A DNA stretch of 64,000 nucleotides from Halorubrum cibi (GTDB lineage Archaea > Halobacteriota > Halobacteria > Halobacteriales > Haloferacaceae). Position numbers and translations under genes: made by a program. The stretch covers positions 248,001 through 312,000 of the forward strand of contig NZ_FXTD01000001.1 of assembly GCF_900182635.1 (NCBI RefSeq). Direction: 5' to 3'. The notes under the pieces were generated by a model. It did no database searches, was not told where the DNA came from, and was given only the letters and a program-made list of their open reading frames with translations. Numbering within the stretch: the stretch's first letter is position 1; every line of letters begins with the position of its first letter. Shown piece by piece: positions 1 through 64,000 of this stretch.

Positions 1-164
1 CCGGGTGTATCCGCTGTAGGAATCAGTACTGATATCTCGGTCGGAAGCGATTTACGTTGAATCGAAAAAGCGGTGCGTACCAAATACGAGGCTTTCACAC
101 GCCGGCTACGAACGGGACGTCCGTCTCGAACGCTCGATCTACAACAGAATGGAGACGAGGAAGG

Positions 165-842
165 ATGAAATACTCGGATCTGCTTTCCAAAGTCAGCGTT
201 CTCTTCCTCGAAGAAAACGACGTTCAACGAGACCTGTTCTCACGGTGGATCACGACCGTCTCGACGAAGACGGTCACGGAACCGGAGGAGGTCTTTCGCG
301 AGTTCGATTCGAGTGTAGCGCTAGTGATTCTCTCTCATTCGGCTCTCGAGGACGAGGAGGCCGAGATCCAGCGGTATATTTTGACACGGAATCCGTCCTG
401 TCAGGTGGTCTTGCTCACCTCCCCGGAAGCGGACGAGGCGCGTTACAGGGCCGAGTACGACGCGACGATCACGCGGCCCGTTTCCGAACGCGAGCTTACC
501 ACCTTGGTCGAGAAACGCCTTCGATACGGGATCTATAGCGCGCTTATCGAGGAGTTCTACGCGTTGAACTCCCGGTTGATTACGCTCGAACGGAGCGATT
601 CGGACAGGGACAGTGAACGTACGGAAACGATCCGAGATCGCATCCGGAAGGTGGAGGTCCCGATCCAGCACCTCCGATCGACCATCGATCACGAGGACAC
701 CCGAGAGTTGCTCAAAAGCCTCAATTCACACAGGGAGTTTCTGAACAGCCCGTCCCGCGAGACGGAGGCTTCCACGACGTCGACGTCTCCTTCCGGACCG
801 GTGTCCGAATCGCTCACGTACTTGGGGCGTCGATCACGGTAA
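165..842 (+). CDS. HalX-type regulator with degenerate receiver domain
   Basis: 225-residue protein with a receiver-like half (about residues 10-118) and a C-terminal helical half (about 120-205) like the HalX domain of haloarchaeal response regulators. The acidic pocket reads LEEND, the phosphoacceptor position after the third strand reads ILSHS so the usual Asp is missing (Ser57 by eye), and the conserved Lys near the end is Arg (TRPVS). It is therefore unlikely to be controlled by ordinary phosphotransfer. An in-frame start exists at 57, but the ATG at 165 follows a purine-rich stretch and opens directly into the receiver fold, so I prefer it. No histidine kinase lies next to it. Function unknown. 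Confidence 0.65.
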   Translation: MKYSDLLSKVSVLFLEENDVQRDLFSRWITTVSTKTVTEPEEVFREFDSSVALVILSHSALEDEEAEIQRYILTRNPSCQVVLLTSPEADEARYRAEYDATITRPVSERELTTLVEKRLRYGIYSALIEEFYALNSRLITLERSDSDRDSERTETIRDRIRKVEVPIQHLRSTIDHEDTRELLKSLNSHREFLNSPSRETEASTTSTSPSGPVSESLTYLGRRSR

Positions 843-948
843 TCTGCTCGGACGGGGGTATACGCGGATGGGCGCGAGCGTTTGGAAGTGCGAAGACCGT
901 GGCCACACCGTCCATCGCGCCGATGCGAGTCATCGATACGTCTCTTGA

Positions 949-3159
949 TCACTCACGGTACCCGAGCAGCCGTAGGCCGTTCAGGGAGACGAGCACCGTC
1001 GATCCTTCGTGACCGACCACGGCGAGCGGAAGCGGGATCCCTCGGAGCAGGATCGTGCCAACCATGACCGCGATCGCCCCGAACGCGATTGCGAGGTTGA
1101 CCGTCAGCGTCCGGCGGGTCTCGCGCCCGAGAGTGAGGACGTAGGGGATCTTGCTGAGGTCATCGCCCATTAGAACCACGTCGGCGGTGTCGAGCGCGAC
1201 GTCAGTTCCGGCCCCACCCATCGCGATGCCGAGCGTCGCGGTCGCCAGGGCCGGCGCATCGTTCACGCCGTCGCCGACCATCGCCACGTTCTCGTGTCGA
1301 TCGACTAGGGATTCGATGGTTGCCACCTTCTCCTCCGGCAGCAGTTCTGCCTGTACCTCGTCGATCCCGACTTCCTCGGCGATCCGGGTAGCGACGCGCT
1401 CGTTGTCGCCCGTCAGCATGACGATGTGGCCGATCCCGAGCGAGCGGAGGTCCGCGATCATCTCGGCGGCGCCGGGACGGACCGTGTCGGTGAACGCGAG
1501 CCACCCCAACACGGTGGCTCCGGCGTCGTCTTCTCGAACGACGATGACGCTCGTTTTCCCCTCCGTCTCGAGCGTCCGGAGGCGCTCGAGCCCGGGTTCG
1601 ATCCCCTCGATCGCCGCGTCTCCGAGAACGGTTCGGTAGTAACTCCGATTCCCGATGTGAACGGTACCGGCTTCGACGTCGGCACGGACGCCCTTTCCCG
1701 CGACCGACTGAAATCGCCGTGCGTCGGGGACGTCGAGTGATCGCTCCTCCGCTGCCGACACGGTCGCACGAGCGAGGTGGTGCTCCGATCGGGTCTGTAC
1801 CGCGGCCGCCAGCGCGAGAAGCCCGTCGTCAGTCAGTGACCCGTTGGCCGTCTCTCGGACGGAGACGTCCGTCAACTGCGTGTCTCCCCGCGTGAGCGTC
1901 CCCGTCTTGTCGAACGCGACCGCATCGATCGCCGCCGCCGACTCGACGTGTTCGCCGCCTTTGAACAGAACGCCCTGCCTGCCACCCGAGGCGATCGCCG
2001 AGAGCACCGCCGCGGGCGTCGAGATGACGACCGCACACGGCGAGGCGGCCACCATGAGCGTCATCGCCCGATAGAACGTCCCCGTGAACGCGCTCCCGAG
2101 CGCGAGAGGAACCGCGATAGCCGCCAGCGTGAGCGTGAACACGCCGAGGACGTACGGTTGCTCGAGGCGGTCGATGAGCCGCTGTGTGGGTGCCTTCTCG
2201 CTCTGTGCGTTTTCGACCATGTCGATGAGGCGACTGATGGCCGACTCGTGAGCCCGCCGCGTGACCGTTATCTCGAGGCTTCCGCTCTCGTTTATCGTCC
2301 CGCCGAACACCTCGTCTCCCGGCTCCTTCGGCACGGGAACGGACTCGCCGGTGAGCGAGGCCTGGTCGACCGTCCCTTCGCCCGACGTGACGACGCCGTC
2401 GAGCGGGATTCGGTCGCCGGGGCGGACGACGAACAGGTCGCCGACGGCGACGTCCTCGATGGGAACGGCGATCTCCTCGCCGTCGCGGAGCACCTGGGCT
2501 TCGTCCGGTCGCATCCGGATGAGGGACTTGATCGCCCGGCGTGAACGCCCGATCGCGTAGTGCTGGAGCGCGTTCGACAGCGAGAAGAGAAAGAGGAGCA
2601 TCGCACCCTCGAACGGCGCTCCGATCGAGAGGGCACCGAGCGCTGCGACGATCATCAGGAGGTCGATGTCGACCGCGCGGTGACGGAGGGTCTCGACCGC
2701 GCCCTTGAACCCGTACCAGCCGCCGAACGCGTACGCGACGCCGTATCCGGTCCACCCGAGAGCGGACGGGCCGTCGAGCCACCCCGTCACCAGACCGGCG
2801 ACCATCCCGAGCAGCGTCAGTCCGACGAACGCCCCTTCCCGTCCGAGTTCCGAACGGGTACTCGCCTCGTCGGTTCCCGCGTTCTCGTCGTTCCGGATCG
2901 TGACGTCCCGGTCGCGGACCGCGTCCCTGATCGCTTCCTCGGACGTGAGTTCCTCGTCGTAGGTGACCCGGACGCTCCCGGTTCGGAAGGAGACGTCGAC
3001 GTCGTGGACGCCGGATACGCTCCGGAGGCGTCGCTCGAGCGCCCGTGCGCCCGCTTCCCCACGACCGCCTCGCCGTTCGATGCGGACCGTACACGTCGAG
3101 CGAGACGGTGAGTCGGGATCGGTCACGGTCTCGGTACCTACGGGCTGGTTGGACTTCAC
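949..3159 (-). CDS. P1B-4-type heavy-metal translocating P-type ATPase
   Basis: 736 residues with the full P-type core: TGES at 270-273, phosphorylated Asp417 in DKTGTLT, and GDGVND at 629-634. The membrane metal site is SPC (373-375) and the last helix carries HEGST (717-721); this pair is characteristic of P1B-4 pumps, which export Co, Zn or Fe-type divalent ions. Residues 22-90 resemble an HMA metal-binding domain but lack CxxC, leaving one Cys near its start. The nucleotide-domain motif usually written SEHP reads SEHH. The start is a GTG. It is transcribed alone, with no metal sensor gene next to it. The exact substrate cannot be read from the sequence. Confidence 0.9.
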   Translation of the reverse strand: MKSNQPVGTETVTDPDSPSRSTCTVRIERRGGRGEAGARALERRLRSVSGVHDVDVSFRTGSVRVTYDEELTSEEAIRDAVRDRDVTIRNDENAGTDEASTRSELGREGAFVGLTLLGMVAGLVTGWLDGPSALGWTGYGVAYAFGGWYGFKGAVETLRHRAVDIDLLMIVAALGALSIGAPFEGAMLLFLFSLSNALQHYAIGRSRRAIKSLIRMRPDEAQVLRDGEEIAVPIEDVAVGDLFVVRPGDRIPLDGVVTSGEGTVDQASLTGESVPVPKEPGDEVFGGTINESGSLEITVTRRAHESAISRLIDMVENAQSEKAPTQRLIDRLEQPYVLGVFTLTLAAIAVPLALGSAFTGTFYRAMTLMVAASPCAVVISTPAAVLSAIASGGRQGVLFKGGEHVESAAAIDAVAFDKTGTLTRGDTQLTDVSVRETANGSLTDDGLLALAAAVQTRSEHHLARATVSAAEERSLDVPDARRFQSVAGKGVRADVEAGTVHIGNRSYYRTVLGDAAIEGIEPGLERLRTLETEGKTSVIVVREDDAGATVLGWLAFTDTVRPGAAEMIADLRSLGIGHIVMLTGDNERVATRIAEEVGIDEVQAELLPEEKVATIESLVDRHENVAMVGDGVNDAPALATATLGIAMGGAGTDVALDTADVVLMGDDLSKIPYVLTLGRETRRTLTVNLAIAFGAIAVMVGTILLRGIPLPLAVVGHEGSTVLVSLNGLRLLGYRE

Positions 3160-3358
3160 GTTTTATCGGCTCTAGTCGACTCGAGAGGCGTTGAACGGAG
3201 CGTGATCGGGATCCTCGATGGACCTACTCGTCTCCCCGCGAGCGCTCTCCCGCTCGCACTGATAACGCTCGGCGTCGTCTGTGACGGGGAGTGTCTCGCG
3301 AACCGCGCTCCACTGATGCCACGAGACGCCTCCCACGGATCGAACGGTGACTCCATCG

Positions 3359-4144
3359 TCAGACGTCCCGTCGATAAAAGAGGATCTGACTGAGAAGTAC
3401 GAGTCCCGCGAAGGTGACGAGGAGTATTCCGGTGTCGATCAACTCGTACGACCCGTCGATCAACAGCGGAGTCGGATCGTAATACTGCGTCGGGCTGACG
3501 TATTGGATCCACTCGTACTCGCTGGCACCCCCCACGATGGACTCGACGAGGAACAGCACGAACACGACCCCGACGGCGCCTCTCTCGGCGATCGCCGCTC
3601 GATCGGCGGCGACGGAGAACACCAACCCGATCGCCGTACACACGAAGAGATACGGGATCGACAGGGCGTGAGTCGCCGCGAGGTGTGTCACGTTCATCTG
3701 TTCACCGATCGCCGCCGCCAAGAGGTACACGACGCATCCGACGACGACGTTGACGACGACGATGGGTAGCAGTAACGAGGCCAACCTCTCGACGAGGAGT
3801 TGTGACCGGGTGATCGGAAAGGACAGCAGTATCTCCATTCGATCGCTCTCGATGTCGGTGGCGATGCTACCGCCCGCGACGTACGCGAAGTACAGCCCTA
3901 ACCCGAGTATCCACACGAAGTTGTAGATCTGTGCCCCGAGAAACCCCTCGATCGTCGATAACGTCTCGATGCCGAACGCCTCCATCATCGCCGGCGGCAG
4001 CTCTTCGAACACCTCCTCGATCGCGACTCCCTCCAAGACGGTGTAATACCAGACGATGAACGCGGCATAGAGGCTGACGGCGACCGAGAGAAACGCCGTT
4101 TCACGGAGGCGCCGACCGATCTCGTACCGGGCCGTTTCAAACAT
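3359..4144 (-). CDS. ABC-2 type transporter permease
   Basis: About 261 residues with roughly six hydrophobic segments, an N-terminal FETARYEIGRRLRET cytoplasmic start and a conserved Glu/Asp-rich loop before the second helix, as in ABC-2 permeases. It follows the ATPase gene on the same strand with a short overlap, so they form one exporter. A GTG at 4150 is possible, but the ATG at 4144 two codons later is the more likely start. The substrate is unknown; the CARDB-like surface protein upstream in the same operon suggests envelope work. Confidence 0.82.
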   Translation of the reverse strand: MFETARYEIGRRLRETAFLSVAVSLYAAFIVWYYTVLEGVAIEEVFEELPPAMMEAFGIETLSTIEGFLGAQIYNFVWILGLGLYFAYVAGGSIATDIESDRMEILLSFPITRSQLLVERLASLLLPIVVVNVVVGCVVYLLAAAIGEQMNVTHLAATHALSIPYLFVCTAIGLVFSVAADRAAIAERGAVGVVFVLFLVESIVGGASEYEWIQYVSPTQYYDPTPLLIDGSYELIDTGILLVTFAGLVLLSQILFYRRDV

Positions 4145-5075
4145 CGGCACCGCCGATTCCGTCAGTATTCTCGGACTCGCTTTCGCCGTAATAGTGGATG
4201 AATACGTCCTCTAATGGGGGTTCGGCGATGTCTATCTCTCGAACGTCGTGTTTCACGAGGGCTCGGAGAAGCGCGTTGTACTCGCCCGTGTATATGAACT
4301 GAACTCCGTCGGGGAACCGTTGTATATCGACGACGCCGTCGAGCGACGCCAAACGGGAACCGGACTCGCCGCGCGTAGTGACTCTGACTCGTTTCCCGCC
4401 TCGGCTCAACAGGGTGTCGACGTCCTCGAGTTCCACGAGGGTCCCCTCCCGAATGATACCGACCCGATCGCAGATGCGACGGACCTCGCTGAGAACGTGT
4501 GAAGAGAGGAACACGGTCGTACCCTGGTCCCGTTCGGCTCTGATGAACTCGTTGAACTCCTCCTGTTTGAGCGGGTCCAGTCCGGACGTCGGCTCGTCCA
4601 TGATCACGAGGTCCGGATCGTGCATGAACGCCTGGATCACGCCGAGCATTCGTTTGTTCCCGGTCGAGTACTCTCGTATCGGGCGCTCGATGGGCGGCGT
4701 GAACATCTCGAGGAGCTCGGCCAACCGGCTGTCCCCTTTGATCGAGGCGTGGTACTCGAGGACGGCTCTGCCGGTCACTTCCTCGTTGAACCCGAGACGT
4801 GCCGGCAGGTACCCGATACGCCGCTTCGCGTCGACCAGCGCGGGTTCGTCGTGGACGTCCGCCCCCAGAACGGTCGCCGTCCCCGAGGTCGGCCGGATCA
4901 GTCCCAACAGCAGCCGAATGGTCGTCGACTTACCGGCGCCGTTCGGTCCGAGAAAGCCGAACACTTCCCCCCTTTTGACGGTGAACGACAGCGAATCGTT
5001 CGCGATCACGCTACCGTACTCCTTGGTGAGGTCGCGTGTTTCGATCGGCGGGACGGTCGACGCGTCACCTCGCAT
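4137..5075 (-). CDS. ABC transporter ATP-binding protein
   Basis: 312 residues. Walker A GPNGAGKST lies near residues 43-51, the signature region reads YSTGNKRML (a YSxGN variant of LSGGQ common in ABC-2 drug/sodium exporters), and Walker B is LVIMDEPTSGLDP, followed by the H-loop SSHVL. A C-terminal extension of about 90 residues is typical of DrrA/CcmA-like ATPases. The ATG at 5075 overlaps the end of the upstream surface-protein gene by 11 bases, indicating translational coupling. A GTG at 5090 would also be possible. It energises the permease encoded just downstream. Confidence 0.88.
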   Translation of the reverse strand: MRGDASTVPPIETRDLTKEYGSVIANDSLSFTVKRGEVFGFLGPNGAGKSTTIRLLLGLIRPTSGTATVLGADVHDEPALVDAKRRIGYLPARLGFNEEVTGRAVLEYHASIKGDSRLAELLEMFTPPIERPIREYSTGNKRMLGVIQAFMHDPDLVIMDEPTSGLDPLKQEEFNEFIRAERDQGTTVFLSSHVLSEVRRICDRVGIIREGTLVELEDVDTLLSRGGKRVRVTTRGESGSRLASLDGVVDIQRFPDGVQFIYTGEYNALLRALVKHDVREIDIAEPPLEDVFIHYYGESESENTDGIGGADV

Positions 5076-6978
5076 AGAACCACCACCCACCGGCGGCGAC
5101 GAGCAGCAGCAGGACGACGAATACGACGACCTCGACGGGGAGGTCGTTTCCTCCCGTCTCCGTCACCGTGATCGCGACCGTCGCCGGGCGAGTCGCGTTG
5201 CGGGTCTCGTCCCCGTCGGTGTATTCCACCTCGACCGTCGCCGGAAATCGACTCGCCGGTGCGCCGCCATCGACTTCGAGGTCGAACGCGACGCGAGCGG
5301 TTTCCCCCGGCCGTAACGACGGAATCACCGTCGTACCGAACTCGCTCTCCAGCGGTTCGTCGACGTTCAACCTGAGATACACGTCCCGGATCTCGGCGTC
5401 TCTCCGGTTCGTGACGTCCAATTCGAGAACGCCGTCCTCGCCGGCAGCGAAGCGAGGCTCGACCGCCGTTACGTCGACCGCCTCCCGACGCTCCGCGATC
5501 GAAACGACGACCGGATCCTCGGACGTCCCCTCGGTGTCTCCGGGATCGCGGTATCGGGTCGTGACCGAGACCTGTTGGGGTACCGCGTCGGAGTCGGATG
5601 GCACGGTGCCCCGAAACCGAAAGGTCGCGGATTCGTCGACGTCGAGATCCCCGATCGCGTAGGTCGGATCCCGCGGAGCGAACGGCGCGTCTCCGAGGCT
5701 CACTACGACGTTACGTGCGTCGACGGGGCCGGCGTTCCGGATCGTTCCCCGGACGGTACCGGTCTCGCCGACTCGAAGCGATGAGTCGGTGACGGACACT
5801 CGGAAGTCCTGTCGTGGATCGATGGGGACGTATATCCAACTCTCGCTCGTCCGTTCGCCGTCGGCACGCGTCCGATAGCGGGTCGTCACCTCGAACCGCC
5901 GAGGCACCGCCTCCGCCTCGGTAGGAACGGTTCCGCGGAACCGGAAGGCCGCGGATTCGCCGACTGCGAGGTCTCCGATGCCGTAGGTGGCGTTCGGTGC
6001 GCCGAGTCGTGTCCCATCGAGGGCGAGGACGACGTCGCTCGCGTCGACCGGTCCGTCGTTCCGTATCTCTCCCCGGACGATCCCGGTGCCGCCGACTCGG
6101 AAGGTCGCGTCGGTCATCGACACGGAGAACGCCTGCTCGGGTTTCGGTCGTACGCCGACGATCATCCCGGTACGAGCGTCTCGTACCCCGTTCGAGTCGG
6201 TGAACTCGACTCTCCCCGTGACGGCGAGATCGCGGAGTGTCGTGCCGGATCGAACGTCAGCCTCGTACCTGAGCGTCGCGTTCTCTCCGGGATCGAGCCG
6301 ATCGACGTGAGCCGTGTTTCGATCGGTTTCACCCAGCCTGAGATCGTCGCTCGTGGTCTCCAGTTCGACGGTGACGTCGCGGGCCGTCTCCTCGCCTCGG
6401 TTCGTGACCTCCGTGGTGAGCGTCCCGGATCCGCCGACCTGGACGTCGCTCCTGACGGTTCGAAGATCGAACGCGGGACCGTCGTCGACGACCACGTCTA
6501 TCGGTTCGCTCACGGTTCGTGACCGCTCCTGAACGACGTTGCTTCGGGGGGCGTACTGGGACGTGTGTGAGTATCTGAGCCGCACGTCGAGCGTGTACTC
6601 CGCTCGTTCGACGTCCTCGGGAGTGGTCACCGTGATCGGGACGTCCCGCACGTCTCCATCGGCGATCGTTCCGATCGACTTCCGCCGCGTCTCGACGGTG
6701 AACGGAACGTCGTCGTCTTCGATCTCGACGGTGACGCTTCGGGCCGTCGTCACTACCTCCCGCTGTGTTACGGCCCCCGAGTGGACTTCGCCGTCGTTGG
6801 CGACCTGTACGGTCAGTTCGGCCGTACTTCCCGGCGTGAGCGTCGGTTCCGGGACGTACACACGGAGATCGGGCTCGCCGCGAACGTACTGCCCCTCGTC
6901 CTGTGCGGCTCCGATCCCGGCCGTCGCTCCCGTTAGAACGAGTAACACGAGGGCGACCCCACAGACCCGTCGGGTCAT
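5065..6978 (-). CDS. CARDB/COG1361-like exported surface protein with C-terminal anchor
   Basis: 637 residues. A Sec-type signal peptide (residues 1-25, ending GIGAAQ) is followed by repeated beta-sandwich units with CARDB-like wording such as VEVTNRGEETARDV, IRNDGPVDASDV and IRNAGPVDARNV. Two units in the middle are nearly identical (both contain FRFRGTVP and TTRYR), showing a recent internal duplication. The last 25 residues form one transmembrane helix ending WWFYAR. The protein is thus displayed outside and anchored in the membrane. It heads an operon with the ABC-2 ATPase and permease, a pairing I know from haloarchaea, so it may be the exporter's extracellular partner. Confidence 0.8.
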   Translation of the reverse strand: MTRRVCGVALVLLVLTGATAGIGAAQDEGQYVRGEPDLRVYVPEPTLTPGSTAELTVQVANDGEVHSGAVTQREVVTTARSVTVEIEDDDVPFTVETRRKSIGTIADGDVRDVPITVTTPEDVERAEYTLDVRLRYSHTSQYAPRSNVVQERSRTVSEPIDVVVDDGPAFDLRTVRSDVQVGGSGTLTTEVTNRGEETARDVTVELETTSDDLRLGETDRNTAHVDRLDPGENATLRYEADVRSGTTLRDLAVTGRVEFTDSNGVRDARTGMIVGVRPKPEQAFSVSMTDATFRVGGTGIVRGEIRNDGPVDASDVVLALDGTRLGAPNATYGIGDLAVGESAAFRFRGTVPTEAEAVPRRFEVTTRYRTRADGERTSESWIYVPIDPRQDFRVSVTDSSLRVGETGTVRGTIRNAGPVDARNVVVSLGDAPFAPRDPTYAIGDLDVDESATFRFRGTVPSDSDAVPQQVSVTTRYRDPGDTEGTSEDPVVVSIAERREAVDVTAVEPRFAAGEDGVLELDVTNRRDAEIRDVYLRLNVDEPLESEFGTTVIPSLRPGETARVAFDLEVDGGAPASRFPATVEVEYTDGDETRNATRPATVAITVTETGGNDLPVEVVVFVVLLLLVAAGGWWFYAR

Positions 6979-7176
6979 TCGCGATCTCCACGACGGTTCG
7001 TGACTGCCCCTCGGAGGCGATCTCCTCCTCTGAGGCGATCCTTCCGTCTATTATCATATATGCTGAATTTCTTCATGAGTGGTGTTTCGTTCACGACTCG
7101 ATATGTGTTTTGGCGGACCCGTGACGGCCGATTCACGGAAAGATACTTATGCTGCCGTGGCATACATTCTCACGCA
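6979..7176. promoter_or_regulatory. Divergent intergenic region with TATA-like elements
   Basis: Promoter region shared by the surface-protein operon on the minus strand and the small zinc-finger gene on the plus strand. An AT-rich patch (TTATTATCATATATG) lies near 7049-7063 and a CTTATG TATA-like element at 7146-7151, 26 bases before the plus-strand start, fitting leaderless transcription. Confidence 0.5.
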
Positions 7177-7356
7177 ATGTCTAGCGCACCCAGCACGAAC
7201 GACGACGTGTTCGACGAGTTCCTGTCCGACCGGGGCCACGAGACGGAGATCGTACGCTGGGAGCGATCGTATAACAAGCTTCAGTGCCCCGAGTGCGGTG
7301 CGCTCCATCCGGAGGGAACCGCCAGCTGCTCCGTCTGCGACTGGCGGCCGACCTGA
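7177..7356 (+). CDS. Small CxxC...CxxC zinc-finger protein (HVO_0416-like)
   Basis: 59 residues. It has an acidic N-terminus, the core WERSYNKLQCPECGALH, and a second pair SCSVCDW, so four cysteines in two CxxC knuckles can bind one zinc. This matches, from memory, the haloarchaeal HVO_0416 zinc-finger family, which also sits next to the UvrD-like helicase in Haloferax. The ATG at 7177 lies 26 bases from a TATA-like box; upstream in-frame codons look non-coding. Role unknown. Confidence 0.8.
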   Translation: MSSAPSTNDDVFDEFLSDRGHETEIVRWERSYNKLQCPECGALHPEGTASCSVCDWRPT

Positions 7357-7445
7357 CGCCGACGGCATCGATCGACCGGTTAGCGGTTTTCTTTCCGTCC
7401 GATCCTGCCGGCAGTATTATGTATAACGATTAGCTAGTGGGGCAC

Positions 7446-7604
7446 ATGCCGACCTGCCAGAACTGCGGTTCGTTCGTCACGACCGACTACGTCCGGGTGT
7501 TCACGCCCAACGAGGTGGACCGTCCCCGCGTCTGTCCGGGCTGTGAGGACTTGGTCCGTGACGGCGCCGACGTGCGGGAAGCGCGCGCGACCCGAAGCAA
7601 CTGA
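7446..7604 (+). CDS. Small zinc-ribbon protein (DUF7563-like)
   Basis: 52 residues, beginning MPTCQNCGSFVTTDYVRVF and containing a second pair CPGC, giving a two-knuckle zinc ribbon. It ends in a basic tail. Proteins of this size and wording are widespread in haloarchaea and I recall them as DUF7563. A TATA-like TATTAT at 7415-7420 precedes the ATG by about 26 bases, so the mRNA is probably leaderless. Function unknown; nucleic-acid binding is plausible for a zinc ribbon. Confidence 0.75.
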   Translation: MPTCQNCGSFVTTDYVRVFTPNEVDRPRVCPGCEDLVRDGADVREARATRSN

Positions 7605-7758
7605 TCCCGGTCGACCTCGCCGATCGGATCCCCGCCCACCTCCTTCCGATCACTCGGCTCCACCGCCGCCTGACGCCCGTCCCCGCCGGGGCGTAGACGG
7701 CTCGAACGGCCCTCACCGAGCCACGGCGTTTAAGGAGAGCCGCGATCAGTAGTCGGTA

Positions 7759-9603
7759 ATGAACGACCCCACCGTAACGCGACTGTTCGGCGGCCCCGGA
7801 AGCGGGAAGACGACCGCCCTCCTCGATCGGGTCGAGGAGATCCTCGAGGACGACGAAGCGGACGTCCGCGACGTGCTCGTCGTCTCCTACACCCGCGCGG
7901 CCGCCGCGGAGATCCGCGAGCGACTCGCCGAGCGCCTCGACGTCTCCCCGCGAAGCCTCCAGGGGAACGTCTGTACGATGCACGCGAAGGCCTACGAGCT
8001 GCTCGACCTCTCGCGGGGGGACGTGGTCGGCGAGAGCGACAAGGAGGAGTTCTGTGGGGAGTACGGCATCGAATTCGAGGATCAACACGGCGGGGCCGGC
8101 CGCCGGACCGCGCGGTCGACGACCATCGGCAACAAGATCATCGCCACCTCCCAGTGGCTCCAGCGAACCGAGCGGGGCGTGGCCGACTGGTACGACGTGC
8201 CCTTCCAGTGGAACGTCGAGGAGGTCAGGCTCCCGCCCGAGGAGGACCCCAACGCCCAGCAGGGCAACAAGTACACGCCGACGTGGCCCTCCGACGACGA
8301 CCGAATCGACATCCCCGAAGCGATCCGCGCGTGGCGAGCTTACAAGGGCGAGCACGGGCTCGTCGGGTTCGCGGACATGCTCGAGCGCGTGGCCCAGCGC
8401 TCGCTCGTCCCGAACGTCGAGTACCTGATCATCGACGAGTTCCAGGACATCACGACCCTCCAGTACGGCGTCTTCGAGGAGTGGAAACCCCACATGGAGA
8501 AGGTCCTCATCGCCGGCGACGACGACCAGGTCGTCTACGCCTGGCAGGGTGCTGACCCCGACCTCCTCCTCGAGACCGACGTCGACGAGGACGTGATCCT
8601 CCCGAACTCCTACCGGCTCCCCTCGGAGATCCTCAACGTCGTCAACGCGGAGATCCGCCACATCGACAAGCGCCAGGAGAAGGACCTCCACCCGCGAAAG
8701 GAAGGCGGCAGCGTCGAGGCGATCGAGTCGCCGTCGATGCTCGAACTCGTCCGGAACGTCCGCTACACCGTCGAGGACGACGAGGGCAGCGTGATGTGTC
8801 TGTTCCGCGCGCGCTACCAGATGTTCGACTTCATCGACGAGTTCATCGACCACGGGATCCCCTTCACGATGCTGACCGACGGACGGATGTGGACCGATCG
8901 GGTACAGGACTACGTCTCCGCGATCGAGAAGCTCGACGACGACGATCCGATCACCCTGCTGGAGGCCCGCCGGCTGGCGGACATGCTCCAGGAGTCGGCG
9001 TTCGGCACCCACGACCGCGAGGACTTTTACGACTTCATCGACGACCGTGAGGAGGCCGCGGACGCCGAGGACATCTCGCTCATCGAGGTGCCGACCGACG
9101 AGGTCCGCGACCGGATCCCGTTCATGCCCGACGCGGCGAGCGCCGACGACATGGTTCGGAAGGTGACGAGCTTCCAGCGGAAGTCGATGGGCGCGTACTT
9201 CGAGGGCGAGTACGCGGGGATGGACCCGACCCGCGTTCGGGTGGGCACCATCCACTCCGCGAAGGGCCGCGAGGCCGATCACGTGTTCGTCGCGACCGAC
9301 CTCACGGAGAAGGTCGTCGAGCAGATGGCCGCCTCCATCGACGACCCGACGGACGTCGACGGTGTCGACGAGTTCACCAAGACGACCAGCCCCGTTCCGG
9401 TGCTCACGGACAACGAGCGCCGGGTGTTCTACGTCGGGATGTCCCGCGCCCGCGAGCGCCTCGTGATCATGGAGAGCCTCATCGGCGGCGCGCCGACGCT
9501 CCCGATCAGCGTTCTGCTGTTCAACGAGCTCCGCGACGAGCCGCCACAGCAGCTCATCGAGGAGGTCCAGGACGAGGTGGCGGTCCCCGAACCCGAGCCG
9601 TGA
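7759..9603 (+). CDS. UvrD/Rep-type superfamily 1 helicase
   Basis: 614 residues with ordered SF1A motifs: motif I GGPGSGKTTALLD (about 11-23), Ia VVSYTRAAAAEI, II LIIDEFQDIT, III AGDDDQVVYAWQGA, IV LFRARYQ, V TIHSAKGREADHVF and VI VFYVGMSRARERLVI. It is thus an ATP-driven 3'-to-5' DNA translocase or helicase. It lacks RecB-type nuclease motifs, and the length is close to minimal for the family. Its stop codon overlaps the GTG of the next gene by four bases, so the two are co-transcribed. A haloarchaeal role in repair is likely but not shown here. Confidence 0.92.
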   Translation: MNDPTVTRLFGGPGSGKTTALLDRVEEILEDDEADVRDVLVVSYTRAAAAEIRERLAERLDVSPRSLQGNVCTMHAKAYELLDLSRGDVVGESDKEEFCGEYGIEFEDQHGGAGRRTARSTTIGNKIIATSQWLQRTERGVADWYDVPFQWNVEEVRLPPEEDPNAQQGNKYTPTWPSDDDRIDIPEAIRAWRAYKGEHGLVGFADMLERVAQRSLVPNVEYLIIDEFQDITTLQYGVFEEWKPHMEKVLIAGDDDQVVYAWQGADPDLLLETDVDEDVILPNSYRLPSEILNVVNAEIRHIDKRQEKDLHPRKEGGSVEAIESPSMLELVRNVRYTVEDDEGSVMCLFRARYQMFDFIDEFIDHGIPFTMLTDGRMWTDRVQDYVSAIEKLDDDDPITLLEARRLADMLQESAFGTHDREDFYDFIDDREEAADAEDISLIEVPTDEVRDRIPFMPDAASADDMVRKVTSFQRKSMGAYFEGEYAGMDPTRVRVGTIHSAKGREADHVFVATDLTEKVVEQMAASIDDPTDVDGVDEFTKTTSPVPVLTDNERRVFYVGMSRARERLVIMESLIGGAPTLPISVLLFNELRDEPPQQLIEEVQDEVAVPEPEP

Positions 9604-10985
9604 GCGGCGAGCGCTCGGAACCCCGCCCGCTTCGGACCGACCTCTCCCCCGTCGCCGAGGCCGTCTCGGAGGCGGACGCCGCCGGGTTCGTCGCGGTCGG
9701 CGACCGCTTCGACGACGACCTTCGCTACCTGACGCGCGTTTCCGGCCCGGACCGGTCGTACGGGGTCGTCGTGACTCCCGAGTCCGCGTCGTCGCCGGCG
9801 CGGGCGGTCCTTCTCGCGGCGCCCTCCTTCGCTCGAACCGTCGAGCGGCGATTCGTCGACGCCGCCAGAGTCGACGGGACTCGAGACGCCTCTGTTCCGC
9901 CCGGTCCCGACGCCTTCCACGACGGGGTCGTCCGCGCGGTTCGCACCGGTGACGACGGCGATCCGGTCGGCGTCCGGGCCGCGGCGGTCCTCGAGGAGAG
10001 CGGATCCGACCACCGTCCCGTCCTCGTTCCGCGCTCCGTCCCTCACGACGCGGCCGTCTATCTCGAGCGCGCCGGCTACGACGCCGCGTCGACGCCGGTC
10101 GTGACCGACGCGCGGGCGATCAAGAGTCCGGCCGAAATGGACCGGATCCGGCGGGTACAGCGCGCCGCCGAGGCAGGCATGGCGCGCGCGGAGACGATCC
10201 TCGCACGGAGCGAGCCGGCCGAGGAGTCCCCGCGGGCGGGCCACACCGACGCCGGTACGGAGGCGCGACCGGTCCTGCGCTGGAAGGGCGGCCCGCTCAC
10301 CCCCGAGCGACTCCGGCGCGCGGTGAACGCGACGCTCGCGGAACGGGGCGTCGGCGACGCCGGAAACACCGCCGTCTTGGCGGGTCGGGCCGCCGCGGAT
10401 CGGTACGGGGGAAGCGGGTCGACCGCCGATCCCGACCGAACCGTCCCGATCCGGGCGGGCGAGACGGTCGTGGTCGATCTCGCCCCGCGCGGCCCGGACG
10501 GCTACCACGGCGCGCTCGCGCGGACGTTCGTGGTCGACGGCGACGGCGGCTGGGAGCGGCGAGCGTACGTCGCGGTCGAGTCGGCCCGCGAGGCCGCGCT
10601 CGCGGAGGTGGAACCGGGAGTCCCCGCGGCGACCGTCCACGGGGAGGCGGCCGCCGAACTGGCCGCCTACGGCTTCGATCCGAACGCGTCGCCAGGCGAG
10701 GCCGGATACACCCACGACACGGGTCGCGGGGTCGGGCTCTCCCGACGGGAGCCGCCGGCGCTGCCGGGCGGGCCGGAACTCCGTACCGGAGCGGTCCTCA
10801 CGGTCGAACCCGGCGTGTACGACCCCGCGATCGGCGGCGTTCGGCTGGGTGACCTCCTCGTCGTGCGCGAGGACGGCCACGAGGTCGTCTCCGGGTATCC
10901 GTTCGGGACGACGCCAGTCGATCGGGAGGGATCCGACGGCGCCGAGACGACGGATGGGACGGTCGATAGCCGCGCCAGCCGATAG
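9600..10985 (+). CDS. M24 peptidase-like protein lacking most metal ligands
   Basis: 461 residues. The N-terminal half resembles a creatinase/prolidase N-domain (about 12-170) and the C-terminal half a pita-bread fold (175-435). By eye against prolidases, Asp293 (VVDLAP) and Glu403 (VEPGVY) are kept, but the second Asp is Ala305 (YHGALART), the GHG His is Arg376 (TGRGVGL), the HE motif is RE (383-384), and the last Glu is Gly417 (RLGDLL). It is probably not an active aminopeptidase; a binding role or another reaction is possible. The GTG start overlaps the helicase stop, so the pair is likely co-translated. Confidence 0.8.
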   Translation: MSGERSEPRPLRTDLSPVAEAVSEADAAGFVAVGDRFDDDLRYLTRVSGPDRSYGVVVTPESASSPARAVLLAAPSFARTVERRFVDAARVDGTRDASVPPGPDAFHDGVVRAVRTGDDGDPVGVRAAAVLEESGSDHRPVLVPRSVPHDAAVYLERAGYDAASTPVVTDARAIKSPAEMDRIRRVQRAAEAGMARAETILARSEPAEESPRAGHTDAGTEARPVLRWKGGPLTPERLRRAVNATLAERGVGDAGNTAVLAGRAAADRYGGSGSTADPDRTVPIRAGETVVVDLAPRGPDGYHGALARTFVVDGDGGWERRAYVAVESAREAALAEVEPGVPAATVHGEAAAELAAYGFDPNASPGEAGYTHDTGRGVGLSRREPPALPGGPELRTGAVLTVEPGVYDPAIGGVRLGDLLVVREDGHEVVSGYPFGTTPVDREGSDGAETTDGTVDSRASR

Positions 10986-11046
10986 CTACGACGATCGTTT
11001 GAGCCATCAGCGGTCCTATGTCGTCCCCGTTCGACCGTCGAACCGC

Positions 11047-12108
11047 ATGCCGACACAGCCCTCCACGGCCGACGAGGCCGAATCGAGCGGACGAATCGCG
11101 AGGAAACTGCTCCCCGCCGCGGGCACCGTTCTCGTGGCCGCGCTCGCGGTGGTCGGGGTTGCGCTCGTCGGGAGCGCGTTCGCGGGGACCGCCGCCGCGG
11201 ACGGCACCGCCGACCTCGACGCGTCGATCGTCACCGTGAACGACGGTGGAACCGCCGAGATCGCGGTCGAAACCGACGGCGTCGACGAGTTCTCGATCGC
11301 GATCGGCGACGAATCGGACAGCGGATACGCGCTCCACGCGACCGTGACTCCGGACGACGACGGCACCACGTCGCTCGTCCTCGATCACGCCGAGACCGGC
11401 GGAGGCGGGACGTCCCTGAGCGCCGAGGGCGACGCCTCGGTCTCGATCGACGACGAGACGGGTCTCGAGGAACCGATCGCGCCCGGATCCTACGACGTGG
11501 AAGTGTCCACGGGCGGCGACGAGCCGGACGACGTCGGGAGTCTGATGGTCGAGCCGGCGTCGACGGCTGACGGTTCCAGTGATGACGGCGGAGACGGCGG
11601 AGACGGCGACGACGGCGGGTCCGAGGACGGCGGTTCGGCGGACGGATCGAGCGATCCGACCGTCGTCACCGAGTCGGACGTCGAGGCGGCCGACGTGGTG
11701 GTCGAGCCGGCCGAGACGGACGTGACCGTCCCGGTCGACCTCGCGGACGGGGAGACCGTGACCCTCCGGATGCGGTCGACCGGGGACGCGACTCCGGCGT
11801 ACATCAAGACCGCGGAGCCGACGGTCGAGGGTGGCGAGGCGACCGCGACGTTCGACCTGAGTCAGGCGAGCCACGGCGACCGCGCGACGCTGACGGTCCG
11901 CGGGAACGACGGGCTCGACGGCGAGACCGAGCACGACGTCCTGATCGTCGACGAGTCGATCGGGGTCGAGGAGGACGACGGGACTGAAAGCGCCGACGAC
12001 GGCGGCCCCGGTGACGGAACCGACACAAGCGTACCCGGATTCGGCGTCGTCGTCGCCGTGCTCGCGCTGTGTGCGACCGCGCTCGTCGCGAACCGGCGGA
12101 GCGCGTAG
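11047..12108 (+). CDS. PGF-CTERM surface glycoprotein-like protein
   Basis: 353 residues. A basic N-region and a hydrophobic stretch ending GTAAAD form a signal peptide (about 20-53). The mature part is very acidic and beta-rich, with a Gly/Asp/Ser linker around 175-210 that could carry O-glycans. The C-terminus reads PGFG followed by a hydrophobic helix and NRRSA, the PGF-CTERM sorting signal processed by archaeosortase ArtA with lipid attachment. I chose the ATG at 11047 because it directly precedes the signal peptide. Likely an S-layer-associated protein; ligand unknown. Confidence 0.82.
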   Translation: MPTQPSTADEAESSGRIARKLLPAAGTVLVAALAVVGVALVGSAFAGTAAADGTADLDASIVTVNDGGTAEIAVETDGVDEFSIAIGDESDSGYALHATVTPDDDGTTSLVLDHAETGGGGTSLSAEGDASVSIDDETGLEEPIAPGSYDVEVSTGGDEPDDVGSLMVEPASTADGSSDDGGDGGDGDDGGSEDGGSADGSSDPTVVTESDVEAADVVVEPAETDVTVPVDLADGETVTLRMRSTGDATPAYIKTAEPTVEGGEATATFDLSQASHGDRATLTVRGNDGLDGETEHDVLIVDESIGVEEDDGTESADDGGPGDGTDTSVPGFGVVVAVLALCATALVANRRSA

Positions 12109-12144
12109 ATCGAGCGAGCGCGGTTTCTCCGACCCTCCTTCGAT

Positions 12145-12414
12145 CTACTTCTCGACGGGTTCGCCGTCGGATCCCGTCTCGGCGTCGTCACCGCGGAGCT
12201 GTCGCGGGAGGAGTCCGCGGACGAACCCCCGGAAGATCCGGCCCGGGTCGAGGAAGTACTGCGGCAACACGACCATCGCGACCGCGACGACGAGCAGTCC
12301 GCCGCCGAGAGCGATCTCGCCCGCGAGGAGGCGGACGACGGCGTAGTTCGCGAGCGGCAGCGCGAACACGAGCGACGCCGCCAGCCCGATCATGTCGAAC
12401 AGCCCGAGGCTCAT
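12145..12414 (-). CDS. Small two-helix membrane protein (DUF7533-like)
   Basis: 89 residues with two hydrophobic helices (about 5-28 and 33-52), then an amphipathic basic segment (PGRIFRGFVRGLLPRQLRG) and an acidic tail. I recall such proteins in haloarchaea as DUF7533; no function is known. It is convergent with the PGF-CTERM gene, whose stop is 36 bases away, and starts with ATG at 12414. On the minus strand a GCTTATGCC box about 30 bases upstream could be its promoter. Confidence 0.7.
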   Translation of the reverse strand: MSLGLFDMIGLAASLVFALPLANYAVVRLLAGEIALGGGLLVVAVAMVVLPQYFLDPGRIFRGFVRGLLPRQLRGDDAETGSDGEPVEK

Positions 12415-12764
12415 GTGGCACCCCTCTCTCCTCGTTCGGCATAAGCGGCTCTGTTGATGTTCGCTTTTCGAGAGGTGCTCGAGTCACTCCGTTTCTGCCC
12501 CGCCGAGCCCTCCCCCGCGACACCGAACCCGGGGGCGCCCCAGCCTCGTCGCCGGACTACGTCCGGCCGTCGGAGGTGCGCGCGACGCACGGAGTGGATC
12601 GTTCCGCCGGGAGAAGGGCTTCTCGGAAAGGGGAGTTCAACCGGTTGATGAGTTCCACGAGAGAGGAGTCCAAAACGGCGGGCTTTCCCTGATCTCGGCA
12701 GGGAAACCGATCCGCGTCGCGAGGAACACCACCCTTCAAGTCGGTTGGACGTCTCCAGTCCGAC
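12415..12764. other. 350-base intergenic region with hairpins, no gene seen
   Basis: This gap holds the promoters of the flanking divergent genes. On the plus strand it contains a compact GAGAAG/CTTCTC inverted repeat at 12611-12624 and a strong 8-bp stem TTTCCCTG/CAGGGAAA at 12684-12691 and 12699-12706 with a 7-base loop. I see no convincing ORF, tRNA or RNase P signature. A short CCCCAGCCTCG string near 12539 also occurs inside the dispersed repeat described elsewhere. Confidence 0.45.
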
Positions 12765-13943
12765 ATGTCCAACCGACCGACGACCGCCGTCGTCCTCGCC
12801 GCCGGCGCGGGGCGACGGCTGAGTCCGTTGACGAACCGGCGGCCGAAGCCGATGGTCCCGGTCGCCAACAAGCCCCTCCTCGAGTACGTGATCGAGGCCG
12901 CGAGCGCGGCCGGCGTCGACGAGTTCGTCCTCGTCGTGGGCTACGAGCGCGAGCGGATCCAGACCCACTTCGGCGACGGCGACGACTGGGACGTCTCGAT
13001 CCGGTACGTCGTACAGGAGAAGCGGCTCGGCACCGCACACGCGGTCTCGCGGGCCGAGTCCCACGTCGACGGGCCGTTCCTCGTGTTGAACGGCGACCGG
13101 ATCGTCGAACCCAGCGCGGTCGAGGACGTCCGCGACGCGCTGGCCGCCGGCGACGCCGCGGCCGCGATGGCGGTGACCCGAAGCGACCGACCGCGGGCGT
13201 ACGGGGTCGTCACGGTCCGTGGCCACCGCGTCGAGACGATCGTCGAGAAGCCCCTCAGACGCGCGGATTCCGAAGTCATCAACGCGGGCGTGTACGCGTT
13301 CACGCCGGCGGTGTTCGACGCCATTCGCGACACGCGGTCGTCCGAGGAAGGCGAGTACGAACTCCCCGACACCGTCGCCCGGCTCATCGACGAGGGCGGC
13401 GTCCGCGCCGTCAGGTACGACGGCGGCTGGCACGACGTGTCGTACCTCTGGGACCTGCTCGCGGTCACCGACGACGTCCTCGACCGCGACGGCGGAGCCG
13501 TCGAGGGAACGCTCGCATCCGGCGCGAGCGTTGACGACCGCTGCGTCGTCGCTCCGACCGCCTCGGTCGGCCGAGGCGCGGTCGTCGGCGCGGGAACGAC
13601 CGTGGGCGAGAACGCTCGGATCGAGCCCAACGCGACCGTCGAGGGCTCCGTCGTCTTCCCGGACGCGACCGTCGAGGCCGGCGCGGTGCTCCGCGACTGC
13701 GTCGTCGGCGCGGGCGCGACCGTCGGCGCCAACGCCACGGTCCGGGGCGGGACCGCCACCGTCGCCGTCGCCGGCGAGCTGTACGAGGGGGTGCGGCTCG
13801 GTGCGGTCGTCGGCGACGACGCGACCGTCGGCGGCGCGGCAGCGCTCTCGCCGGGGACCGTCCTCGGCAACGACGCCGTCGTCGGCGACGGCGCGTCGGT
13901 GAGCGGGCGGGTAGAGGACGGCGTGACGGTACGGAGGGGATAA
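12765..13943 (+). CDS. GlmU-like bifunctional sugar-1-phosphate nucleotidyl-/acetyltransferase
   Basis: 392 residues. The N-terminal 235 residues form a nucleotidyltransferase with VVLAAGAGRRLSPLT (residues 9-23), the RPKPMVPVANKP motif and the metal Asp in LNGDRI. Residues about 245-385 are hexapeptide repeats of a left-handed beta-helix (for example GAGTTVGENARIEPNATV), as in archaeal GlcN-1-P acetyltransferase/GlcNAc-1-P uridylyltransferase. Its stop is one base from the glmS start and GlmM is at 40 kb, supporting UDP-GlcNAc synthesis for N-glycans or S-layer sugars. A glucose-1-phosphate thymidylyltransferase label would also fit the N-domain alone. Confidence 0.87.
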   Translation: MSNRPTTAVVLAAGAGRRLSPLTNRRPKPMVPVANKPLLEYVIEAASAAGVDEFVLVVGYERERIQTHFGDGDDWDVSIRYVVQEKRLGTAHAVSRAESHVDGPFLVLNGDRIVEPSAVEDVRDALAAGDAAAAMAVTRSDRPRAYGVVTVRGHRVETIVEKPLRRADSEVINAGVYAFTPAVFDAIRDTRSSEEGEYELPDTVARLIDEGGVRAVRYDGGWHDVSYLWDLLAVTDDVLDRDGGAVEGTLASGASVDDRCVVAPTASVGRGAVVGAGTTVGENARIEPNATVEGSVVFPDATVEAGAVLRDCVVGAGATVGANATVRGGTATVAVAGELYEGVRLGAVVGDDATVGGAAALSPGTVLGNDAVVGDGASVSGRVEDGVTVRRG

Positions 13944-13944
13944 C

Positions 13945-15768
13945 ATGTGTGGAATCATCGGCTACGTCGGCGACCGCCCCGCGCTGCCTATCCTCTCGAC
14001 CGGGCTCTCGAACCTGGAGTACCGGGGGTACGACTCTGCCGGGGTCGCGCTCACCGACGACGCGGTCTCGGTGTACAAGAAGTCGGGCGAAGTGAGCGAG
14101 CTTCAGGGAGTCCTCCCCGAGTCGACCGACCACACGCGGGGGATCGGCCACACCCGCTGGAGCACCCACGGCCCGCCGACGGACGGGAACGCGCACCCCC
14201 ACACGGACTGTACCGGGCGGGTCGCGGTCGTCCACAACGGGATCATCGAGAACTACGACGCGCTCCGCGAGGAGCTCTCGGACCACGAGTTCACGAGCGA
14301 CACTGACACGGAGGTCGTCCCGCACCTGATCGAGGAGTCGCTCGACGCGGGCGCGGAGCCGCGGGCGGCGGTCGAGGCCGCCGTCGACCGGCTCGAGGGC
14401 ACCTACGCGGTGGTCGTGACGATAGCCGGCGTCGACGAGGTGTACGCGACCCGCCGCGACAGCCCGCTCGTCGTCGGTCACGCCGAGGACGGGACGTTCC
14501 TCGCCAGCGACGTGACCGCCTTCCTCGAGCACACCCGCGAGGTGACCTACATCGAGGACGGCGACTTCGCCGTGATCGGCGACGACGGCCTCTCGCTGTA
14601 TCGGGACGGTGAGCCGGTGGACCCGACGGTCGAGACGCTCGAGTACGAGGCCGACGCCGCCGAGAAGAGCGGCTACGACCACTACATGTTGAAGGAGATC
14701 CACGAGCAGCCGCGGGCGCTCAGACAGACGATCTCCGGGCGGATCGACGCCGAGGACGGGACCGTCAACGTCGACGTCGACCTCCCGAGCGAGTACGTCG
14801 ACTCTGTCGATGAGATCCAGATAGTCGCCTGCGGCACCTCCAACTACGCGGGACGGTACGCCGCGGAACTGCTGGAGTCGATCGTCGACGTCCGCACGAC
14901 CGTGGAGGTCGCGAGCGAGTACGAGTTCGACGGCGGCCGCGACCCCTGGCGAACGCTCGTCGTCGCGGTGACTCAGAGCGGGGAGACTGCCGACACGCTC
15001 TCGGCGATCCGGCGGGCGAAACGCGCCGGCGCGCGGACGCTCGCCGTCACCAACACGCTCGGGAGCACGATCGTCCGCGAGACCGACGACAGCGTGTTCA
15101 TCCGCGCGGGCCCCGAGATCGGGGTGGCGGCGACGAAGACGTTCGCCTCGCAGGTGGCGACGCTGACGCTGCTCGCGGTCCACGTCGGTCGTGCCCGCGG
15201 GTCGCTGTCGTACGGGCGAGCGCGAGAGCTGCTGGAATCGGTCCGGAGGCTCCCGAACGCGATCCAGGGCGTCCTCGACCGCGAGGACCGGATTCGCGAG
15301 GTCGCCCGCGAGTACGCCGACAGCGACGCGTTCTTCTTCGTCGGGCGAAAGCTCGGACACCCGGTGGCGCTGGAGGGCGCGTTGAAGCTGAAGGAGATCT
15401 CCTACGACCACGCCGAGGGATTCGCCGCCGGCGAGTTGAAACACGGCCCGCTCGCGCTCGTCACCGAGGACACCCCCGTGTTGGCGCTCCTGACCGACGG
15501 CTCCCGGCCGGGTGAGACGCTGAACAACGTCAAGGAGGTCCAGGCGCGCGGCGCGCCCGTGATCGGCGCGGCGACCGCCGATGGCGACGGCGAGGCCGCG
15601 GCCGACTCGACGTACCTCGACGTCGAGTTGCCCGTCCCCGCTACCGGCGCGCTGGAGCCGCTCGTCGCCAACGTCTACTGGCAGCTGTTCGCCTACCACG
15701 TCGCCGACGAGAAGGGTCGCCCGATCGACCGACCGCGCAACCTCGCGAAGAGCGTGACGGTCGAGTAG
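13945..15768 (+). CDS. glmS: Glutamine-fructose-6-phosphate aminotransferase (isomerizing)
   Basis: 607 residues, the normal length. MCGIIGYVG supplies the N-terminal nucleophile Cys2 of the class II glutaminase domain, with TRWSTHG and HNGIIENY following. Two SIS domains (about 285-425 and 455-600) contain CGTSNYA, TQSGETADT and KTFASQ, and the C-terminus ends in NLAKSVTVE as in other GlmS proteins. It converts fructose-6-phosphate and glutamine to glucosamine-6-phosphate, the first step to UDP-GlcNAc. It is immediately downstream of the GlmU-like gene, so they form an operon. No glmS ribozyme-like leader is apparent, which is expected in archaea. Confidence 0.96.
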   Translation: MCGIIGYVGDRPALPILSTGLSNLEYRGYDSAGVALTDDAVSVYKKSGEVSELQGVLPESTDHTRGIGHTRWSTHGPPTDGNAHPHTDCTGRVAVVHNGIIENYDALREELSDHEFTSDTDTEVVPHLIEESLDAGAEPRAAVEAAVDRLEGTYAVVVTIAGVDEVYATRRDSPLVVGHAEDGTFLASDVTAFLEHTREVTYIEDGDFAVIGDDGLSLYRDGEPVDPTVETLEYEADAAEKSGYDHYMLKEIHEQPRALRQTISGRIDAEDGTVNVDVDLPSEYVDSVDEIQIVACGTSNYAGRYAAELLESIVDVRTTVEVASEYEFDGGRDPWRTLVVAVTQSGETADTLSAIRRAKRAGARTLAVTNTLGSTIVRETDDSVFIRAGPEIGVAATKTFASQVATLTLLAVHVGRARGSLSYGRARELLESVRRLPNAIQGVLDREDRIREVAREYADSDAFFFVGRKLGHPVALEGALKLKEISYDHAEGFAAGELKHGPLALVTEDTPVLALLTDGSRPGETLNNVKEVQARGAPVIGAATADGDGEAAADSTYLDVELPVPATGALEPLVANVYWQLFAYHVADEKGRPIDRPRNLAKSVTVE

Positions 15769-15833
15769 CACGTTCCGGGCCTCTCGCGGTCTCCTCACGG
15801 TCCTCGGGCTCCCCCCAGCCCGCGGTCTCCGCC

Positions 15834-18179
15834 TCAGTCGTATCGGCCGAAGGCCTCACGCAGGTGCTCCGCGGACTCCTTGAGCCGCTCCGTGTACGCC
15901 GGCTCGTCCCAGGTCGGCGGGACGTACGCGACCGTGTCGAGCCGACCGCCCTCGATCCCGGGGACCGCGTGCGCGAGGTTCGTCGATCGCGAGTCGATCG
16001 GCTTCGCGGCGGTGGAGTCGGAACCGCCCTCACCGTCTGCCGGCACGTAGGTGGCGGCCGCGACGTCTATCGCCTCGAACGGCTCGTACGCGTCGACCCC
16101 GTCGGTCCAGAGGTCGCCGAGCCGCCGGCGTCGACTCGGGTCGGCGACGTTGAGGAGCAGCCACGGGAGCCGGATCTCGATCGCGTCCGTCGACGGCGAG
16201 ACGTGGACGTCCGCAAGCGAGTCGTACTCGGGCGAGTCGGGGTTTCCGTTCCCGTAGCGGAGCGCGCCCGTCTCGACCGACTGGAACGGGACCCGCTCGC
16301 CGGTCGGCGGGATCGTGTACCCGCGACCGATCGTCATCCGAAGCGGCGCGAACGCGCCGGGGTCGGGGTCGCGGTACGCTGAGAGGTCCAGCCCCGCCTC
16401 CGCGCCGTACAGGTACGCGAACGCGTCGTAGCGGGGGTGGACCGTCACGCGGGAGTCGTCGGGACCGCCGAGCCGGACGACGAAATCGGTCGACGACGAG
16501 ACCGCGTCGACGCCGTGGGGGAGTTCCACCCCGCTCCGACCGGTCAGGCCGAGCGTGACGAGGTAGTTGGTCCGATCCCAGTCGACCCCGCCGCCGTCGC
16601 CCCCCGTACCGCCGATGTCGGCGAGCTCGAGCCGGATCGAGAGGTACGCGGCGTCGCTCGTGACCCGGAGCGCGGTCAGTTCGCGGTCGCCGTCCGCGCC
16701 GTCTGCGCCGTCCGCGCCGTCTGCGCCACTCGAGCCGTCGTCGACTCGGACCGGTGAGCCGGCCGACGTCGCCGCGGTCGCGTCGGTCCACGCGCCTTCG
16801 GAGCCGTCGAGCGGGACCCCGTTCGCCGGGTCGAACGTGAGCAGGCCGAACCCCTGTTCCGGCGTCTGGACGTTCGACCACTCCGGCCGGCGGTTCGAGT
16901 CCGAGACGGGGGCGAGGTTCCACGTCCGCTTGAACCACTCGTCGTGCCAGCTGAAGACGAGTCCCCCGGCCGCGCCGACCTCGCGGACGTCCTCGTACAT
17001 CGCCGCGACGATCTCCCCCTGCTCGTTTTCGGTGTGTCGACCCTGATCGCGGCCGTGGACGTGTCGCTGAGCGATCCCCCGCGAGTCCGGGACGCCGAAC
17101 TCGGCGACGACGAGCGGGTGGTCAGTCGTGCCGACCAGGTCGTTCAGGTAGCCGGCGTAGCTGTTGGGCTCGCCGCGATGGTCGACGTAGTTCGCGTACT
17201 CGGGCGTCTCGTTGAGCAGCGGCGGATAGTACGGGTAGACGTGGTACGCCGCGAACGTGCCCGCGTCGTAGGCGTCGGTCGCGACGACGGCGTCGGGATC
17301 GACGGTGACCGCGTCCTCCGCCTCGAACGGCTCGTAGGGGTGCGAGAGCGGGTCGGTCGTCACCCAGTTCGTGAACGCCGCCGGGCGTTGGGTCCCGTAC
17401 TCATCGATCTCGTGGGCCACCGCCCGATCGAGCCGCTCGGCGAGCCAGCGCTCGAAGGGACGATCGACGGTCGAGGAGAGGTACTCGCCGTCGTACGCGC
17501 CCGGATCGTTCGCCCGGTTCGTCTCGGCGACGACGGTCGGCGGCCACTCGATCCCGGCGATGTAGCCGAGGACGACGTCGCTCACGTCGGCGTCGTACGT
17601 CCCGCTGGCGTGGCCGGGCTCCGGATCGAGCGTCGTCGCGCCGTGAACGACGTCGACCGCCTGCCGGAGCGACCGGTCGAACTCCGCGGAGAGCGCGAAG
17701 GCGTCTCCGGCGTCGGCCAGGAGTTCCTCGCCGATCCAGTTGCCGTGGAGGAGGTGGATCGGGTCCGCGTGCTCCCGGTTGTACGCAGCGAGCGCGCGGT
17801 AGAACGCCGGCGGGTGGACCGTGTACACCCGGACGACGTTGACGTTCAGCTCTCCCATCCACGCGAGCCACCGGTCGTACTCCTCGCGGGTGATCGCCGC
17901 CTCGCCGGGGAAGCGTCCGGGCTTGGCCATTCCGAGGTTCACCCCGCGCGGAACGAACGCCTCGAACGGCCCGCCGTCGACGGAGACTGCGAATCCGTCG
18001 TCGACGACGCGGACGCGTCGGTCGGGGCCGTCGGACTGGCCGGGGTCGTCACCCGCCCCGTCGTCTCCGCCCCCGGCGTCATCGGGTCCGCTCTCGCCCC
18101 CCCCCGTCGGTTCCGCTGCCGTCGCCGTCCGATCCGGCACGGAACCCGCAGCCGGCGGTTCCGACCGCGCCGGCGGCAC
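15834..18179 (-). CDS. Exported glycoside hydrolase-like protein with out-of-frame Tat-lipobox signal
   Basis: The open frame encodes up to 781 residues. Residues about 55-440 resemble a TIM-barrel glycosidase (LNVNVVRVYTVHPP, GYIAGIEW around Glu211, and LVVAEFG with candidate nucleophile Glu360). A GAD-repeat linker near 485 leads to a beta-rich C-terminal region. The start at 18179 lies in a Pro/Ala-rich stretch and gives no signal. In the neighbouring frame a GTG at 18210 begins NRRAFLGRM...GTAGC, a typical Tat signal with lipobox. The two frames would join if the run of nine C at 18097-18105 had eight. Either a sequencing error or a real frameshift is possible. Substrate unknown. Confidence 0.68.
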   Translation of the reverse strand: MPPARSEPPAAGSVPDRTATAAEPTGGGESGPDDAGGGDDGAGDDPGQSDGPDRRVRVVDDGFAVSVDGGPFEAFVPRGVNLGMAKPGRFPGEAAITREEYDRWLAWMGELNVNVVRVYTVHPPAFYRALAAYNREHADPIHLLHGNWIGEELLADAGDAFALSAEFDRSLRQAVDVVHGATTLDPEPGHASGTYDADVSDVVLGYIAGIEWPPTVVAETNRANDPGAYDGEYLSSTVDRPFERWLAERLDRAVAHEIDEYGTQRPAAFTNWVTTDPLSHPYEPFEAEDAVTVDPDAVVATDAYDAGTFAAYHVYPYYPPLLNETPEYANYVDHRGEPNSYAGYLNDLVGTTDHPLVVAEFGVPDSRGIAQRHVHGRDQGRHTENEQGEIVAAMYEDVREVGAAGGLVFSWHDEWFKRTWNLAPVSDSNRRPEWSNVQTPEQGFGLLTFDPANGVPLDGSEGAWTDATAATSAGSPVRVDDGSSGADGADGADGADGDRELTALRVTSDAAYLSIRLELADIGGTGGDGGGVDWDRTNYLVTLGLTGRSGVELPHGVDAVSSSTDFVVRLGGPDDSRVTVHPRYDAFAYLYGAEAGLDLSAYRDPDPGAFAPLRMTIGRGYTIPPTGERVPFQSVETGALRYGNGNPDSPEYDSLADVHVSPSTDAIEIRLPWLLLNVADPSRRRRLGDLWTDGVDAYEPFEAIDVAAATYVPADGEGGSDSTAAKPIDSRSTNLAHAVPGIEGGRLDTVAYVPPTWDEPAYTERLKESAEHLREAFGRYD
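18097..18105. repeat. Nine-C homopolymer at apparent frameshift
   Basis: Nine consecutive C on the plus strand (nine G in the mRNA of the glycosidase-like gene). Loss of one base would fuse the Tat-lipobox leader starting at 18210 in frame with the main ORF; with nine the leader frame stops shortly after. Short homopolymers are prone to both sequencing error and slippage. Confidence 0.8.
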
Positions 18180-18328
18180 CCATCCTGCCGAGGAACGCGC
18201 GTCTGTTCACGGAGAATCCACTCGCTGGGGAGGGAAAACCCTGCTCCCGGCGTGACGCGTCGGCGAACGTCTCGGTTTTTTTTCACCCGGCGTCGACAAC
18301 GTCGGCGACGACCCTCCCGAGCACGACC

Positions 18329-19549
18329 ATGAACACCGAGCCCGACCACTCCAACCCGTTCGAGAGCCTCCTCCGGCTTGCCGACGCCGACCTCACACCC
18401 GAAGAGCGGATCCGCCGCGCGATCGACGTCGGCCGCGAGTACCTCGACGTCGACAACGGCGTCCTCTCGTACACCGCCGAGGGGCGCTACGAGGTTATCA
18501 GCACGAACATCGACTCCGGTCCCTACGCCGAGGGCGGGATCGTCGATCTCGACGGAACGTGGTGTCGCCACGTCGTCACGGACGGCGAGATGATCGGATT
18601 CGCCGACGCCGCGGAGAGTCCGTACCGCGACGACCGCGCGCTCGGGATCACCGGGCTGAATTGTTACGTCGGCGCACCCGTCGAGATCGACGGGGAGACG
18701 TACGGGACGCTGTGTTTCTCTGACGAGGACGCGAGAGAGGAACCGATCACCGAGCGGGAGCGCGACTTCGTCTCCGTGCTCGCCGACTGGGTCGGCCACG
18801 AGCTCGAACGCGACGAGGTCGACCTGGAAGCGTTAGTTTTCGACGCTTGGGAGACCGTCCGGACCCAGAACGGCTATCCGTCAGCCGTTCCCAGTCGAGG
18901 TATGTTCACCGGCATCGTCGAAGGAACCGGGACCGTCCGGACGCGAACCGAGACGGCAGACGGCCTTCGGCTGCGGATCGGCGTCGACGGCGTCGACGGC
19001 TTCGACGACCTCGCTCACGGCCAGTCGATAAGCGTGAGCGGCGTCTGTCTGACCGTCGAGGAGCACGGGAGGGCTGCTGACTCCGGCGGCGGGGCGACCG
19101 CACCCGCGAACGGGACGGGTGCCTGGTTCGAGGTCTTCCTCGCCGCGGAGACGGTCGCGAAGACGTACCTCGGGGACCTCCGTGCCGGCGACGCGGTCAA
19201 CCTCGAGCGCGCGATGCCCGCCGACGGGCGGTTCGACGGCCACGTCGTCCAGGGACACGTCGACACGGTGGCCGAGGTTCGGGCGATCGAGCGCGTCGGC
19301 GAGGACTGGCGGTTCACCTTCTCGATCCCGGAGGGACACGGCCGCTACCTCGTCGACAAGGGGTCGGTGACGCTCGACGGGATCTCGCTCACGATCGCCG
19401 AGAAGCGCGACAAGGTCTTCGACGTGGCGATCATCCCGACGACCTACGAGTTGACGACGCTCTCGGAGAAGTCCGCCGGGGATCCGGTCCACCTGGAGGT
19501 CGACGTGATCGCGAAGTACGTCGAGAACATGCTCGACGGCTACGCGTAG
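18329..19549 (+). CDS. GAF domain fused to riboflavin synthase (possibly two genes)
   Basis: 406 residues in one open frame. Residues about 10-170 are a GAF domain (DVDNGVLSYT, WCRHVV, YVGAPVEIDGETYGTLCF), often found in haloarchaeal signalling proteins. After a short linker comes MFTGIVEGTGTV at residue 192 (base 18902), the canonical N-terminus of riboflavin synthase RibE, with both lumazine-binding halves (SGVCLTV; VTLDGISLTI) and FDGHVVQGHVD. RibE converts two dimethylribityllumazine to riboflavin. Riboflavin synthase normally starts at that Met, so this may be a genuine fusion, or two genes with a lost stop. The RibE half has a Gly/Ala-rich insert near residue 255. Confidence 0.75.
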   Translation: MNTEPDHSNPFESLLRLADADLTPEERIRRAIDVGREYLDVDNGVLSYTAEGRYEVISTNIDSGPYAEGGIVDLDGTWCRHVVTDGEMIGFADAAESPYRDDRALGITGLNCYVGAPVEIDGETYGTLCFSDEDAREEPITERERDFVSVLADWVGHELERDEVDLEALVFDAWETVRTQNGYPSAVPSRGMFTGIVEGTGTVRTRTETADGLRLRIGVDGVDGFDDLAHGQSISVSGVCLTVEEHGRAADSGGGATAPANGTGAWFEVFLAAETVAKTYLGDLRAGDAVNLERAMPADGRFDGHVVQGHVDTVAEVRAIERVGEDWRFTFSIPEGHGRYLVDKGSVTLDGISLTIAEKRDKVFDVAIIPTTYELTTLSEKSAGDPVHLEVDVIAKYVENMLDGYA

Positions 19550-19572
19550 CCGGCTCAGCCCGTTCAGCCGAC

Positions 19573-20298
19573 TCAGGCGCCCGTCGCGTCCGTGGTCCGC
19601 TTCGCGTCCTTCGCGCCGCGGACCGTCTCCCGGACCGCGTCGACGCCCTCGTCGTGGAGGAGGTCGCCGACGACGATCACGTCGCTGTGTGCGGCCATCG
19701 TGTTCGCCGACTCGTAGTCCGAGATCCCGCCGCCGTAAAACAGCGTGGCGTCGTCGAGCGCGTCGTGGGCGGCGGCGACCTTCTCGGTGTCGCCGAAGGT
19801 GCCCGAGTACTCGAGGTAGACGATCTCCTGGCCGAACATCCGTTCGGCGACCTTGGCGTACGCCTCCACGTCGTCGGCGTCGAGGTCGCAGTTCGCCTCG
19901 GTCAGCTCCGCGACCGAGGCGTCGGGGTTCATCACGATGTACGCCTCGGTGTGGGTTCGGTCCCAGTCGAGGTCGTCGATGCGGACCCACTCCTTGTGTG
20001 CGCCCGTGATCCAGAAGGGACCGCCGGCGTTGAACACGGTCGGGATCAGGTACCCGTCGAGCGCCGGCGATTCGATGACGACGCCGGGGTTCGACGGCTC
20101 CTGGTAGAGCGGGACGTCGTACTCGGCGGCGGCGTCGATGACCCGCGTCATCTTCTCGGCGGTGACGTCGAGGGTCCCGCCGATCTCGATCGCGTCGGTC
20201 CCGGTCCGGCACACGTCCTCGAAGGTCTCCCCCTCACAGAGGTCCTTGTCGGGATCGACCTTCAGCACGTGGTCCCAATCGTCCCACGGGTTGCTCAT
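19573..20298 (-). CDS. Geranylgeranylglyceryl phosphate synthase
   Basis: 241 residues from the ATG at 20298, which begins [20 protein letters not shown]; the frame is open further upstream but looks non-coding. PcrB/GGGPS features include [48 protein letters not shown] and FYGGGIS with the phosphate-binding glycines. The enzyme joins glycerol-1-phosphate to GGPP, the first ether bond of archaeal lipids. The polyprenyl synthase at 55.8 kb could supply the substrate. Length and motifs fit the halobacterial group I enzymes. Confidence 0.93.
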
Positions 20299-20395
20299 CG
20301 CTCGAGTGTCCTCCGGGAAGAACCAAAAAGGTGCGGAAGCGTCTCGAGGGGGTGATCCGCGTCGGCGGACGCTCCGCGGCGAGCGCCCTAGACTC

Positions 20396-21475
20396 TCACA
20401 GCAGGTCGTCGATCTCGTCGTTGTGGAACGCCGTCGCCGGGTCCGGCTTGGCCTCCGGCTCGTCTCGAACGGCCTGTCTGGCGCGCTCGAGGAACTCCTC
20501 GACGCGCTTCGAGCGCTCGACGCCCGCAAGCAGCACCACGGCGGCGATCCGGTCTGAGTTCATCGGGAAGTCGCCGCCGCGGACCTGCATCGATCCCGTC
20601 TCCTCTTGAAGCCACTTGCGGGCCTTCTCGGCGCCCTTGCGGGATATCCGGTCCGGGTCGCCGGCGACCGCGACGAGACCCGCGTCGGCGTCGGTGGCGC
20701 TCGGCAGCGAGAGTCCGGTCATCACCGCGCTGCGAACCGCGCTCGTCACCGTGTTGACGTTCTCTCCCGCGTCCTCGGCAGCGGGCGAGGAGGCGTAGCC
20801 GACCGCCGCCATCCCGCCGGCCCGCAGGGTGTTGATCACCTCGCTGGTGTCGACGACGGACTCGCCGACCCCCTGCGTGGCCTCGCCGGCCGCGAGCAGC
20901 AGCCCGACGCGTTTCGCCATCGACTCGTTGATCGCGGCGTACCCGCCCTCGACGCTCTCGCCCGCCGATCGCCAGGCGTCGTTGTCGAGCAGGATCGTCG
21001 CGTCGGCCTCCCGCACGATCGTCTTCAGCGACCGGCCGGCGTTCACCTGATACAGCGCGCCCTCGTCGCGCCCGGGGAGCACGCCGAGCGCGTAGATCGG
21101 CACGTCGTACACACGCGAGAGCTCGCGAACGAGCACGGGCGCGCCGCCGGAGCCCGTGCCGCCGCCGAGTCCGGCGACGACGACGACCGCCTCGATCTCC
21201 GCGGTCATCCGGGGCGCGAGCGCGTCCAACACCTCGATCGAGTCCTCGTCCATCAGCTCCGAGCCGAGTTCGTTGTCGCCGCCGACGCCGTGGCCGCTCA
21301 CGCGAGACTGGCCGATGAGTACCGTATCGAGAGGAAGCGGATCGAGGTCGGCGGCGGCGGTGTTGACGGCGAGGGCGTCACGGACCGCGCCGAACCCCAT
21401 CTCCGCGTCGAACTCGGAGAGGGCGGTCGTGAGCTTCCCGCCCGCCTGTCCGACGCCGACGAGGAGGGCCTTCAT
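20396..21475 (-). CDS. CetZ-family tubulin/FtsZ-like GTPase
   Basis: 359 residues. The start [15 protein letters not shown] is the CetZ T1 region, and the tubulin signature GGGTGSG is at 104-110. VNAGRSL and SNTVTSAV-like segments follow in the GTP-binding and T7 regions. CetZ proteins form cytoskeletal filaments that affect cell shape and motility in haloarchaea; FtsZ is the cell-division relative. The C-terminus is acidic and ends DEIDDLL. It is divergent from the coiled-coil gene at 21550 with about 75 bases between. I cannot assign it to CetZ1 or CetZ2; it is probably one of the other paralogues. Confidence 0.87.
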
Positions 21476-21519
21476 GAGTTCACGATGTGGCGCTGACAGT
21501 AATACTCTTTCCCCGACCG

Positions 21520-21525
21520 CTTAAG
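21520..21525 (+). promoter_or_regulatory. TATA-like box of the coiled-coil protein gene
   Basis: CTTAAG lies 25-30 bases before the ATG at 21550, the spacing expected for a leaderless haloarchaeal transcript. Confidence 0.5.
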
Positions 21526-21549
21526 TGTGAAACCGAAGCCAGCCGGGGC

Positions 21550-22050
21550 ATGGCAAGCGAGACGAACGCCGCCGGATCGACGCCCGACCGCGCCCGCATC
21601 GAGGAGCGACTCGACGCGGTCGAACGCGCGCTCACCGGAACGGACCGGCCGGTCGCCGGGGTCGCCGATCGCGCGACGGCAGACGCCGAACGCAAGGCGA
21701 TCGCCGAGCGGCTCGACGCGATCGAGACGCGGATCGAGGAGCTGGAGGCGGCGACGCAGGCCGTTCGCGGGTACGCGGGCGCGATCCGCGCGGTCAACCG
21801 GGAGGTGGAGCGCCGGGCCGACCTGGCGCTCGCGCGAGCCACCGCCGCCCGGGACGGAGACGTCCCGGCCTCCGAGGAGCCGAACGACGGCGGAGCCCTC
21901 GAGAACGCGGCGGTCGGAGAGGACGAGCTACCCGGAGACGACGCGCTCGATGCGGCGGTCCCGGAGGACGCTCGATCGCCCGGAGACGGACCGAACGGGG
22001 GATCCGAGGAGAAGCCAAATCCGCTCGAACGGCTCCGTGAGGCTCTGTAG
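21550..22050 (+). CDS. Coiled-coil protein (DUF7310-like)
   Basis: 166 residues. Residues about 10-85 are a heptad-rich coiled coil (ERLDAVERAL, ERLDAIETRIEELEAATQ), then a short basic segment, and an acidic, Gly/Pro-rich C-terminal half that ends NPLERLREAL. The ATG at 21550 follows a TATA-like box; an in-frame ATG at 21487 would overlap the promoter. I recall this family as DUF7310, found beside PilB/PilC-like genes in haloarchaea, so it may be an assembly or regulatory partner of the downstream cluster. No catalytic motif is visible. Confidence 0.68.
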   Translation: MASETNAAGSTPDRARIEERLDAVERALTGTDRPVAGVADRATADAERKAIAERLDAIETRIEELEAATQAVRGYAGAIRAVNREVERRADLALARATAARDGDVPASEEPNDGGALENAAVGEDELPGDDALDAAVPEDARSPGDGPNGGSEEKPNPLERLREAL

Positions 22051-22104
22051 GCAGCGTCGACGCGCAACCGATCGCACGGCCGCCGTTCACGGGGGCGGAC
22101 GGCG

Positions 22105-22596
22105 GTGATCCGCGTCGTCCTGACGGTCTTCCTTGCGATCGCGCTCCTCGCGGTCTCGATGCCCGCGCTCGAGGACGCCAGACGAGACACGACCGTCGAG
22201 CGACTCGAAACCGAGACGCATCGACTCGAGCGCGTCGCGGGCGGGCTGGCTGCCCACTCGGTCGCCGTCGGCGACCCGGACCTCGCGGCCCGAACGTCCC
22301 TCGTCGTGTCCGTGCCGACCGGATTCGCTGCGACCCCGATAGAGCGGATCGCGCTCGCGGAGCCGCCCCGAGCCGCCGCGATGACGGAGCGTCGCGTCCA
22401 CCGAGGGGCCGTCGTTTTAGTGTACCGACTCCGACACGGTTCGGTCCGGACGTTTCCGATCGCGCCGCCGACGGGCGCGGTCGGGGTCACTCTCCGCGAC
22501 GGACCGATCGAACTCGAACCGGGCGGCGAGACGGGCCTCGAGCTGCGGCTGGTCGACGACGGCGGACCGACGGTCCGGATCGGTCGGATCGCGTGA
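22105..22596 (+). CDS. Small pilin-like membrane protein (DUF7311-like)
   Basis: 163 residues, GTG start. One N-terminal hydrophobic helix (VLTVFLAIALLAVSMPALE, residues 4-23) is followed by a helical neck and a beta-rich C-terminal domain, the shape of a pseudopilin, although no canonical prepilin-peptidase site precedes the helix. It lies between the coiled-coil gene and the PilB-like ATPase and is 54 bases from the former. I recall such neighbours as DUF7311. Role in the pilus/secretion-like cluster is inferred from context. Confidence 0.62.
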   Translation: MIRVVLTVFLAIALLAVSMPALEDARRDTTVERLETETHRLERVAGGLAAHSVAVGDPDLAARTSLVVSVPTGFAATPIERIALAEPPRAAAMTERRVHRGAVVLVYRLRHGSVRTFPIAPPTGAVGVTLRDGPIELEPGGETGLELRLVDDGGPTVRIGRIA

Positions 22597-22625
22597 TCGG
22601 GGACACCGAACCGCCGGACGACTCC

Positions 22626-22632
22626 TTATATA
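22626..22632 (+). promoter_or_regulatory. TATA box of the PilB-like ATPase gene
   Basis: TTATATA lies 23-29 bases before the ATG at 22655. It marks an internal promoter, so the ATPase can be transcribed separately from the two genes upstream. Confidence 0.6.
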
Positions 22633-22654
22633 CGATGTCGCGGCCACGGCCGCC

Positions 22655-24523
22655 ATGAGTCTGGATCTCCTCTCGCTCCCGTCGTTCGGAACGGACGGCG
22701 AGTGCGACTGTGACGTGTCGTTCGAGCGACCGGTCGGAACGGGGGTCGACGACCGCGTCGTCCTCGCGATCGACGCGAACGCCTGCCCGGGGCGTGGCGA
22801 TCTCGCCGAGAGTCCGTCGTGTCTGGCCACCGTGATCGACGCGCTCACCGACCGCGACGCCGACGTCGTCCGAACCGAGCGCGCGGGCCGAGAACGGGCG
22901 TACGCCGGGCGGGCGGCGGCGTGTCTGCTCGCCGCGGGCCGGTTCCGCGAGCGCGTCGACTTCCACGAGACCCGCCTCGCGGAACGCGCGGTCCGTGATC
23001 CGGTCGGAGCCGCCCGTGAGGCGATCGGACGCGCGGGACCGGTCGGACGGATCGTCGCCGAGACCGGACTCGAGGAGGCCGTATCCGGGTTCGATCGGAC
23101 GGCGGACGTGCTCCGCGCGCACGTCGGGCCGACCGTGGCGGCGACGCGGATCGCGGCGGATCCCCCGTCGGGGGCGACGCTCGTCGATCGGTGGGAACTC
23201 GAGACGGGCGCGACCGTCAGGCTCTACGAGGGAACCGGCGCGCTCCGGACGTACCACCTCACTCCGCCGGTCGCGGCGTTCGACTCGGACGCGTTCGAGA
23301 CGCTCGATGCCGCGAAGAAGCGGCTACTCGCGGATCCGGCGGGCGGCGATCGGGCTCCCGGTCGAGCGGTCCGCGCGGTCGCGGACCCGGGCGATCCGGT
23401 CGACGCGATCGCGGACGCGCTCCGACGACACACCCACGGATACGGCGCGTTCGAACACGTCTTCGCCGACGACCGCGTCAGCGACGCGACGCTCTCGGCA
23501 CCGGTCGCCGAGAACCCGCTCCGCGTCGTCCTCGACGGCGAGCGCTGTCACACGAACGTCAGGCTCCCGCCGGAGGGTGCCGCCACGCTCGCATCCAGAC
23601 TCCGACGCACGAGCGGTCGGTCGTTCTCCCGTGCGGCGCCGACGCTCGACGCGACCATCGGTACCGAGTCGGGGACGGTGCGGGTGGCGGCGACGACCGC
23701 GCCCGCGAGCGACGGGCTCTCGTTCACCTTCCGCCGCGGCGACCCGGAGGCCTGGACGCTCGCGCGCCTCGTCGACGTCGGGACGCTCTCGCCCGCGGCG
23801 GCCGGACTCCTCTCGGCCGCCGTCGAGCGCGGCGTCACGGGACTCGTCGCCGGTGGACGTGGTGCCGGGAAGACGACGGCGCTCGGCTCCCTGTTGTGGG
23901 AACTCCCCGCCGACGCGAGGTCGATCCTGATAGAGGACACGCCGGAACTCCCCGCCGCCGCGCTCGCGGCCGCCGACAGGGACGTCCAGCGACTCCGCGT
24001 CGGCGACGGCGCGGAGCCGACGCCGACGGAGGCGGTGCGGACCGCGCTCCGGCTCGGGGGCGGGGCGCTCGTCGTCGGCGAGGTCCGCGGCGGCGAGGCG
24101 AAGGCGCTGTACGAGGCGATGCGGGTCGGAGCCGCCGGCGAGACGGTCCTCGGGACGATCCACGGCGAGGACCCGGCGGCGGTTCGCGAACGCGTCGTCA
24201 CGGACCTCGGCGTGACGCTCTCGTCGTTCGCGTCAACTGACCTGCTCGTGATGTTGAACGATCACCGAGTGGAAACGATCGTCGAGGTGACGGGTCACGA
24301 CGGCGAAGTGAGCTTTGACGCGCTCTTCGACCGGACGGCGGAGGGACTCGCGTCGACCGGGCGGATCGACAGGGGCGAGAGCCGTCTGGTCGGTGACCTC
24401 GCCGAAACCAGTGAATCGTACGCGACCGTCAGGGAGGCGATCGATCGACGTGCCGCGCGGATCCGCACGGCGTCGACGACCGGACGGACGGCGCCCGACC
24501 GCTACGCGGGGTGGGAACGGTGA
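22655..24523 (+). CDS. PilB/GspE-type secretion ATPase
   Basis: 622 residues. The N-terminal 230 residues are family-specific; the C-terminal half is a type II/IV secretion ATPase with Walker A GGRGAGKTTALGSL (about residues 405-418), the Asp box IEDTPELP, Walker B region GALVVGEVRGGEAKAL and the His box GTIHGEDPAAVRER. It should power assembly of a pilus-like or secretion filament at the inner face of the membrane. Its TGA overlaps the GTG of the PilC-like gene. It differs from the archaellum ATPase by its N-domain and neighbours. Confidence 0.88.
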   Translation: MSLDLLSLPSFGTDGECDCDVSFERPVGTGVDDRVVLAIDANACPGRGDLAESPSCLATVIDALTDRDADVVRTERAGRERAYAGRAAACLLAAGRFRERVDFHETRLAERAVRDPVGAAREAIGRAGPVGRIVAETGLEEAVSGFDRTADVLRAHVGPTVAATRIAADPPSGATLVDRWELETGATVRLYEGTGALRTYHLTPPVAAFDSDAFETLDAAKKRLLADPAGGDRAPGRAVRAVADPGDPVDAIADALRRHTHGYGAFEHVFADDRVSDATLSAPVAENPLRVVLDGERCHTNVRLPPEGAATLASRLRRTSGRSFSRAAPTLDATIGTESGTVRVAATTAPASDGLSFTFRRGDPEAWTLARLVDVGTLSPAAAGLLSAAVERGVTGLVAGGRGAGKTTALGSLLWELPADARSILIEDTPELPAAALAAADRDVQRLRVGDGAEPTPTEAVRTALRLGGGALVVGEVRGGEAKALYEAMRVGAAGETVLGTIHGEDPAAVRERVVTDLGVTLSSFASTDLLVMLNDHRVETIVEVTGHDGEVSFDALFDRTAEGLASTGRIDRGESRLVGDLAETSESYATVREAIDRRAARIRTASTTGRTAPDRYAGWER

Positions 24524-26448
24524 CGACACCGCGCTCGAGCGGACGCGTCGGGGGCGTCGTATCGGAGGATCGAGCGGAGTCGAGGTGGACGGGAGTCGCC
24601 GCGGACACGGCGAACGACGACGCGAACGAGGACCGGTCGACGGTCGAAGCCGCGCTGGTCAGGCTCGCCGCGATCGCGAACGGCGACGGCGCCGGGAGCG
24701 GCGGACCGACCGAAACGGGATCGGACGAGCTCCGACGAGCGATCGCGTTCCTCGAGTGGGAGTCGACGCCCGAACGGGTGATCGAGACGGGATACCGCGC
24801 CGGCGTCGGCACGGGCCTCTGTTTTGCCGTCGTCACGGTCCTCGTCGCCGGAGCCGTCCCGAGTCTGCTCGCGGGGGTCTCGAGCGGGCTCGCCGCGACC
24901 CACGCGGTACATCGAGGCCCCGTCTGGATCGCGGCGCTCCGGCGAACTCGCGCGCTCGGAGCGACACCCGGGCTCGTCGGACGCCTCGTCCTTCGGATGC
25001 GCCTCGACCCGTCGGCGGAGCGCGCGGTGCGATTCGCCGCTCGAACCGGTCGCGGGCCGCTCGCGGAGAACCTGCTTCGACACGAACACCGGAGCGTCGA
25101 CGGGCCGACGAGCGGGCTCCGCGAGTTCGCCCGCGAGTGGGGACCGTGGTTCCCGGCGATCGAACGGGCGTCGACGCTCGTCCGGACGGCGGCGGCCGCG
25201 CCGCCGGAGCGCCGCGGCCGGTGTCTCGATCGGGCGCTCGAGACGACGCTCTCGGGGACGACGGAGCGGCTGGCCGAGTTCGTCGGGGACGTTCAGGGGC
25301 CGGTCTCGGCGCTGTACGCCTTCGGCGTTCTCCTCCCGCTGGCGCTCGTGGCGCTGCTCCCGGCCGCGGCCGCCTCGGGGGCACCGATCCCGCCGTCGGT
25401 CGTCGTCGGTATCTATCTGATCGCGCTTCCCGTCGGCCTCCTCGCGGCCGCCGCGTGGCTCCTCTCGAAGCGCCCCGTCGCGTTCCCGCCGCCGACGATC
25501 GGAAGCGACCACCCCGACGTCCCCGACAGGCGATTCCACGCCGTTGCCGTCGGAGTCGCTTCCGCTGTCGTCGCCGGGATCGCGGCGGGATCGCTCGTCG
25601 CGTCGTGGGCGGCGCCGATCGGCGCGGCCGGCGTCGGAGTCGGGATGGTGCTCGTCGTCCTCGTGCGTCCGAGGCGAGCGGTGCTCTCGCGGGTCACGGC
25701 GATCGAGAGCGGGCTCCCGGACGCGATGACGATCGTCGGCGGCGACGTCGCGGAGGGCGTCTCGGTCGAGCACGCGGTCGCCAACGCCGGCGACAAGCTC
25801 GACGGCGCGACCGGCGAGGTCTTCGAACTCGCCGCACGGCGGAGTGACACCCTCCGCGTCGGCGTTCGCGAGGCCTTCTCGGGCGATGGCGGGCCGGCGG
25901 CGACGGTCCCCTCGCCGAGGGTACAGGGAACGGTCGCCCTGTTGGCGGTCGCCGCGAGGGAGGGTCGACCGGCCGGGGACGTGGTGTTGGAGCTCGCGGA
26001 CCAGCTCGAGCGGCTTCGCGAGCTGGAACGCGACGCGCGAAGACAGCTCGCGACGGTGACGGGAACGCTATCGAACACGGCGGCGGTGTTCGCCCCACTG
26101 GTCGGCGGTGCGACGGTCGCGCTCGCGACCGGCGTCGAGGCGATCGGGACCGGCGGGCTCGAGACGACCGCCGCGATGGCGAGCGATCCGCTCGCGGTCG
26201 ACGCCACCGGGTCGGTTCCGCCGACCGGGAGCGAAAGCGAGGAGGTCGGGACTGCTCTGTCGGTGCCGGTTCTCGGTCGGATCGTCGGCGTCTACGTGAT
26301 CCTTCTCGCGGGGATCCTCACCGCGCTGGGGACGGGGCTCGAACGGGGATTCGACGGAACGCTCGTCGCGTATCGGATCGGGATCGCGTTACCGACGGCG
26401 ACGACGACGTACCTCCTCGCGTTCGCCGCGGCGGAGATGCTGTTGTAG
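24520..26448 (+). CDS. PilC/GspF-type membrane platform protein
   Basis: About 642 residues. Two T2SSF-type helical domains are visible, the second around residues 410-520 (SGLPDAMTIVGGDVAEG, LADQLERLRELERDARRQL), with several transmembrane segments: a pair near 100-125, a pair near 255-310, a pair near 340-385 and a C-terminal pair ending in FAAAEMLL. It is the membrane anchor for the ATPase. The GTG at 24520 overlaps the previous stop in the form GTGA; a GTG at 24511 is an alternative. The long duplicated layout resembles haloarchaeal PilC proteins. Confidence 0.83.
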   Translation: MTTPRSSGRVGGVVSEDRAESRWTGVAADTANDDANEDRSTVEAALVRLAAIANGDGAGSGGPTETGSDELRRAIAFLEWESTPERVIETGYRAGVGTGLCFAVVTVLVAGAVPSLLAGVSSGLAATHAVHRGPVWIAALRRTRALGATPGLVGRLVLRMRLDPSAERAVRFAARTGRGPLAENLLRHEHRSVDGPTSGLREFAREWGPWFPAIERASTLVRTAAAAPPERRGRCLDRALETTLSGTTERLAEFVGDVQGPVSALYAFGVLLPLALVALLPAAAASGAPIPPSVVVGIYLIALPVGLLAAAAWLLSKRPVAFPPPTIGSDHPDVPDRRFHAVAVGVASAVVAGIAAGSLVASWAAPIGAAGVGVGMVLVVLVRPRRAVLSRVTAIESGLPDAMTIVGGDVAEGVSVEHAVANAGDKLDGATGEVFELAARRSDTLRVGVREAFSGDGGPAATVPSPRVQGTVALLAVAAREGRPAGDVVLELADQLERLRELERDARRQLATVTGTLSNTAAVFAPLVGGATVALATGVEAIGTGGLETTAAMASDPLAVDATGSVPPTGSESEEVGTALSVPVLGRIVGVYVILLAGILTALGTGLERGFDGTLVAYRIGIALPTATTTYLLAFAAAEMLL

Positions 26449-26503
26449 TTCGTTCACGACGCGGAAACGCGTTCGCGACGTGACGATCTTCCTCGGCCGA
26501 CGG

Positions 26504-26512
26504 TTTATATAT
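26504..26512 (+). promoter_or_regulatory. TATA box of the small pilin-like gene set
   Basis: TTTATATAT begins 30 bases before the ATG at 26534. It is the strongest TATA box in the cluster and separates the ATPase/platform genes from the pilin-like genes. Confidence 0.62.
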
Positions 26513-26533
26513 CATACCGAGGCCATCCGGCGC

Positions 26534-27019
26534 ATGTTCGAGATCCACCTCGACGCCGCCTACGCGTGGGTCGGCCTCGCGCTGGTGAGCGTCGTGACCG
26601 TCGGCGTGGTCGCCGCGCTCCCCGCGGCCCCGCCGCCGGACGTGAACGGAGCCGCACATACGATCGGATCGATCGCCGACGGCGAGTACGTCGCGACCGC
26701 CGAACACGGGTTGGCGGCCGACCGAATGCGGCTCACGCCGCACACGATCGAACTCGAAAACGGCGGCGGTTCCGCTCGGTCGACGTTCCGAGGACCACCC
26801 GTAACGCCGGTTCCGACGGCCGGTTCTCACGATGGCGATCCGCCACTTCGTCGAGTGTTGAACGGCGTTCCGCCGCGGACCGTGTTCGAGGATCCCGAGG
26901 CGTTCGCCGACGCAGCGGCCCGGTCGCGAGCGAGGGATCACCGGTGGCGGACCGCTCCGAAGCGACTGACCGTCCGACAGGTTCGGTACGGAGGAACCCG
27001 TGTCACGCTCGTCGGGTGA
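26534..27019 (+). CDS. Small membrane protein (DUF7283-like) of the pilus/secretion cluster
   Basis: 161 residues. The start MFEIHLDAAYAWVGLALVSV leads into one transmembrane helix (about residues 8-32) and an AAPPP turn, then a soluble domain with short beta strands. It is the first gene after the TATA box at 26504 and overlaps the next gene by 20 bases. I recall the family as DUF7283 in the same neighbourhood in other haloarchaea, but the number is from memory. It has no enzyme motif. Confidence 0.65.
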   Translation: MFEIHLDAAYAWVGLALVSVVTVGVVAALPAAPPPDVNGAAHTIGSIADGEYVATAEHGLAADRMRLTPHTIELENGGGSARSTFRGPPVTPVPTAGSHDGDPPLRRVLNGVPPRTVFEDPEAFADAAARSRARDHRWRTAPKRLTVRQVRYGGTRVTLVG

Positions 27020-27434
27020 ACGGTTCGGTGACGCGGACCGCGCAGCGGTCGAACCGCTCGTCGCGCTCGTCGCTGTACTCGCGATCGGCGTGGCCCTCGG
27101 GCTGTACACGACCGCCCTCGACGACGCGACGCCGGTGACCGAAGACCCCGCCGCGGATGCCGCTGACGCCGCGCTCGACCGGATCGAACGCGACACCACG
27201 GTCGGGGGGATCGTCCGTCCGAACCGGTTGCGTCGTCTCGAGGACGAAACGCCGGCGGTCGTCGAACTGGAGACGGAGCGGCGACGGTGGCGGGTCGGCG
27301 TGGGTGCGGCCTCTCCTGACGCCGGCGGCCGGATCGATCCCCGATCCCCCGCGGTCGCACAGCGACCGGTGACGGTGGCAGTCTCTCCCGGAGAGAACGT
27401 TCGCGGCGTGCTTCGGGTGGTGGTCCAGCAATGA
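27000..27434 (+). CDS. Pilin-like small protein (DUF7285-like)
   Basis: 144 residues, GTG start. The segment ADRAAVEPLVALVAVLAIGVALGLY looks like a pilin N-terminus: a basic residue, a conserved Glu-Pro at the plus-4/5 position, then a long hydrophobic helix. In relatives I recall RGQTEPL; here the Gly-Gln is Ala-Ala. A globular C-terminal part follows. Its stop overlaps the next ATG (ATGA). It is a candidate minor pilin or pseudopilin of the cluster. Confidence 0.66.
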   Translation: MSRSSGERFGDADRAAVEPLVALVAVLAIGVALGLYTTALDDATPVTEDPAADAADAALDRIERDTTVGGIVRPNRLRRLEDETPAVVELETERRRWRVGVGAASPDAGGRIDPRSPAVAQRPVTVAVSPGENVRGVLRVVVQQ

Positions 27435-27910
27435 CGAACACCGTTCTCGACGTGACGGTTATGCTGCTCTGTGTCTCCGCGAGCGTCGTCGCGCTCGGAA
27501 CCGTCGAAAGCGGAATCGAAACGGAAGAGTACGCCGCCGCGGACGCCGCCGACCGCCTCGCGACCGAGACCGCGACGGTGACCTACGAGATCGACGGTGG
27601 AGACCACGAGTCACGAACGGTTCACGCGACTCTCGTCGAACTGCTCGCGACGGCCGTACGGGAGCCGCCGGGGACCGACGGCGGGATCGGAGATCGATTC
27701 CGCTCCCGGGTGATCGAACGCGTTACGGACGCGCTCGGCGGACGAACTCGCATCGACGTGCGGTACGAGACGGGCGCGCCGATGCTCACGATCGGAAACG
27801 AACCGCCCGCGACTGCCGAGGTGACCGCGGCCGTCCTCACCCATCCCGGATCGGAGCGGATCGAAGGCGACGGACCGGGACGGTTTCGGATCGTCGTGAG
27901 GGCGTGGTAG
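27431..27910 (+). CDS. Pilin-like small protein (DUF7284-like)
   Basis: 159 residues. MTNTVLDVTVMLLCVSASVVALG is a single N-terminal helix with almost no cytoplasmic segment, followed by a helical neck rich in Ala/Asp and a mixed alpha-beta domain ending with a strand. It overlaps the upstream gene by four bases and abuts the next gene directly, so all four genes are one operon. No catalytic residues are recognisable. Confidence 0.66.
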   Translation: MTNTVLDVTVMLLCVSASVVALGTVESGIETEEYAAADAADRLATETATVTYEIDGGDHESRTVHATLVELLATAVREPPGTDGGIGDRFRSRVIERVTDALGGRTRIDVRYETGAPMLTIGNEPPATAEVTAAVLTHPGSERIEGDGPGRFRIVVRAW

Positions 27911-30900
27911 ATGCCCGATTCACGACGCGCTCGGTCGGTATCGCTCGCCGACGACGAGCGCGCCCGCGTCCCGTTCGCGCTGATCGGCGTGCTGCTTCTC
28001 GTGACCAGTTCGGCGTACGCGTCCGGCGTCGTCGATCAGGGGCTCGTGAGCGAGGACCGAAGCGTCGAGCGGGCCGTCGAGCGCGCCGACGCGGACGCGA
28101 CGGCGGCGCTCAGACACGCCGCACGGGAGGCGGCACACGAGGCCGCCGCGAAACCGGTCACCACGGCGTCGGAGATCGGCGGTGGCGCGGATCCCGCGTG
28201 GCGGGCCGCCGGCGGGACTCCGACGGACGCGGTACGGTCCGGCTCCGCCTTCGAGGACGCGTTCCGGATCCGAGCGGCGCTCGCCGGCGCGGAGGCGATG
28301 GACGCGGTGATCACCGAAGTCGGCGACGTCTCGGTCACGGTCGGCTTCGAGCGGGTCGATCGTCCGCTCACGCCGAGCGATCTGAAGACGCTCCGCGAGA
28401 CGGTTCGGGTGAGTGCCGCCGCGGACGGGACGGCGACTCGCGTGGTCTTCGAGGACGTGACGCTGACCGCGACGCGGGGAGGACGCACCGTCGCCGAACG
28501 GACGGAGAACCGAACCGTCGTCGTCGCCGTGCCGACGTTCGCCGCCCACGAACGGACCGAGCGGTTCGAGACGCGCCTGAATCGCGGTCCCGTCGAAGGG
28601 CCGGGGCTCGGCCGGCAGCTGACCGCCAGCATCTATCCGATCGCGTGGGCGCGAGGGTACGGCCAATACGCGCGTGCGCCGATCCAGAACGTGATCGCGA
28701 GCCGGCACGTCGAGTTATCGACGAACGCGGGGATCGTCAGGACTCAGCGGGACGTGTTCGGCACGAGCGACCCGGACGCTCGCGGCGGCGTCGCCGAAGC
28801 GACGGCGAGGACCGGACTGACCGACCTCCTCGCGCCGACGGACCTGGACGAGTCGGCGTGGAGCGATCGCGTCCTCGACGCGCCGACGCCGGATCCGAAG
28901 GCCGGAGCGGACGGGTTCGGGCCGGCGAGAAACCACACCGACCAGACGACGTCGGTGTCCGTCGGTCACGCGGCCGACGTGGCCGCCGTGTCGATCCACG
29001 ACGACCTCGGATCCGAGATGCGGAAAAGCTACCGCGTGGAGGCGTCGCTCGACGTCTCTGCTCATAGATTCGTCGACGGAGGACGGCCGCGACCGCCCCG
29101 CCCGAGCGGCGGTGCGGGCAGGTGGCAGCGCGTGGGCGTGAGCGTCGACGAGGCCACGCGCGTCGTCTCCGACGACGAGATCCCGACGGACGTCCCGTCC
29201 GGGACCGTCGAATCGGGCGAAGACGTCGACTTCGGGGCGACGAGTCGCGAGGTCCGGATCGAACGGGTCGCGACCGGTCGGTGGAAACAGGTCGTCAGGC
29301 GGAAGGTCGTCGTCGAACCGGCGGTGGTGGACGAGAACGGAACCGTCCTGGAACCGGCGAGATACGGGATGCGTGACGTGGTGATCGACCGGGAGACGAC
29401 GCGGGCGAGCGCGACGGACCGGTATCGCGTCTCGGTCGACGTGACCGGGAGATACGAGCCGCGGGATCGCGCTCCCGGCCGCCCGACCGCGACGTTCGGG
29501 GCCGGACACGGGTCCACCGGACTCGACCTCACCGGAACGCCCGCCGCCGCTCGCTCGGACCTCGGCGTCGACGACGCGAGCGCCGTCGACCGGCTCGCTC
29601 GGAGGGCGGTCGATCACGGCGACGTCGATCGGTCGACCATCGTGTTCGGCGAACGGTCGGAGCGGGCGGTGGATCGGGTCAGATCCGACCTCGACGACCT
29701 CCGAGAGGAGGTCCGTGGGATCGATTCCGAGCTGTCCATGGAGGATATGGCGGTCGGCGAGGCCGACCCGTACGGCGGGCTCGCCGGCGAGCTTCGTGAC
29801 CGCCGCCGCGACCTCGTGGACGCGCCGCGAACCTACGACGGCGCGGTCGATCGGGCGCGGATCTCCGTTCGGATCGCCTATCTCGAGGCGGTCATCGACG
29901 AGCTGGAGTCGGCGAGCGAGGACGAGGAGGTCGCCACCGACGCGTTCCTCGAACGAGTGGAGGACGCGTTCGGCGGGCCCTCGATCGGAGAGATCATCGC
30001 CAGCCGCGAGGCCGCACGCGACACGGAGGCCTACCGGATCGGCGAGGACGGCCCCGGCGGCTCCGTCGAGTTGACGCCGAACGCCTCGCCCGGGTACCTC
30101 CCACGAACCGCCGTCGACGGGGCGAGCGTCGAGGCCATCGACGGAACGACGACCCGGCCGCTCGCCGTCAGAAACCTCAACTACGTGACCGTCCCGTACG
30201 GCGACGTGGCGAGCGGCGTCGCCGATCGAGTGCTCGGAAGCGGCGACAGCATGCGGATCGGCACCGCCGGACGCGTCCTCCTCGCGGCCGACCGATCGCT
30301 CGTCGGCCGCGACGATCCGGACCTCCGTGCCGATCGGGACGAACTCGCCGATCGAGTCGAATCGGCGAGGGCGATCGTCGATCGCGAACTGGTCGCCGCC
30401 CTCGGCGAGCGGAGCACGCTGACTCGTGCCGAGCGGCGATCCGTCGTCGAGTCGGTGGCCGCAGAGTACGGTTCCGAGGGCTCACGGGCGGTCGCCATCG
30501 ACGGCGGGGAGTACGCGGATCGCGTCGCCGCGGAGACCGCGAGCGTCGAGTCGCTCTCGGACGGAGAGGAAGGAGCGCTCGCCGCGCGGCTCCGTGTCGC
30601 GCTCACGGACGCGACCGGCCGGGACGCCGTCCGGATCCCGGCGAGGTTCGTCGACGGTCCCGCAGAGACGGTGCGCGGACACGTCCGGAGCGAACTCGAG
30701 AGCGCGGCCGAAAACGAACTGCGCCGCGGCGGCGAGGCGGCCGTCGAGCGCTGGGCGGCGGACTCCGATCGAGCGGTCGCACGCTGGGTGAGACAACGCA
30801 ACCGGAGCGTCGGGGCGGGCCTTCCCGTCGCTCCCGTTCCGGGGTACTGGGTGGCGACGGTCAACGCGTGGCAGGTGGAGGCACGCGGCGAGTATCCGCG

Positions 30901-31123
30901 GTTCACGCTGTCCGGCGACGTGGGGGCGCCGGACCGACCGTTCGAGTACGTCCGCGAGGAGTCGACGGTGACCGTCGACGTCGGGGGCGAGCGGGTCCAG
31001 TTGGGGCGGACGGAGCCGGTTCGGTTCGAGACCGAGACGGTCGTCGTCGTCGCGGTTCCCGCGGGGCCGCCGGGCGTCGGCGACGTGGACGGGGTGCGGG
31101 ACGAGACGTCTCCCGGTTGGTGA
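27911..31123 (+). CDS. Large exported/anchored protein of the pilus cluster (DUF7286-like)
   Basis: 1070 residues. A single hydrophobic helix near residues 19-38 (FALIGVLLLVTSSAYASG) is followed by a very long extracellular region of alternating Ala-rich helices and beta strands, including a coiled-coil patch around 590-680. There is no second clear membrane helix and no sorting signal at the C-terminus. The ATG abuts the preceding stop. By size I recall DUF7286, always last in this haloarchaeal set. A tip adhesin or a scaffold are possibilities; neither is shown by the sequence. Confidence 0.7.
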   Translation: MPDSRRARSVSLADDERARVPFALIGVLLLVTSSAYASGVVDQGLVSEDRSVERAVERADADATAALRHAAREAAHEAAAKPVTTASEIGGGADPAWRAAGGTPTDAVRSGSAFEDAFRIRAALAGAEAMDAVITEVGDVSVTVGFERVDRPLTPSDLKTLRETVRVSAAADGTATRVVFEDVTLTATRGGRTVAERTENRTVVVAVPTFAAHERTERFETRLNRGPVEGPGLGRQLTASIYPIAWARGYGQYARAPIQNVIASRHVELSTNAGIVRTQRDVFGTSDPDARGGVAEATARTGLTDLLAPTDLDESAWSDRVLDAPTPDPKAGADGFGPARNHTDQTTSVSVGHAADVAAVSIHDDLGSEMRKSYRVEASLDVSAHRFVDGGRPRPPRPSGGAGRWQRVGVSVDEATRVVSDDEIPTDVPSGTVESGEDVDFGATSREVRIERVATGRWKQVVRRKVVVEPAVVDENGTVLEPARYGMRDVVIDRETTRASATDRYRVSVDVTGRYEPRDRAPGRPTATFGAGHGSTGLDLTGTPAAARSDLGVDDASAVDRLARRAVDHGDVDRSTIVFGERSERAVDRVRSDLDDLREEVRGIDSELSMEDMAVGEADPYGGLAGELRDRRRDLVDAPRTYDGAVDRARISVRIAYLEAVIDELESASEDEEVATDAFLERVEDAFGGPSIGEIIASREAARDTEAYRIGEDGPGGSVELTPNASPGYLPRTAVDGASVEAIDGTTTRPLAVRNLNYVTVPYGDVASGVADRVLGSGDSMRIGTAGRVLLAADRSLVGRDDPDLRADRDELADRVESARAIVDRELVAALGERSTLTRAERRSVVESVAAEYGSEGSRAVAIDGGEYADRVAAETASVESLSDGEEGALAARLRVALTDATGRDAVRIPARFVDGPAETVRGHVRSELESAAENELRRGGEAAVERWAADSDRAVARWVRQRNRSVGAGLPVAPVPGYWVATVNAWQVEARGEYPRFTLSGDVGAPDRPFEYVREESTVTVDVGGERVQLGRTEPVRFETETVVVVAVPAGPPGVGDVDGVRDETSPGW

Positions 31124-31188
31124 GGAGGACCGAGACGACGTGTGCCGCCGATCGGAGGCGTTTTGGGACGCGACCGCCGATCGCGGGT

Positions 31189-31671
31189 ATGTTCCACGAA
31201 GTCGTCGACGGGTCGGGCGGACCCACCTCGATCGACGGCGGAGAAACCGGCGGTGCCGAACGCGAGAGCGACGAGGACGTCCCGTCATCGGCGCTGTTGA
31301 CGGCCTTCGAGACGATGCTGGTCGAGGCCGTCGCGGAGATCGATCACGCCGCCACCGACGAAGGAGACGCCCCCGACCCGGCGACGATCGAGACGATCCG
31401 TGAGGGCGACGCCGCGGACCTGACCGTCGAGGAGGCGGCGGCGGTCCTCGCGATCGCCGGCGGTCGCGACGCCGACGCGATGGTCGCCGAGCTTCGGGAT
31501 CACCTCCTGATGGGGATGGCGACGGCGGTACTCGACGTCGACACGATCGCGGCCTCGATCGACGCCGACCTCACCGGCCAGGAGGTCCAGCAGGTCCTCG
31601 AGGGGCGCGCGGCGATGACGCTCGAGCAGCTCGCGGAGGTCATGGCGGTCGTCGAGACGCGAAAGCCATGA
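31189..31671 (+). CDS. Haloarchaeal helical protein (DUF5791-like)
   Basis: 160 residues starting MFHEVVDGSGG, then a helical, acidic protein with the segments LTVEEAAAVLAIAGG, LRDHLLMGMATAVLDVDTIA and LTGQEVQQVLEGRAAMTLEQLAE, which resemble a degenerate helix-turn-helix array. I recall this family as DUF5791. The frame is open upstream of 31189 but overlaps the large protein gene. Its stop overlaps the ATG of the SDR gene (ATGA), implying co-translation. Function unknown. Confidence 0.73.
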   Translation: MFHEVVDGSGGPTSIDGGETGGAERESDEDVPSSALLTAFETMLVEAVAEIDHAATDEGDAPDPATIETIREGDAADLTVEEAAAVLAIAGGRDADAMVAELRDHLLMGMATAVLDVDTIAASIDADLTGQEVQQVLEGRAAMTLEQLAEVMAVVETRKP

Positions 31672-32570
31672 GGGTCGTCGTCGTCGGCTGCGGCTACGTC
31701 GGGCTGGAGCTCGCGCGGGGGCTCGCCGCTCGCGATCACGACGTGACGGGCGTCCGGCGATCGGACGACGGGATCGAGGCGATCGAGGCGGTTGCCGGGG
31801 GCGTCGAGGCGGTTCGCGCGGACGCGACCGATCCCGGGTCGCTCGCCGCGCTTCCCGACGCGGACGCGGTCGTCTTCGCGGCCAGTTCGGGCGGTCGGGG
31901 GGCGGAGGCGGCCCGCGAGGTCTACGTCGACGGACTTCGGAACGTCGTCGAGGAGTACGGCGGCCGCGCCCGCGCTCCCGACCGGCTGGTGTACACGTCG
32001 TCGACCGGCGTGTACGGCGACCACGGCGGCGCGTGGGTCGACGAGTCGACGCCGATCGAGCCGACCACCGAGAAGACGAGAGTGCTCGCCGAGGCGGAGC
32101 GCGTCGCGCTCGAGGAGGCAGTCACGGTCGGGATCGACGGGACGGTCGCGCGGTTCGCGGGGCTGTACGGGCCGGACCGGTATCGACTTGAGCGATACCT
32201 CGAGGGACCGGTGACCGCCGGCTACCTCAACATGGTCCACCGCGACGACGCCGCGGGCGCGATACGGTTCCTGCTCGAGACCGGGAACGCCCGCGGCGAG
32301 CCGGTGGTCGTCGTCGACGACGAGCCGGTCGAGAAGCACGCGTTCGCCGACTGGCTCGCCGAGGAGTGCGAGGTCGACCGCCCCGAGAAGCGCTCGAAGG
32401 ACGCGCGGATCGCCGCGGGCGACCTCTCCTCGGCGGCGGAACGCCGGATCCGGACGAGCAAGCGCTGTTCCAACGAGCGGCTGCGCGGACTCGGCTACGA
32501 GTTCGCGTATCCGACGTTCCGCGAGGGCTATCGCGACGCGGTCGACGAGTTTCGTCGCCGCCGGAAGTGA
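31668..32570 (+). CDS. NAD(P)-dependent epimerase/SDR family protein (YeeZ-like)
   Basis: 300 residues. The N-terminus RVVVVGCGYVGLELARGL is a Rossmann dinucleotide-binding motif (GxGYxG), followed by ADAVVFAASS, a YTSSTGVYGD segment like the extended-SDR active-site Ser/Tyr strand, and RFAGLYGP. The usual YxxxK is not obvious (EKTRVLAE stands there), as in YeeZ-like proteins, so activity may be altered. It is co-transcribed with the DUF5791-like gene. Substrate unknown; nucleotide-sugar or related chemistry is possible. Confidence 0.78.
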   Translation: MRVVVVGCGYVGLELARGLAARDHDVTGVRRSDDGIEAIEAVAGGVEAVRADATDPGSLAALPDADAVVFAASSGGRGAEAAREVYVDGLRNVVEEYGGRARAPDRLVYTSSTGVYGDHGGAWVDESTPIEPTTEKTRVLAEAERVALEEAVTVGIDGTVARFAGLYGPDRYRLERYLEGPVTAGYLNMVHRDDAAGAIRFLLETGNARGEPVVVVDDEPVEKHAFADWLAEECEVDRPEKRSKDARIAAGDLSSAAERRIRTSKRCSNERLRGLGYEFAYPTFREGYRDAVDEFRRRRK

Positions 32571-32687
32571 AGCGATCGTCCGCGCAGTCGCTGGTTGTGA
32601 CCCGGTCGGACCACACTATCCGGTCGGATCTACGCGGTCGGAAATCCCACGAAGCTTCTTGTGGCACCGGTGACTCCGGGGGGACGT

Positions 32688-33863
32688 ATGTGGACCCCAG
32701 CAACGGTCAGCGGGCGGCTCTCGGAGGCGGAGGCGTTCGTCCGGGAGAACCCCGAACTGGCCGCCAGCGCGGTCCTCGGAGCGGTCGTCGTGCTCGTCAG
32801 CACGTACGCGTTCGTCCGGGCGCGGCGGCCGGCGGGCGAGGAGTTCCGGCGCTTGCTGTCGGACGAATCGGAGATCGCGGTGCTGATGCATCCCAATCCG
32901 GACCCGGACGCGATGGCGGCGGCGATCGGCGTCTCGTCACTGGCGGACCAGCTCGACGTCGACGCGACCATCCAGTATCCCGGGCAGATCCGCCATCAGG
33001 AGAACCGGGCGTTCCGGACGGTGTTGGACCTCGAACTCGACCGGATCGAACACGTCAGCGACCTCGCGGCGGAGACGGTCGTCCTCGTCGACCACAACGA
33101 GGCGCGCGGGTTCGCCGGAGCCGACGGCGTGTTGCCGACCGCCGTCGTCGACCATCACCCGGGGGACGGCCGCGGCGAGGAGTTCACGGACGTCCGGACC
33201 GACTACGGGGCGACCGCCTCCGTCATCGCCGAGTACTTCGACGACGTGGGGGCGGTTCCCGTGCCACCGGACAAACACGCGAGCGAAACGGGCGGCGACC
33301 TCGTGTTGTCGACGCGGACGGCGACCGGTCTCCTCTACGGGATCCTCACCGACACCAAACACCTAACGGTCGGCGCGAGCGAGCCGGACTTCGCCTCGGC
33401 GGCGTACGTCTACCCCGGCGTCGATCAGGACCGACTCGATCGGATCGCCAACCCAGCCGTCGACGCGGAGGTTCTGGAGGTGAAAGCCCGCGCGATCGCC
33501 GGTAGACAGGTCGAAGGGTCGTTCGCGGTCGCAGACGTCGGCGGCGTGAACAACGTCGACGCGATCCCGCAGGCGGCCGACGAGCTGATCCAGCTCGAGG
33601 GCGTCAGCGCGGTCGTCGTCATCGGGGAACGCGACGGCACGATCCACCTCTCGGGACGGTCCCGAGACGACCGGGTCCACATGGGCAACGCCATCGATTC
33701 GGTGCTCTCGGAGGTCACGAACGGCAACGGCGGCGGCCACTCGCGAATGGGCGGCGGCACGATCTCCCCGGAAGTGGATCCCACGGGGGAGACGGAGCCG
33801 GAGACGATCGACCGCGACGGGCTGACCGACGCCCTGTTCCGGGCCATGGCCGGCGACGTGTGA
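32688..33863 (+). CDS. Membrane-anchored DHH/DHHA1 phosphoesterase
   Basis: 391 residues from the ATG at 32688. One transmembrane helix (about 24-44, VLGAVVVLVSTYAFV) precedes a DHH domain with HPNPDPDAMAAA, VLVDHNE and VVDHHPGDG, the Mn-binding motifs, and a C-terminal DHHA1 domain with NGGGHSRMGGGTI. It probably cleaves a small nucleotide such as nanoRNA or a cyclic dinucleotide at the membrane face, but no PAS or GGDEF part like GdpP is present. It is monocistronic. Confidence 0.85.
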   Translation: MWTPATVSGRLSEAEAFVRENPELAASAVLGAVVVLVSTYAFVRARRPAGEEFRRLLSDESEIAVLMHPNPDPDAMAAAIGVSSLADQLDVDATIQYPGQIRHQENRAFRTVLDLELDRIEHVSDLAAETVVLVDHNEARGFAGADGVLPTAVVDHHPGDGRGEEFTDVRTDYGATASVIAEYFDDVGAVPVPPDKHASETGGDLVLSTRTATGLLYGILTDTKHLTVGASEPDFASAAYVYPGVDQDRLDRIANPAVDAEVLEVKARAIAGRQVEGSFAVADVGGVNNVDAIPQAADELIQLEGVSAVVVIGERDGTIHLSGRSRDDRVHMGNAIDSVLSEVTNGNGGGHSRMGGGTISPEVDPTGETEPETIDRDGLTDALFRAMAGDV

Positions 33864-33916
33864 CGGATCGAACGGGTCGACCGAACGGTTAAGCCGGCAC
33901 CGCCGTATCGGTGGAT

Positions 33917-34045
33917 ATGGAAATCGAGGAAGTCGACGGCAGGTGGTTGACGCTCGCGGGAGTCGGCGCGGGCTACGCACTCGCGACGGGACTGATATTT
34001 CTCGCGTTCTTCCTCATCCCGTATCTCGTCGTGAGCGCGCTCTAG
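33917..34045 (+). CDS. Small single-helix membrane protein
   Basis: 42 residues: an acidic N-terminus (MEIEEVDGRW), then one hydrophobic helix (TGLIFLAFFLIPYLVV). ATG to TAG is uninterrupted and a CGGTTAAGCC TATA-like element lies about 27 bases upstream, which argues for a real leaderless gene. It is convergent with the ABC permease gene. No family recognised. Confidence 0.55.
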   Translation: MEIEEVDGRWLTLAGVGAGYALATGLIFLAFFLIPYLVVSAL

Positions 34046-34075
34046 ACTCGAGACGAACCTGGATCGGGGGACCGG

Positions 34076-34831
34076 TCAATCGGTCCGCGGCACCGCGTAC
34101 GCGCCGAGCGCGAGGAACCCGGCCGCGAGTGCGGCGAGCACGGCGAGGTCGCCGACCCACGCTCCCGGCTCGTGGACGATCGCCCGCGTCCCGCGGGCGA
34201 AGTAGGTGAGCGGCGAGGCGGCGACGGCCGGCAGGAACCAGCCGGGCAACAGCGCGGGCGGAACGAACGTCTCCGAGAGGAACAAAAGCGGGAGCGCGAC
34301 CGTGTTGCTCGCGGCGATCACCCCGTCCTGTGAGTCCGCGAGCGCGCCGAGGACCGCACCGAGCCCGCAGAAGAGCGCGACCGCGAGGGCGACGAAGACC
34401 GGCAAGACGAGGAGCGCCGGCGAGACGACGAGCGCGGCGTCGGTCACCGCGAGCACGAGCCCCAGTATCAGGAGGCTGGCCGCGCCGATGATCGCGACGT
34501 TGACCAGCGTGTGTGCCAACAGCCACTCTCCGCGGGTCAACGGAGTGGTCGCGAGCTTCTCGAAGCGGCCGCCGTCGCGGTGGCGGGCGATCTCCGATCC
34601 GACCCGTGAGAGCGGCGTAAAGAGCACGACGACCGCGAGGTAGCCGGGGATGTAGTAGCCGGCGGGCTCGGCGAAGAGCCCGCCGCCGGTCGGCTGGGTC
34701 CGAACCAGCGCGCCGAAGATGACGACGAGGATCACGGGGAAGAAGAACGTGAAGAAGACGGCGGTGCGCCGCCGGAGGAACGACCGGGCGGCCGCCGTCG
34801 CCTCCGTGAGCACTCGCGAGGTCCGGCTCAT
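34076..34831 (-). CDS. ABC-2 type transporter permease
   Basis: 251 residues from the ATG at 34831. Six hydrophobic segments follow the cytoplasmic start SRTSRVLTEATAAARSFLRRR, with FFFPVILVVIFGAL as helix 1 and the loop FEKLATTPLTRGEWLLAH typical of ABC-2 permeases. The ATG overlaps the ATPase stop (ATGA), so the two subunits are co-translated. A long artefactual upstream frame exists and should be ignored. Substrate unknown; drug or lipid-linked export is common in the family. Confidence 0.86.
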   Translation of the reverse strand: MSRTSRVLTEATAAARSFLRRRTAVFFTFFFPVILVVIFGALVRTQPTGGGLFAEPAGYYIPGYLAVVVLFTPLSRVGSEIARHRDGGRFEKLATTPLTRGEWLLAHTLVNVAIIGAASLLILGLVLAVTDAALVVSPALLVLPVFVALAVALFCGLGAVLGALADSQDGVIAASNTVALPLLFLSETFVPPALLPGWFLPAVAASPLTYFARGTRAIVHEPGAWVGDLAVLAALAAGFLALGAYAVPRTD

Positions 34832-35877
34832 CGACTCCCTCCCTCCTCCGGATTTCCGGGCGCGATCCCGCCGGATCGCGGCGAGTACTCCTCGCCGGTC
34901 AGTCGAAGGTACACGTCCTCCAGGGAGGGCTCGGCCCACGTCAGCGACTCGAACTCGACGCCGACCGCCCCGAGCGCGTCGACGACCGCGCCGATCCCCT
35001 CGGGTCGCACGCCGAGCACCCGGAGGCCGTCGGGGGTCGGTTCGATCGCGAGTCCGTCGGGGATCGCCTCCGCTTCGACCCCGTCGAGCGCGTTCCGGAC
35101 GGCCTCGAGATCGGCGTCGTCCGGTCCCGAGCCGTCCAGTGAGACCTCCAGCCGCGGGTCCCCGCCGTGTTCGGCGATCAGGTCGGCGGGCGCGCCGACG
35201 GCGACCACGCCGCCGTCGCGCAGCAGCGCCACGCGGTCGGCGAGGCGCTCGACCTCGTCCATCGCGTGGCTCGTGAGAAACACCGTGGTTCCGTCGGCCG
35301 CGAGCCGCTCCACCAGCCGGTGGATCGAGCGCCGCCCGGCGGGGTCGATCCCGGTCGTCGGCTCGTCTAAAAAGAGCAGGTCGGGGTCGTTGACGATGCC
35401 GGTCGCGACGCAGGTCCGGCGCTTCTGGCCCCCCGAGAGCGTCTCGTACCAGACGTCGGCGTCGTCGGCCATCCCCACGTCGTCCAGAACGGCCTCGACC
35501 TCGCGGGCGTCCTCGTAGAGGCCGCCGTAGTAGTCGACGAGCTCGCGGGCGGTGAGCCGTTCCGGCGGGTCGAACGACTGCGGCAGGAGCCCGATCCGTT
35601 GAGGGTCGACCGTGCTCGGCGACGATCCGAGAACCCGGATCGTCCCCTCGGCGTCGGTCGTGCCGGTGAGCGCGCGCACGAGCGTCGTCTTGCCCGCGCC
35701 GTTGGGACCGATCAGCCCGAACACCTCGCCCTCCCCGACCGTCACGTCGACGTCGTCGAGCGCGACGACGTCGCCGTACGACTTCCGGACCCCTTCGCCG
35801 ACGACCACGGGGGCGTCGCCGGCCTCCGCCGCGTCGGTCGCGGACGCCGACGCCGACGCGGCCGTCGTCTCGTTCAT
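34828..35877 (-). CDS. ABC transporter ATP-binding protein
   Basis: 349 residues. After an acidic Ala-rich N-terminus comes Walker A GPNGAGKTTLV, signature LSGGQKRRT, Walker B LLFLDEPTTGIDP and the H-loop TSHAMDE. The C-terminal 100 residues resemble the DrrA-type extension (LEDVYLRLTGEEY). It pairs with the ABC-2 permease downstream through a four-base overlap. The start at 35877 is an ATG; the frame remains open upstream without domain content. Confidence 0.9.
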   Translation of the reverse strand: MNETTAASASASATDAAEAGDAPVVVGEGVRKSYGDVVALDDVDVTVGEGEVFGLIGPNGAGKTTLVRALTGTTDAEGTIRVLGSSPSTVDPQRIGLLPQSFDPPERLTARELVDYYGGLYEDAREVEAVLDDVGMADDADVWYETLSGGQKRRTCVATGIVNDPDLLFLDEPTTGIDPAGRRSIHRLVERLAADGTTVFLTSHAMDEVERLADRVALLRDGGVVAVGAPADLIAEHGGDPRLEVSLDGSGPDDADLEAVRNALDGVEAEAIPDGLAIEPTPDGLRVLGVRPEGIGAVVDALGAVGVEFESLTWAEPSLEDVYLRLTGEEYSPRSGGIAPGNPEEGGSR

Positions 35878-36053
35878 GCGTTCGGATCCGGGGGCCGCGC
35901 GCGTAAGAGTTGCTCTTCGTCGCCGATCCACACGACCTCTCCGTCGCCGATCCCTGTGGCCGGGCCGTCGGGGGGTTCCGCGTTCGGCTCCGCGATACGG
36001 GCAAGACGTACCGGACCGAAGGTGTGTTAGTGCTTGGGGCCCTCTGACCGGTA

Positions 36054-37331
36054 ATGGGAGTTCAGGAGCAGTACCCGTTCGACGTGGCGGCCGTCCGCGA
36101 CGACTTCCCGATCCTCGATCGGCTGGTCGGCGGTGACCCCACCTCGCCCGGGCAGGACGAGGCGGACGACGTCGACCTCGTGTACCTCGACAACGCGGCG
36201 ACTTCACACACCCCCGACCCGGTCGTCGACGCGATCGCCGACTACTACCGGAGCTACAACTCCAACGTCCACCGCGGGATCCACCAGCTGAGCCAGGAGG
36301 CGTCGGTGGCCTACGAGGAGGCCCACGACGTCGTCGCCGACTTTATCGGCGCGAACGGCCGTGAGGAGGTGATATTCACGAAGAACACGACGGAGGCGAT
36401 GAACCTCGTCGCGTACGCGTGGGGGCTCGAGGAGCTCGGTCCCGGCGACAACGTCGTGCTCACGCAGATGGAACACCACGCCTCGCTCGTCACCTGGCAG
36501 CAGATCGGCAAGAAGACCGGCGCGGAGGTGCGGTTCATCGAGGTGACCGACGAGGGGACCCTCGACATGGCCGACGCCGAGGCGAAGATCGACGACGACA
36601 CGGAGATGGTGTCGGCCGTCCACGTCTCGAACACGCTCGGGACGATCAACCCGATCCGCGAGCTGGCCGAACTGGCACACGACCGCGACGGGCTGATCTT
36701 CGCGGACGCGGCCCAGTCGGTGCCGAATCGTCCGGTCGACGTGGCGGATCTCGACGTCGACTTCCTCGCCTTCTCGGGTCACAAGATGTGCGGGCCGACC
36801 GGGATCGGGGCGCTGTACGGTCGGGAGGAGTTACTCGAGTCGATGGGGCCGTACCTCTACGGCGGCGAGATGATCCGGAAGGTGACCTTCGAGGAGTCGA
36901 CCTGGGAGGACCTCCCGTGGAAGTTCGAGGCCGGCACGCCCTCGATCGCCCAGGGGATCGGGCTCGCGGCCGCGATCGAGTACCTCGAGGAGGTCGGCAT
37001 GGAGCGGATCGAGGAGCACGAGTCCCTGCTCGCCGAGTACGCACACGACCGCCTGACTGACCTCGGCGGCGTGGAGATCTACGGCCCGCCGGGCGACGAC
37101 CGCGGCGGCCTCGTCGCGTTCAACGTCGAAGGCGTCCACGCGCACGACCTCTCGAGCGTCCTCAACGACTACGGCGTCGCGATCCGTGCGGGCGACCACT
37201 GTACCCAGCCGCTCCACGACGAACTGGGCGTCGCCGCCTCCGCACGCGCGTCCTTCTACCTCTACAACACCGTCGAGGAGGTCGACGCCCTCGTCGACGC
37301 GGTCCGCGAGGCCCGCGACCTGTTCGCCTAG
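36054..37331 (+). CDS. sufS: Cysteine desulfurase SufS
   Basis: 425 residues. Class V aminotransferase features are YLDNAATSHTP, NVHRGIHQLS, QMEHHASLVTW, FADAAQSVPN and SGHKMCGPTG with PLP-binding Lys244. The persulfide Cys is Cys383 in IRAGDHCTQP, slightly different from the usual GHHC. It removes sulfur from cysteine for Fe-S cluster assembly. SufU is encoded about 1 kb downstream on the same strand, with a pseudo-receiver gene between them, an unusual arrangement for a suf locus. Confidence 0.95.
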   Translation: MGVQEQYPFDVAAVRDDFPILDRLVGGDPTSPGQDEADDVDLVYLDNAATSHTPDPVVDAIADYYRSYNSNVHRGIHQLSQEASVAYEEAHDVVADFIGANGREEVIFTKNTTEAMNLVAYAWGLEELGPGDNVVLTQMEHHASLVTWQQIGKKTGAEVRFIEVTDEGTLDMADAEAKIDDDTEMVSAVHVSNTLGTINPIRELAELAHDRDGLIFADAAQSVPNRPVDVADLDVDFLAFSGHKMCGPTGIGALYGREELLESMGPYLYGGEMIRKVTFEESTWEDLPWKFEAGTPSIAQGIGLAAAIEYLEEVGMERIEEHESLLAEYAHDRLTDLGGVEIYGPPGDDRGGLVAFNVEGVHAHDLSSVLNDYGVAIRAGDHCTQPLHDELGVAASARASFYLYNTVEEVDALVDAVREARDLFA

Positions 37332-37595
37332 ATCGAGGCCCAGACCGGGCCGACTCTCGATTTCACCTCCTCCGGCGACGTTCCCCGAAGACGCTTTCAA
37401 CCGTCCCGGAGCCATCTCCAGAGATCAGCGTGTGGATAGGTCCCGTATCTCTCGAATTCGACTATCTCTGGGCGTGACAACGCGGATCGCACAATACTTA
37501 TTATACTGACACACGATTTTCGATTCCGAGGAAAACGAATACTACACACGTAGTAGCCGTTCTCCGTCGATGACGCGTCGCCCCAGAAACACACC

Positions 37596-38219
37596 ATGAC
37601 CGACGACCGACCACGAGATCGACACACGACCGGAACCGCCACGCGAACCGACCACTCCGACCGGAGGAGCTCCCGCCCGTCGCGGATCGAACCGGAGGGC
37701 TCGTCGAAAAGCGACCTCGAACGGTCTCCCGGACGTGACACTGAGCGTCAACCCCGGGCGACGGTCCTCCACGTGGAACCGGACCCGGAGTCCACGGAGG
37801 TGTTCGCGACGTTCCTCGAGCGGTTCGAACCGGAGGTAACGGTCCGATCGGTCGGTCGAATCTCGGAGGCGCGCCAGAAGATCGGAGCGGTCGATTGCGT
37901 GGTAACCGAACAGCGACTCCCGGACGGGTCCGGGATCGATCTGCTGGAATCCGCCCGCAAGCGAGGAATTCGGACGCCGTTTCTGTTTCACACGACCTGC
38001 CACGAGCCCGTCGTCGAGGCTCGAGCGTTCGAATCGGGCGCGGCCGCCTACGTCCGCAAACGGTCCGAGCGTGGCCAGTACGAGCGGCTGATCGGCGTGC
38101 TCCGCGAACGCCTCGAGACGATCGGCAGCGAGGGTGCCGCCTCGATCGGATCGTCGAAATCCGCCCCCACCGTCTCCGAGGCGGGCGTGGGAACGCCGCC
38201 GTTGCGTTCGGAGGAGTGA
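37596..38219 (+). CDS. Response-regulator-like protein with Glu at the phosphosite
   Basis: 207 residues. A disordered, charged N-terminal part (about 1-54) precedes a receiver domain (55-175). The pocket reads LHVEPDPES, and the phosphoacceptor position is Glu105 in CVVTEQRLPDGSGIDLL where haloarchaeal receivers have Asp; the Lys-like position is kept (YVRKR). A Glu at this site can mimic constitutive phosphorylation. It lies between sufS and sufU, so a role linked to Fe-S status is possible but unproven. No output domain is present. Confidence 0.72.
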   Translation: MTDDRPRDRHTTGTATRTDHSDRRSSRPSRIEPEGSSKSDLERSPGRDTERQPRATVLHVEPDPESTEVFATFLERFEPEVTVRSVGRISEARQKIGAVDCVVTEQRLPDGSGIDLLESARKRGIRTPFLFHTTCHEPVVEARAFESGAAAYVRKRSERGQYERLIGVLRERLETIGSEGAASIGSSKSAPTVSEAGVGTPPLRSEE

Positions 38220-38312
38220 CGTCGCGGCGTCGGCGGTCGGCGAAGACGGTCGATTCGGCCGGTGAGTCGCGACGGAATGCTTTTGAACGCGACGGGCCTA
38301 CCTGAAACCAGT

Positions 38313-38738
38313 ATGGGAACCGGCTCGGACATGTACCGACAGCAGATCCTCGACCACTACAAGAACCCGCGAAACTACGGAGAACTCGAGGATCCGGACT
38401 TCACACACGTCGGGGAGAACCCCTCCTGTGGCGACACGATCAAGGTCGACGTCGTCCTCGACGACGCCGACGAAACCATCGAACGGGTCGCGTTCACCGG
38501 CGACGGCTGCGCCATTTCGATGGCCTCCGCGAGCATGCTCTCCGAGCGGCTCCACGGGATGACCGTCGACGAACTCGCCGCGCTCGACACCGACGACGTC
38601 ACCGAGATGCTCGGCGTCGACGTCTCCCCGATGCGGATCAAGTGCGCCGTGCTCGGCCGCCAGGTCGCCCAGGACGGCGCGAAGATCCACCGCGGCGAAC
38701 TCGACCCCGACGCCGACCGGACCCGCACCGAGGAGTGA
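38313..38738 (+). CDS. sufU: SufU-type Fe-S assembly protein
   Basis: 141 residues from the ATG at 38313 (MGTGSDMYRQQILDHYKNPRN). The three conserved cysteines and Asp are Cys39 (NPSCGD), Asp41, Cys66 (GDGCAIS) and Cys111 (IKCAVLG), the zinc/persulfide site of SufU. The SufU-specific insert between the second and third Cys is present, separating it from IscU. It accepts sulfur from SufS, encoded upstream on the same strand. The upstream in-frame extension is non-coding in character. Confidence 0.93.
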   Translation: MGTGSDMYRQQILDHYKNPRNYGELEDPDFTHVGENPSCGDTIKVDVVLDDADETIERVAFTGDGCAISMASASMLSERLHGMTVDELAALDTDDVTEMLGVDVSPMRIKCAVLGRQVAQDGAKIHRGELDPDADRTRTEE

Positions 38739-38831
38739 CGGGCGGATCGCGGTAGGCCCGATCCGAACCGACGCGAACCGACGCGAGCCGAGCCCACCGG
38801 ACTTTTGCTCGTGAAGGGCGTTCGGCCGCAC

Positions 38832-39572
38832 ATGAGCGACGAGTTCGACAAGGAAGCGGAACGCGAGAAGCTCCGCGAGAAGTTCGCTGAAGACGAGAAG
38901 AAACGCGAACACACCCAGCGGATGTCCGAGCTGCTCTTACAGGGCGCGACGATGACGAACCGCCACTGCGACACGTGTGGCGACCCGATATTCCGGCACG
39001 ACGGCCGGGAGTTCTGCCCGACGTGTCACGCGACGGAGGACGGATTCGAAGTGCCCGCGGCCGACGAGACCGGAGCGGAGGAGGCGGAACCGACCGCGGA
39101 CGCCGGAGGTACCGCGTCCTCGGCAACGACCGAGAACCGACCGGAGTCGGCGGCCGGCGGCGGCGATCCGACCGCCAGGAACGCCGCCACCGGAAACGTC
39201 GCCACCGGAAACGTCGCCACCGGAAACGTCGCCACCGGAAACGCCGCCGCGAGGGATGCCGCCGCGAGGGACGCCGCCGCGACTGACGCGGAATCGACCG
39301 GCTTCGATGGCGCTCGCGACGCTCCCGAGGAGGTCAGCGGGCGGTCGCCGTCGACGCCGGACGCGGGGTCGCGAACCGCGGCCGGTGAATCCACGCCCGG
39401 TGGAACCTCGAGCGACGACGCGGCCGGCGGGGTCGCCGCCGCCCGCGAGTCGCTGACGCGGACGCTGAACCGGTTCGCCCGCGCGGCGGAGGAGACGGAC
39501 GACCCGCGCCGCGCCCGCGATCACCTGCGGGCGGCGCGGGAGGCGGCGGAGGCGCTCGCGGCGCTCGACTGA
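38832..39572 (+). CDS. Autoantigen p27-like zinc-finger protein with VATGN repeats
   Basis: 246 residues. The N-terminal 75 residues are helical with MSELLLQGATMTNRHCDTCGDPIF and FCPTCHA, two CxxC pairs that make a zinc finger of the Sjogren's syndrome/scleroderma autoantigen 1 family common in archaea. The middle is a low-complexity region with VATGN repeats (15-bp units at 39186-39245), and residues about 185-246 are a C-terminal Ala/Arg/Glu helix bundle. Function unknown. The start at 38832 fits the domain boundary. Confidence 0.83.
   Translation: MSDEFDKEAEREKLREKFAEDEKKREHTQRMSELLLQGATMTNRHCDTCGDPIFRHDGREFCPTCHATEDGFEVPAADETGAEEAEPTADAGGTASSATTENRPESAAGGGDPTARNAATGNVATGNVATGNVATGNAAARDAAARDAAATDAESTGFDGARDAPEEVSGRSPSTPDAGSRTAAGESTPGGTSSDDAAGGVAAARESLTRTLNRFARAAEETDDPRRARDHLRAAREAAEALAALD
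39186..39245 (+). repeat. Four 15-bp tandem repeats in the p27-like gene
   Basis: Four consecutive 15-base units of GCCACCGGAAACGTC, the last ending GCC, encode VATGN-type pentapeptides. The near-perfect DNA identity implies recent expansion, and length may vary between strains without frameshift. Confidence 0.85.
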
Positions 39573-39593
39573 CGGATCCGTTCATGAACCGTT

Positions 39594-39637
39594 GCCGGCG
39601 GCGGAGCCGCCGGCTTTCCCGTGGCGCATAGCGCCAC
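39594..39637. terminator. Two adjacent perfect hairpins between convergent genes
   Basis: GCCGGCGGC/GCCGCCGGC (9-bp stem, 3-base loop, 39594-39614) and GTGGCGC/GCGCCAC (7-bp stem, 3-base loop, 39621-39637). They lie between the convergent p27-like and glmM genes, where bidirectional termination is expected, but no T-tract follows, so a repeat-element role is equally possible. Confidence 0.45.
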
Positions 39638-39658
39638 GCTGCTTGCGTCACGCGTCTT

Positions 39659-39814
39659 CGCCCTCGCGACTGCCCCTTTGAGTCCCACCCCGCCCCGCAC
39701 AGCAACCGCACCTCACGCCTCCCCAGCCTCGTCGGCCGCCCTCCGCGTTGCTCCGGCCGGCCGACTCCCTCGCGGGCGCGGCGCGGGTCGTCGGGCCGCT
39801 CAGAGGCGCGCCGG
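39659..39814. repeat. Dispersed intergenic repeat, copy A
   Basis: The core 39659-39731 shares a 31-base segment with one mismatch (CTGCCCCTTTGAGTCCCACC is part of it) and a 26-base identical segment (ACCTCACGCCTCCCCAGCC is part of it) with copy B at 55551-55615. Both copies end near GGCGCGCC. It is non-coding, lies between convergent genes, and follows two hairpins. From memory, similar sequence is repeated in Halorubrum genomes. Confidence 0.75.
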
Positions 39815-39834
39815 AGCCTTACTGGAAATCGAGC

Positions 39835-41196
39835 TTACCGACCGCTCTCGACCGCCTGTCGCATCTCCTCGGCCAGCCGCTCGGCGCGGTCGGCGTCGCC
39901 GGACTCGGCGTAGATCCGGATCTTCGGCTCCGTTCCCGAGGGGCGGACGAGCACCCACGCGTCGCCGTAGTCGAGCCGGTAGCCGTCGGTCGTGTTGGGG
40001 GTCGCCTCCGAGGTCTCGACGAACGCCCGCGCGGCCGACAACATGTCCTCGCGCTCGTCGCCGTTCGCGTACTCGACGTTGACGCGCACGGAGTGGTAGT
40101 CGGTGTAGGCCGCGATCGCCTCGCTGACGGGGGCGTCCGCGTCCGCGAGCAGTTCGAGGAAGCGCGCGCCGATGTACGCCCCGTCCCGCGAGAGCCGGTA
40201 CGGCGGGAAGAACACCCCGCCGTTGCCCTCGCCGGCGATGGGGACGCGGACGTCCTCCTCGTCCAGCTCGCGGGTCCGCGTGATGATGTTGGTCGCGCCG
40301 ATGGGCGTCAACTCGAGGTCGGCGCCGTTGGCGTCACAGACGTCGACGAGCCGCTGAGAGACGTTGACCGCGCTGACGACGGCGTCGCCCGGTGAGAGCG
40401 CGTCGTCGGCGAGCGCCGCGAGGGACGTGTCGCCGTCGACGACGGACCCGGTCTCGTCGACGAAAACGGCCCGGTCGGCGTCGCCGTCGTGAGCGATCCC
40501 CACGTCCGCCTCGGTGGTCGCGACGAGTCGCGAGAGCGCACGGAGGTTCTCGGGCACCGGCTCGGAGTCCCGACCAGGGAAGTGGCCGTCGGGCGTGGCG
40601 TTCACCGTCACCACTTCACAGCCCAGCTCGCGGTAGATCCGCGGCGAACTCACGGACGCGGCGCCGTGACCGGGATCGACCGCCACGGTGAGGTCGGCGG
40701 CGGCGATCGACTCGCGATCGACCGCGGCGATCAGCTGGTCGGCGTAGTCGTCGACGACGCCCTCGACGGTCGTCTCGCTCCCGGCGGCCCGCCAGTCGGC
40801 GTGGTCGTACTCGTCGTCGAGCACGCGGCGCTCGACGCGCTCTAACACGTCGACGGAGAGCTCGACGCCGTCGTCTCCGACGAGCTTGATCCCGTTGAAC
40901 TCCGGCGGGTTGTGCGAGGCGGTGACGAGCACGCAGGGGACGCCGACGGACTCGCAGTAGTTGCCGACCGCGGGCGTGGGGACGACGCCGAGTCGGTCGA
41001 CGTCACAGCCCACGGCGGCGAGCCCGCTCGCGGCGGCGTTGGCGAACAGCTCGCCGGTGGTGCGGGTGTCGCGGGCGACGGCGACCCGGTCGGCGTCCCA
41101 GGTCGTCCCGGCCGCCTTCGCGATGTCGAGGACGAGCTCCGGCGTCAGATACCGGAGTGCGACCCCGCGAATGCCACTGGATCCGAACAGCTCCAT
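39835..41196 (-). CDS. glmM: Phosphoglucosamine mutase
   Basis: 453 residues from the ATG at 41196 (MELFGSSGIRG). The catalytic phosphoserine is Ser94 in TASHNPPEF, the metal loop is HDGDADRAVF, the sugar loop GEGNGG, and the phosphate loop RPSGTEPKIRIY. The FGSSGIRG start is typical of archaeal GlmM-type mutases, which interconvert glucosamine-6-P and glucosamine-1-P; phosphomannomutase activity cannot be excluded. With glmS and the GlmU-like gene at 13-16 kb it completes UDP-GlcNAc synthesis. It is a single gene here. Confidence 0.87.
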   Translation of the reverse strand: MELFGSSGIRGVALRYLTPELVLDIAKAAGTTWDADRVAVARDTRTTGELFANAAASGLAAVGCDVDRLGVVPTPAVGNYCESVGVPCVLVTASHNPPEFNGIKLVGDDGVELSVDVLERVERRVLDDEYDHADWRAAGSETTVEGVVDDYADQLIAAVDRESIAAADLTVAVDPGHGAASVSSPRIYRELGCEVVTVNATPDGHFPGRDSEPVPENLRALSRLVATTEADVGIAHDGDADRAVFVDETGSVVDGDTSLAALADDALSPGDAVVSAVNVSQRLVDVCDANGADLELTPIGATNIITRTRELDEEDVRVPIAGEGNGGVFFPPYRLSRDGAYIGARFLELLADADAPVSEAIAAYTDYHSVRVNVEYANGDEREDMLSAARAFVETSEATPNTTDGYRLDYGDAWVLVRPSGTEPKIRIYAESGDADRAERLAEEMRQAVESGR

Positions 41197-41320
41197 ACGG
41201 GGCCATGGGCCGGCCGACGGGAAAGCGGTTCCGAACGCGAGCGCCGGATCCGCCGAGCGCGGCCCTCGTTCCGCCGGTCGCACTCGCGGGGTTGAAACCC
41301 GTCGCGGCCGTATCGTTCGC

Positions 41321-41923
41321 ATGGAGCGATCACGGCGGGAGCTGTTGTGTCGGGCCGGCACGGTCGTCCTCGCGGTCGGCGCGACGGCCGGTTGTCTCGA
41401 CGCCGCCGCCGGCGACGGCCCGCAGGGACCGGCTGGAACGCCGGAGACCCTGTCATGTTCGGAGGACGGGTTCGTCCGGCTCGACACCCCGTTCGAGGAG
41501 CCAGTCGCGTCGCGGACCGTCGAGCCGGAAGGGACCGGAACGACGGTCGAGCTGTCCGCGGAGGGCACCGCGGAGACGTACGGACAGCCGATCCGGCTCG
41601 TGCTCCGGAACACCGGCGACGACTCGGTCGGGACCCGCGGCGAGCACGCGTACTCGGTGCAGCGACGGACCGGCGAGGGGTGGGTCGACGTGCGCGGATC
41701 GACGACCGGCGAGGCGGTCGACCTCCCCGTCGAGGACGACGCGCTCGATGCGGGCGACACCTACAGCTGGTCGATAGACCTCGAGGAGTCGACGATCGCG
41801 TCGGCCGTGCCGGACCGCGAACTCGGCGTCTGTCCGCCTCTCGGACCGGGACCTCACCGGTTCGTCTACTGGGGGATCGTCGAGGCTCCGCCGATCGGGA
41901 TCGAGTTCGAGCTGATCGGCTGA
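41321..41923 (+). CDS. Tat-exported lipoprotein of unknown function
   Basis: 200 residues. The N-terminus has twin Arg (RSRRELL), a hydrophobic stretch and the lipobox ATAGC, so the mature protein is attached at Cys (about residue 25) on the outer face of the membrane. The rest is a beta-rich domain with VRLDTPFEEP, LVLRNTGDD and a C-terminal RFVYWGIVE strand, resembling immunoglobulin-like folds. It is divergent from glmM. No family recognised. Confidence 0.75.
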   Translation: MERSRRELLCRAGTVVLAVGATAGCLDAAAGDGPQGPAGTPETLSCSEDGFVRLDTPFEEPVASRTVEPEGTGTTVELSAEGTAETYGQPIRLVLRNTGDDSVGTRGEHAYSVQRRTGEGWVDVRGSTTGEAVDLPVEDDALDAGDTYSWSIDLEESTIASAVPDRELGVCPPLGPGPHRFVYWGIVEAPPIGIEFELIG

Positions 41924-41944
41924 TCGGTCGTTCGCGGGACGTGC

Positions 41945-42553
41945 TCAAAAGGACTTCCAGCCGGAGGGCTGTTCCATGCGATCGAGGACTCTGAACTGTC
42001 GTTCGTCGCCCTCGACGCGGGTCTCGACGACCAGATCGAACGGCTCGTACAGCGTGTGGATCACCTGCTCGTCGTGGGCCGTCGAGCCGACGACGCTCAC
42101 GAAGGGCCAGCCCTGTCCGGAGGACTGGGAGGCCATCACGCGGGTGAACTGGTAGATCCGATCGGGGTCCCAGTACATCAACAGCTCGGAGAGCGAGTAG
42201 ACGCCGACCGCCCGCTCGCGTCCGGCCGACGACTCGACCACGTCGGTGAACTTGATCCCGATCTCAGTGAGGTCGCCCGGGCCGCTCACGTACTTCGTCG
42301 TGGGCGTGTCGGCGCGTTTGTCGCCCTGCTGGTGGGTGACGCAGTCGACGACGACGAGGTCGTCGCCGCCGTCACCGACGAGCCGCTCGTGATCCGCTCG
42401 GATCTTCTCGGCGGTCCGCCCGGTCGAGACGACGATGGGGGAGTCCGACCACGCTGCGAGCAGCCGATTGAAGAGGTCGTACTTCCCGCTCATCGGTGGT
42501 CCGCTGATGAGGACGCTGTCGGAGGAGACGACGGCGTCAGGAAGCGGACTCAT
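41945..42553 (-). CDS. RecA/KaiC-superfamily ATPase-like protein (DUF7504-like)
   Basis: 202 residues. Near the N-terminus ISGPPMSGKYDLFNRLL is a P-loop variant in which the usual K-T/S-T is KYD, so nucleotide hydrolysis may be weak. LVVVDCVTHQQ forms a Walker B strand. I recall such proteins as DUF7504, relatives of KaiC-like Rad55 ATPases. It is the last of three minus-strand genes beside cheW, and may act as a signalling switch. Confidence 0.66.
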   Translation of the reverse strand: MSPLPDAVVSSDSVLISGPPMSGKYDLFNRLLAAWSDSPIVVSTGRTAEKIRADHERLVGDGGDDLVVVDCVTHQQGDKRADTPTTKYVSGPGDLTEIGIKFTDVVESSAGRERAVGVYSLSELLMYWDPDRIYQFTRVMASQSSGQGWPFVSVVGSTAHDEQVIHTLYEPFDLVVETRVEGDERQFRVLDRMEQPSGWKSF

Positions 42554-42596
42554 GTCTCACACAACGGGTCGACCCCGATAAAACCCTTCCGAGGGA

Positions 42597-42983
42597 TCAC
42601 TTTCGGAGGAACCTCGGCAGATCAAGCGCGGACGGTGGCCCGGTTCGCGGCGAGCGAGTGAGAGTCAGCTCACTGAGAGCTCCCGGAAGCGCCGCCGGCA
42701 GCGGCGCCGTTCGCGGCGTTCCGACGCCGTCGACCAGTTCCTCCCAGACGGCCTCGGGCTCCTCTGCCGGGGCCTCGAGCGCCTTGGTTCTCCCCTCGTC
42801 GTAGGCGAGCTCGACCATGCTCCGCTCGTACGCGCCGGGAAACGCCTCGAGGATCCGATCGAGCTCCTCGGGGGGCGCGCTCCCGCAGCCGGCCGCCACA
42901 CCGAGCGCGAACGCCCGGTCGATGGCCGCCTGACGGGTCAGTTCAGCCGGATCCCAGTCCGTCCCGAACGTCCGGTCGTACAT
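42597..42983 (-). CDS. Hypothetical helical protein downstream of the KaiC-like ATPase
   Basis: 128 residues from the ATG at 42983, which overlaps the stop of the KaiC-like gene (TGATG). MYDRTFGTDWDPAELTRQAAIDRAFALGVAAGCG is followed by helices (ILEAFPGAYERSMVELAYDEGR) and a Pro-rich basic C-terminus ending FLRK. The tight coupling suggests a partner of the ATPase. I do not recognise a family. Confidence 0.6.
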   Translation of the reverse strand: MYDRTFGTDWDPAELTRQAAIDRAFALGVAAGCGSAPPEELDRILEAFPGAYERSMVELAYDEGRTKALEAPAEEPEAVWEELVDGVGTPRTAPLPAALPGALSELTLTRSPRTGPPSALDLPRFLRK

Positions 42984-43678
42984 CACCGGGTCACCGTCGT
43001 GGCCGAGCCGACGCGGATCCCTCCGTCGGTGAACTCGACGTCCTGGATATCGGTGTTCACGTCGGTTCCCCGCATCTTCAGCACCTGTATCCCGCGGCGC
43101 ATCCCCTCGTCCTCCAAGTAGTTGTGGAGGAAGACGACGCCGTGGGCGAGGTAGTGCTCCTCGGAGTACGCGCTCGGGTCGGTCATCTCGGAGATGAGCA
43201 TCGTCGTCGCGCCCGTCCGCTTCAGCGAGGAGAGCAGTTGGATCATGGTGTCCTCGTCGTCGTCGAGCAGGAAACGCAACAGCATCGTCGAGTCGAAGAC
43301 GACCCGGTCGATGTCGCGGGAGTTGACGTACCCCGTGAGCCGGTTCGTGACGCCCGAGCGGTCCCGGCGCTCGCCGGGAAGCCCGAAGAACCGCCGGCCG
43401 TCGGCCGAGAAGGAATCGAGGAAGGTCACCCGATCGGTGTCGAGCGCGCGGTCGAACCCAAAGTCGTACCCGCCCATGTCGCGGCGGATCCCTTCCTTCG
43501 TCTCGTGCATGCTGACGTACAGCACGTCGTCTCCGTTTCGGGCACCCTGGGCCGCGAACTGCGAGCAGAAGGTCGTCTTGCCGCTTCCGGGAGGACCGCT
43601 CACCACGTACAGCCGGTCGGACGGGAACCCCCCGTCGACGAGCTCGTCGAATCCGGGAACCCCGCTGGAGACTCGCAT
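42983..43678 (-). CDS. KaiC-like Rad55-family ATPase
   Basis: 231 residues, a single KaiC/RadA-type domain. MRVSSGVPGFDELVDGGFPSDRLYVVSGPPGSGKTTF contains the KaiC N-terminal GIPGLDxLxxGG motif and a full Walker A; the Walker B strand reads DRVVFDS. It lacks the second domain and autophosphorylation region of cyanobacterial KaiC. It lies 129 bases beyond the end of cheW on the same strand and is followed by two small partners, so a role in signal transduction with the chemotaxis genes is plausible. Confidence 0.82.
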   Translation of the reverse strand: MRVSSGVPGFDELVDGGFPSDRLYVVSGPPGSGKTTFCSQFAAQGARNGDDVLYVSMHETKEGIRRDMGGYDFGFDRALDTDRVTFLDSFSADGRRFFGLPGERRDRSGVTNRLTGYVNSRDIDRVVFDSTMLLRFLLDDDEDTMIQLLSSLKRTGATTMLISEMTDPSAYSEEHYLAHGVVFLHNYLEDEGMRRGIQVLKMRGTDVNTDIQDVEFTDGGIRVGSATTVTR

Positions 43679-43806
43679 AGGTGGACCATCGCGGGTGACC
43701 CGATAAGCGTTGGCTCCCGTTTTTCAACGGTGAGAACCCGAACGGGTCGCGTGAGGACGTCGATCTCGGTGCGTGAGAACGTCGAACTCCGCTACCTGTT
43801 CGTCGC

Positions 43807-44301
43807 CTACGCCTCCGCGGACTCGTCCGCCGAGGCGTCGCCTCCCGATCCATCGATCTCGACGTTCGCGTCGGCCTCGACGTCGGGAGCGACCCAGACG
43901 ACGAACCGGTCGTCGGATTTGACGATCCCGTGAACCCCTTCGTCGTCGGCGGTCGTCCCCTCGTCGACGTCCTCGGATGCGACGTCTCTGACCTGGAACA
44001 CCTCGTCGACGATCCACCCGACGGTCCCGCCCTCCGAGACGCGATCGTCGTCGAACACGACGATCCGCTCGCGGGGACCCGTCTCCTCGATCGCGAAGAG
44101 CGTCTTCGGGTCGACGATGGTCGTCGTCCGACCGCGGAGGTCCATCACGCCCTCGACGTGGTCGGGGGAGTTCGGGATCCGCGTGAGCTCGCCGGCGTCG
44201 ACGATCTCGTCGATGACCCCGATGTCCAGACAGTACGTACCGTCGCCGAGGCCGAACTCCAGTACCTTCGTGTGTTCGGCGTCCGCCTCCGTGGCTGGCA
44301 T
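43807..44301 (-). CDS. cheW: Chemotaxis coupling protein CheW
   Basis: 164 residues from the ATG at 44301. The CheW fold is clear: VLEFGLGDGTYCLDIGVIDEIVD, LTRIPNSPDHVEGVMDLRGRTTTIVDPKTLF, and GWIVDEVFQV. An acidic tail of about 20 residues follows. It links transducers to CheA. The gene is divergent from cheB, separated by 102 bases that hold a perfect palindrome and TATA-like elements. The long upstream in-frame extension is an antisense artefact over cheB. Confidence 0.92.
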   Translation of the reverse strand: MPATEADAEHTKVLEFGLGDGTYCLDIGVIDEIVDAGELTRIPNSPDHVEGVMDLRGRTTTIVDPKTLFAIEETGPRERIVVFDDDRVSEGGTVGWIVDEVFQVRDVASEDVDEGTTADDEGVHGIVKSDDRFVVWVAPDVEADANVEIDGSGGDASADESAEA

Positions 44302-44346
44302 GCTTCCACTCGCGTCGAGACGGCGGATAACGGTATCCCCTGAATT

Positions 44347-44358
44347 ATCACCGGTGAT
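44347..44358. promoter_or_regulatory. 12-bp perfect palindrome between cheW and cheB
   Basis: ATCACCGGTGAT is self-complementary and lies roughly midway between the divergent cheW and cheB starts, upstream of the TATA-like TTTATG at 44374-44379 of cheB. Its position suits a regulator controlling both promoters. Confidence 0.5.
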
Positions 44359-44403
44359 TCCTGGGTCCGTGGGTTTATGCTCGCTCTGGGACCGGTTTCG
44401 GAC

Positions 44404-45492
44404 ATGAGTAGGACGACGGATCGGCGTGGCGGCCGGAGCGACGCCCCGCGAGTGGTCGTCGTCGACGACTCGCCGTTCATGCGCGGGCTGATCGGGGACC
44501 TCCTGACCGACGCGGGGGTGACCGTCGTCGGCGAGGCCGGCGACGGCGAGGAGGCGCTGTCGGTGGTGGCCGAGACGCGCCCGGACGTGGTTACCATGGA
44601 CGTCGAGATGCCCGGGATGGGCGGGATCGAGGCCGTCGAGCGGCTGATGGCGGAGACGCCGACGCCCGTGTTGATGCTGTCGGCACACACCGCGGAGGGT
44701 GCCGAGGTGACCTTCGAGGCGCTCGAGCGCGGCGCGGTCGACTTCTTCTCGAAACCCGGAGGCGAGGTGTCGACCGGCGTCTCGCGGGAGGCCGACCGGC
44801 TCGTCGAGGCGGTTCGGTCGGTTGCCGACGCGGACCTCGAGGCCGCGACCCGCGACCGGAAGCCCCGAACCGCCTCCGGGACGGGAGCGGCGTCGGACGT
44901 CGACCTCGCGGAGCCGCTGACGGCCGTGGTCGGCGCGTCGACGGGCGGCCCGAAGGCGGTCGAGCGGGTGCTCTCCGCGCTGCCGATGGCCGACTGTCGG
45001 GTGCTCGTGGTCCAGCACATGCCAGAGGCGTTCACCTCGCGGTTCGCGGAACGCCTCGATTCGGCCTCCGCGTACGACGTTCGGGAGGCGACGGACGGCG
45101 CGCGAATCGGGGCGGGCGAGGCGCTCGTCGCCCCGGGCGGCAGACACATGCTGATCGGCAGCTACCGCGCGGGGCGTCTGCGCGTAAAACTCGTCGACGA
45201 GGACGCCGCGGACGGCGACACCCCGTCGGTGACCCCCGCGGTCGACGTGACGATGCGATCGGCCGCTGAAACGGTCTCTGACCCGCTCGTCGGCGTCGTC
45301 CTCACGGGTATGGGCGACGACGGATCCACGGGGATCCGAGCGATGGCCGACGCCGGCGCGCGGACGGTCGCACAGAGCGAGGACACCTGCGTCGTCTACG
45401 GCATGCCGAAGCGCGCCGTGGCAACCGGCGCGGTCGACTCGGTGTGTGACCTCGACGACGTCGCCGGCGCGATCCTCGGGGGGAGGCCCTGA
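44404..45492 (+). CDS. cheB: Chemotaxis methylesterase CheB
   Basis: 362 residues from the ATG at 44404. The receiver domain (16-130) has VVDDSPF and phospho-Asp66 in TMDVEMPGMGG. The methylesterase domain (about 170-360) has the Ser of GASTGGPKA, His of QHMPEAF and Asp of GMGDDGSTG as the catalytic triad. It demethylates transducers and deamidates them during adaptation. Its stop overlaps the cheA start by one base. A TTTATG box lies 25-30 bases before the ATG, so the transcript is probably leaderless. Confidence 0.96.
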   Translation: MSRTTDRRGGRSDAPRVVVVDDSPFMRGLIGDLLTDAGVTVVGEAGDGEEALSVVAETRPDVVTMDVEMPGMGGIEAVERLMAETPTPVLMLSAHTAEGAEVTFEALERGAVDFFSKPGGEVSTGVSREADRLVEAVRSVADADLEAATRDRKPRTASGTGAASDVDLAEPLTAVVGASTGGPKAVERVLSALPMADCRVLVVQHMPEAFTSRFAERLDSASAYDVREATDGARIGAGEALVAPGGRHMLIGSYRAGRLRVKLVDEDAADGDTPSVTPAVDVTMRSAAETVSDPLVGVVLTGMGDDGSTGIRAMADAGARTVAQSEDTCVVYGMPKRAVATGAVDSVCDLDDVAGAILGGRP

Positions 45493-47699
45493 TGGACTCA
45501 CACCGCGCGGCGTTCGTCGCGGAGGCCGAAGACGGTATCACGGACCTCAACAACGCGCTGCTTGCGCTCGAGGCGGACCCGGAGGACGACGCGGCGATGG
45601 ACGACGTGTTCCGGGTCGCACACACCCTGAAGGGGAACGCCGCCGCGATGGGGTATGAGGACGTCTCCTCGTTCGGCCACGCCCTCGAGGACCTCCTCGA
45701 CGCGGTCCGCGGCGGCGAGCGGGAGGTCACGCCCGAACTCATGGACCTGCTCTTCGAGGGGGTCGACACCGTCGAGGCGATGGTCGCTGAGATCGAGGGG
45801 ACCGGCGAGGTGTCGACGGACCCTTCAGACCTCGAATCACGGCTCCGAGCAATCGAGGAGCACGGAACCGTCGACCCCGGCCCGAATGACGGCTCCGATG
45901 GAGACGTCGCCGCCGACACCGATGCTGACGCCGATGCCGACGAGGACGCGGCTCCGGAAGACAGCGGGAGCGACGGGAGCGACGGCGTCGATTCCGGCGT
46001 CGACGTTCCCGAACCGCCGGCCGCGGCGGCCGATTTCGCGGACGCGACCTACGCCGAGGTGACCGTGGGCGAGACGGCGATGCCGGGCGTCGATGCGGCG
46101 CTCGTCCTCCGGGCTCTCGAGGAGAACTTCGAGGAGTACGCCACCCGACCTGACGCGGAGGCGCTGGAGGAGGGCGAGTACGAGGAGAGCTTCGACGCCT
46201 TCGTCGCCGACGCCGAACCGGCGGTCGTCGCGGAGGGCCTCGAGGCGCTCACGCAGGTGGCGGCGGTGCGGACCGCGGTCACGAGCCCCGACGCCGGATC
46301 GGCGTCGGAGGACGAGGTGGACTCGAACGACGACGAACCGATCGATTCGGACGACGGCGAATCAGTCGCCGCCGAGGGATCGGACGACACCGACGATGAG
46401 ACGGATACCTCCGGATCGGCCGACCGCGAGGAGATCAAGTCGATCCGGGTCGACGTCGACCAGGTCGACGAGCTGTACGGGTTGGTCGAACAGCTCGTGA
46501 CGAGCCGGATCAAGCTCCGCCGGGAGCTCGAGGGAACCGGGACGGAGCCCGACACCCTCGACGAGCTCGACAAGCTCGCGTCCAGCCTCCAGGACACCGC
46601 CATGGACATGCGGCTCATCCCCTTCTCGCAGGTGTCCGACTCGTTCCCGCGGTTGGTCCGCGACATAGCTCGCGACCTCGACAAGCGGGTAGCCTTCGAG
46701 ATCGAGGGCGACGACGTCGAGCTCGACCGGACGATCCTCACGGAGATGCGCGACCCGCTCGTCCACGTGTTGCGGAACGCGGTCGACCACGGGATCGAGT
46801 CCGCCGAGGAGCGCGAGGCCGCCGGCAAGGATCCCGTCGGACGGGTGGAACTCACGGCGGAGCGCGAGCGCGACCACGTCGTCATCGAGGTCGCCGACGA
46901 CGGGGGCGGGCTCGATGCCGATCGGCTCCGGGAGAAGGCGGTCGCTGAGGGCGTCGAGGACCGCGAGACCGTCGAGGCGATGACCGACGGCGAGGTGTAC
47001 GACCTGGTCTTCCATCCCGGATTTTCGACCGCCGAGGAGGTCACCGACGTCTCCGGACGCGGCGTCGGGATGGACGTGGTCAGAACGACCGCCCGCGACC
47101 TCGACGGCTCCGTCTCGGTCGACAGCGAGCCGGGAGAGGGGACGACGGTTCGCTTCCGGCTCCCGGTCACCGTCGCCATCGTGAAAGTGATGTTCGTCGA
47201 CGTGAACGGGACGGAGTACGGGATCCCGATCAAGTCGATCGCGGAGGTCTCCCGCGCCGACGACGTGGAGACGGTCCACGGGGACGAGGTCGTCCGCCAC
47301 GAGGACGACTTGTACCCCGTTATCCGGCTCGCGGATCGGCTCGACGCCGCCGAGCCGGAGGCCGATACGGCCGATCCACCGGACGCCGCGGCGACCGATG
47401 GCGGATCCGTCGAGACCGGAAACGACCCCGACTCGACGGCGGGCGACGGCGGACCAATCGAGACCGGAGACGACGTCGCGGCCGCGAGCGGTACCGCGAC
47501 GGCCGCCGGCGAAGGAATGCTCGTCCGGATCCGCGAGGGAACTCGGAAGGTGGCGCTTCACTGTGACGGCGTGTTGGACCAGGAGGAGGTGGTCGTGAAG
47601 CCGCTCGACGGCCCGCTGTCGGGAACGCCCGGACTCAGCGGAACGGCCGTACTCGGCGACGGCGACGTCGTGGCCGTCCTCGACGTGGTGAGTCTATGA
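45492..47699 (+). CDS. cheA: Chemotaxis histidine kinase CheA
   Basis: 735 residues. The Hpt domain contains His44 in VAHTLKGNAAAMG. An acidic linker (about 135-175) leads to a P2-like segment (residues 180-265), a second acidic linker, a dimerization/H-box region (about 315-395), the HATPase domain with N-box VLRNAVDHGIES, G1 DDGGGLD and G2 GRGVGMDVV, and a CheW-like C-domain (570-735), interrupted by a long Asp/Gly/Thr-rich insert near 620-670. CheY, its usual target, is not in this window. It overlaps cheR by four bases. Confidence 0.96.
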   Translation: MDSHRAAFVAEAEDGITDLNNALLALEADPEDDAAMDDVFRVAHTLKGNAAAMGYEDVSSFGHALEDLLDAVRGGEREVTPELMDLLFEGVDTVEAMVAEIEGTGEVSTDPSDLESRLRAIEEHGTVDPGPNDGSDGDVAADTDADADADEDAAPEDSGSDGSDGVDSGVDVPEPPAAAADFADATYAEVTVGETAMPGVDAALVLRALEENFEEYATRPDAEALEEGEYEESFDAFVADAEPAVVAEGLEALTQVAAVRTAVTSPDAGSASEDEVDSNDDEPIDSDDGESVAAEGSDDTDDETDTSGSADREEIKSIRVDVDQVDELYGLVEQLVTSRIKLRRELEGTGTEPDTLDELDKLASSLQDTAMDMRLIPFSQVSDSFPRLVRDIARDLDKRVAFEIEGDDVELDRTILTEMRDPLVHVLRNAVDHGIESAEEREAAGKDPVGRVELTAERERDHVVIEVADDGGGLDADRLREKAVAEGVEDRETVEAMTDGEVYDLVFHPGFSTAEEVTDVSGRGVGMDVVRTTARDLDGSVSVDSEPGEGTTVRFRLPVTVAIVKVMFVDVNGTEYGIPIKSIAEVSRADDVETVHGDEVVRHEDDLYPVIRLADRLDAAEPEADTADPPDAAATDGGSVETGNDPDSTAGDGGPIETGDDVAAASGTATAAGEGMLVRIREGTRKVALHCDGVLDQEEVVVKPLDGPLSGTPGLSGTAVLGDGDVVAVLDVVSL

Positions 47700-48499
47700 C
47701 CGGCGAGACGGCCTTCGAGGGCGTGCTCAAGCAGATCGACGACTCGGTACCGTTCGAACCCGGCTACTACAACGAGTCGTACCTCGACAGGCGGATCACC
47801 GCTCGAATGCGCCGGCGCGGGACGGAGTCGCACAGCGAGTACCGGCGGCTGCTCCGCGAGGAGGACGACGAGCGCGAGGCGCTCATGGACGCGCTCACGA
47901 TCAACGTGACGGAGTTCTTCCGGAACCCCGAGATGTGGGAGGTTCTCCGGAACGTGTTGCGCGAGCTTACCGACGAGAAGCGGCGCGTTCGCGTCTGGTC
48001 GGCGCCGTGTGCCGACGGACGGGAGGCCTACTCGCTCGCGATGCTCGCGTGTGACGACGACGCGATAGACGAGTCCCGCGTGGAGGTTCTCGGCTCGGAC
48101 ATCAGCGAGGAGGCGCTCGATCACGCCCGCGACGGCGTGTATCACACGACGCGGACGACGGACATCGCCGAGGAGCTGGAGCCGCTCTCGGAGCCGGACC
48201 GCTACGTCGACCGCGAGGGCGACGCGTTCCGCGTCCGCGACGCACCTCGGCGGCTCGTGACGTTCGACACCCACGACCTGATCAGCGACGGACCGAGGGG
48301 TCCCTTCGACGTGGTGTTGTGTCGGAACCTCCTCATCTACATCGACGCTGACCACAAGGGATCGCTCTTCGATACCCTCGAGGCGTCGATCGCGGCGGGC
48401 GGCGCTCTCGTCGTCGGAATGACCGAGAGCGTCCCGCCGGACCGTAGTGACGGATACGAACCGATCGATAAACGGCGACGGGTGTTTCGGAGGCGCTGA
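47696..48499 (+). CDS. cheR: Chemotaxis methyltransferase CheR
   Basis: 267 residues. The N-terminal helical domain includes YNESYLDRRITARMRRRG and LTINVTEFFRNPEMW, the SAM domain has VWSAPCADGREAYSLAML, GSDISEEAL and DVVLCRNLLIYID. It methylates transducer glutamates for adaptation. ATGA overlap with cheA and a one-base overlap with the HEAT-repeat gene show tight translational coupling. The motif EAYSLAML stands in for the usual EPYSLAM. Confidence 0.95.
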   Translation: MTGETAFEGVLKQIDDSVPFEPGYYNESYLDRRITARMRRRGTESHSEYRRLLREEDDEREALMDALTINVTEFFRNPEMWEVLRNVLRELTDEKRRVRVWSAPCADGREAYSLAMLACDDDAIDESRVEVLGSDISEEALDHARDGVYHTTRTTDIAEELEPLSEPDRYVDREGDAFRVRDAPRRLVTFDTHDLISDGPRGPFDVVLCRNLLIYIDADHKGSLFDTLEASIAAGGALVVGMTESVPPDRSDGYEPIDKRRRVFRRR

Positions 48500-49707
48500 T
48501 GTCGCTGTACCAGCACGCCCGTGAAGGTAACGTCGACCGGCTCAGGGACGCGCTGGGGAGCGACAGCACCGCGGTCCGAAAGCGGGCGGTCGAGCTCCTC
48601 GGCGAGCTCGCGGATGGCGACGACCAGGCGACGATCGACGGTCTCCTCCGCGCGGCGACGAGCGACGAGGACGCCGCGGTCCGCGGGGCTGCCGTCGACG
48701 CCCTCGACGAGATCGGCCAGGAGGCGCTCGAACAGCTCCTGTCGGAGCTCACCGGTGGAAGCGGCTCGGAGGCGGAGTGGGTCACCGCCCGGAAGTTCGC
48801 CCGGGCTCTCGAGGCGGACCGCGCCGAGCTACGGATCGCGGCGGCGAACGCACTCGCCCGTCTCGATGAGCCGAGCGCGCTGCCCGCGATCGTCGGTGCG
48901 CTCTCGGACCCGGACCCGCGGGTGCGACTCCGCGCGTGTCACGCGTGCGGGACGTTCGCCGATCCGCGGGCAATCCCCGGGCTGATCGAGCGGCTCGACG
49001 ACGAGCCGCGTGTCCGGCGGGCGGCCGCGAACGCGCTGGGAGCCGTCGGGACCGACCGTGCGCTGGACCCGCTCATCGACCTGCTCGAGGACCCGGACGA
49101 GTCGCTCCGTCGGATCGCCGCGGGCGCGCTCGGAAATGCGAGCAACCCGAAGCCAGTCGAACCGCTCGCTCGCGCGCTCGGCGACGAGAGCGCGATCGTC
49201 AGGAACGCGGCGGTGTACTCGGTCATCGAACTGCTCTCGAACGTACCGACCGAGCACAGTCACACGGTCCGGGACCGCGTGGTCTCCGAGCTGAAGGCGG
49301 CCGACGACGAGACGGTCGTCGAGCCACTCGTCGAGATCCTCACCGAGGGAAAACAGAGCCGGCAGCGCCGAAACGCGGCGTGGATCCTCGGACGCGTCGC
49401 CGATCCCGGCTCCGAACCGGCCGTCGAGGCGCTCGCGGCCGCCCTCGACGACGACGACTCCCAGACGTCCCAGTTCGCGGCGACGAGTCTCACGAACCTC
49501 GGCGGGCCGATCGTCGAGGACCGGCTGCTCGACCGTCTCGGCACCGAACACCCCGACGACGTCCGCGCGAAGGCGGTGTTCGTGCTCGGACAGGTGGGCG
49601 GACAGGAGACGCTGAACCGACTGGAGGACCTGACCGACGACGAGAGCTCCGCGGTCCGAAAACGCGTGTTCTCGGCGGTCTCGAAACTCCGGGCGGGGGG
49701 TGTCTAA
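48499..49707 (+). CDS. HEAT/PBS-repeat protein of the chemotaxis operon
   Basis: 402 residues made of about ten to twelve HEAT_PBS repeats, such as VRKRAVELLGELAD, VRGAAVDALDEIG, VRRAAANALGAVG and LRRIAAGALGNAS. Such solenoids bind proteins. The gene lies between cheR and cheF, matching the Halobacterium OE2401F arrangement, where this protein was shown to interact with CheF and chemotaxis proteins (from memory of Schlesner and co-workers). It probably helps link CheY output to the archaellum. Confidence 0.87.
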   Translation: MSLYQHAREGNVDRLRDALGSDSTAVRKRAVELLGELADGDDQATIDGLLRAATSDEDAAVRGAAVDALDEIGQEALEQLLSELTGGSGSEAEWVTARKFARALEADRAELRIAAANALARLDEPSALPAIVGALSDPDPRVRLRACHACGTFADPRAIPGLIERLDDEPRVRRAAANALGAVGTDRALDPLIDLLEDPDESLRRIAAGALGNASNPKPVEPLARALGDESAIVRNAAVYSVIELLSNVPTEHSHTVRDRVVSELKAADDETVVEPLVEILTEGKQSRQRRNAAWILGRVADPGSEPAVEALAAALDDDDSQTSQFAATSLTNLGGPIVEDRLLDRLGTEHPDDVRAKAVFVLGQVGGQETLNRLEDLTDDESSAVRKRVFSAVSKLRAGGV

Positions 49708-50580
49708 ATGCCGACCGGTGACGGCGAGTACAAGGTCACGGACACGCAGGCGCGGTTCGCGGTCGCCGTCCGCGAGGGGCGAGCCATCAACGACGTCTCT
49801 TGGACGCCCGGCCGAGTACTGTTGTCGAACCGACGACTGATACTCGCGAGCAACGACGGGAAGCGCACGATACCGCTCTCGCGCCTTCAGAGATTGGGCG
49901 GCCGTCACGACGCCAACCAGTCGATCGCTCGCGTTTCCAACTACGTGAGCTTCGATCTCGGCGAACAGGTGTTGTTAGTCGCCGCGGCCGATCACGAGTC
50001 GTTCGAGCGCGACGTCTACCGTGCGCTGCTCGACCAGCGGACGCTCATGGCGAAACACCCGGCCGTCGAGGGCGGCGTCGTTCAGGACACCGGCTGGGAG
50101 CAGGCCCGCGTGAAGATCGACGAGAACGGACTTGGAGCGGCCCTCGAGGGTGGCGCGTTCGTGGAGTTCGACCTCGACGACATCAGCGGGCTCGACGCCG
50201 CGAAACGCACCGTCGACGGCGAGAAGAAACCCGTGATCGAGGTGTCTCACACCGACGACGAAGACACGAGCATCGAGACGCATCTCGCCGGCACGCCACA
50301 GCGGATGCGGTTCGTCGAGTCGTGGCTCCGGAAGGGCGAAGAGCGGAGCTCGACGAACGTCGACCTCTCCAGTCGGGACCGGGAGGTGTTGATGGCGCTG
50401 TACTCGGGCGTTTCGCCGTTCGAGATACCCGCGTTCCTGGGCAGCGACGTCGACGAGGTCGAGGAGACGTTCGAGCGGCTGATCGAACTCGAGGTCGTCG
50501 AGGAGGTGCGGGTTCGCCGTGAGGTGGCGCTCAACTCCCGCGGACGCAACATCGCGAGCGAGGCGATGAACGAGCAGTGA
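49708..50580 (+). CDS. cheF: Archaeal chemotaxis protein CheF
   Basis: 290 residues. The N-terminal beta-domain (YKVTDTQARFAVAVREGR, GRVLLSNRRLILASNDGKRTIPLSRL) and the PH-like central part, plus a C-terminal winged helix (SSRDREVLMALYSGVSPFEIPAFLG) match the archaeal CheF/DUF439 family. CheF is the adaptor between CheY and the archaellum motor and is found only in archaea. It starts with the next base after the HEAT gene stop and ends the cheB-A-R-HEAT-F series. Confidence 0.9.
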   Translation: MPTGDGEYKVTDTQARFAVAVREGRAINDVSWTPGRVLLSNRRLILASNDGKRTIPLSRLQRLGGRHDANQSIARVSNYVSFDLGEQVLLVAAADHESFERDVYRALLDQRTLMAKHPAVEGGVVQDTGWEQARVKIDENGLGAALEGGAFVEFDLDDISGLDAAKRTVDGEKKPVIEVSHTDDEDTSIETHLAGTPQRMRFVESWLRKGEERSSTNVDLSSRDREVLMALYSGVSPFEIPAFLGSDVDEVEETFERLIELEVVEEVRVRREVALNSRGRNIASEAMNEQ

Positions 50581-50741
50581 GTCGGTGGGATGTGGCGGAC
50601 AGCCGGCGGAATCGTTCCCGACCGGATCGCCGGACACCCGCCTCGCCCGGTTCGGGGCCTGAATCAACGCACGGGACGGTTGGCCGCGGTATCGCCCTTG
50701 AATCGTCGGACCGGCTTCCCGTGTCCGTCCCGCGAACCACG

Positions 50742-50747
50742 CTTAAG
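50742..50747 (+). promoter_or_regulatory. TATA-like box of the pentose bisphosphate genes
   Basis: CTTAAG lies 24-29 bases before the ATG at 50771 in a 190-base gap after cheF. It marks the likely start of the HAD phosphatase/aldolase transcript. Confidence 0.52.
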
Positions 50748-50770
50748 TCGTCGCCCCTCCAGGGTCGGAC

Positions 50771-51484
50771 ATGGTGTATGAAGCGGTCTGTTTCGATCTC
50801 GACGACACGCTGTATCCGTATCCGGCGTGTAACGAGGCGGGCAAGCGGGCGGCGCTGTCGGCGTTCCGCGAGCGCGGATACGAACTCGACCGTTCGGCGT
50901 TCGACGACCTCTACGCGACCGCCCGACGGGACGTGAAACGCGAAACGAGCGGCACCGCGGCCTCACACGAACGGTTCATCTACTTCAAGCAAGCGCTCCG
51001 ACTCCACGCGGACGTTCACGACGCCGCCGACGCCCACGCGATCGGCGAGGCGTACTGGGACGGGTACCTCGCGGAGATGACACCGTACGACGACGTTACG
51101 ACCACGCTGGACGCGATCCGGGACGCCGGCGTCGCGGTCGGCGTCGTGACGAACCTCACGACCCGGGTTCAGCTACGAAAGCTCACGCGGCTCGGGATCG
51201 ACGACCGGGTGGACCGACTCGTCACTTCGGAGGAGGTCGGCCGTGAGAAGCCGAGTGCGCTCCCGTTCACGACCGCACTCGCCGGCTTCGACTGCCGCCC
51301 GAGCGAGGTGCTCATGGTCGGGGACAACGTCGTTACCGACGTCGAGGGCGGCAACGCCGTCGGCATGGACACCGTGCTGTTCGACCCTCGCGGGGAGGCC
51401 CCCCCGGCCGGCGAACTGCCTGCGGGGAGACGGCCGGATCGCCGGATCGAGTCGTTCCCGGCGCTCACGGAGGTGGCGACGTGA
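50771..51484 (+). CDS. HAD-family phosphatase, candidate ribulose-1,5-bisphosphate phosphatase
   Basis: 237 residues. Motif I is [15 protein letters not shown] with nucleophile Asp9 and acid Asp11, motif [12 protein letters not shown], motif III the Lys of GREKPS, and motif [14 protein letters not shown] helical cap sits between about 20 and 95. HAD phosphatases remove phosphate from sugars. The class II aldolase, ribose-1,5-bisphosphate isomerase and PfkB kinase follow directly, so I infer the RuBP phosphatase of the known haloarchaeal pentose bisphosphate pathway. The four-base GTGA overlap couples it to the aldolase. Confidence 0.83.
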
Positions 51485-52170
51485 ACGACGGAAGCGACGG
51501 AAGCGACGGAAGCGACGACGACCCGGCGCGTCTCCGGGCGGCCCGCGAGACGGTCGCGGAGTACGCGTCGGCGCTATCGGAGCTGACGCCGGGACGGACC
51601 GGGAACCTGAGCGTTCGCGAGGGCGACGCCTTCGCCGTCACGCCCACCGGCGTGGCGTACGACGCCTTCGACGCGGCGGACGTGCCGGTCGTCGGTCTCG
51701 ACGGCGAGCATCTGGCGGGACGGATGGCTCCCTCGAGCGAGGTACCGATGCACACGGGGATCTACGAACACGCGCGACCGGGCGCGATCGTCCACACCCA
51801 CTCGCCGTGGGCGACGACGCTGGCGACGCTCGGGCTGTCGCTCCCGCCGGTCCACTACATGATCGTCACGGTGGGACGGGAGGTTCCGTTGGCGGACTAC
51901 GCGCCGTACGGGACCGAGGAGCTGGCCGCCAACGTCGTCGCCGCGATGGCCGAGGTCGACTCGGACGCCGCGATCCTCGCGAACCACGGGCTAGTGGTGA
52001 CCGGGCCGGACCTCGAGACCGCGCTCGAGAACGCCCACCACGTCGAGGACCTCTGTCGGCTCTACGTGCGCTCCTCGGCGATCGGCGAGCCGAACCTGCT
52101 GACGGACGAGCAGCTCGCGACCGTCGAGGAGCGCTTCGAGAGCTACGGCCAGCAGCCGGACGACGTCTGA
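51481..52170 (+). CDS. Class II aldolase, candidate ribulose-1-phosphate aldolase
   Basis: 229 residues, GTG start followed by three GACGGAAGC repeats that code for Asp-Gly-Ser. Fuculose-phosphate aldolase features are [16 protein letters not shown], Glu87 in PSSEVPMH, the zinc ligands His105 and His107 in VHTHSPWAT, and His169 in LANHGLVV. It would split ribulose-1-phosphate into DHAP and glycolaldehyde if the neighbouring genes give the pathway correctly. The overlap with the phosphatase gene supports sequential reactions. Fuculose-phosphate aldolase is the nearest alternative name. Confidence 0.82.
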
Positions 52171-52202
52171 GCGAGAGAGCCCGTGGGGTGGACCCAGTGG
52201 GG

Positions 52203-52209
52203 TTTATAT
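52203..52209 (+). promoter_or_regulatory. TATA box of the isomerase/kinase genes
   Basis: TTTATAT lies 26-32 bases before the ATG at 52235. It gives the isomerase and kinase pair its own promoter beside the upstream one. Confidence 0.6.
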
Positions 52210-52234
52210 CCGTCTCGCCGGAAACGGTATCGAC

Positions 52235-53191
52235 ATGACCGACCACCGACTCGCCCCCGACGTCGAGGAGACCGCGGAGGCGATCGCGTCCATGGAGATC
52301 CGCGGCGCGGCGACGATCGCGGCGGGCGCGGCGGAGGCGCTCGCCACGCAGGCGCGCGAGATCGACGCCGACTCCCCCGAGGCGTTCCGCGCGTCGATGC
52401 GCGCGGCCGCCCGGACCCTCCGCGAGACGCGCCCGACGGCCGTCTCGCTTCCGAACGCGCTCAGGTACGTCCTCCGGCGGATGGGGGGGCGGAGCGTCGA
52501 CGCCCTCCGAGAGAGCGTGACCGACGCGGTCGAAGAGTTCGTCGCACAGCTCGACCGCGCCCAGGAGGATCTCGGGCGCGTCGGCGCGAACCGCCTCGCC
52601 GACGGCGACACCGTGATGACTCACTGTCACTCGACGGACGCGCTCGCGTGTATCGAGGCCGCCGTCGACCAGGGCAAGCATATCGAGGCGATAGTCAAGG
52701 AGACGCGCCCGCGCAACCAGGGACACATCACCGCCGAACAGCTCCGCGAGGCGGGAGTCCCGGTCACCCTCATCGTCGACTCCGCGGCGCGGCGCTACCT
52801 GAACGAGGCGGACCACGTCCTCGTGGGGGCCGACTCGATCGCCGCCGACGGGGGCGTCATCAACAAGATCGGCACCTCGGGTCTGGCGGTCAACGCCCGC
52901 GAGCGCGGCGTGCCGATCATGACCGCCGCACAGACGATCAAGCTCCATCCGGAGACGCTGACGGGCCACACCGTGGAGATCGAGACCCGCGCGGAGGACG
53001 AGGTGATCGACCGGGAGACGCGCGAGGAGATCGGCGATATCGCGGTCGAAAACCCCGCCTTCGACGTGACGCCGCCGCGGTACATGGACGCGATCGTGAC
53101 CGAGCACGGCCAGTTCCCGCCCGAGAGCATCGTGACGTTGATGCGCGAGCTGTTCGGCGAGGGCGCCGCGGAGCCGTGGGCCGAGCCATGA
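52235..53191 (+). CDS. Ribose-1,5-bisphosphate isomerase
   Basis: 318 residues of the eIF2B/MtnA-like family. The R15P isomerase residues are Cys131 in MTHCHSTD and Asp200 in VGADSIAADGG, with IRGAATIAAGAAEAL in the N-domain and INKIGTSGLAVNA near the C-terminus. It converts ribose-1,5-bisphosphate to ribulose-1,5-bisphosphate. No Rubisco gene is in this window. It has its own TATA box and overlaps the kinase gene in the form ATGA. eIF2B-alpha is an older annotation for this family. Confidence 0.9.
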   Translation: MTDHRLAPDVEETAEAIASMEIRGAATIAAGAAEALATQAREIDADSPEAFRASMRAAARTLRETRPTAVSLPNALRYVLRRMGGRSVDALRESVTDAVEEFVAQLDRAQEDLGRVGANRLADGDTVMTHCHSTDALACIEAAVDQGKHIEAIVKETRPRNQGHITAEQLREAGVPVTLIVDSAARRYLNEADHVLVGADSIAADGGVINKIGTSGLAVNARERGVPIMTAAQTIKLHPETLTGHTVEIETRAEDEVIDRETREEIGDIAVENPAFDVTPPRYMDAIVTEHGQFPPESIVTLMRELFGEGAAEPWAEP

Positions 53192-54240
53192 GCGGCGCGG
53201 ACGACGGCTCACGGCGGGCGACCTCCGACGGCGGCGACGAGGTCGAACCCACCGTCGACCCGGACCTCGAGCCGGAGGCCGAGACCGGACCGCCGAAGGT
53301 GATCTCGGCGGGTCACATCAACTGGGACGTGACGATCCACGTCGACGAGCTGCCCGAGCGCGACGGGGAGACGCGGATCGAGCGGCTCGAGCAGTCCGGC
53401 GGCGGCAGCGCCGCCAACGTCGCGGTCGGCGTCGTGGGGCTCGGCGGGCAGTCGGTCGTCTTCGGGAGCGTCGGCGGGGACGAGTCGGGCGCGCTCGCCC
53501 TGCGCGAGCTCGCCAGCGCGGGCGTCGATCCCGGTCACGTGCTCGTCGACGCCGACGCGCCCACCTCGGTCACCTACGTGATCGTCGACGGGAACGGGGA
53601 GCTGTTGATGCTCGCCAACGACGGCGCGAACGAGTCGTTCTCGGCGGGCGACCTCGACCGCGACACGCTCGCCGACGCCGACCACCTCCACTTGACGGGA
53701 CAGGCACCGGAGACCGCGGCCGCGCTGGCGACGACCGCCGCCGAGGTCGGCCCGACGCGGAGCTTCGATCCCGGTCGCCGGGTGACGGACCGCGGGTACG
53801 ACGCGGCGCTCCACGCCGCGGACCTGATCTTCGTGAACGACCGCGAGGCGGACGCGCTGGCGGCCGCGACCGACATCGACCCGCGCGCGCCCGAGAACCG
53901 CGTCGTGGCGGTCAAACACGGCGGCGACGGCGCGACGGTCCACACCCCCCACGGCGACGTCTCGCATCCGGGGTTCGACGTCGACGCGGTCGACACCGCC
54001 GGCGCGGGCGACGCGTTCGCCGCGGGATTTCTCGGCGCGGCGCTCAGAGAGCCCGAGATCGCCGCCGACGGCTTCACCCACGACCCACGCGAGTACCAGG
54101 TGCCGCTGCTCGTCGCCAACGCCTGCGGCGCGATCGCGGCCGGGACCGTCACCGCCCGCGCGGACCTCTCGTGGGACCGGGTCCGGTCGATAATGGGCGA
54201 GTCGCCCGAGGCGGACCTGCTGATCGAGATCCGCGCGTAG
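53188..54240 (+). CDS. PfkB-family kinase, candidate ribose-1-phosphate kinase
   Basis: 350 residues. An acidic N-terminal extension of about 35 residues precedes the ribokinase fold. PfkB signature 1 is GGGSAANVAVGVVGLGG and signature 2 DTAGAGDAFAAGFLG carries the catalytic Asp. The ATP site is near VKHGGDGATV. Ribokinase, nucleoside kinase and 1-phosphofructokinase belong to this family, but tight linkage (ATGA overlap) to R15P isomerase fits the haloarchaeal ATP-dependent ribose-1-phosphate kinase. The reading frame is open far upstream, but only the ATG at 53188 suits the domain. Confidence 0.85.
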   Translation: MSGADDGSRRATSDGGDEVEPTVDPDLEPEAETGPPKVISAGHINWDVTIHVDELPERDGETRIERLEQSGGGSAANVAVGVVGLGGQSVVFGSVGGDESGALALRELASAGVDPGHVLVDADAPTSVTYVIVDGNGELLMLANDGANESFSAGDLDRDTLADADHLHLTGQAPETAAALATTAAEVGPTRSFDPGRRVTDRGYDAALHAADLIFVNDREADALAAATDIDPRAPENRVVAVKHGGDGATVHTPHGDVSHPGFDVDAVDTAGAGDAFAAGFLGAALREPEIAADGFTHDPREYQVPLLVANACGAIAAGTVTARADLSWDRVRSIMGESPEADLLIEIRA

Positions 54241-54278
54241 TCCGGGTGCGGGACGCGGAAGGCGACTCCGGGCGCTTT

Positions 54279-54584
54279 CTACTCCCCCGAGCCGGCCCCG
54301 CCGGTCGCCTCGATCCGATCCTCGTACTTCGCGAGCGCGACCTCGAGCGCCTCCCCGGCGTCGACGTCGGCCGCCTCGGCGAGCGCGAGCAGCGCGAACA
54401 GGCAGTCGCCGATCTCGTCGGTCGCGACCTCTGCGGCTTCGGGGCTCGACCCGTAGTCGGTCGAGGTCGTCACCTCCTTCGCGACCTCGCCGACCTCGCT
54501 CTCGAGGTCGAGCACGCGGTACGCGAGGTCGGTCTCCAGCCCGTGCTCCTCGACGAACGCCGAAACGCGCTCCTGCTCCTCCAT
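54279..54584 (-). CDS. MazG-family nucleotide pyrophosphohydrolase
   Basis: 101 residues. The divalent-metal signature is ESEVGEVAKEV plus DEIGDCLFALLALA, forming the ExxE...ExxD site of MazG-like enzymes that hydrolyse NTPs to NMP and pyrophosphate. It is the short single-domain type. The ATG at 54584 (MEEQERV) is preferred over a longer frame start. It is convergent with the kinase gene, 38 bases away. A house-cleaning role is likely; the substrate is not predictable. Confidence 0.84.
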   Translation of the reverse strand: MEEQERVSAFVEEHGLETDLAYRVLDLESEVGEVAKEVTTSTDYGSSPEAAEVATDEIGDCLFALLALAEAADVDAGEALEVALAKYEDRIEATGGAGSGE

Positions 54585-54747
54585 GGCGGCCGGATCGATC
54601 GGGAGGCGTATAGGCGCACCGAAGGTCGGTGACGCTCGGTGCCGTCGACGAGGCGGGAGGGCTCGAACTGCGGCGCCGAGCGCCACCGCCGACGGCGAGG
54701 ACGGCCGGTCACGCAACCCCTAAGGTCGTAACGCGCCCACGGATCCC

Positions 54748-55416
54748 ATGGACATCGCGATACTCGGCGGCACCGGCGACATCGGGGAGGGGCTCGCGCT
54801 CCGCCTCGCCGCCGACACCTCCCACGAGGTGCTGATCGGCTCGCGCGACGCCGGGAAGGCCGAGACGAAGGCCGCAGAGTACACCACGGAACTCGACAGT
54901 CGCGGACTCGACCGCGAGGTGTACGGGTTCGAGAACGTCGCGGCCGTCGAGCGGGCCGACGTGGTCGTGCTCGCGGTCCCGCCGTACCACGTCGGCGACA
55001 CGGTCGAGGCGATCGCCGACTCCCTCGACGACGGCGACATTCTGGTCTCGCCGGCGACCGGGATGAAACGCGACGAGGAGGGCTTTCACTACCACAAGCC
55101 CGGCGCGGGCTCCGTCACGCGGATCGCGGCGGACGCGGCTCCCGAGGGCGTTGCCGTCGTCGGCGCGTTCCACAACCTCGCGGCCGCGCGCCTCGCGAAC
55201 CTCGACGCGGATCTCGGGATCGACACCCTCGTGATCGGTGACGACGAGGACGCGAAGGCGATCGTCGCCGACGTCGCCGAGGGGATCGAGGGGCTCCGCG
55301 CGCTCGACGCTGGCGGGATCGCGAACGCCCCCGAGATCGAGGGGCTCACGCCGCTTCTCATCAACGTCGCGAGCAACAACGAACGGCTCCACGACCTCGG
55401 GATCCGGTTCCAGTAA
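54748..55416 (+). CDS. npdG: F420H2:NADP+ oxidoreductase
   Basis: 222 residues. N-terminal MDIAILGGTGDIGEGLALRLA is the NADP-binding motif GGTGxxG, and LIGSRD follows at the second strand. VVVLAVPPYH and GAFHNLAAARL are typical of NpdG. It exchanges hydride between reduced F420 and NADP+. Length and architecture are standard. It is separated by about 350 bases, including a dispersed repeat, from the polyprenyl synthase gene. Confidence 0.9.
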   Translation: MDIAILGGTGDIGEGLALRLAADTSHEVLIGSRDAGKAETKAAEYTTELDSRGLDREVYGFENVAAVERADVVVLAVPPYHVGDTVEAIADSLDDGDILVSPATGMKRDEEGFHYHKPGAGSVTRIAADAAPEGVAVVGAFHNLAAARLANLDADLGIDTLVIGDDEDAKAIVADVAEGIEGLRALDAGGIANAPEIEGLTPLLINVASNNERLHDLGIRFQ

Positions 55417-55763
55417 GTCGGAGATCGGGCGTGTGTGGTTGTCGGCGTGGTGACTACCGCCAAAGCCCCAGCCGCGAGGACTCGGGGGCCTCGTTGCGCG
55501 CTTCAGTCGCTCGTTTCACTCGCTCCTTCAGTGCTTACTTCGGCCGCCGTCGCCCTCGCGGCTGCCCCTTTGAGTCCCACCCGACCGCACCGCACCTCAC
55601 GCCTCCCCAGCCTCGCGGGCGGTTCGTGCCGCTTCGCGGCACTCACCGGCGCGCCACCGCTACACATGGACTCGACCCGAACGACGCTGCCGGAAGTCTC
55701 CGATCCTCCTCCCGTCCGGGCGTTCCGTTAGGCCTTTGCGCGGTGGTCCCCTCCCTTCAGTGG
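55417..55763. other. 347-base intergenic region carrying a dispersed repeat
   Basis: Between npdG and the polyprenyl synthase I see no credible gene. An in-frame extension of the synthase reads through here but its translation is low-complexity. It contains copy B of the dispersed repeat (55551-55654) and several GC-rich inverted segments such as GTGCCGC/GCGGCAC near 55627-55641. Confidence 0.6.
55551..55654. repeat. Dispersed intergenic repeat, copy B
   Basis: The core 55551-55615 matches copy A at 39659-39731 with one mismatch in the first 31 bases, then an 8-base size difference, then a 26-base identity. The tail differs but again ends in GGCGCGCC. It carries no ORF of its own and no terminal inverted repeats or target duplication are obvious. 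Confidence 0.75.
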
Positions 55764-56606
55764 ATGGAGTACCTGGAGCGCCGGGTCGCGCTGGTCGAGG
55801 ACCGTCTCGAGGAGGTCATCGACCGCGTCGAGCCCGAGGAGCTGTCCGACGAGCTCGCTCACGTCGTGCTCGCGGGCGGCAAGCGCGTCCGCCCCGCGGT
55901 GACGATCCTCGCCTGCGAGGCGTTCGACGGCGACCCCGACGACGCGGTCGACTTCGCGGCCGGCATCGAGTTCGTCCACAACGCCTCGCTCGTGATCGAC
56001 GACGTCATCGACCGCTCGGAGGTCCGGCGCGGGACGCCCTCCGCGTGGGCCGAGTTCGGATACGGCCCGGCGATGATCACGAGCGACGGCCTGCTCGGCG
56101 AGGCGTTCGCGCTCTTCTCGGCCGACGACCGGGCGATGCGGACCGTCGCCGAGGCGATGGTCGAACTCGGCGAGGGGGAGGCGACGGAACTTGCCGCCCG
56201 CCCGACCACCGAGGCCGAGTACATGGAGCTGGCCCGCCGGAAGACCGGTGCGCTGTTCCGGGCGGCCGCCGAACTCGGCGCGGTCGCCGGCGGCGCGAAG
56301 CCCACGGCGATCGAGTCGTTCGGCGAGTACGCCGAGCGCGTCGGCGTCGCCTTCCAGATGCGCGACGACGTGTTGGACGCCACCGCCGACGCCGACGACC
56401 TCGGCAAGCCGACGGGCCAGGACGCCGAGATGGACCGCCCCTCGGTCGTCCAGGTCACCTCGCTCTCGCCGGAGGAAGTGGACGAGCGGGCCAGAGAGCA
56501 GTCCGAACTCGCGTTGGCCGCGCTCGACGACGCGGACCCGCCCGAAACCGAGGCGATCGAGTATCTCCGGGACCTCGCGGAGTTCGTCGTCGTCCGCGAG
56601 CGATAG
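55764..56606 (+). CDS. Polyprenyl (geranylgeranyl/farnesyl) diphosphate synthase
   Basis: 280 residues from the ATG at 55764. Substrate-binding Lys-Arg in GGKRVRPAV, the first Asp-rich motif IDDVIDRSEVRRGTPS (a DDxxD), second motif QMRDDVLD, and YMELARRKTGALF. It elongates DMAPP/IPP to GGPP for archaeal ether lipids, and would supply the GGGP synthase at 19.6 kb. The missing second Lys-rich region and the shorter length fit the short-chain IdsA type. Chain length is not readable with confidence. Confidence 0.88.
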   Translation: MEYLERRVALVEDRLEEVIDRVEPEELSDELAHVVLAGGKRVRPAVTILACEAFDGDPDDAVDFAAGIEFVHNASLVIDDVIDRSEVRRGTPSAWAEFGYGPAMITSDGLLGEAFALFSADDRAMRTVAEAMVELGEGEATELAARPTTEAEYMELARRKTGALFRAAAELGAVAGGAKPTAIESFGEYAERVGVAFQMRDDVLDATADADDLGKPTGQDAEMDRPSVVQVTSLSPEEVDERAREQSELALAALDDADPPETEAIEYLRDLAEFVVVRER

Positions 56607-56625
56607 CTCCGAGAGTCGTTCGCAC

Positions 56626-56642
56626 GTGGATATTATACCCAC
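56626..56642. promoter_or_regulatory. 17-bp imperfect palindrome before the PRTase regulator gene
   Basis: GTGGATATTATACCCAC is nearly self-complementary (GTGGNTATNATANCCAC) and lies about 18 bases upstream of the TATA-like TTCATATTT at 56660-56668. It is a candidate operator. Confidence 0.5.
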
Positions 56643-56659
56643 GAATCGACTTCGATGTA

Positions 56660-56668
56660 TTCATATTT
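56660..56668 (+). promoter_or_regulatory. TATA-like box of the PRTase regulator gene
   Basis: TTCATATTT begins 29 bases before the ATG at 56689, giving a leaderless start. Confidence 0.5.
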
Positions 56669-56688
56669 GTGCGATCGCGATCATCAAC

Positions 56689-57402
56689 ATGAACCGCGCA
56701 GAGAAGGCGGCCCTCCAGCTACAGGCGGTCGCCGTGTTGCGGACGCTGAAGGAGACGCGGACGTACGAGGAGCTGTCGACGCTCACGGGACTTCCAGCGG
56801 GCGACCTGAACCGGTACGTGAACGGTCACGTGCTCCCCGGAGCCGACCGGGCGCGCGAGGTCGTCTCCGAGGTCGGCCGCGACGCGCTCGCCGACGAACT
56901 CGTCGCTCGCGTCGCCTTTGACGACGAGGGCTACGTCGACAACAGCGGCGTCGTCTTCGACCAGTCCTTCCTCGATCTCGTCGCGCCGGTCGCCGCCGAG
57001 ACTTTCGAGTTCGCCTCGCCGGACGTGGTGTTGACTGCCGCGACCGACGGGATCACGCTGGGGGCGGCGATGGCCTCCTTCTTCGACGCACGGCTGGCGT
57101 ACGCGAAGAAGTCGAAGGAGACCGCGGTCGAGGAGTTCATCGAGTCGCGCCAGCGGCTCGCCTCCGGCATCGAACTCACCTACTACCTGCCGAAACGCGC
57201 GATCGAGGCCGGTGACACCGTGCTCGTCGTCGACGACCTGATCCGGTCGGGCGAGACCCAGGAGCTGCTCTTAGACATCGCGCTCCAGGCCGACGCCGAC
57301 GTCGGCGGCGTGTTCACGCTCATCGCCGTCGGCGACGAGGGAATGCGCCGGGCTCGCGAGATAACCGACGCGCCGGTCGGCGCGTTGACGACCTTCGAGT
57401 GA
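56689..57402 (+). CDS. HTH-phosphoribosyltransferase regulator
   Basis: 237 residues. An N-terminal helix-turn-helix (about 18-52, TYEELSTLTGLPAGDLNRYVNGHVLPG) precedes a PRTase domain with the PRPP loop VLVVDDLIRSGET. In the loop the usual Thr-Gly is Ser-Gly, so PRPP may be sensed without catalysis. The architecture resembles PurR/GfcR-type regulators of archaea. The purine-type permease gene follows on the same strand, so purine uptake control is likely. Adenine phosphoribosyltransferase is an older name. It starts 82 bases after the polyprenyl synthase. Confidence 0.8.
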   Translation: MNRAEKAALQLQAVAVLRTLKETRTYEELSTLTGLPAGDLNRYVNGHVLPGADRAREVVSEVGRDALADELVARVAFDDEGYVDNSGVVFDQSFLDLVAPVAAETFEFASPDVVLTAATDGITLGAAMASFFDARLAYAKKSKETAVEEFIESRQRLASGIELTYYLPKRAIEAGDTVLVVDDLIRSGETQELLLDIALQADADVGGVFTLIAVGDEGMRRAREITDAPVGALTTFE

Positions 57403-57471
57403 GATGACCGCGCACGAGTGTGCGCACGTTCGACCAGTTTTTGACGGCGAGAGAACAGATCGCTTGGAATC

Positions 57472-57491
57472 ATATCCATACTTGTGTATAT
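57472..57491. promoter_or_regulatory. 20-bp imperfect palindrome before the NCS2 permease gene
   Basis: ATATCCATACTTGTGTATAT has the symmetric form ATATnCA...TGnATAT and shares the string ATATCCA with the palindrome before the PRTase regulator. It is followed by a CTTATG TATA-like box at 57514-57519. Confidence 0.42.
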
Positions 57492-57549
57492 CTGCTGATT
57501 TCAGGTAGCAATCCTTATGTTCGACACCGGGAGTATCCACGAGTAACCA

Positions 57550-58929
57550 ATGGGGATCGCAGACACCCTGACGGCGCGGTTCGACGTCGAACAGCACGGA
57601 TCGGACCTCCGAACCGAGTTGGTGGCGGGGCTCACCACCTTCCTCGCCATGTCGTACATCATCGTGGTGAACCCCGCGATCCTCTCCGAAGCGATCCGGA
57701 TCGAGGGGTACGGACAGGGGGAGGTGTTCCAGATGATCGCCATCGCGACGATCCTCTCGGCGGCGATCGCGACGGCCGTGATGGCGCTGTACGCGAACCG
57801 CCCGTTCGGGCTGGCGCCCGGCCTCGGGCTCAACGCGTTCTTCGCGTACACCGTCGTCATCGCGCTCGAGATCCCGTGGCAGACGGCGCTTGCCGCCGTC
57901 TTCGTCGAGGGGATCCTGTTCATGGCGCTGACCGCGGTCGGCGCACGCGAGTACGTCATCCGGCTGTTTCCCGAACCGGTGAAACGCTCCGTCGGAGCCG
58001 GTATCGGACTGTTCCTGCTGTTCATCGGCTTTCAGGAGCTTCAGATCGTCGTCCCCGACGAGGCGACGCTCGTCACGCTCGGCGGCGTCTTCGGGAATCC
58101 GTGGGCGATCCTCGGTCTGGTCGGACTCGTCTTGACGTTCGTGCTGTGGGCGCGGAACGTCACCGGAGCCATCGTGATCGGCATCGTGACGACGTCTATC
58201 GCGGGGTGGGGTCTCACGTTCGCCGGCCTCTTCGAACGCGGCGTCGTCACTCCGGAGTCGCTGCCGTCCGCCCAGTACGACATCACGCCGCTCGCCGGCG
58301 CGTTCGTCGACGGCCTCGCTGACGTCGAGCCGCTCACGTTCGCCTTGGTCGTCTTCACGTTCTTCTTCGTCGACTTCTTCGACACCGCCGGGACGCTCAT
58401 CGGCGTCTCGCAGTTCGGCGACTTCCTCGACGACGAGGGTGACCTCCCGGAGATGGACAAGCCGCTGATGGCCGACGCGGTCGGCACCACGGCCGGGGCG
58501 ATGCTCGGCACCTCCACCGTGACGACGTTCATCGAGTCGTCGACCGGTGTCGAGGAGGGCGGCCGAACCGGACTCACCGCGCTCGTCGTCGCGCTCCTCT
58601 TTCTGGCGTCGCTCGCCGTGATCCCGCTCGTGGCCGCCATCCCCGCGTACGCCTCCTTCATCGCGCTGATCGTCGTCGGCGTGATGATGCTCCAGGGGCT
58701 CGTCGAGGTCGACTGGGACGACCCCGCGTGGGCGGTCTCCGCCGGGCTCACCGTCACCGTGATGCCGTTCGCCTACTCCATCGCCGACGGACTCGCCGCC
58801 GGGATCATCGCCTATCCGATCATCAAGGTCGCGATCGGCGAACTCGACGACGTCCGACTCGGCCAGTACCTCATCGCGGCGCTGCTCGTCGTCTACTACG
58901 TGCTCCAGACGCGCGGCGTCATCCTCTAG
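57550..58929 (+). CDS. NCS2 family purine permease (AzgA-like)
   Basis: 459 residues with about 12-14 membrane segments. AzgA-type motifs are FLAMSYIIVVNPAIL, GLAPGLGLNAFF, FFDTAGTLIGV and STGVEEGGRTGL, which distinguish the guanine/hypoxanthine/adenine branch from uracil/xanthine transporters. It probably takes up purine bases by ion symport. A promoter with a palindrome precedes it; the HTH-PRTase regulator gene is 148 bases upstream. It would supply bases for salvage while nucleoside ribose is handled by the 51-54 kb genes. Confidence 0.88.
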   Translation: MGIADTLTARFDVEQHGSDLRTELVAGLTTFLAMSYIIVVNPAILSEAIRIEGYGQGEVFQMIAIATILSAAIATAVMALYANRPFGLAPGLGLNAFFAYTVVIALEIPWQTALAAVFVEGILFMALTAVGAREYVIRLFPEPVKRSVGAGIGLFLLFIGFQELQIVVPDEATLVTLGGVFGNPWAILGLVGLVLTFVLWARNVTGAIVIGIVTTSIAGWGLTFAGLFERGVVTPESLPSAQYDITPLAGAFVDGLADVEPLTFALVVFTFFFVDFFDTAGTLIGVSQFGDFLDDEGDLPEMDKPLMADAVGTTAGAMLGTSTVTTFIESSTGVEEGGRTGLTALVVALLFLASLAVIPLVAAIPAYASFIALIVVGVMMLQGLVEVDWDDPAWAVSAGLTVTVMPFAYSIADGLAAGIIAYPIIKVAIGELDDVRLGQYLIAALLVVYYVLQTRGVIL

Positions 58930-59011
58930 GGTCGTCATCACGTCCCGACCGTGCGCGCCGCGTACACCGACCGCGGAGGTTCTTTACCTCCCGAGCCCGT
59001 ATTCTCGGGCG

Positions 59012-59266
59012 ATGACGGACCTGAAACTCTACGAACTGGAGGGGTGCCCGTACTGCGCGAAGGTCAAGGAGACGCTCGCCGAGCTCGACCTCGAGTACGA
59101 GTCGATCATGGTCCCGCGCCCGCACGGGGAGCGGACCGAAGTCGAGGAAGTGAGCGGCCAGACCGGCGTGCCCGTCCTCGTCGACGAGGCGAACGGGATC
59201 GACGCGATGCCGGAGAGCGATGACATCGTCGAGTACCTCGAGGAGACGTACGGCAACGCGAGCTAG
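59012..59266 (+). CDS. Glutaredoxin-like protein
   Basis: 84 residues with the active-site LEGCPYCAKVKETL (CPYC at about 12-15), the cis-Pro segment TGVPVLVDE, and the C-terminal ESDDIVEYLEETY typical of glutaredoxin/GST N-terminal folds. It is a cytosolic thiol-disulfide reductant; haloarchaea use gamma-glutamylcysteine rather than glutathione. It stands alone. Confidence 0.88.
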   Translation: MTDLKLYELEGCPYCAKVKETLAELDLEYESIMVPRPHGERTEVEEVSGQTGVPVLVDEANGIDAMPESDDIVEYLEETYGNAS

Positions 59267-59344
59267 ACGCGGCGAACGCGGCGATCGGTCGAACGTCGCG
59301 GATCGAAGGCCAACGTTGATACGTTCCGAGGAGAACCCACTCGC

Positions 59345-59587
59345 ATGAACCTGCCGCGTGCGCCGAAACAGCGGTGGGCGAGGGCGACGCTCGGACTCTC
59401 GCTGCTCTTTGCGGTCGGCGCGTTCGCCTACCTCGCGCTCGACGGCGCGCCGTTTCAGGGCACCGTTCTCGCCGTCCTCATCCTCGGTGCCGGCTACTGG
59501 GAGTACAAGAAGAAACTCCAGGAGAAGCGCGTAGCGAGGCAGTACGAAGCGAAGGCCGAGGAGCAGCGTCGGGAGAACGAGCGCTGA
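59345..59587 (+). CDS. Small two-helix membrane protein with coiled-coil tail
   Basis: 80 residues: a short basic N-terminus, two hydrophobic helices (about 14-30 and 36-52), then a charged helix (WEYKKKLQEKRVARQYEAKAEEQRRENER) that stays in the cytoplasm. No family recognised. It lies alone between the glutaredoxin and TldD-like genes. Confidence 0.68.
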   Translation: MNLPRAPKQRWARATLGLSLLFAVGAFAYLALDGAPFQGTVLAVLILGAGYWEYKKKLQEKRVARQYEAKAEEQRRENER

Positions 59588-59674
59588 TCCGCGCGCCGTC
59601 GCGAGATGCCTCGGTGTCGACGGCCGTCCCCGTAAGTCAGGGGATTCATGTGTGAGAGCGGAGATCACACGTTC

Positions 59675-61135
59675 ATGAGCGACGAACGCGAGGAGGCGTT
59701 GGACGCGATGGACTGGCTGCTCGACAGCCTCGAGGCCGACGACGCGGTGTCGTACGCGGAAGTCGGCGGCGTCTACCAGGAGAAGACCGACATCGTCGTT
59801 ACCGGCGACGGTCCACGAAACCGGACGGAGTTCACGGAGACGGGCGTGTGGCTCCGCGTCTTCGCGGACGGTGCGGCCGACTACCGCTACACGAACTCGC
59901 TCGACGAAGAGGCGCTGCGCGACGTGGCGGACCGCGCGATCCGAAGCGGTGAAGTGCTCGCCCAGGAGGAGCCGGGGCGGTTCGACGCCTACACGACTCA
60001 CCGGGCGACTCACGGCGGCTGGGCGAGCGAGGGGATACACGAACGCGACCTCGACGAGAAGGTCACCGTCGTCGAGGAGGGTCTCGCGGCCGCCGCCGAT
60101 CTCGACCTCGACCGTCGGTGGGCCAACTACATGGACTCACACATCGAGGAGGCGGTCGGAACCACGACCGGAAGCGTCGTCCATACGACGCTCGACCGAG
60201 CGAGAGTGAACTTCAGCCTGACGCTCGCCGACGGGCCGAAGGTGAGTCGCCACGCCGGATCGACGGCGGGAGCCGCCTTCCTCGATGACGTCACCGACGC
60301 CTTCGAGGCCGCCGCGGCCGACGCTCGAACCCTCTCGAACGCCGACTCGGCCGACGCACCTACCGGCGAGACCACGATCGCGTTGAGTCCGGAGGCGGCC
60401 GGCCAGCTCTTCCACTTCGTCTCACACTACCTCGAGGCCGACACCGGCTACATGGGGATGAGTCCCTACGAGGTCGGCGACCGGATCGGACCGGAGGGCC
60501 TCGACATCCAGGACACGGTCCGCGCCGGTTCTTGGGCGGCCCGCGCGTACGACGCCGAGGTCAAACCGACGACGCCGACGCAACTGGTCTCGAACGGTCG
60601 GATCGAACGACTGCTCCACAACACCACCACCGCCGCGGAGGAGGACGTCTATCCGGCCGGAAACAGCGTACCGAGCCTCGGATTCACCGAGCCACCGCGC
60701 ATCCACGCCCGACACCTCGACGTCGCCGCCGGCGACGCCGACGTCGCGGCACTCCGTTCGGACGCCGACGTGTACGTCGAGCGGTTCGACGAACCCTGGT
60801 TCCGTGACGAGTTCGAGCGAGTCCAACGACAGGGTATGTTCCCGGCGAGTTCCCTCTACGCGAAGGACATCGACCGGAAGAGCATCGACAGCCCCGACTG
60901 CGGCTCCGCGGAGTTCCCGATCGCCGAGGCGTATCGCCTCGAAGACGGCGAGCGCGCCGGACGCGTCGACGGCGTCTCCTTGGAGTACACGCCGGACGTG
61001 TTAGAAACCGTCTCGCTGATCGGCGGCGTGCGGGAGACGGTGACCGGCGTCTGTGCGAAACACAAATCACAGCTCCCGTTCGCGGTGACCGCGCCGGGCG
61101 TTCGGCTGGAGGCGCCGGTCGAGAAGAGCGACTAG
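59675..61135 (+). CDS. TldD/PmbA-like protein with altered metal motif
   Basis: 486 residues from the ATG at 59675. The TldD/PmbA fold is seen in the N-domain and in GSVVHTTLDRARVNFSLTLADG. The zinc motif HExxxH of TldD is changed: residues 246-255 read FHFVSHYLEA, with His247 and His251 but Phe in place of the Glu and one residue fewer between the histidines. It is thus either the non-catalytic partner (TldE-like) or inactive. NNTTTAAEEDVYPAGN and a C-terminal SLIGGVRETVTGV complete the family. No second TldD is near. Confidence 0.82.
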   Translation: MSDEREEALDAMDWLLDSLEADDAVSYAEVGGVYQEKTDIVVTGDGPRNRTEFTETGVWLRVFADGAADYRYTNSLDEEALRDVADRAIRSGEVLAQEEPGRFDAYTTHRATHGGWASEGIHERDLDEKVTVVEEGLAAAADLDLDRRWANYMDSHIEEAVGTTTGSVVHTTLDRARVNFSLTLADGPKVSRHAGSTAGAAFLDDVTDAFEAAAADARTLSNADSADAPTGETTIALSPEAAGQLFHFVSHYLEADTGYMGMSPYEVGDRIGPEGLDIQDTVRAGSWAARAYDAEVKPTTPTQLVSNGRIERLLHNTTTAAEEDVYPAGNSVPSLGFTEPPRIHARHLDVAAGDADVAALRSDADVYVERFDEPWFRDEFERVQRQGMFPASSLYAKDIDRKSIDSPDCGSAEFPIAEAYRLEDGERAGRVDGVSLEYTPDVLETVSLIGGVRETVTGVCAKHKSQLPFAVTAPGVRLEAPVEKSD

Positions 61136-61196
61136 TCCGCTGCGAAGAGACCGAAGCGACGATTCGGAAGGCCGAACGATCCGTGGATCCGACGTG

Positions 61197-62291
61197 TTAG
61201 TCGTCTGCGGGCGTCGATTCGGGCTCTTCGCCCGTCTCCGACGCGCTCGGGCTTCCGGTCATGTCCTGATAGGGGTCGTACCCTTCCGCGCTGTCGTAGA
61301 GGTGACAGGCGATGTCCTGTTCGAAGTCCGTCTTCGCCTCCAGCGGCGGGACGACCTGGTCACAGACGTCGCCGATGTACTCCGAACACCGGTTTTTGAA
61401 CCGACAGCCGGTCGGGATGTCGATGACGTCGCCCACCTCGCCCTGAAGCTCGACGCGGTCGCGCCCGACCGCCGGGTCGGGAACGGGAACCGCGTTGATG
61501 AGCGCCTGCGTGTACGGGTGTTGTGGGTTCTCGATTATCTGGTCGGTCGGTCCCTTCTCGACGATCTTGCCCATGTACATGATCGCCAGGCGATCGCACA
61601 TGTGCCGGAGCAGCGAGAGGTCGTGACTGATGTAGACGACCGAGAGGCCGAACTCGTCGGTCATCCGGTCCAGAAGCGAGAGCACTCCCGCACGGAGGCT
61701 CACGTCGAGCATCGACACCGGCTCGTCGGCGACGATGAAGTCGGGGTCGAGCACGAGCGCCCGCGCGATCGCGACCCGCTGTCGCTGTCCGCCGGACAGC
61801 TCGTGGGGGTACTGATCGAAGTACTGTTCGGCCGGGAGCAGCTCAGCGAACTCCAGGGCGCGTTGGACCCGTGCCGTCTCGTTGCGGATGTCGTGGATCC
61901 GCAGCGGCTCGGCGACGGTGTCGTACACCGTCATCCGCGGGTTCAGGCTCTCGAAGGGGTCCTGGAAGATCATCTGGGCGTTCTGCCGGAACTGCTTGAT
62001 CTCCGCGTCGCTCGCCTCCGAGAGGCGCGTGTCGTCGTAGACGATGTCGCCGGCGGTCGGGTCGTGAAGCTTCACCAGCGACATCCCGGTGGTCGTCTTC
62101 CCGCAGCCGGACTCGCCGGCGAGCCCGAGCGTCTCTCCCTCACGGAGCTCGAAGCTGACGCCGTCGACCGCGTGGACGTAATCGGGCTCCCCGCTGCCGA
62201 ACGACTCCATCAGGCTGGCGATCCAGCCCTGGTTGACCTTGAAGTGCTTCTTCAGGTCGTCGACCTCGAGGAGGACGTCGTTTCCGCTCAT
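61197..62291 (-). CDS. Dipeptide/oligopeptide ABC transporter ATP-binding protein (OppF/DppF)
   Basis: 364 residues. Walker A GESGCGKTTTG, Q-loop FQDPFESLNPRM, signature LSGGQRQRVAIARAL, Walker B IVADEPVSMLDVS, and the C-terminal oligopeptide-transporter extension with CRFKNRCSEYIGDVC, a Cys-rich motif that can bind Fe-S. It pairs with the OppD-like ATPase encoded just upstream by an ATGA overlap. The last part is an acidic tail. This is an importer for di/oligopeptides or nickel-like substrates. Confidence 0.91.
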   Translation of the reverse strand: MSGNDVLLEVDDLKKHFKVNQGWIASLMESFGSGEPDYVHAVDGVSFELREGETLGLAGESGCGKTTTGMSLVKLHDPTAGDIVYDDTRLSEASDAEIKQFRQNAQMIFQDPFESLNPRMTVYDTVAEPLRIHDIRNETARVQRALEFAELLPAEQYFDQYPHELSGGQRQRVAIARALVLDPDFIVADEPVSMLDVSLRAGVLSLLDRMTDEFGLSVVYISHDLSLLRHMCDRLAIMYMGKIVEKGPTDQIIENPQHPYTQALINAVPVPDPAVGRDRVELQGEVGDVIDIPTGCRFKNRCSEYIGDVCDQVVPPLEAKTDFEQDIACHLYDSAEGYDPYQDMTGSPSASETGEEPESTPADD

Positions 62292-63328
62292 TCGTCGACA
62301 CCCCCGTCGGTGGCGGCGGCGGTCTGACTCCACGTTTCCGAGTCGTCCGCGTACGGCCGGAGCTCGGTGTCGATCTCGTCCGCGTAGTGACAGTACGACC
62401 GGAGGCCGTTCTCGTAGTGGGCTTCGGGTTCCTCCTCGCGACACCTGTCGGTGGCCATCGGACACCGCTCGGCGAATCGACAGCCCTGTGGCGGGTCGAC
62501 GAGTTCCGGCGGATACCCCGCGATGGAGAGCAGGTCCTGGCTGCTCTTCCTGATGTTTGGGAACGCACGTTTCAACCCGATCGTGTACGGGTGGTAGGGC
62601 TGGTTGAAGATCTCCTCGACCGGACCTTCCTCCGCGATCTTCCCCGCGTACATCACGAGGACGCGGTCGCAGGTCTCGGCCACGACGCTCACGTCGTGGG
62701 TGATCACCATCATCGAGGAGTTGATCTCCTCCTGGATCGAGGCCATCCGCTTGAGGATCTGGTCCTGCATGATCACGTCGAGCGCGGTCGTTGGCTCGTC
62801 TGCGAGCATCAACGACGGCTCGAGCGCGAGCGCCATCGCGATCATGGCGCGTTGACGCATCCCGCCGGAGAACTGGTGCGGGTAGTCGTCGGCGCGCTCC
62901 GGGTCGAGCCCGACGAGCTCGAACATCTCGGTCACGATCTCGTCGGACTCGACGCGACCGGTTCCGGGCCGGTGCGTCTCGATGGCCTCGACGATCTGTT
63001 CGCGGATGGTGTACACCGGGTCCAGCGAGTTCATCGCCGACTGGGCGATCATGGAGATCTCCTCCCACTTGAGCCGCCGCCGCTGGGCGTTCGTCATCTC
63101 CGTCAGGTCGTCGCCCTTGAAGTTGATGCTCCCGTTGTTGATGTAGCCGGCGTCGGGGAGGATCCCGATGATCGCCTTCGCGAGCGTGGTCTTCCCACAC
63201 CCCGACTCGCCGACGATACCGAGGTTCTCGCCCTCTTCCAGTTCGAAGGAGACGCCGTCGACGGCCTGTGCCGGCCCTTCTTCCGTTTCGTAGTAGACTT
63301 CGAGGTCTTCGACTTCCAGTTGACTCAT
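62288..63328 (-). CDS. Dipeptide/oligopeptide ABC transporter ATP-binding protein (OppD/DppD)
   Basis: 346 residues. Walker A GESGCGKTTLA, signature FSGGMRQRAMIAMAL, Walker B LMLADEPTTALDV and the C-terminal Cys motif CRFAERCPMATDRC. FSGGM in place of LSGGQ is usual for OppD. It overlaps the permease gene upstream and the OppF gene downstream (ATGA in both cases). Confidence 0.92.
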   Translation of the reverse strand: MSQLEVEDLEVYYETEEGPAQAVDGVSFELEEGENLGIVGESGCGKTTLAKAIIGILPDAGYINNGSINFKGDDLTEMTNAQRRRLKWEEISMIAQSAMNSLDPVYTIREQIVEAIETHRPGTGRVESDEIVTEMFELVGLDPERADDYPHQFSGGMRQRAMIAMALALEPSLMLADEPTTALDVIMQDQILKRMASIQEEINSSMMVITHDVSVVAETCDRVLVMYAGKIAEEGPVEEIFNQPYHPYTIGLKRAFPNIRKSSQDLLSIAGYPPELVDPPQGCRFAERCPMATDRCREEEPEAHYENGLRSYCHYADEIDTELRPYADDSETWSQTAAATDGGVDE

Positions 63329-64000
63329 TGTATTTTGGGGTTAGTGATCTCTTCGTAGCCGCGGCCGATGAGGAAGCCGCTGATGACGAGCAGGCCGATA
63401 CAGAGTCCCGGCGGCACGAACCACCACCAGGCGCCGAACGAGAGCGCCGAGTACGCACGGGAGGCCTGTAGCATCGTTCCCCACGAGACCGTGTTGGGGT
63501 CGCCGAGGCCGATGAACGAGATGCCCGCCTCGGCGAGGATGGCCCACGCGATCCCGAAGGAACCGTAGAGGAACGTCATCGGGAGCACGTTGGGCGCGAG
63601 GTGTCTGCTGATGATGTGCCAGTCACCCGCTCCGGCGACCTGCGCAGCCTTCACGAACGGTCGTTCCCGCAGCGACAGCGACTGCGAGCGGATGACCCGG
63701 GCGGTCGAGCGCCACTGGAGAATGATCAACGCGAGGATGATGTTCCACAGATCGGGCCCGAGCACCGCGACGAGGACGATGACCGTCGGCAGAAGCGGCA
63801 TGCCGTACAGGAAGTCGACGATACGCATCAGCGCGTCGTCGACCTTCCCGCCGTAGTAGCCCGCGACGAGCCCGACGAGCGTCCCGATCCCCGCGGTGAA
63901 GAACGCGGCGATGAGGCCGACCAACAGCGCGGCTCGCGTACCGTAGATGAGCTGGCTGAAGATGTCGAACCCCTCCGCGGTCGTCCCGAGGAGGTACTGG
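63325..64000 (-). CDS. Dipeptide/oligopeptide ABC transporter permease (DppC-like), partial
   Basis: The gene is cut by the window end; 224 residues are visible. It has the DppC fold: QYLLGTTAEGFDIFSQLIYGTRAALLVGL near the start, several membrane helices, and the EAA loop FVKAAQVAGAGDWHIISRHLAPNVLP. The visible reading frame runs off the edge, so the start is outside. Its stop overlaps the OppD start, so the operon is permease-OppD-OppF. A TTG at 63924 is not a true start because coding continues upstream. Confidence 0.88.
   Translation of the reverse strand, partial: QYLLGTTAEGFDIFSQLIYGTRAALLVGLIAAFFTAGIGTLVGLVAGYYGGKVDDALMRIVDFLYGMPLLPTVIVLVAVLGPDLWNIILALIILQWRSTARVIRSQSLSLRERPFVKAAQVAGAGDWHIISRHLAPNVLPMTFLYGSFGIAWAILAEAGISFIGLGDPNTVSWGTMLQASRAYSALSFGAWWWFVPPGLCIGLLVISGFLIGRGYEEITNPKIQ

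Follow-up and report, generated by a model that had tools for sequence, protein, structure and literature searches.

Gene organization at the locus

We analyzed a 64,000-nucleotide stretch of DNA (hereafter the window) from a 3.18 Mb Halorubrum genome assembled in 35 contigs, some of whose records may be absent from the data used. A leader ORF starts on the minus strand with the GTG at 18210. As assembled (18079–18210), it encodes 43 residues before a stop and reads VNRRAFLGRMGAAGAVGTAGC followed by GFRAGSDGDGSGTDGGGRERTR; translated in full from 18210 to 18079, it gives VNRRAFLGRMGAAGAVGTAGCGFRAGSDGDGSGTDGGGRERTR and the stop. Its first part (18148–18210, minus strand) is a Tat signal peptide up to the lipobox cysteine, with the twin-arginine motif RRxFL at the N terminus (VNRRAFL), TAGC at the lipobox, and 16 residues between the second arginine and the cysteine. 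Downstream, within a linker of Gly, Asp and Ser, lies a run of nine G on the coding strand (C9 on the plus strand, 18097–18105), and it is here that the frame changes. The body of a glycosidase-like lipoprotein follows in its conserved frame (15834–18095, minus strand; 753 aa and a stop). That frame also forms part of a 781-aa ORF (15834–18179, minus strand), which is out of frame with the leader; its first residues (MPPARSEPP...) are the leader region read off-frame, and the GTG that opens it (18177–18179, minus strand), an off-frame start within the leader, is probably unused. The original prediction had placed the C9 run, the leader from GTG 18210 and a 781-aa ORF in a different frame at exactly these positions.

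A weak TATA-like stretch, TTTT (18235–18238, minus strand), stands 25–28 bases upstream of GTG 18210, with TTT at the aligned columns in the four nearest relatives, and may act as the promoter. The enzyme gene is flanked on its 3′ side by a convergent glmS-like gene (13945–15768) and on its 5′ side by a divergent GAF/lumazine-binding gene (18329–19549). The C9 is the sole G/C run of at least 8 in the window. An order-2 model gives an expectation of about 0.17 runs of at least 9 per window versus the one observed; the mere presence of the run in the window is unremarkable.

The TIGR01409 profile scored 15.6 and 15.3 bits on the leader against a cut-off of 16.7. The profile is an indicator of such leaders and not their definition, nor did it match two orthologues with the leader in frame (L026 and L027). 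The distance from the second arginine to the lipobox cysteine falls within the 12–21 residues published for the TatLipo class (PMC2945643).

Conservation of the leader and the G run in Halorubrum

The enzyme body was present in 18 of the 52 Halorubrum genomes searched, the window's own included. At all 17 other loci, an RRxFL-bearing Tat leader with a cysteine lipobox (GTAGC) stands in the body frame, so that leader and mature protein share one frame everywhere but in the window assembly. The 16-residue spacing recurs in 16 of the 17 orthologues measured; the remaining one (L023) was missed by the spacing pattern, and its leader was seen in a direct reading of the 5′ end. Because 17/17 other loci carry the leader in the body frame, its link to the body is not a chance one. 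The leader belongs to the glycosidase, as originally proposed, and orthologues without a Tat leader, the outcome named in advance as speaking against this, were not among the 17. The assignment as a Tat lipoprotein applies to the lineage of the gene and not to the assembled copy.

The G run is not shared in the same way. None of the 17 other loci has a G run of at least 6 near the leader, and among the 16 orthologues measured the longest G run in the linker was 2–5. In a DNA alignment with the four nearest relatives, which are 86–89% identical to the window copy, a single-base gap falls exactly at the tract, and the relatives' G runs are broken by A, C or T. These interruptions and the one-base gap imply that the run was built by substitutions in the window lineage and that the frame change amounts to one base at the run. 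The earlier proposal that a one-base difference in length would join the two frames is borne out by the same gap. No second copy of the tract site was found in IMG/VR.

Selection on the enzyme body and frame breaks elsewhere

The reading frame of the body is open over all 753 codons. Pairwise dN/dS of the body against the four nearest relatives was 0.27–0.36, and the lineage-specific N/S of the window copy was the lowest of the five (0.294; others 0.417–1.25). An old pseudogene is ruled out by this intact body and low N/S. Since the body is under purifying selection, with the lowest N/S of the five, any break must be recent.

Two of the 17 other orthologues carry one frame break each, elsewhere in the gene and at non-homopolymer places (L025 in genome G007, near locus position 1809; L023 in genome G043, near C146:7489). 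In all, 3/18 copies of the enzyme gene are broken, whereas the two control genes show no break in 35 copies (one-sided Fisher test, p 0.035). The break is the reason the window genome was selected, and with that genome excluded the comparison becomes 2/17 versus 0/33 (p 0.11). The controls are only the two neighboring genes, with 17 and 18 copies. For the glmS control, one genome (G025) gave no match at the cut-off, and another (G012) has two incomplete glmS-like pieces on a different contig, which were not scored as a split. The excess over the controls is no more than a hint of repeated loss of the enzyme; it favors a real mutation, although the G007 and G043 breaks might themselves be errors. 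Over the stretch syntenic with genome G001, the tract itself was the one frame split among 17 G001 ORFs with matches, and the reverse comparison gave no split among 16 window ORFs with matches; a strict ORF filter confined these comparisons to just those 17 and 16 ORFs.

Fold and distribution of the enzyme

No Pfam or NCBIfam family was found for the window protein. Scattered Pfam matches appeared among the other members of a 25-sequence alignment (the window, 12 Halorubrum, 8 Bacillus-group and 4 Clostridia-type sequences; H. coriense L036 was excluded for a frame break), namely GH113 in 5/25 (best E 0.0039) and Glyco_hydro_72 in 1/25 (best E 0.00015). An AlphaFold2 model (mean pLDDT 73.3, pTM 0.77) shows a (beta/alpha)8 barrel whose best matches are clan GH-A enzymes. 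The top fold match was LaGH157 (PDB 9g4n/9g5g/9fz9; Z 26.3, 304 residues aligned, rmsd 3.0), at only 14% identity; an hmmsearch against it gave a weak match over one 80-position stretch (E 0.015), and the window enzyme differs further in having an extra C-terminal region. Other clan GH-A enzymes, with the barrel common to all, matched at Z of about 23–24, including GH2 beta-glucuronidases (about 24) and a GH5 mannanase. On the strength of the model, the enzyme is best described as a predicted clan GH-A barrel nearest to GH157. We withheld assignment to GH157 itself, given that many clan GH-A enzymes score Z of about 23–24 through the shared barrel.

Two glutamates of the body are invariant in all 25 aligned sequences. 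E183 (GIEW; 17547–17549, minus strand, codon checked) we take, by analogy with clan GH-A, to be the candidate acid/base. E332 (AEFG; 17100–17102, minus strand) corresponds, through the weak sequence match, to LaGH157 E224, which is mutated in PDB 9g4n. The two probably form the catalytic pair.

Outside Halorubrum, homologues of the body (L039–L050) occur in the Bacillus group, with about 40% identity, and in Clostridia-type genomes, with 32–37%. This patchy spread, together with presence in 18/52 Halorubrum genomes, suggests lateral transfer. The two Bacillus-group homologues whose flanks were read are 1082–1091 aa long and have an N-terminal hydrophobic segment. Beside one homologue gene (L039) lie genes for a HEAT-repeat protein, a family 2 glycosyltransferase and a response regulator, a neighborhood that points to a role in exopolysaccharide in Bacillus; the glmS and nucleotidyltransferase genes near the Halorubrum gene may point in the same direction.

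Long G runs in the genome and the genus

The tract is the sole 9-mer G run in its genome, and there are three other 8-mers. All three sit inside intact open genes that do not resemble surface proteins: a panE-like and an xseA-like gene (Pfam), and an open 692-aa frame, presumably glycyl-tRNA synthetase. We then scored coding frames, by codon score, on both sides of 26 distinct G/C runs of at least 7, taken from the first 30 listed of 96 places and lying on contigs C1 and C2 only. Fourteen had one frame on both sides, four had the same strand in a different frame, four were coding on one side, two had opposite strands and two were noncoding. Three of the four different-frame runs are gene boundaries, leaving the G9 tract as the only frame break among the 26. 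Generally poor assembly at G runs is ruled out by the three other 8-mers in open genes and by this single break in 26 runs.

Across the genus, 47 of the 52 genomes have at least one G9 run. Of 30 sampled G9 loci (one per genome, some at contig ends), only the window's own and L072 showed coding signal on either side of the run on one strand but in different frames; L072 is a gene boundary. Overlapping G9 matches exceed 100 in some Halorubrum genomes (206 in G003, 123 in G044 and 358 in G047). Long G runs seem scarce across the window's own genome (G000), with 4 runs of at least 8 versus about 40 expected by a rough scaling of the window's order-2 expectation to 3.18 Mb.

Separately from the enzyme locus, the window holds at 39718–39733 (minus strand; surroundings 39560–39780) a copy of a multicopy Halorubrum intergenic element, the 16-mer GACGAGGCTGGGGAGG. 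The 16-mer is present on both strands in 51/52 genomes of the genus, as many as about 125 times in one genome, and the reversed control gave 0 matches. In 11 contexts it was often preceded by a stem whose arms vary between copies yet look complementary, and the copies seen continue downstream as cgtgaggtgcgg...ggactcaaaggggcag. At another locus (L053, 1500–1528), the abundant G9 matches noted above take the form of a C12-G16 palindrome lying immediately 5′ of the element. The window copy had no Rfam match, and the element's sequence was not found for any archaeon in the literature searched.

Origin of the frame change

Taken together, these results make it very probable that the G run, incidental and private to the lineage, slipped by one base, whether in the data or in the strain as cultured. 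The gene would be that of an ordinary surface lipoprotein, whose leader from GTG 18210 would take the protein, once folded, through the Tat pore and whose lipobox cysteine would anchor it outside the membrane; the remainder would act as a glycoside hydrolase of clan GH-A. Substitutions in the glycine-rich linker would have built an unbroken G run in the window lineage, and a single slip would then have shifted the assembled run by one base relative to the frame that all relatives use.

The original prediction offered two explanations, a sequencing error or a slippage site. The first survives, and a third that it lacked, a recent ordinary frameshift mutation, has to be set beside it. We put the chance that the slip arose in the sequencing or assembly process at close to even. 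Published practice favors this source: singleton frameshifts validated by homology are treated mostly as sequencing errors in the account given in PMC3711429, and indels in poly-C/poly-G on re-sequencing of Halobacterium are ascribed to likely sequencing error in that of PMC11834397. That the strain in culture mutated recently, separating the enzyme from its leader, is a serious possibility to which we give a somewhat smaller share. In its favor, the remaining long G runs that were checked keep their frame in the assembly, which counts against poor assembly, though the tract is the only 9-mer.

The slippage site had been envisaged as a switch, in which reversible replication slippage in the G run turns surface display on (in frame) or off (leader peptide alone). 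What speaks for such a switch is the run itself, and only the run: it is the longest G run of the genome, lies toward the 5′ end of a gene for a surface protein, directly after the signal peptide, and is out of frame with an intact, constrained body. Switch tracts of other organisms can be located just after the signal peptide, and a single assembly would look alike under a switch. The run, however, is kept at none of the 17 other loci, and the tracts examined in the genome include no second one that breaks a frame. A contingency tract ought to recur in relatives or at sister loci. No sister loci were found, and since the other three G8 runs lie within intact genes unlike those of surface proteins, the genome has no set of slippage tracts. 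Polyploidy should work against it as well. Haloarchaea that have been studied are polyploid, and in Haloferax volcanii the genome copies are evened out by gene conversion without selection (PMC4056108), so a slip in a single copy would be diluted and phase variation damped. As reported in PMC2831843, poly(C)/poly(G) tracts, unlike poly(A)/poly(T), are not significantly closer to gene starts. The switch is improbable on this evidence, and we give equally little credence to the evolution of a private poly-G contingency tract behind a signal peptide, switching display of a surface glycosidase in a polyploid haloarchaeon. If shown, the switch would mean that a polyploid archaeon has a surface protein made phase-variable by poly-G; we recognized no such case in the literature searched.

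Recoding, in which slippage of the ribosome or RNA polymerase on the G run would yield some full-length lipoprotein from the out-of-frame gene, is very unlikely. A long homopolymer is present, and one archaeal glycosidase gene, S. solfataricus fucA, is known to use -1 frameshifting, as described in PMC8211752. The shift required here is nevertheless the skip of one base, unlike the -1 case, and the slippery site is not conserved among homologues; relatives are in frame where the run is absent, so the gene does not need recoding. Just as doubtful is a protein that is no longer a lipoprotein, being either a decaying pseudogene or a cytoplasmic body made from GTG 18179, to which the body ORF reaches, or from one of the internal GTG/ATG codons available from 17942 onward: constraint on the body is unrelaxed, the start at 18179 falls in off-frame leader sequence, the first internal starts lie at body residues 52 and 56, adjoining the invariant G51, V52 and G55, and the N-terminal hydrophobic segment of the two Bacillus-group homologues suggests an external place there too.

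The gene should be annotated as encoding a Tat lipoprotein whose frame is in question, rather than an enzyme of 781 aa that lacks a leader. Should the slip be real, the strain is without a surface glycosidase retained by its relatives, and the 3/18 broken copies would suggest that the enzyme is often dispensable.

Comparison with known systems

The leader resembles those of haloarchaeal Tat lipoproteins as set out in the TatLipo description (PMC2945643) in its RRxFL motif, 16-residue spacing, lipobox ending in AGC and hydrophilic linker; it differs in that leader and body are in different frames in the assembled copy and in having TAGC where LAGC is commonest. Poly-G phase-variable genes, exemplified by HmbR and HpuAB of Neisseria in PMC3786947, likewise have an out-of-frame G run in the coding region of a surface protein, whereas here the run is not kept in relatives and no sister loci were found. 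There is also a likeness to the singleton homopolymer frameshifts treated in PMC3711429, where the frame transition is validated by homologues, occurs in one genome only and lies at a homopolymer; in our case the other long G runs examined are in frame, so generally poor assembly is not the cause. The chitinase of Pyrococcus furiosus (PMC3575233) is also an archaeal glycosidase whose gene is split by a one-base insertion, is intact in a relative and still has a conserved body, but there the insertion divides parts of the enzyme and not the leader from the body.

Follow-up and report, generated by a model that had tools for sequence, protein, structure and literature searches.

The eight-gene row at positions 21550–31123 of the window (the whole stretch of 64,000 nucleotides of Halorubrum cibi DNA that was analysed) probably encodes the pilB2/C2 type IV filament system of haloarchaea (subclade 4F of Makarova et al.) and would build an accessory pilus-like surface filament. 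By sequence, its components are a pilus-assembly ATPase with its platform, one coiled-coil protein of the cytoplasm and five surface proteins with a single TM helix each, inherited together as a unit. Judged on gene content and synteny, the row is the cetZ2-adjacent pilB2/C2 type IV pilus regulon (Brown and Duggin 2023) and is thus already known. The initial annotation had regarded the function and the system as unassigned; this does not hold, since the locus already appears in print under several names, each time as a putative type IV pilus regulon, and a new kind of secretion or filament system was rejected on the ground that this locus type is covered by three papers (PMC9856176, PMC4858521, PMC4292770).

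As shown in Table 1, all eight genes are present on the forward strand in the order and strand stated beforehand, as found from Pfam matches and open reading frames, and encode in turn the DUF7310 coiled coil, DUF7311, a TadA/CpaF-type ATPase, a TadC-type platform, DUF7283, DUF7285, DUF7284 and DUF7286. The overlaps are 4 nt for pilB/pilC, 20 nt for DUF7283/DUF7285 and 4 nt for DUF7285/DUF7284, while DUF7284 and DUF7286 abut without overlap, so that the overlapping eight-gene row first described from the letters is confirmed by Pfam and coordinates. DUF7310 is probably the arCOG07564 coiled coil of Makarova 2016; similarly, the downstream DUF5791 and epimerase-like neighbours are probably arCOG04674 of Brown and Duggin and arCOG03095, respectively. 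The divergent neighbour has 4b45 as its best solved-structure match (498.7 bits, against 328.2 for 4b46); 4B45 is CetZ2 and 4B46 is CetZ1, both from H. volcanii, according to PMC9856176, and the neighbour is therefore taken as CetZ2. A CetZ is present in 36 of the 61 loci, and the locus connects a member of the tubulin family with a type IV filament. A link to mating was also considered and is unsupported, since in H. volcanii most time points under mating conditions show lower cetZ2 expression (PMC7749143).

Table 1. Features of the pilB2/C2-type locus and its neighbours, in window coordinates.
Feature	Position	Strand	Evidence
cetZ2 (tubulin-like), divergent neighbour	20396..21475	-	Pfam CetZ_C and Tubulin; solved-structure match
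TATA-like box CTTAAGTG, 30 bp before DUF7310	21520..21527	+	Sequence; conserved AT peak at -32 across loci
DUF7310 coiled-coil protein	21550..22050	+	Pfam PF23991, 95.3 bits
DUF7311, single N-terminal TM helix	22105..22596	+	Pfam PF23993, 119.7 bits; N-termini
TATA-like box CTTATATA, 30 bp before pilB	22625..22632	+	Sequence; motif count and AT peak across loci
PilB2-type assembly ATPase, N-terminal four-cysteine segment	22655..24523	+	Pfam T2SSE; NCBIfam; PDB; motifs
PilC2/TadC-type membrane platform	24520..26448	+	Weak T2SSF match; orthologues; column identity
TATA box TTTATATA, 30 bp before DUF7283	26504..26511	+	Sequence; conserved in 35/58 loci; AT peak 0.78
DUF7283, single N-terminal TM protein	26534..27019	+	Pfam PF23954, 176.9 bits; N-termini
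DUF7285, pilin-like subunit, class III signal	27000..27434	+	Pfam PF23956; motif in 133/139 loci; AlphaFold2
DUF7284, pilin-like subunit, without prepilin leader	27431..27910	+	Pfam PF23955; first in-frame start after stop
DUF7286, 1070-aa exported protein	27911..31123	+	Pfam PF23957, 1038.7 bits, full length; motif; AlphaFold2
DUF5791, downstream neighbour	31189..31671	+	Pfam PF19104; adjoins 44/61 loci
NAD-dependent epimerase-like neighbour	31668..32570	+	Adjoins 40/61 loci; synteny as in PMC9856176

The six DUF families of the row were followed through 145 Halobacteria genomes, of which 104 carry all six, 34 carry none and 7 are partial, mostly as decayed remnants; the co-occurrence check that the initial annotation had proposed thus came out in its favour. 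Roughly three quarters of the Halobacteria sampled thus have the system, among them the model Haloferax volcanii, in which all six families are matched. Gene order is conserved across the sampled loci, which together with the co-occurrence rules out a chance arrangement, and DUF7285-DUF7284-DUF7286 travel as a sub-module, even away from pilB/C. Because the system has been lost and has decayed in several lineages, it likely serves an accessory purpose at the cell surface, for instance adhesion or cell–cell contact, and not essential secretion.

Across the sampled loci, the AT fraction in the 8-base window from -32 peaks at 0.61–0.78 before DUF7310, pilB and DUF7283 and is 0.25–0.37 in the same window before DUF7311, pilC, DUF7285, DUF7284 and DUF7286; within the row, the AT-rich peak about 30 bases upstream is limited to the former three genes. 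Matches to TTTAWATA at 7 or more of 8 positions, nearly always placed at -31/-30, precede DUF7283 in 35 of 58 loci, DUF7310 in 11 of 44 and pilB in 8 of 48, with a control rate of at most 0.4%. By these base-composition peaks and above-control motif counts, the internal TATA boxes noticed earlier are real and beyond chance, and three conserved promoters are predicted to drive DUF7310-DUF7311, pilB-pilC and DUF7283-DUF7285-DUF7284-DUF7286, respectively.

The ATPase matches T2SSE in Pfam, and its best NCBIfam model is of the TadA family; its solved-structure matches in the PDB include 2oap, CpaF and FlaI, the best being 2oap, an archaeal protein that carries a type II secretion annotation. Its nucleotide motifs are intact, with Walker A and GE[VI]R in 54/54 loci and GTIH in 51/54, and an N-terminal CxC...C...C cysteine pattern is conserved in nearly all of the 54 loci; by its family matches the ATPase is of the TadA/CpaF/archaeal GspE kind and PilB2-type. 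The platform alone gives a weak match to T2SSF in Pfam (19.2 bits, cut-off 25.2), and 9 of 20 aligned orthologues match this family (best E 4.8e-6), with a mean column identity of 53%. An identical set of 54 loci out of 61 contains pilB and pilC, which are adjacent in the common gene orders. The ATPase and platform matches uphold the earlier view of a type IV pilus-like machine, and the cluster that encodes it is conserved.

DUF7285 carries the class III signal R-A-A-V-E-P (27039–27056) directly before its TM helix, and the motif recurs in 133 of 139 loci, 124 of which meet the strict FlaFind core. Its AlphaFold2 model (pLDDT 84) has a TM helix, further helices and four strands, the helix-then-sheet layout of pilins, and gave no match to solved structures at E <= 0.001; from its signal, DUF7285 is classed as a pilin-like subunit. 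The DUF7284 of the window begins M-T-N-T-V-L-D, without a prepilin leader; the leader is absent in 21/21 Haloferacaceae loci and present in 40/40 others, and the Haloferacaceae start lies at, or one residue from, the presumed cleavage position of the relatives. This leader loss is a new detail. It is possible, though tentative, that the Haloferacaceae DUF7284 is a "pre-matured" pilin which needs no prepilin peptidase and at most loses its first methionine; if this is true and the filament still takes up DUF7284, a type IV filament would contain one subunit that can do without leader cleavage.

DUF7286 has R-[GA]-R-[VI]-P-F-A in its N-terminal part, together with a TM helix and a large ectodomain, and the R[GA]xxP[FL] motif is near-invariant (140 of 141 loci). 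The FlaFind core motif excludes arginine at +1; DUF7286 has arginine at the presumed +1, and the strict core is found in 1 of 141 loci, so that its motif is a look-alike of the pilin-type signal. In the Haloferacaceae, DUF7285 and DUF7286 keep their signals in the same operon in which DUF7284 lost its leader. Distant relatives from beyond the Halobacteria carry the same motifs in the equivalent position (DDRGVTEP, DDRAYSTTVD, DDRARVPF). The window DUF7283 has no prepilin motif at its N-terminus, and DUF7311 has no prepilin leader and starts with M-I-R-[VY]-V-L-A and a single TM helix; it may be minor-pilin-like. None of the small proteins of the cluster matches Pilin_N of Pfam, nor do the subunits match TadE, TadF or TadG; their Pfam matches are confined to DUF7283–DUF7286 and DUF7311, and NCBIfam gave none. 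The claim that the major component is not a standard pilin therefore stands as regards Pilin_N, but DUF7285 has a class III signal and DUF7286 its look-alike. Profile searches with DUF7286, DUF7285 and DUF7284 found no sequence relatives among solved structures; the one match of the DUF7284 profile, at 0.029, is a ribosomal protein and was taken as chance. Profile comparison links none of the small families, and their common ancestry has no support.

The genome has one Peptidase_A24 (PibD-type), at C6:173647–174039, outside the cluster. A prepilin peptidase gene located away from its pilus cluster is not unusual. That no such peptidase is nearby is thus correct for the cluster but fails as an objection to a pilus. 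DUF7285, and DUF7284 outside the Haloferacaceae, would be made as prepilins and cut by this single peptidase, after which PilB/PilC would lift them out of the membrane into a short or thin filament. DUF7286 might enter the filament through its pilin-like N-terminal helix with its large ectodomain at the tip or base, and it is proposed as a large tip or anchor subunit; its AlphaFold2 model (pLDDT 83.8, pTM 0.69) gave no match to solved structures at E <= 0.001. DUF7311 and DUF7283 could be partners in the membrane or minor pilins, and the machine may be positioned by DUF7310 together with CetZ2. In line with the proposal of Makarova et al., the bulk pilin could come from a PilA-type gene outside the cluster.

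The large exported DUF7286 is nearly always the last gene of the locus, and the cluster lacks a PilA-type major pilin, such genes lying elsewhere. Together with the joint occurrence of DUF7285-DUF7284-DUF7286 as a sub-module and the type II annotation of 2oap, this would suit a pseudopilus-type secretion machine, in which a short piston pushes a substrate, perhaps DUF7286, through the S-layer in a type II-like manner. Such a machine is nevertheless unlikely, since the near-invariant TM helix and pilin-like motif of DUF7286 are what a subunit would have and not a substrate that is released, the outer membrane that would define type II secretion is lacking, the conserved genes of the cluster include no secretin, no variable cargo gene lies within the conserved order, and the system is repeatedly lost; for the dedicated secretion system suggested initially, no positive evidence was found. 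The genome also has five Pilin_N matches elsewhere (PilA-type pilins). The ATPase and platform could mainly assemble these, with the DUF proteins as accessory regulators or anchors of an ordinary adhesion pilus, which would agree with the stand-alone major pilin arCOG02981 proposed by Makarova et al. (PMC4858521) and with the ability of H. volcanii PilB3/C3 to replace PilB1/C1 (PMC6491452). However, the co-occurrence among the DUF families is close to perfect and the trio exists even away from pilB/C, and this reading is unlikely. The pilB2/C2 filament with its own pilin-like subunits is preferred.

Compared with the bacterial Tad pilus (CpaF/TadA, TadB/C, TadE/F/G), the row shares CpaF among the best ATPase structure matches and the single-TM pilin-like small proteins, but it has no secretin or TadE/F/G match, and its platform is one long protein. 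From gene count, gene order and the shared arCOG01818, the row is very probably the pil-2 locus of Halobacterium salinarum (OE1347R–OE1332R), in which pilB2, pilC2 (split by a stop into two ORFs), three predicted prepilins and one more gene (PMC4292770) fit pilB-pilC-DUF7283-DUF7285-DUF7284-DUF7286 gene for gene by count and order. It has been reported that pil-2 is co-transcribed and that pilB2 shows an 8.5-fold relative rise in adherent cells; because of the internal stop codon in pilC2, Losensky et al. questioned whether the system is functional in H. salinarum, and NRC-1 pilB2 carries a 10-kb insertion (PMC4292770). By its features the row also matches archaeal type IV pilus subclade 4F (Makarova 2016), with the same cysteine-rich ATPase N-terminus, coiled-coil protein, FtsZ-like neighbour, large surface protein and hybrid pilin set; the proposed major pilin of 4F is a stand-alone PilA-type gene, arCOG02981 (PMC4858521). 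Legerme and Pohlschroder put H. volcanii PilB2 in 4C (PMC6491452), a placement at odds with the coiled coil and the FtsZ-like gene listed among the features of 4F.

In the literature found, no deletion of pilB2/C2 is reported, nor a deletion phenotype, a filament or peptidase cleavage for this system, and no paper was found using these DUF numbers. The cetZ2 linkage is published in PMC9856176, where the regulon of Brown and Duggin has the same CetZ2 and epimerase flanks, a conserved hypothetical protein where DUF5791 lies here, and the same pilB/pilC, predicted pilins and one large surface protein. Their paper uses arCOGs, and no signal-peptide, promoter or leader-loss analysis was found in its text; the present analysis supplies a defined gene set, named candidates for prepilins, the promoter units and, in DUF7284 with and without a leader, a natural contrast. 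Brown and Duggin suggest recent acquisition of the regulon, whereas the present data look as much like repeated loss.

The eight-gene row with overlaps described in the initial annotation is borne out by the order of Pfam matches (see table); the overlaps, of 4–20 bases, lie at 3 of the 7 junctions, and DUF7284 and DUF7286 abut. The window is a haloarchaeal contig stretch (C1:248001-312000) of a 3.18 Mb genome, and the nearest named relatives of its DUF7286 come mostly from Halorubrum species.

Features of the cluster and its surroundings in the window
Feature	Position	Strand	Remarks
GAF-type domain, then apparent riboflavin synthase (MFTGIVEGTG...)	18329-19549	+	one open frame, from a fusion of genes or an overlooked boundary
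CetZ gene		divergent	one flank; Pfam
DUF7310, DUF7311, T2SSE, T2SSF (weak), DUF7283, DUF7285, DUF7284, DUF7286	21550-31123	+	in row; Pfam
PilB N-terminus	22655-22830		four cysteines, CxC...C...C
DUF7284	27431-27910		leader missing
DUF5791 gene			downstream; Pfam
Epimerase-like gene			after DUF5791

When each family was searched singly in 145 Halobacteria genomes (raw counts, shared ancestry ignored), DUF7286 was present in 110, DUF7283 and DUF7285 each in 106, DUF7284 in 105, DUF7310 above cut-off in 109, and DUF7311 in 106 (105 above cut-off). The co-occurrence that the initial annotation had proposed as a check is found: all six families occur in 104 genomes, none in 34 and a part in 7, counting strong DUF7310 matches only and ignoring kinship. 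Several of the 7 partial genomes hold remnants; G066 retains the first gene beside the tail of the last, the middle being lost, and G012, G055, G063 and G124 carry cluster fragments. The commonest order, CetZ-DUF7310-DUF7311-pilB-pilC-DUF7283-DUF7285-DUF7284-DUF7286-DUF5791-epimerase, is seen in 26 of 61 loci, and most others vary in the flanks. The eight-gene cluster is one unit. Split clusters break into DUF7310-DUF7311-pilB-pilC-DUF7283 and DUF7285-DUF7284-DUF7286; in genomes G044 and G045 (loci L081, L082, L190) the latter trio still adjoins cetZ, with the former sub-module elsewhere on the same contig in G045, and DUF7310, DUF7311 and DUF7283 not found at their cut-offs in G044. Genome G057 has two copies on contig C1 (846189 and 1042992), the second of the divergent type of family f4, which suggests horizontal transfer. 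The DUF7285-DUF7284-DUF7286 trio also occurs in other classes of the phylum (L183, L184, L185), where a stretch of ~10 kb upstream yielded no pilB/pilC. The proteins read from L183 and L184 have starts similar to those in Halobacteria, and a coiled-coil gene lies near the trio in L183.

The internal TATA boxes noted initially are real: DUF7310, pilB and DUF7283, and no other genes of the row, are preceded by an AT-rich peak (about -32 to -26), and exact TATA-type matches cluster at -31/-30. This distance to the start codon is in keeping with transcripts whose 5' leader is very short or absent. The layout points to three transcription units, one of them made up of the pilin-like genes; in H. 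salinarum pil-2, co-transcription was seen from pilB2 through to the last gene (PMC4292770).

In 133 of 139 loci, DUF7285 carries R-[GA]-Q-[TV]-E-P or a similar motif immediately before its transmembrane (TM) helix, and DUF7286 carries R-[GA]-x-[VI]-P-F-A, with arginine at +1, in 140 of 141. The strict published prepilin motif reportedly does not accept arginine at this position, and DUF7286 fails it for that reason. DUF7284 shows R-[GA]-[VI]-S-T-V-x-D or a similar sequence in 40/40 loci outside Haloferacaceae (f1); its leader is missing in 21/21 f1 loci, the window included, translation starting at or beside the mature position. Of 80 named loci, 28 have the leader and 52 lack it, nearly all of the latter from Halorubrum and its relatives. 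The loss, noted in the window and among loci L037-L056 and L103-L182, affects every sampled f1 locus, and the f1 operons keep the DUF7285 and DUF7286 motifs. Salinigranum (L165), classed near genera with leaderless DUF7284, retains the leader and is a possible exception to the loss in f1. The DUF7285 model (pLDDT 84) has a TM helix at 19-43, two further helices and four strands, a layout that appears pilin-like but is not proof; that of DUF7286 (pLDDT 83.8, pTM 0.69) has a TM helix at 16-40 and a helix at 51-80, beyond which lies a large ectodomain of mixed structure that includes helical regions and two strands of 32 residues each. Neither model significantly matched any solved structure.

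The solved structures nearest to PilB are 2oap, CpaF (Tad pilus) and FlaI (archaellum); 2oap, whose deposition names it a type II secretion protein, is presumably an archaeal GspE. The four PilB cysteines are conserved across haloarchaeal PilB2, absent in locus L092, and possibly form a metal site.

Relative to the literature found, it is new that the families are cleanly lost together, that the arrangement of three promoters is conserved, that DUF7286 begins with a near-invariant pilin-like motif and that one family has lost the DUF7284 leader. The initial annotation observed the cluster well and read its machine class (type IV pilus-like) correctly, but the system it left unassigned has already been described as a predicted type IV pilus (PMC9856176, PMC4858521, PMC4292770). 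In Haloferacales and Halobacteriales, pilB2/C2 regulons adjoin cetZ2 and lie close to an epimerase and a conserved hypothetical gene (Brown and Duggin 2023, PMC9856176); the window has the same neighbours, its CetZ matching CetZ2 far better than CetZ1. Deletion of cetZ2 in H. volcanii alters cell shape in early biofilm (PMC10606840), a finding that speaks neither for nor against a link with the predicted pilus. Subclade 4F has a coiled-coil protein, an FtsZ-like neighbour, an S-layer-like protein and a cysteine-rich ATPase extension (Makarova et al. 2016, PMC4858521), the last matched by the window's PilB; for PilB2 itself, the literature conflicts between 4C (PMC6491452) and 4F. Losensky et al. 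(2015, PMC4292770) describe H. salinarum pil-2 as pilB2 and pilC2 with three prepilins predicted by FlaFind and a further gene, co-transcribed from pilB2 through the last gene. With rpoB1 as the reference, they found pilB2 raised 8.5-fold in adherent cells, and a stop within pilC2 led them to doubt that the locus is functional. Gene for gene, pil-2 fits pilB-pilC-DUF7283-DUF7285-DUF7284-DUF7286. As a predicted type IV pilus, the cluster is known, widespread and of an ordinary kind.
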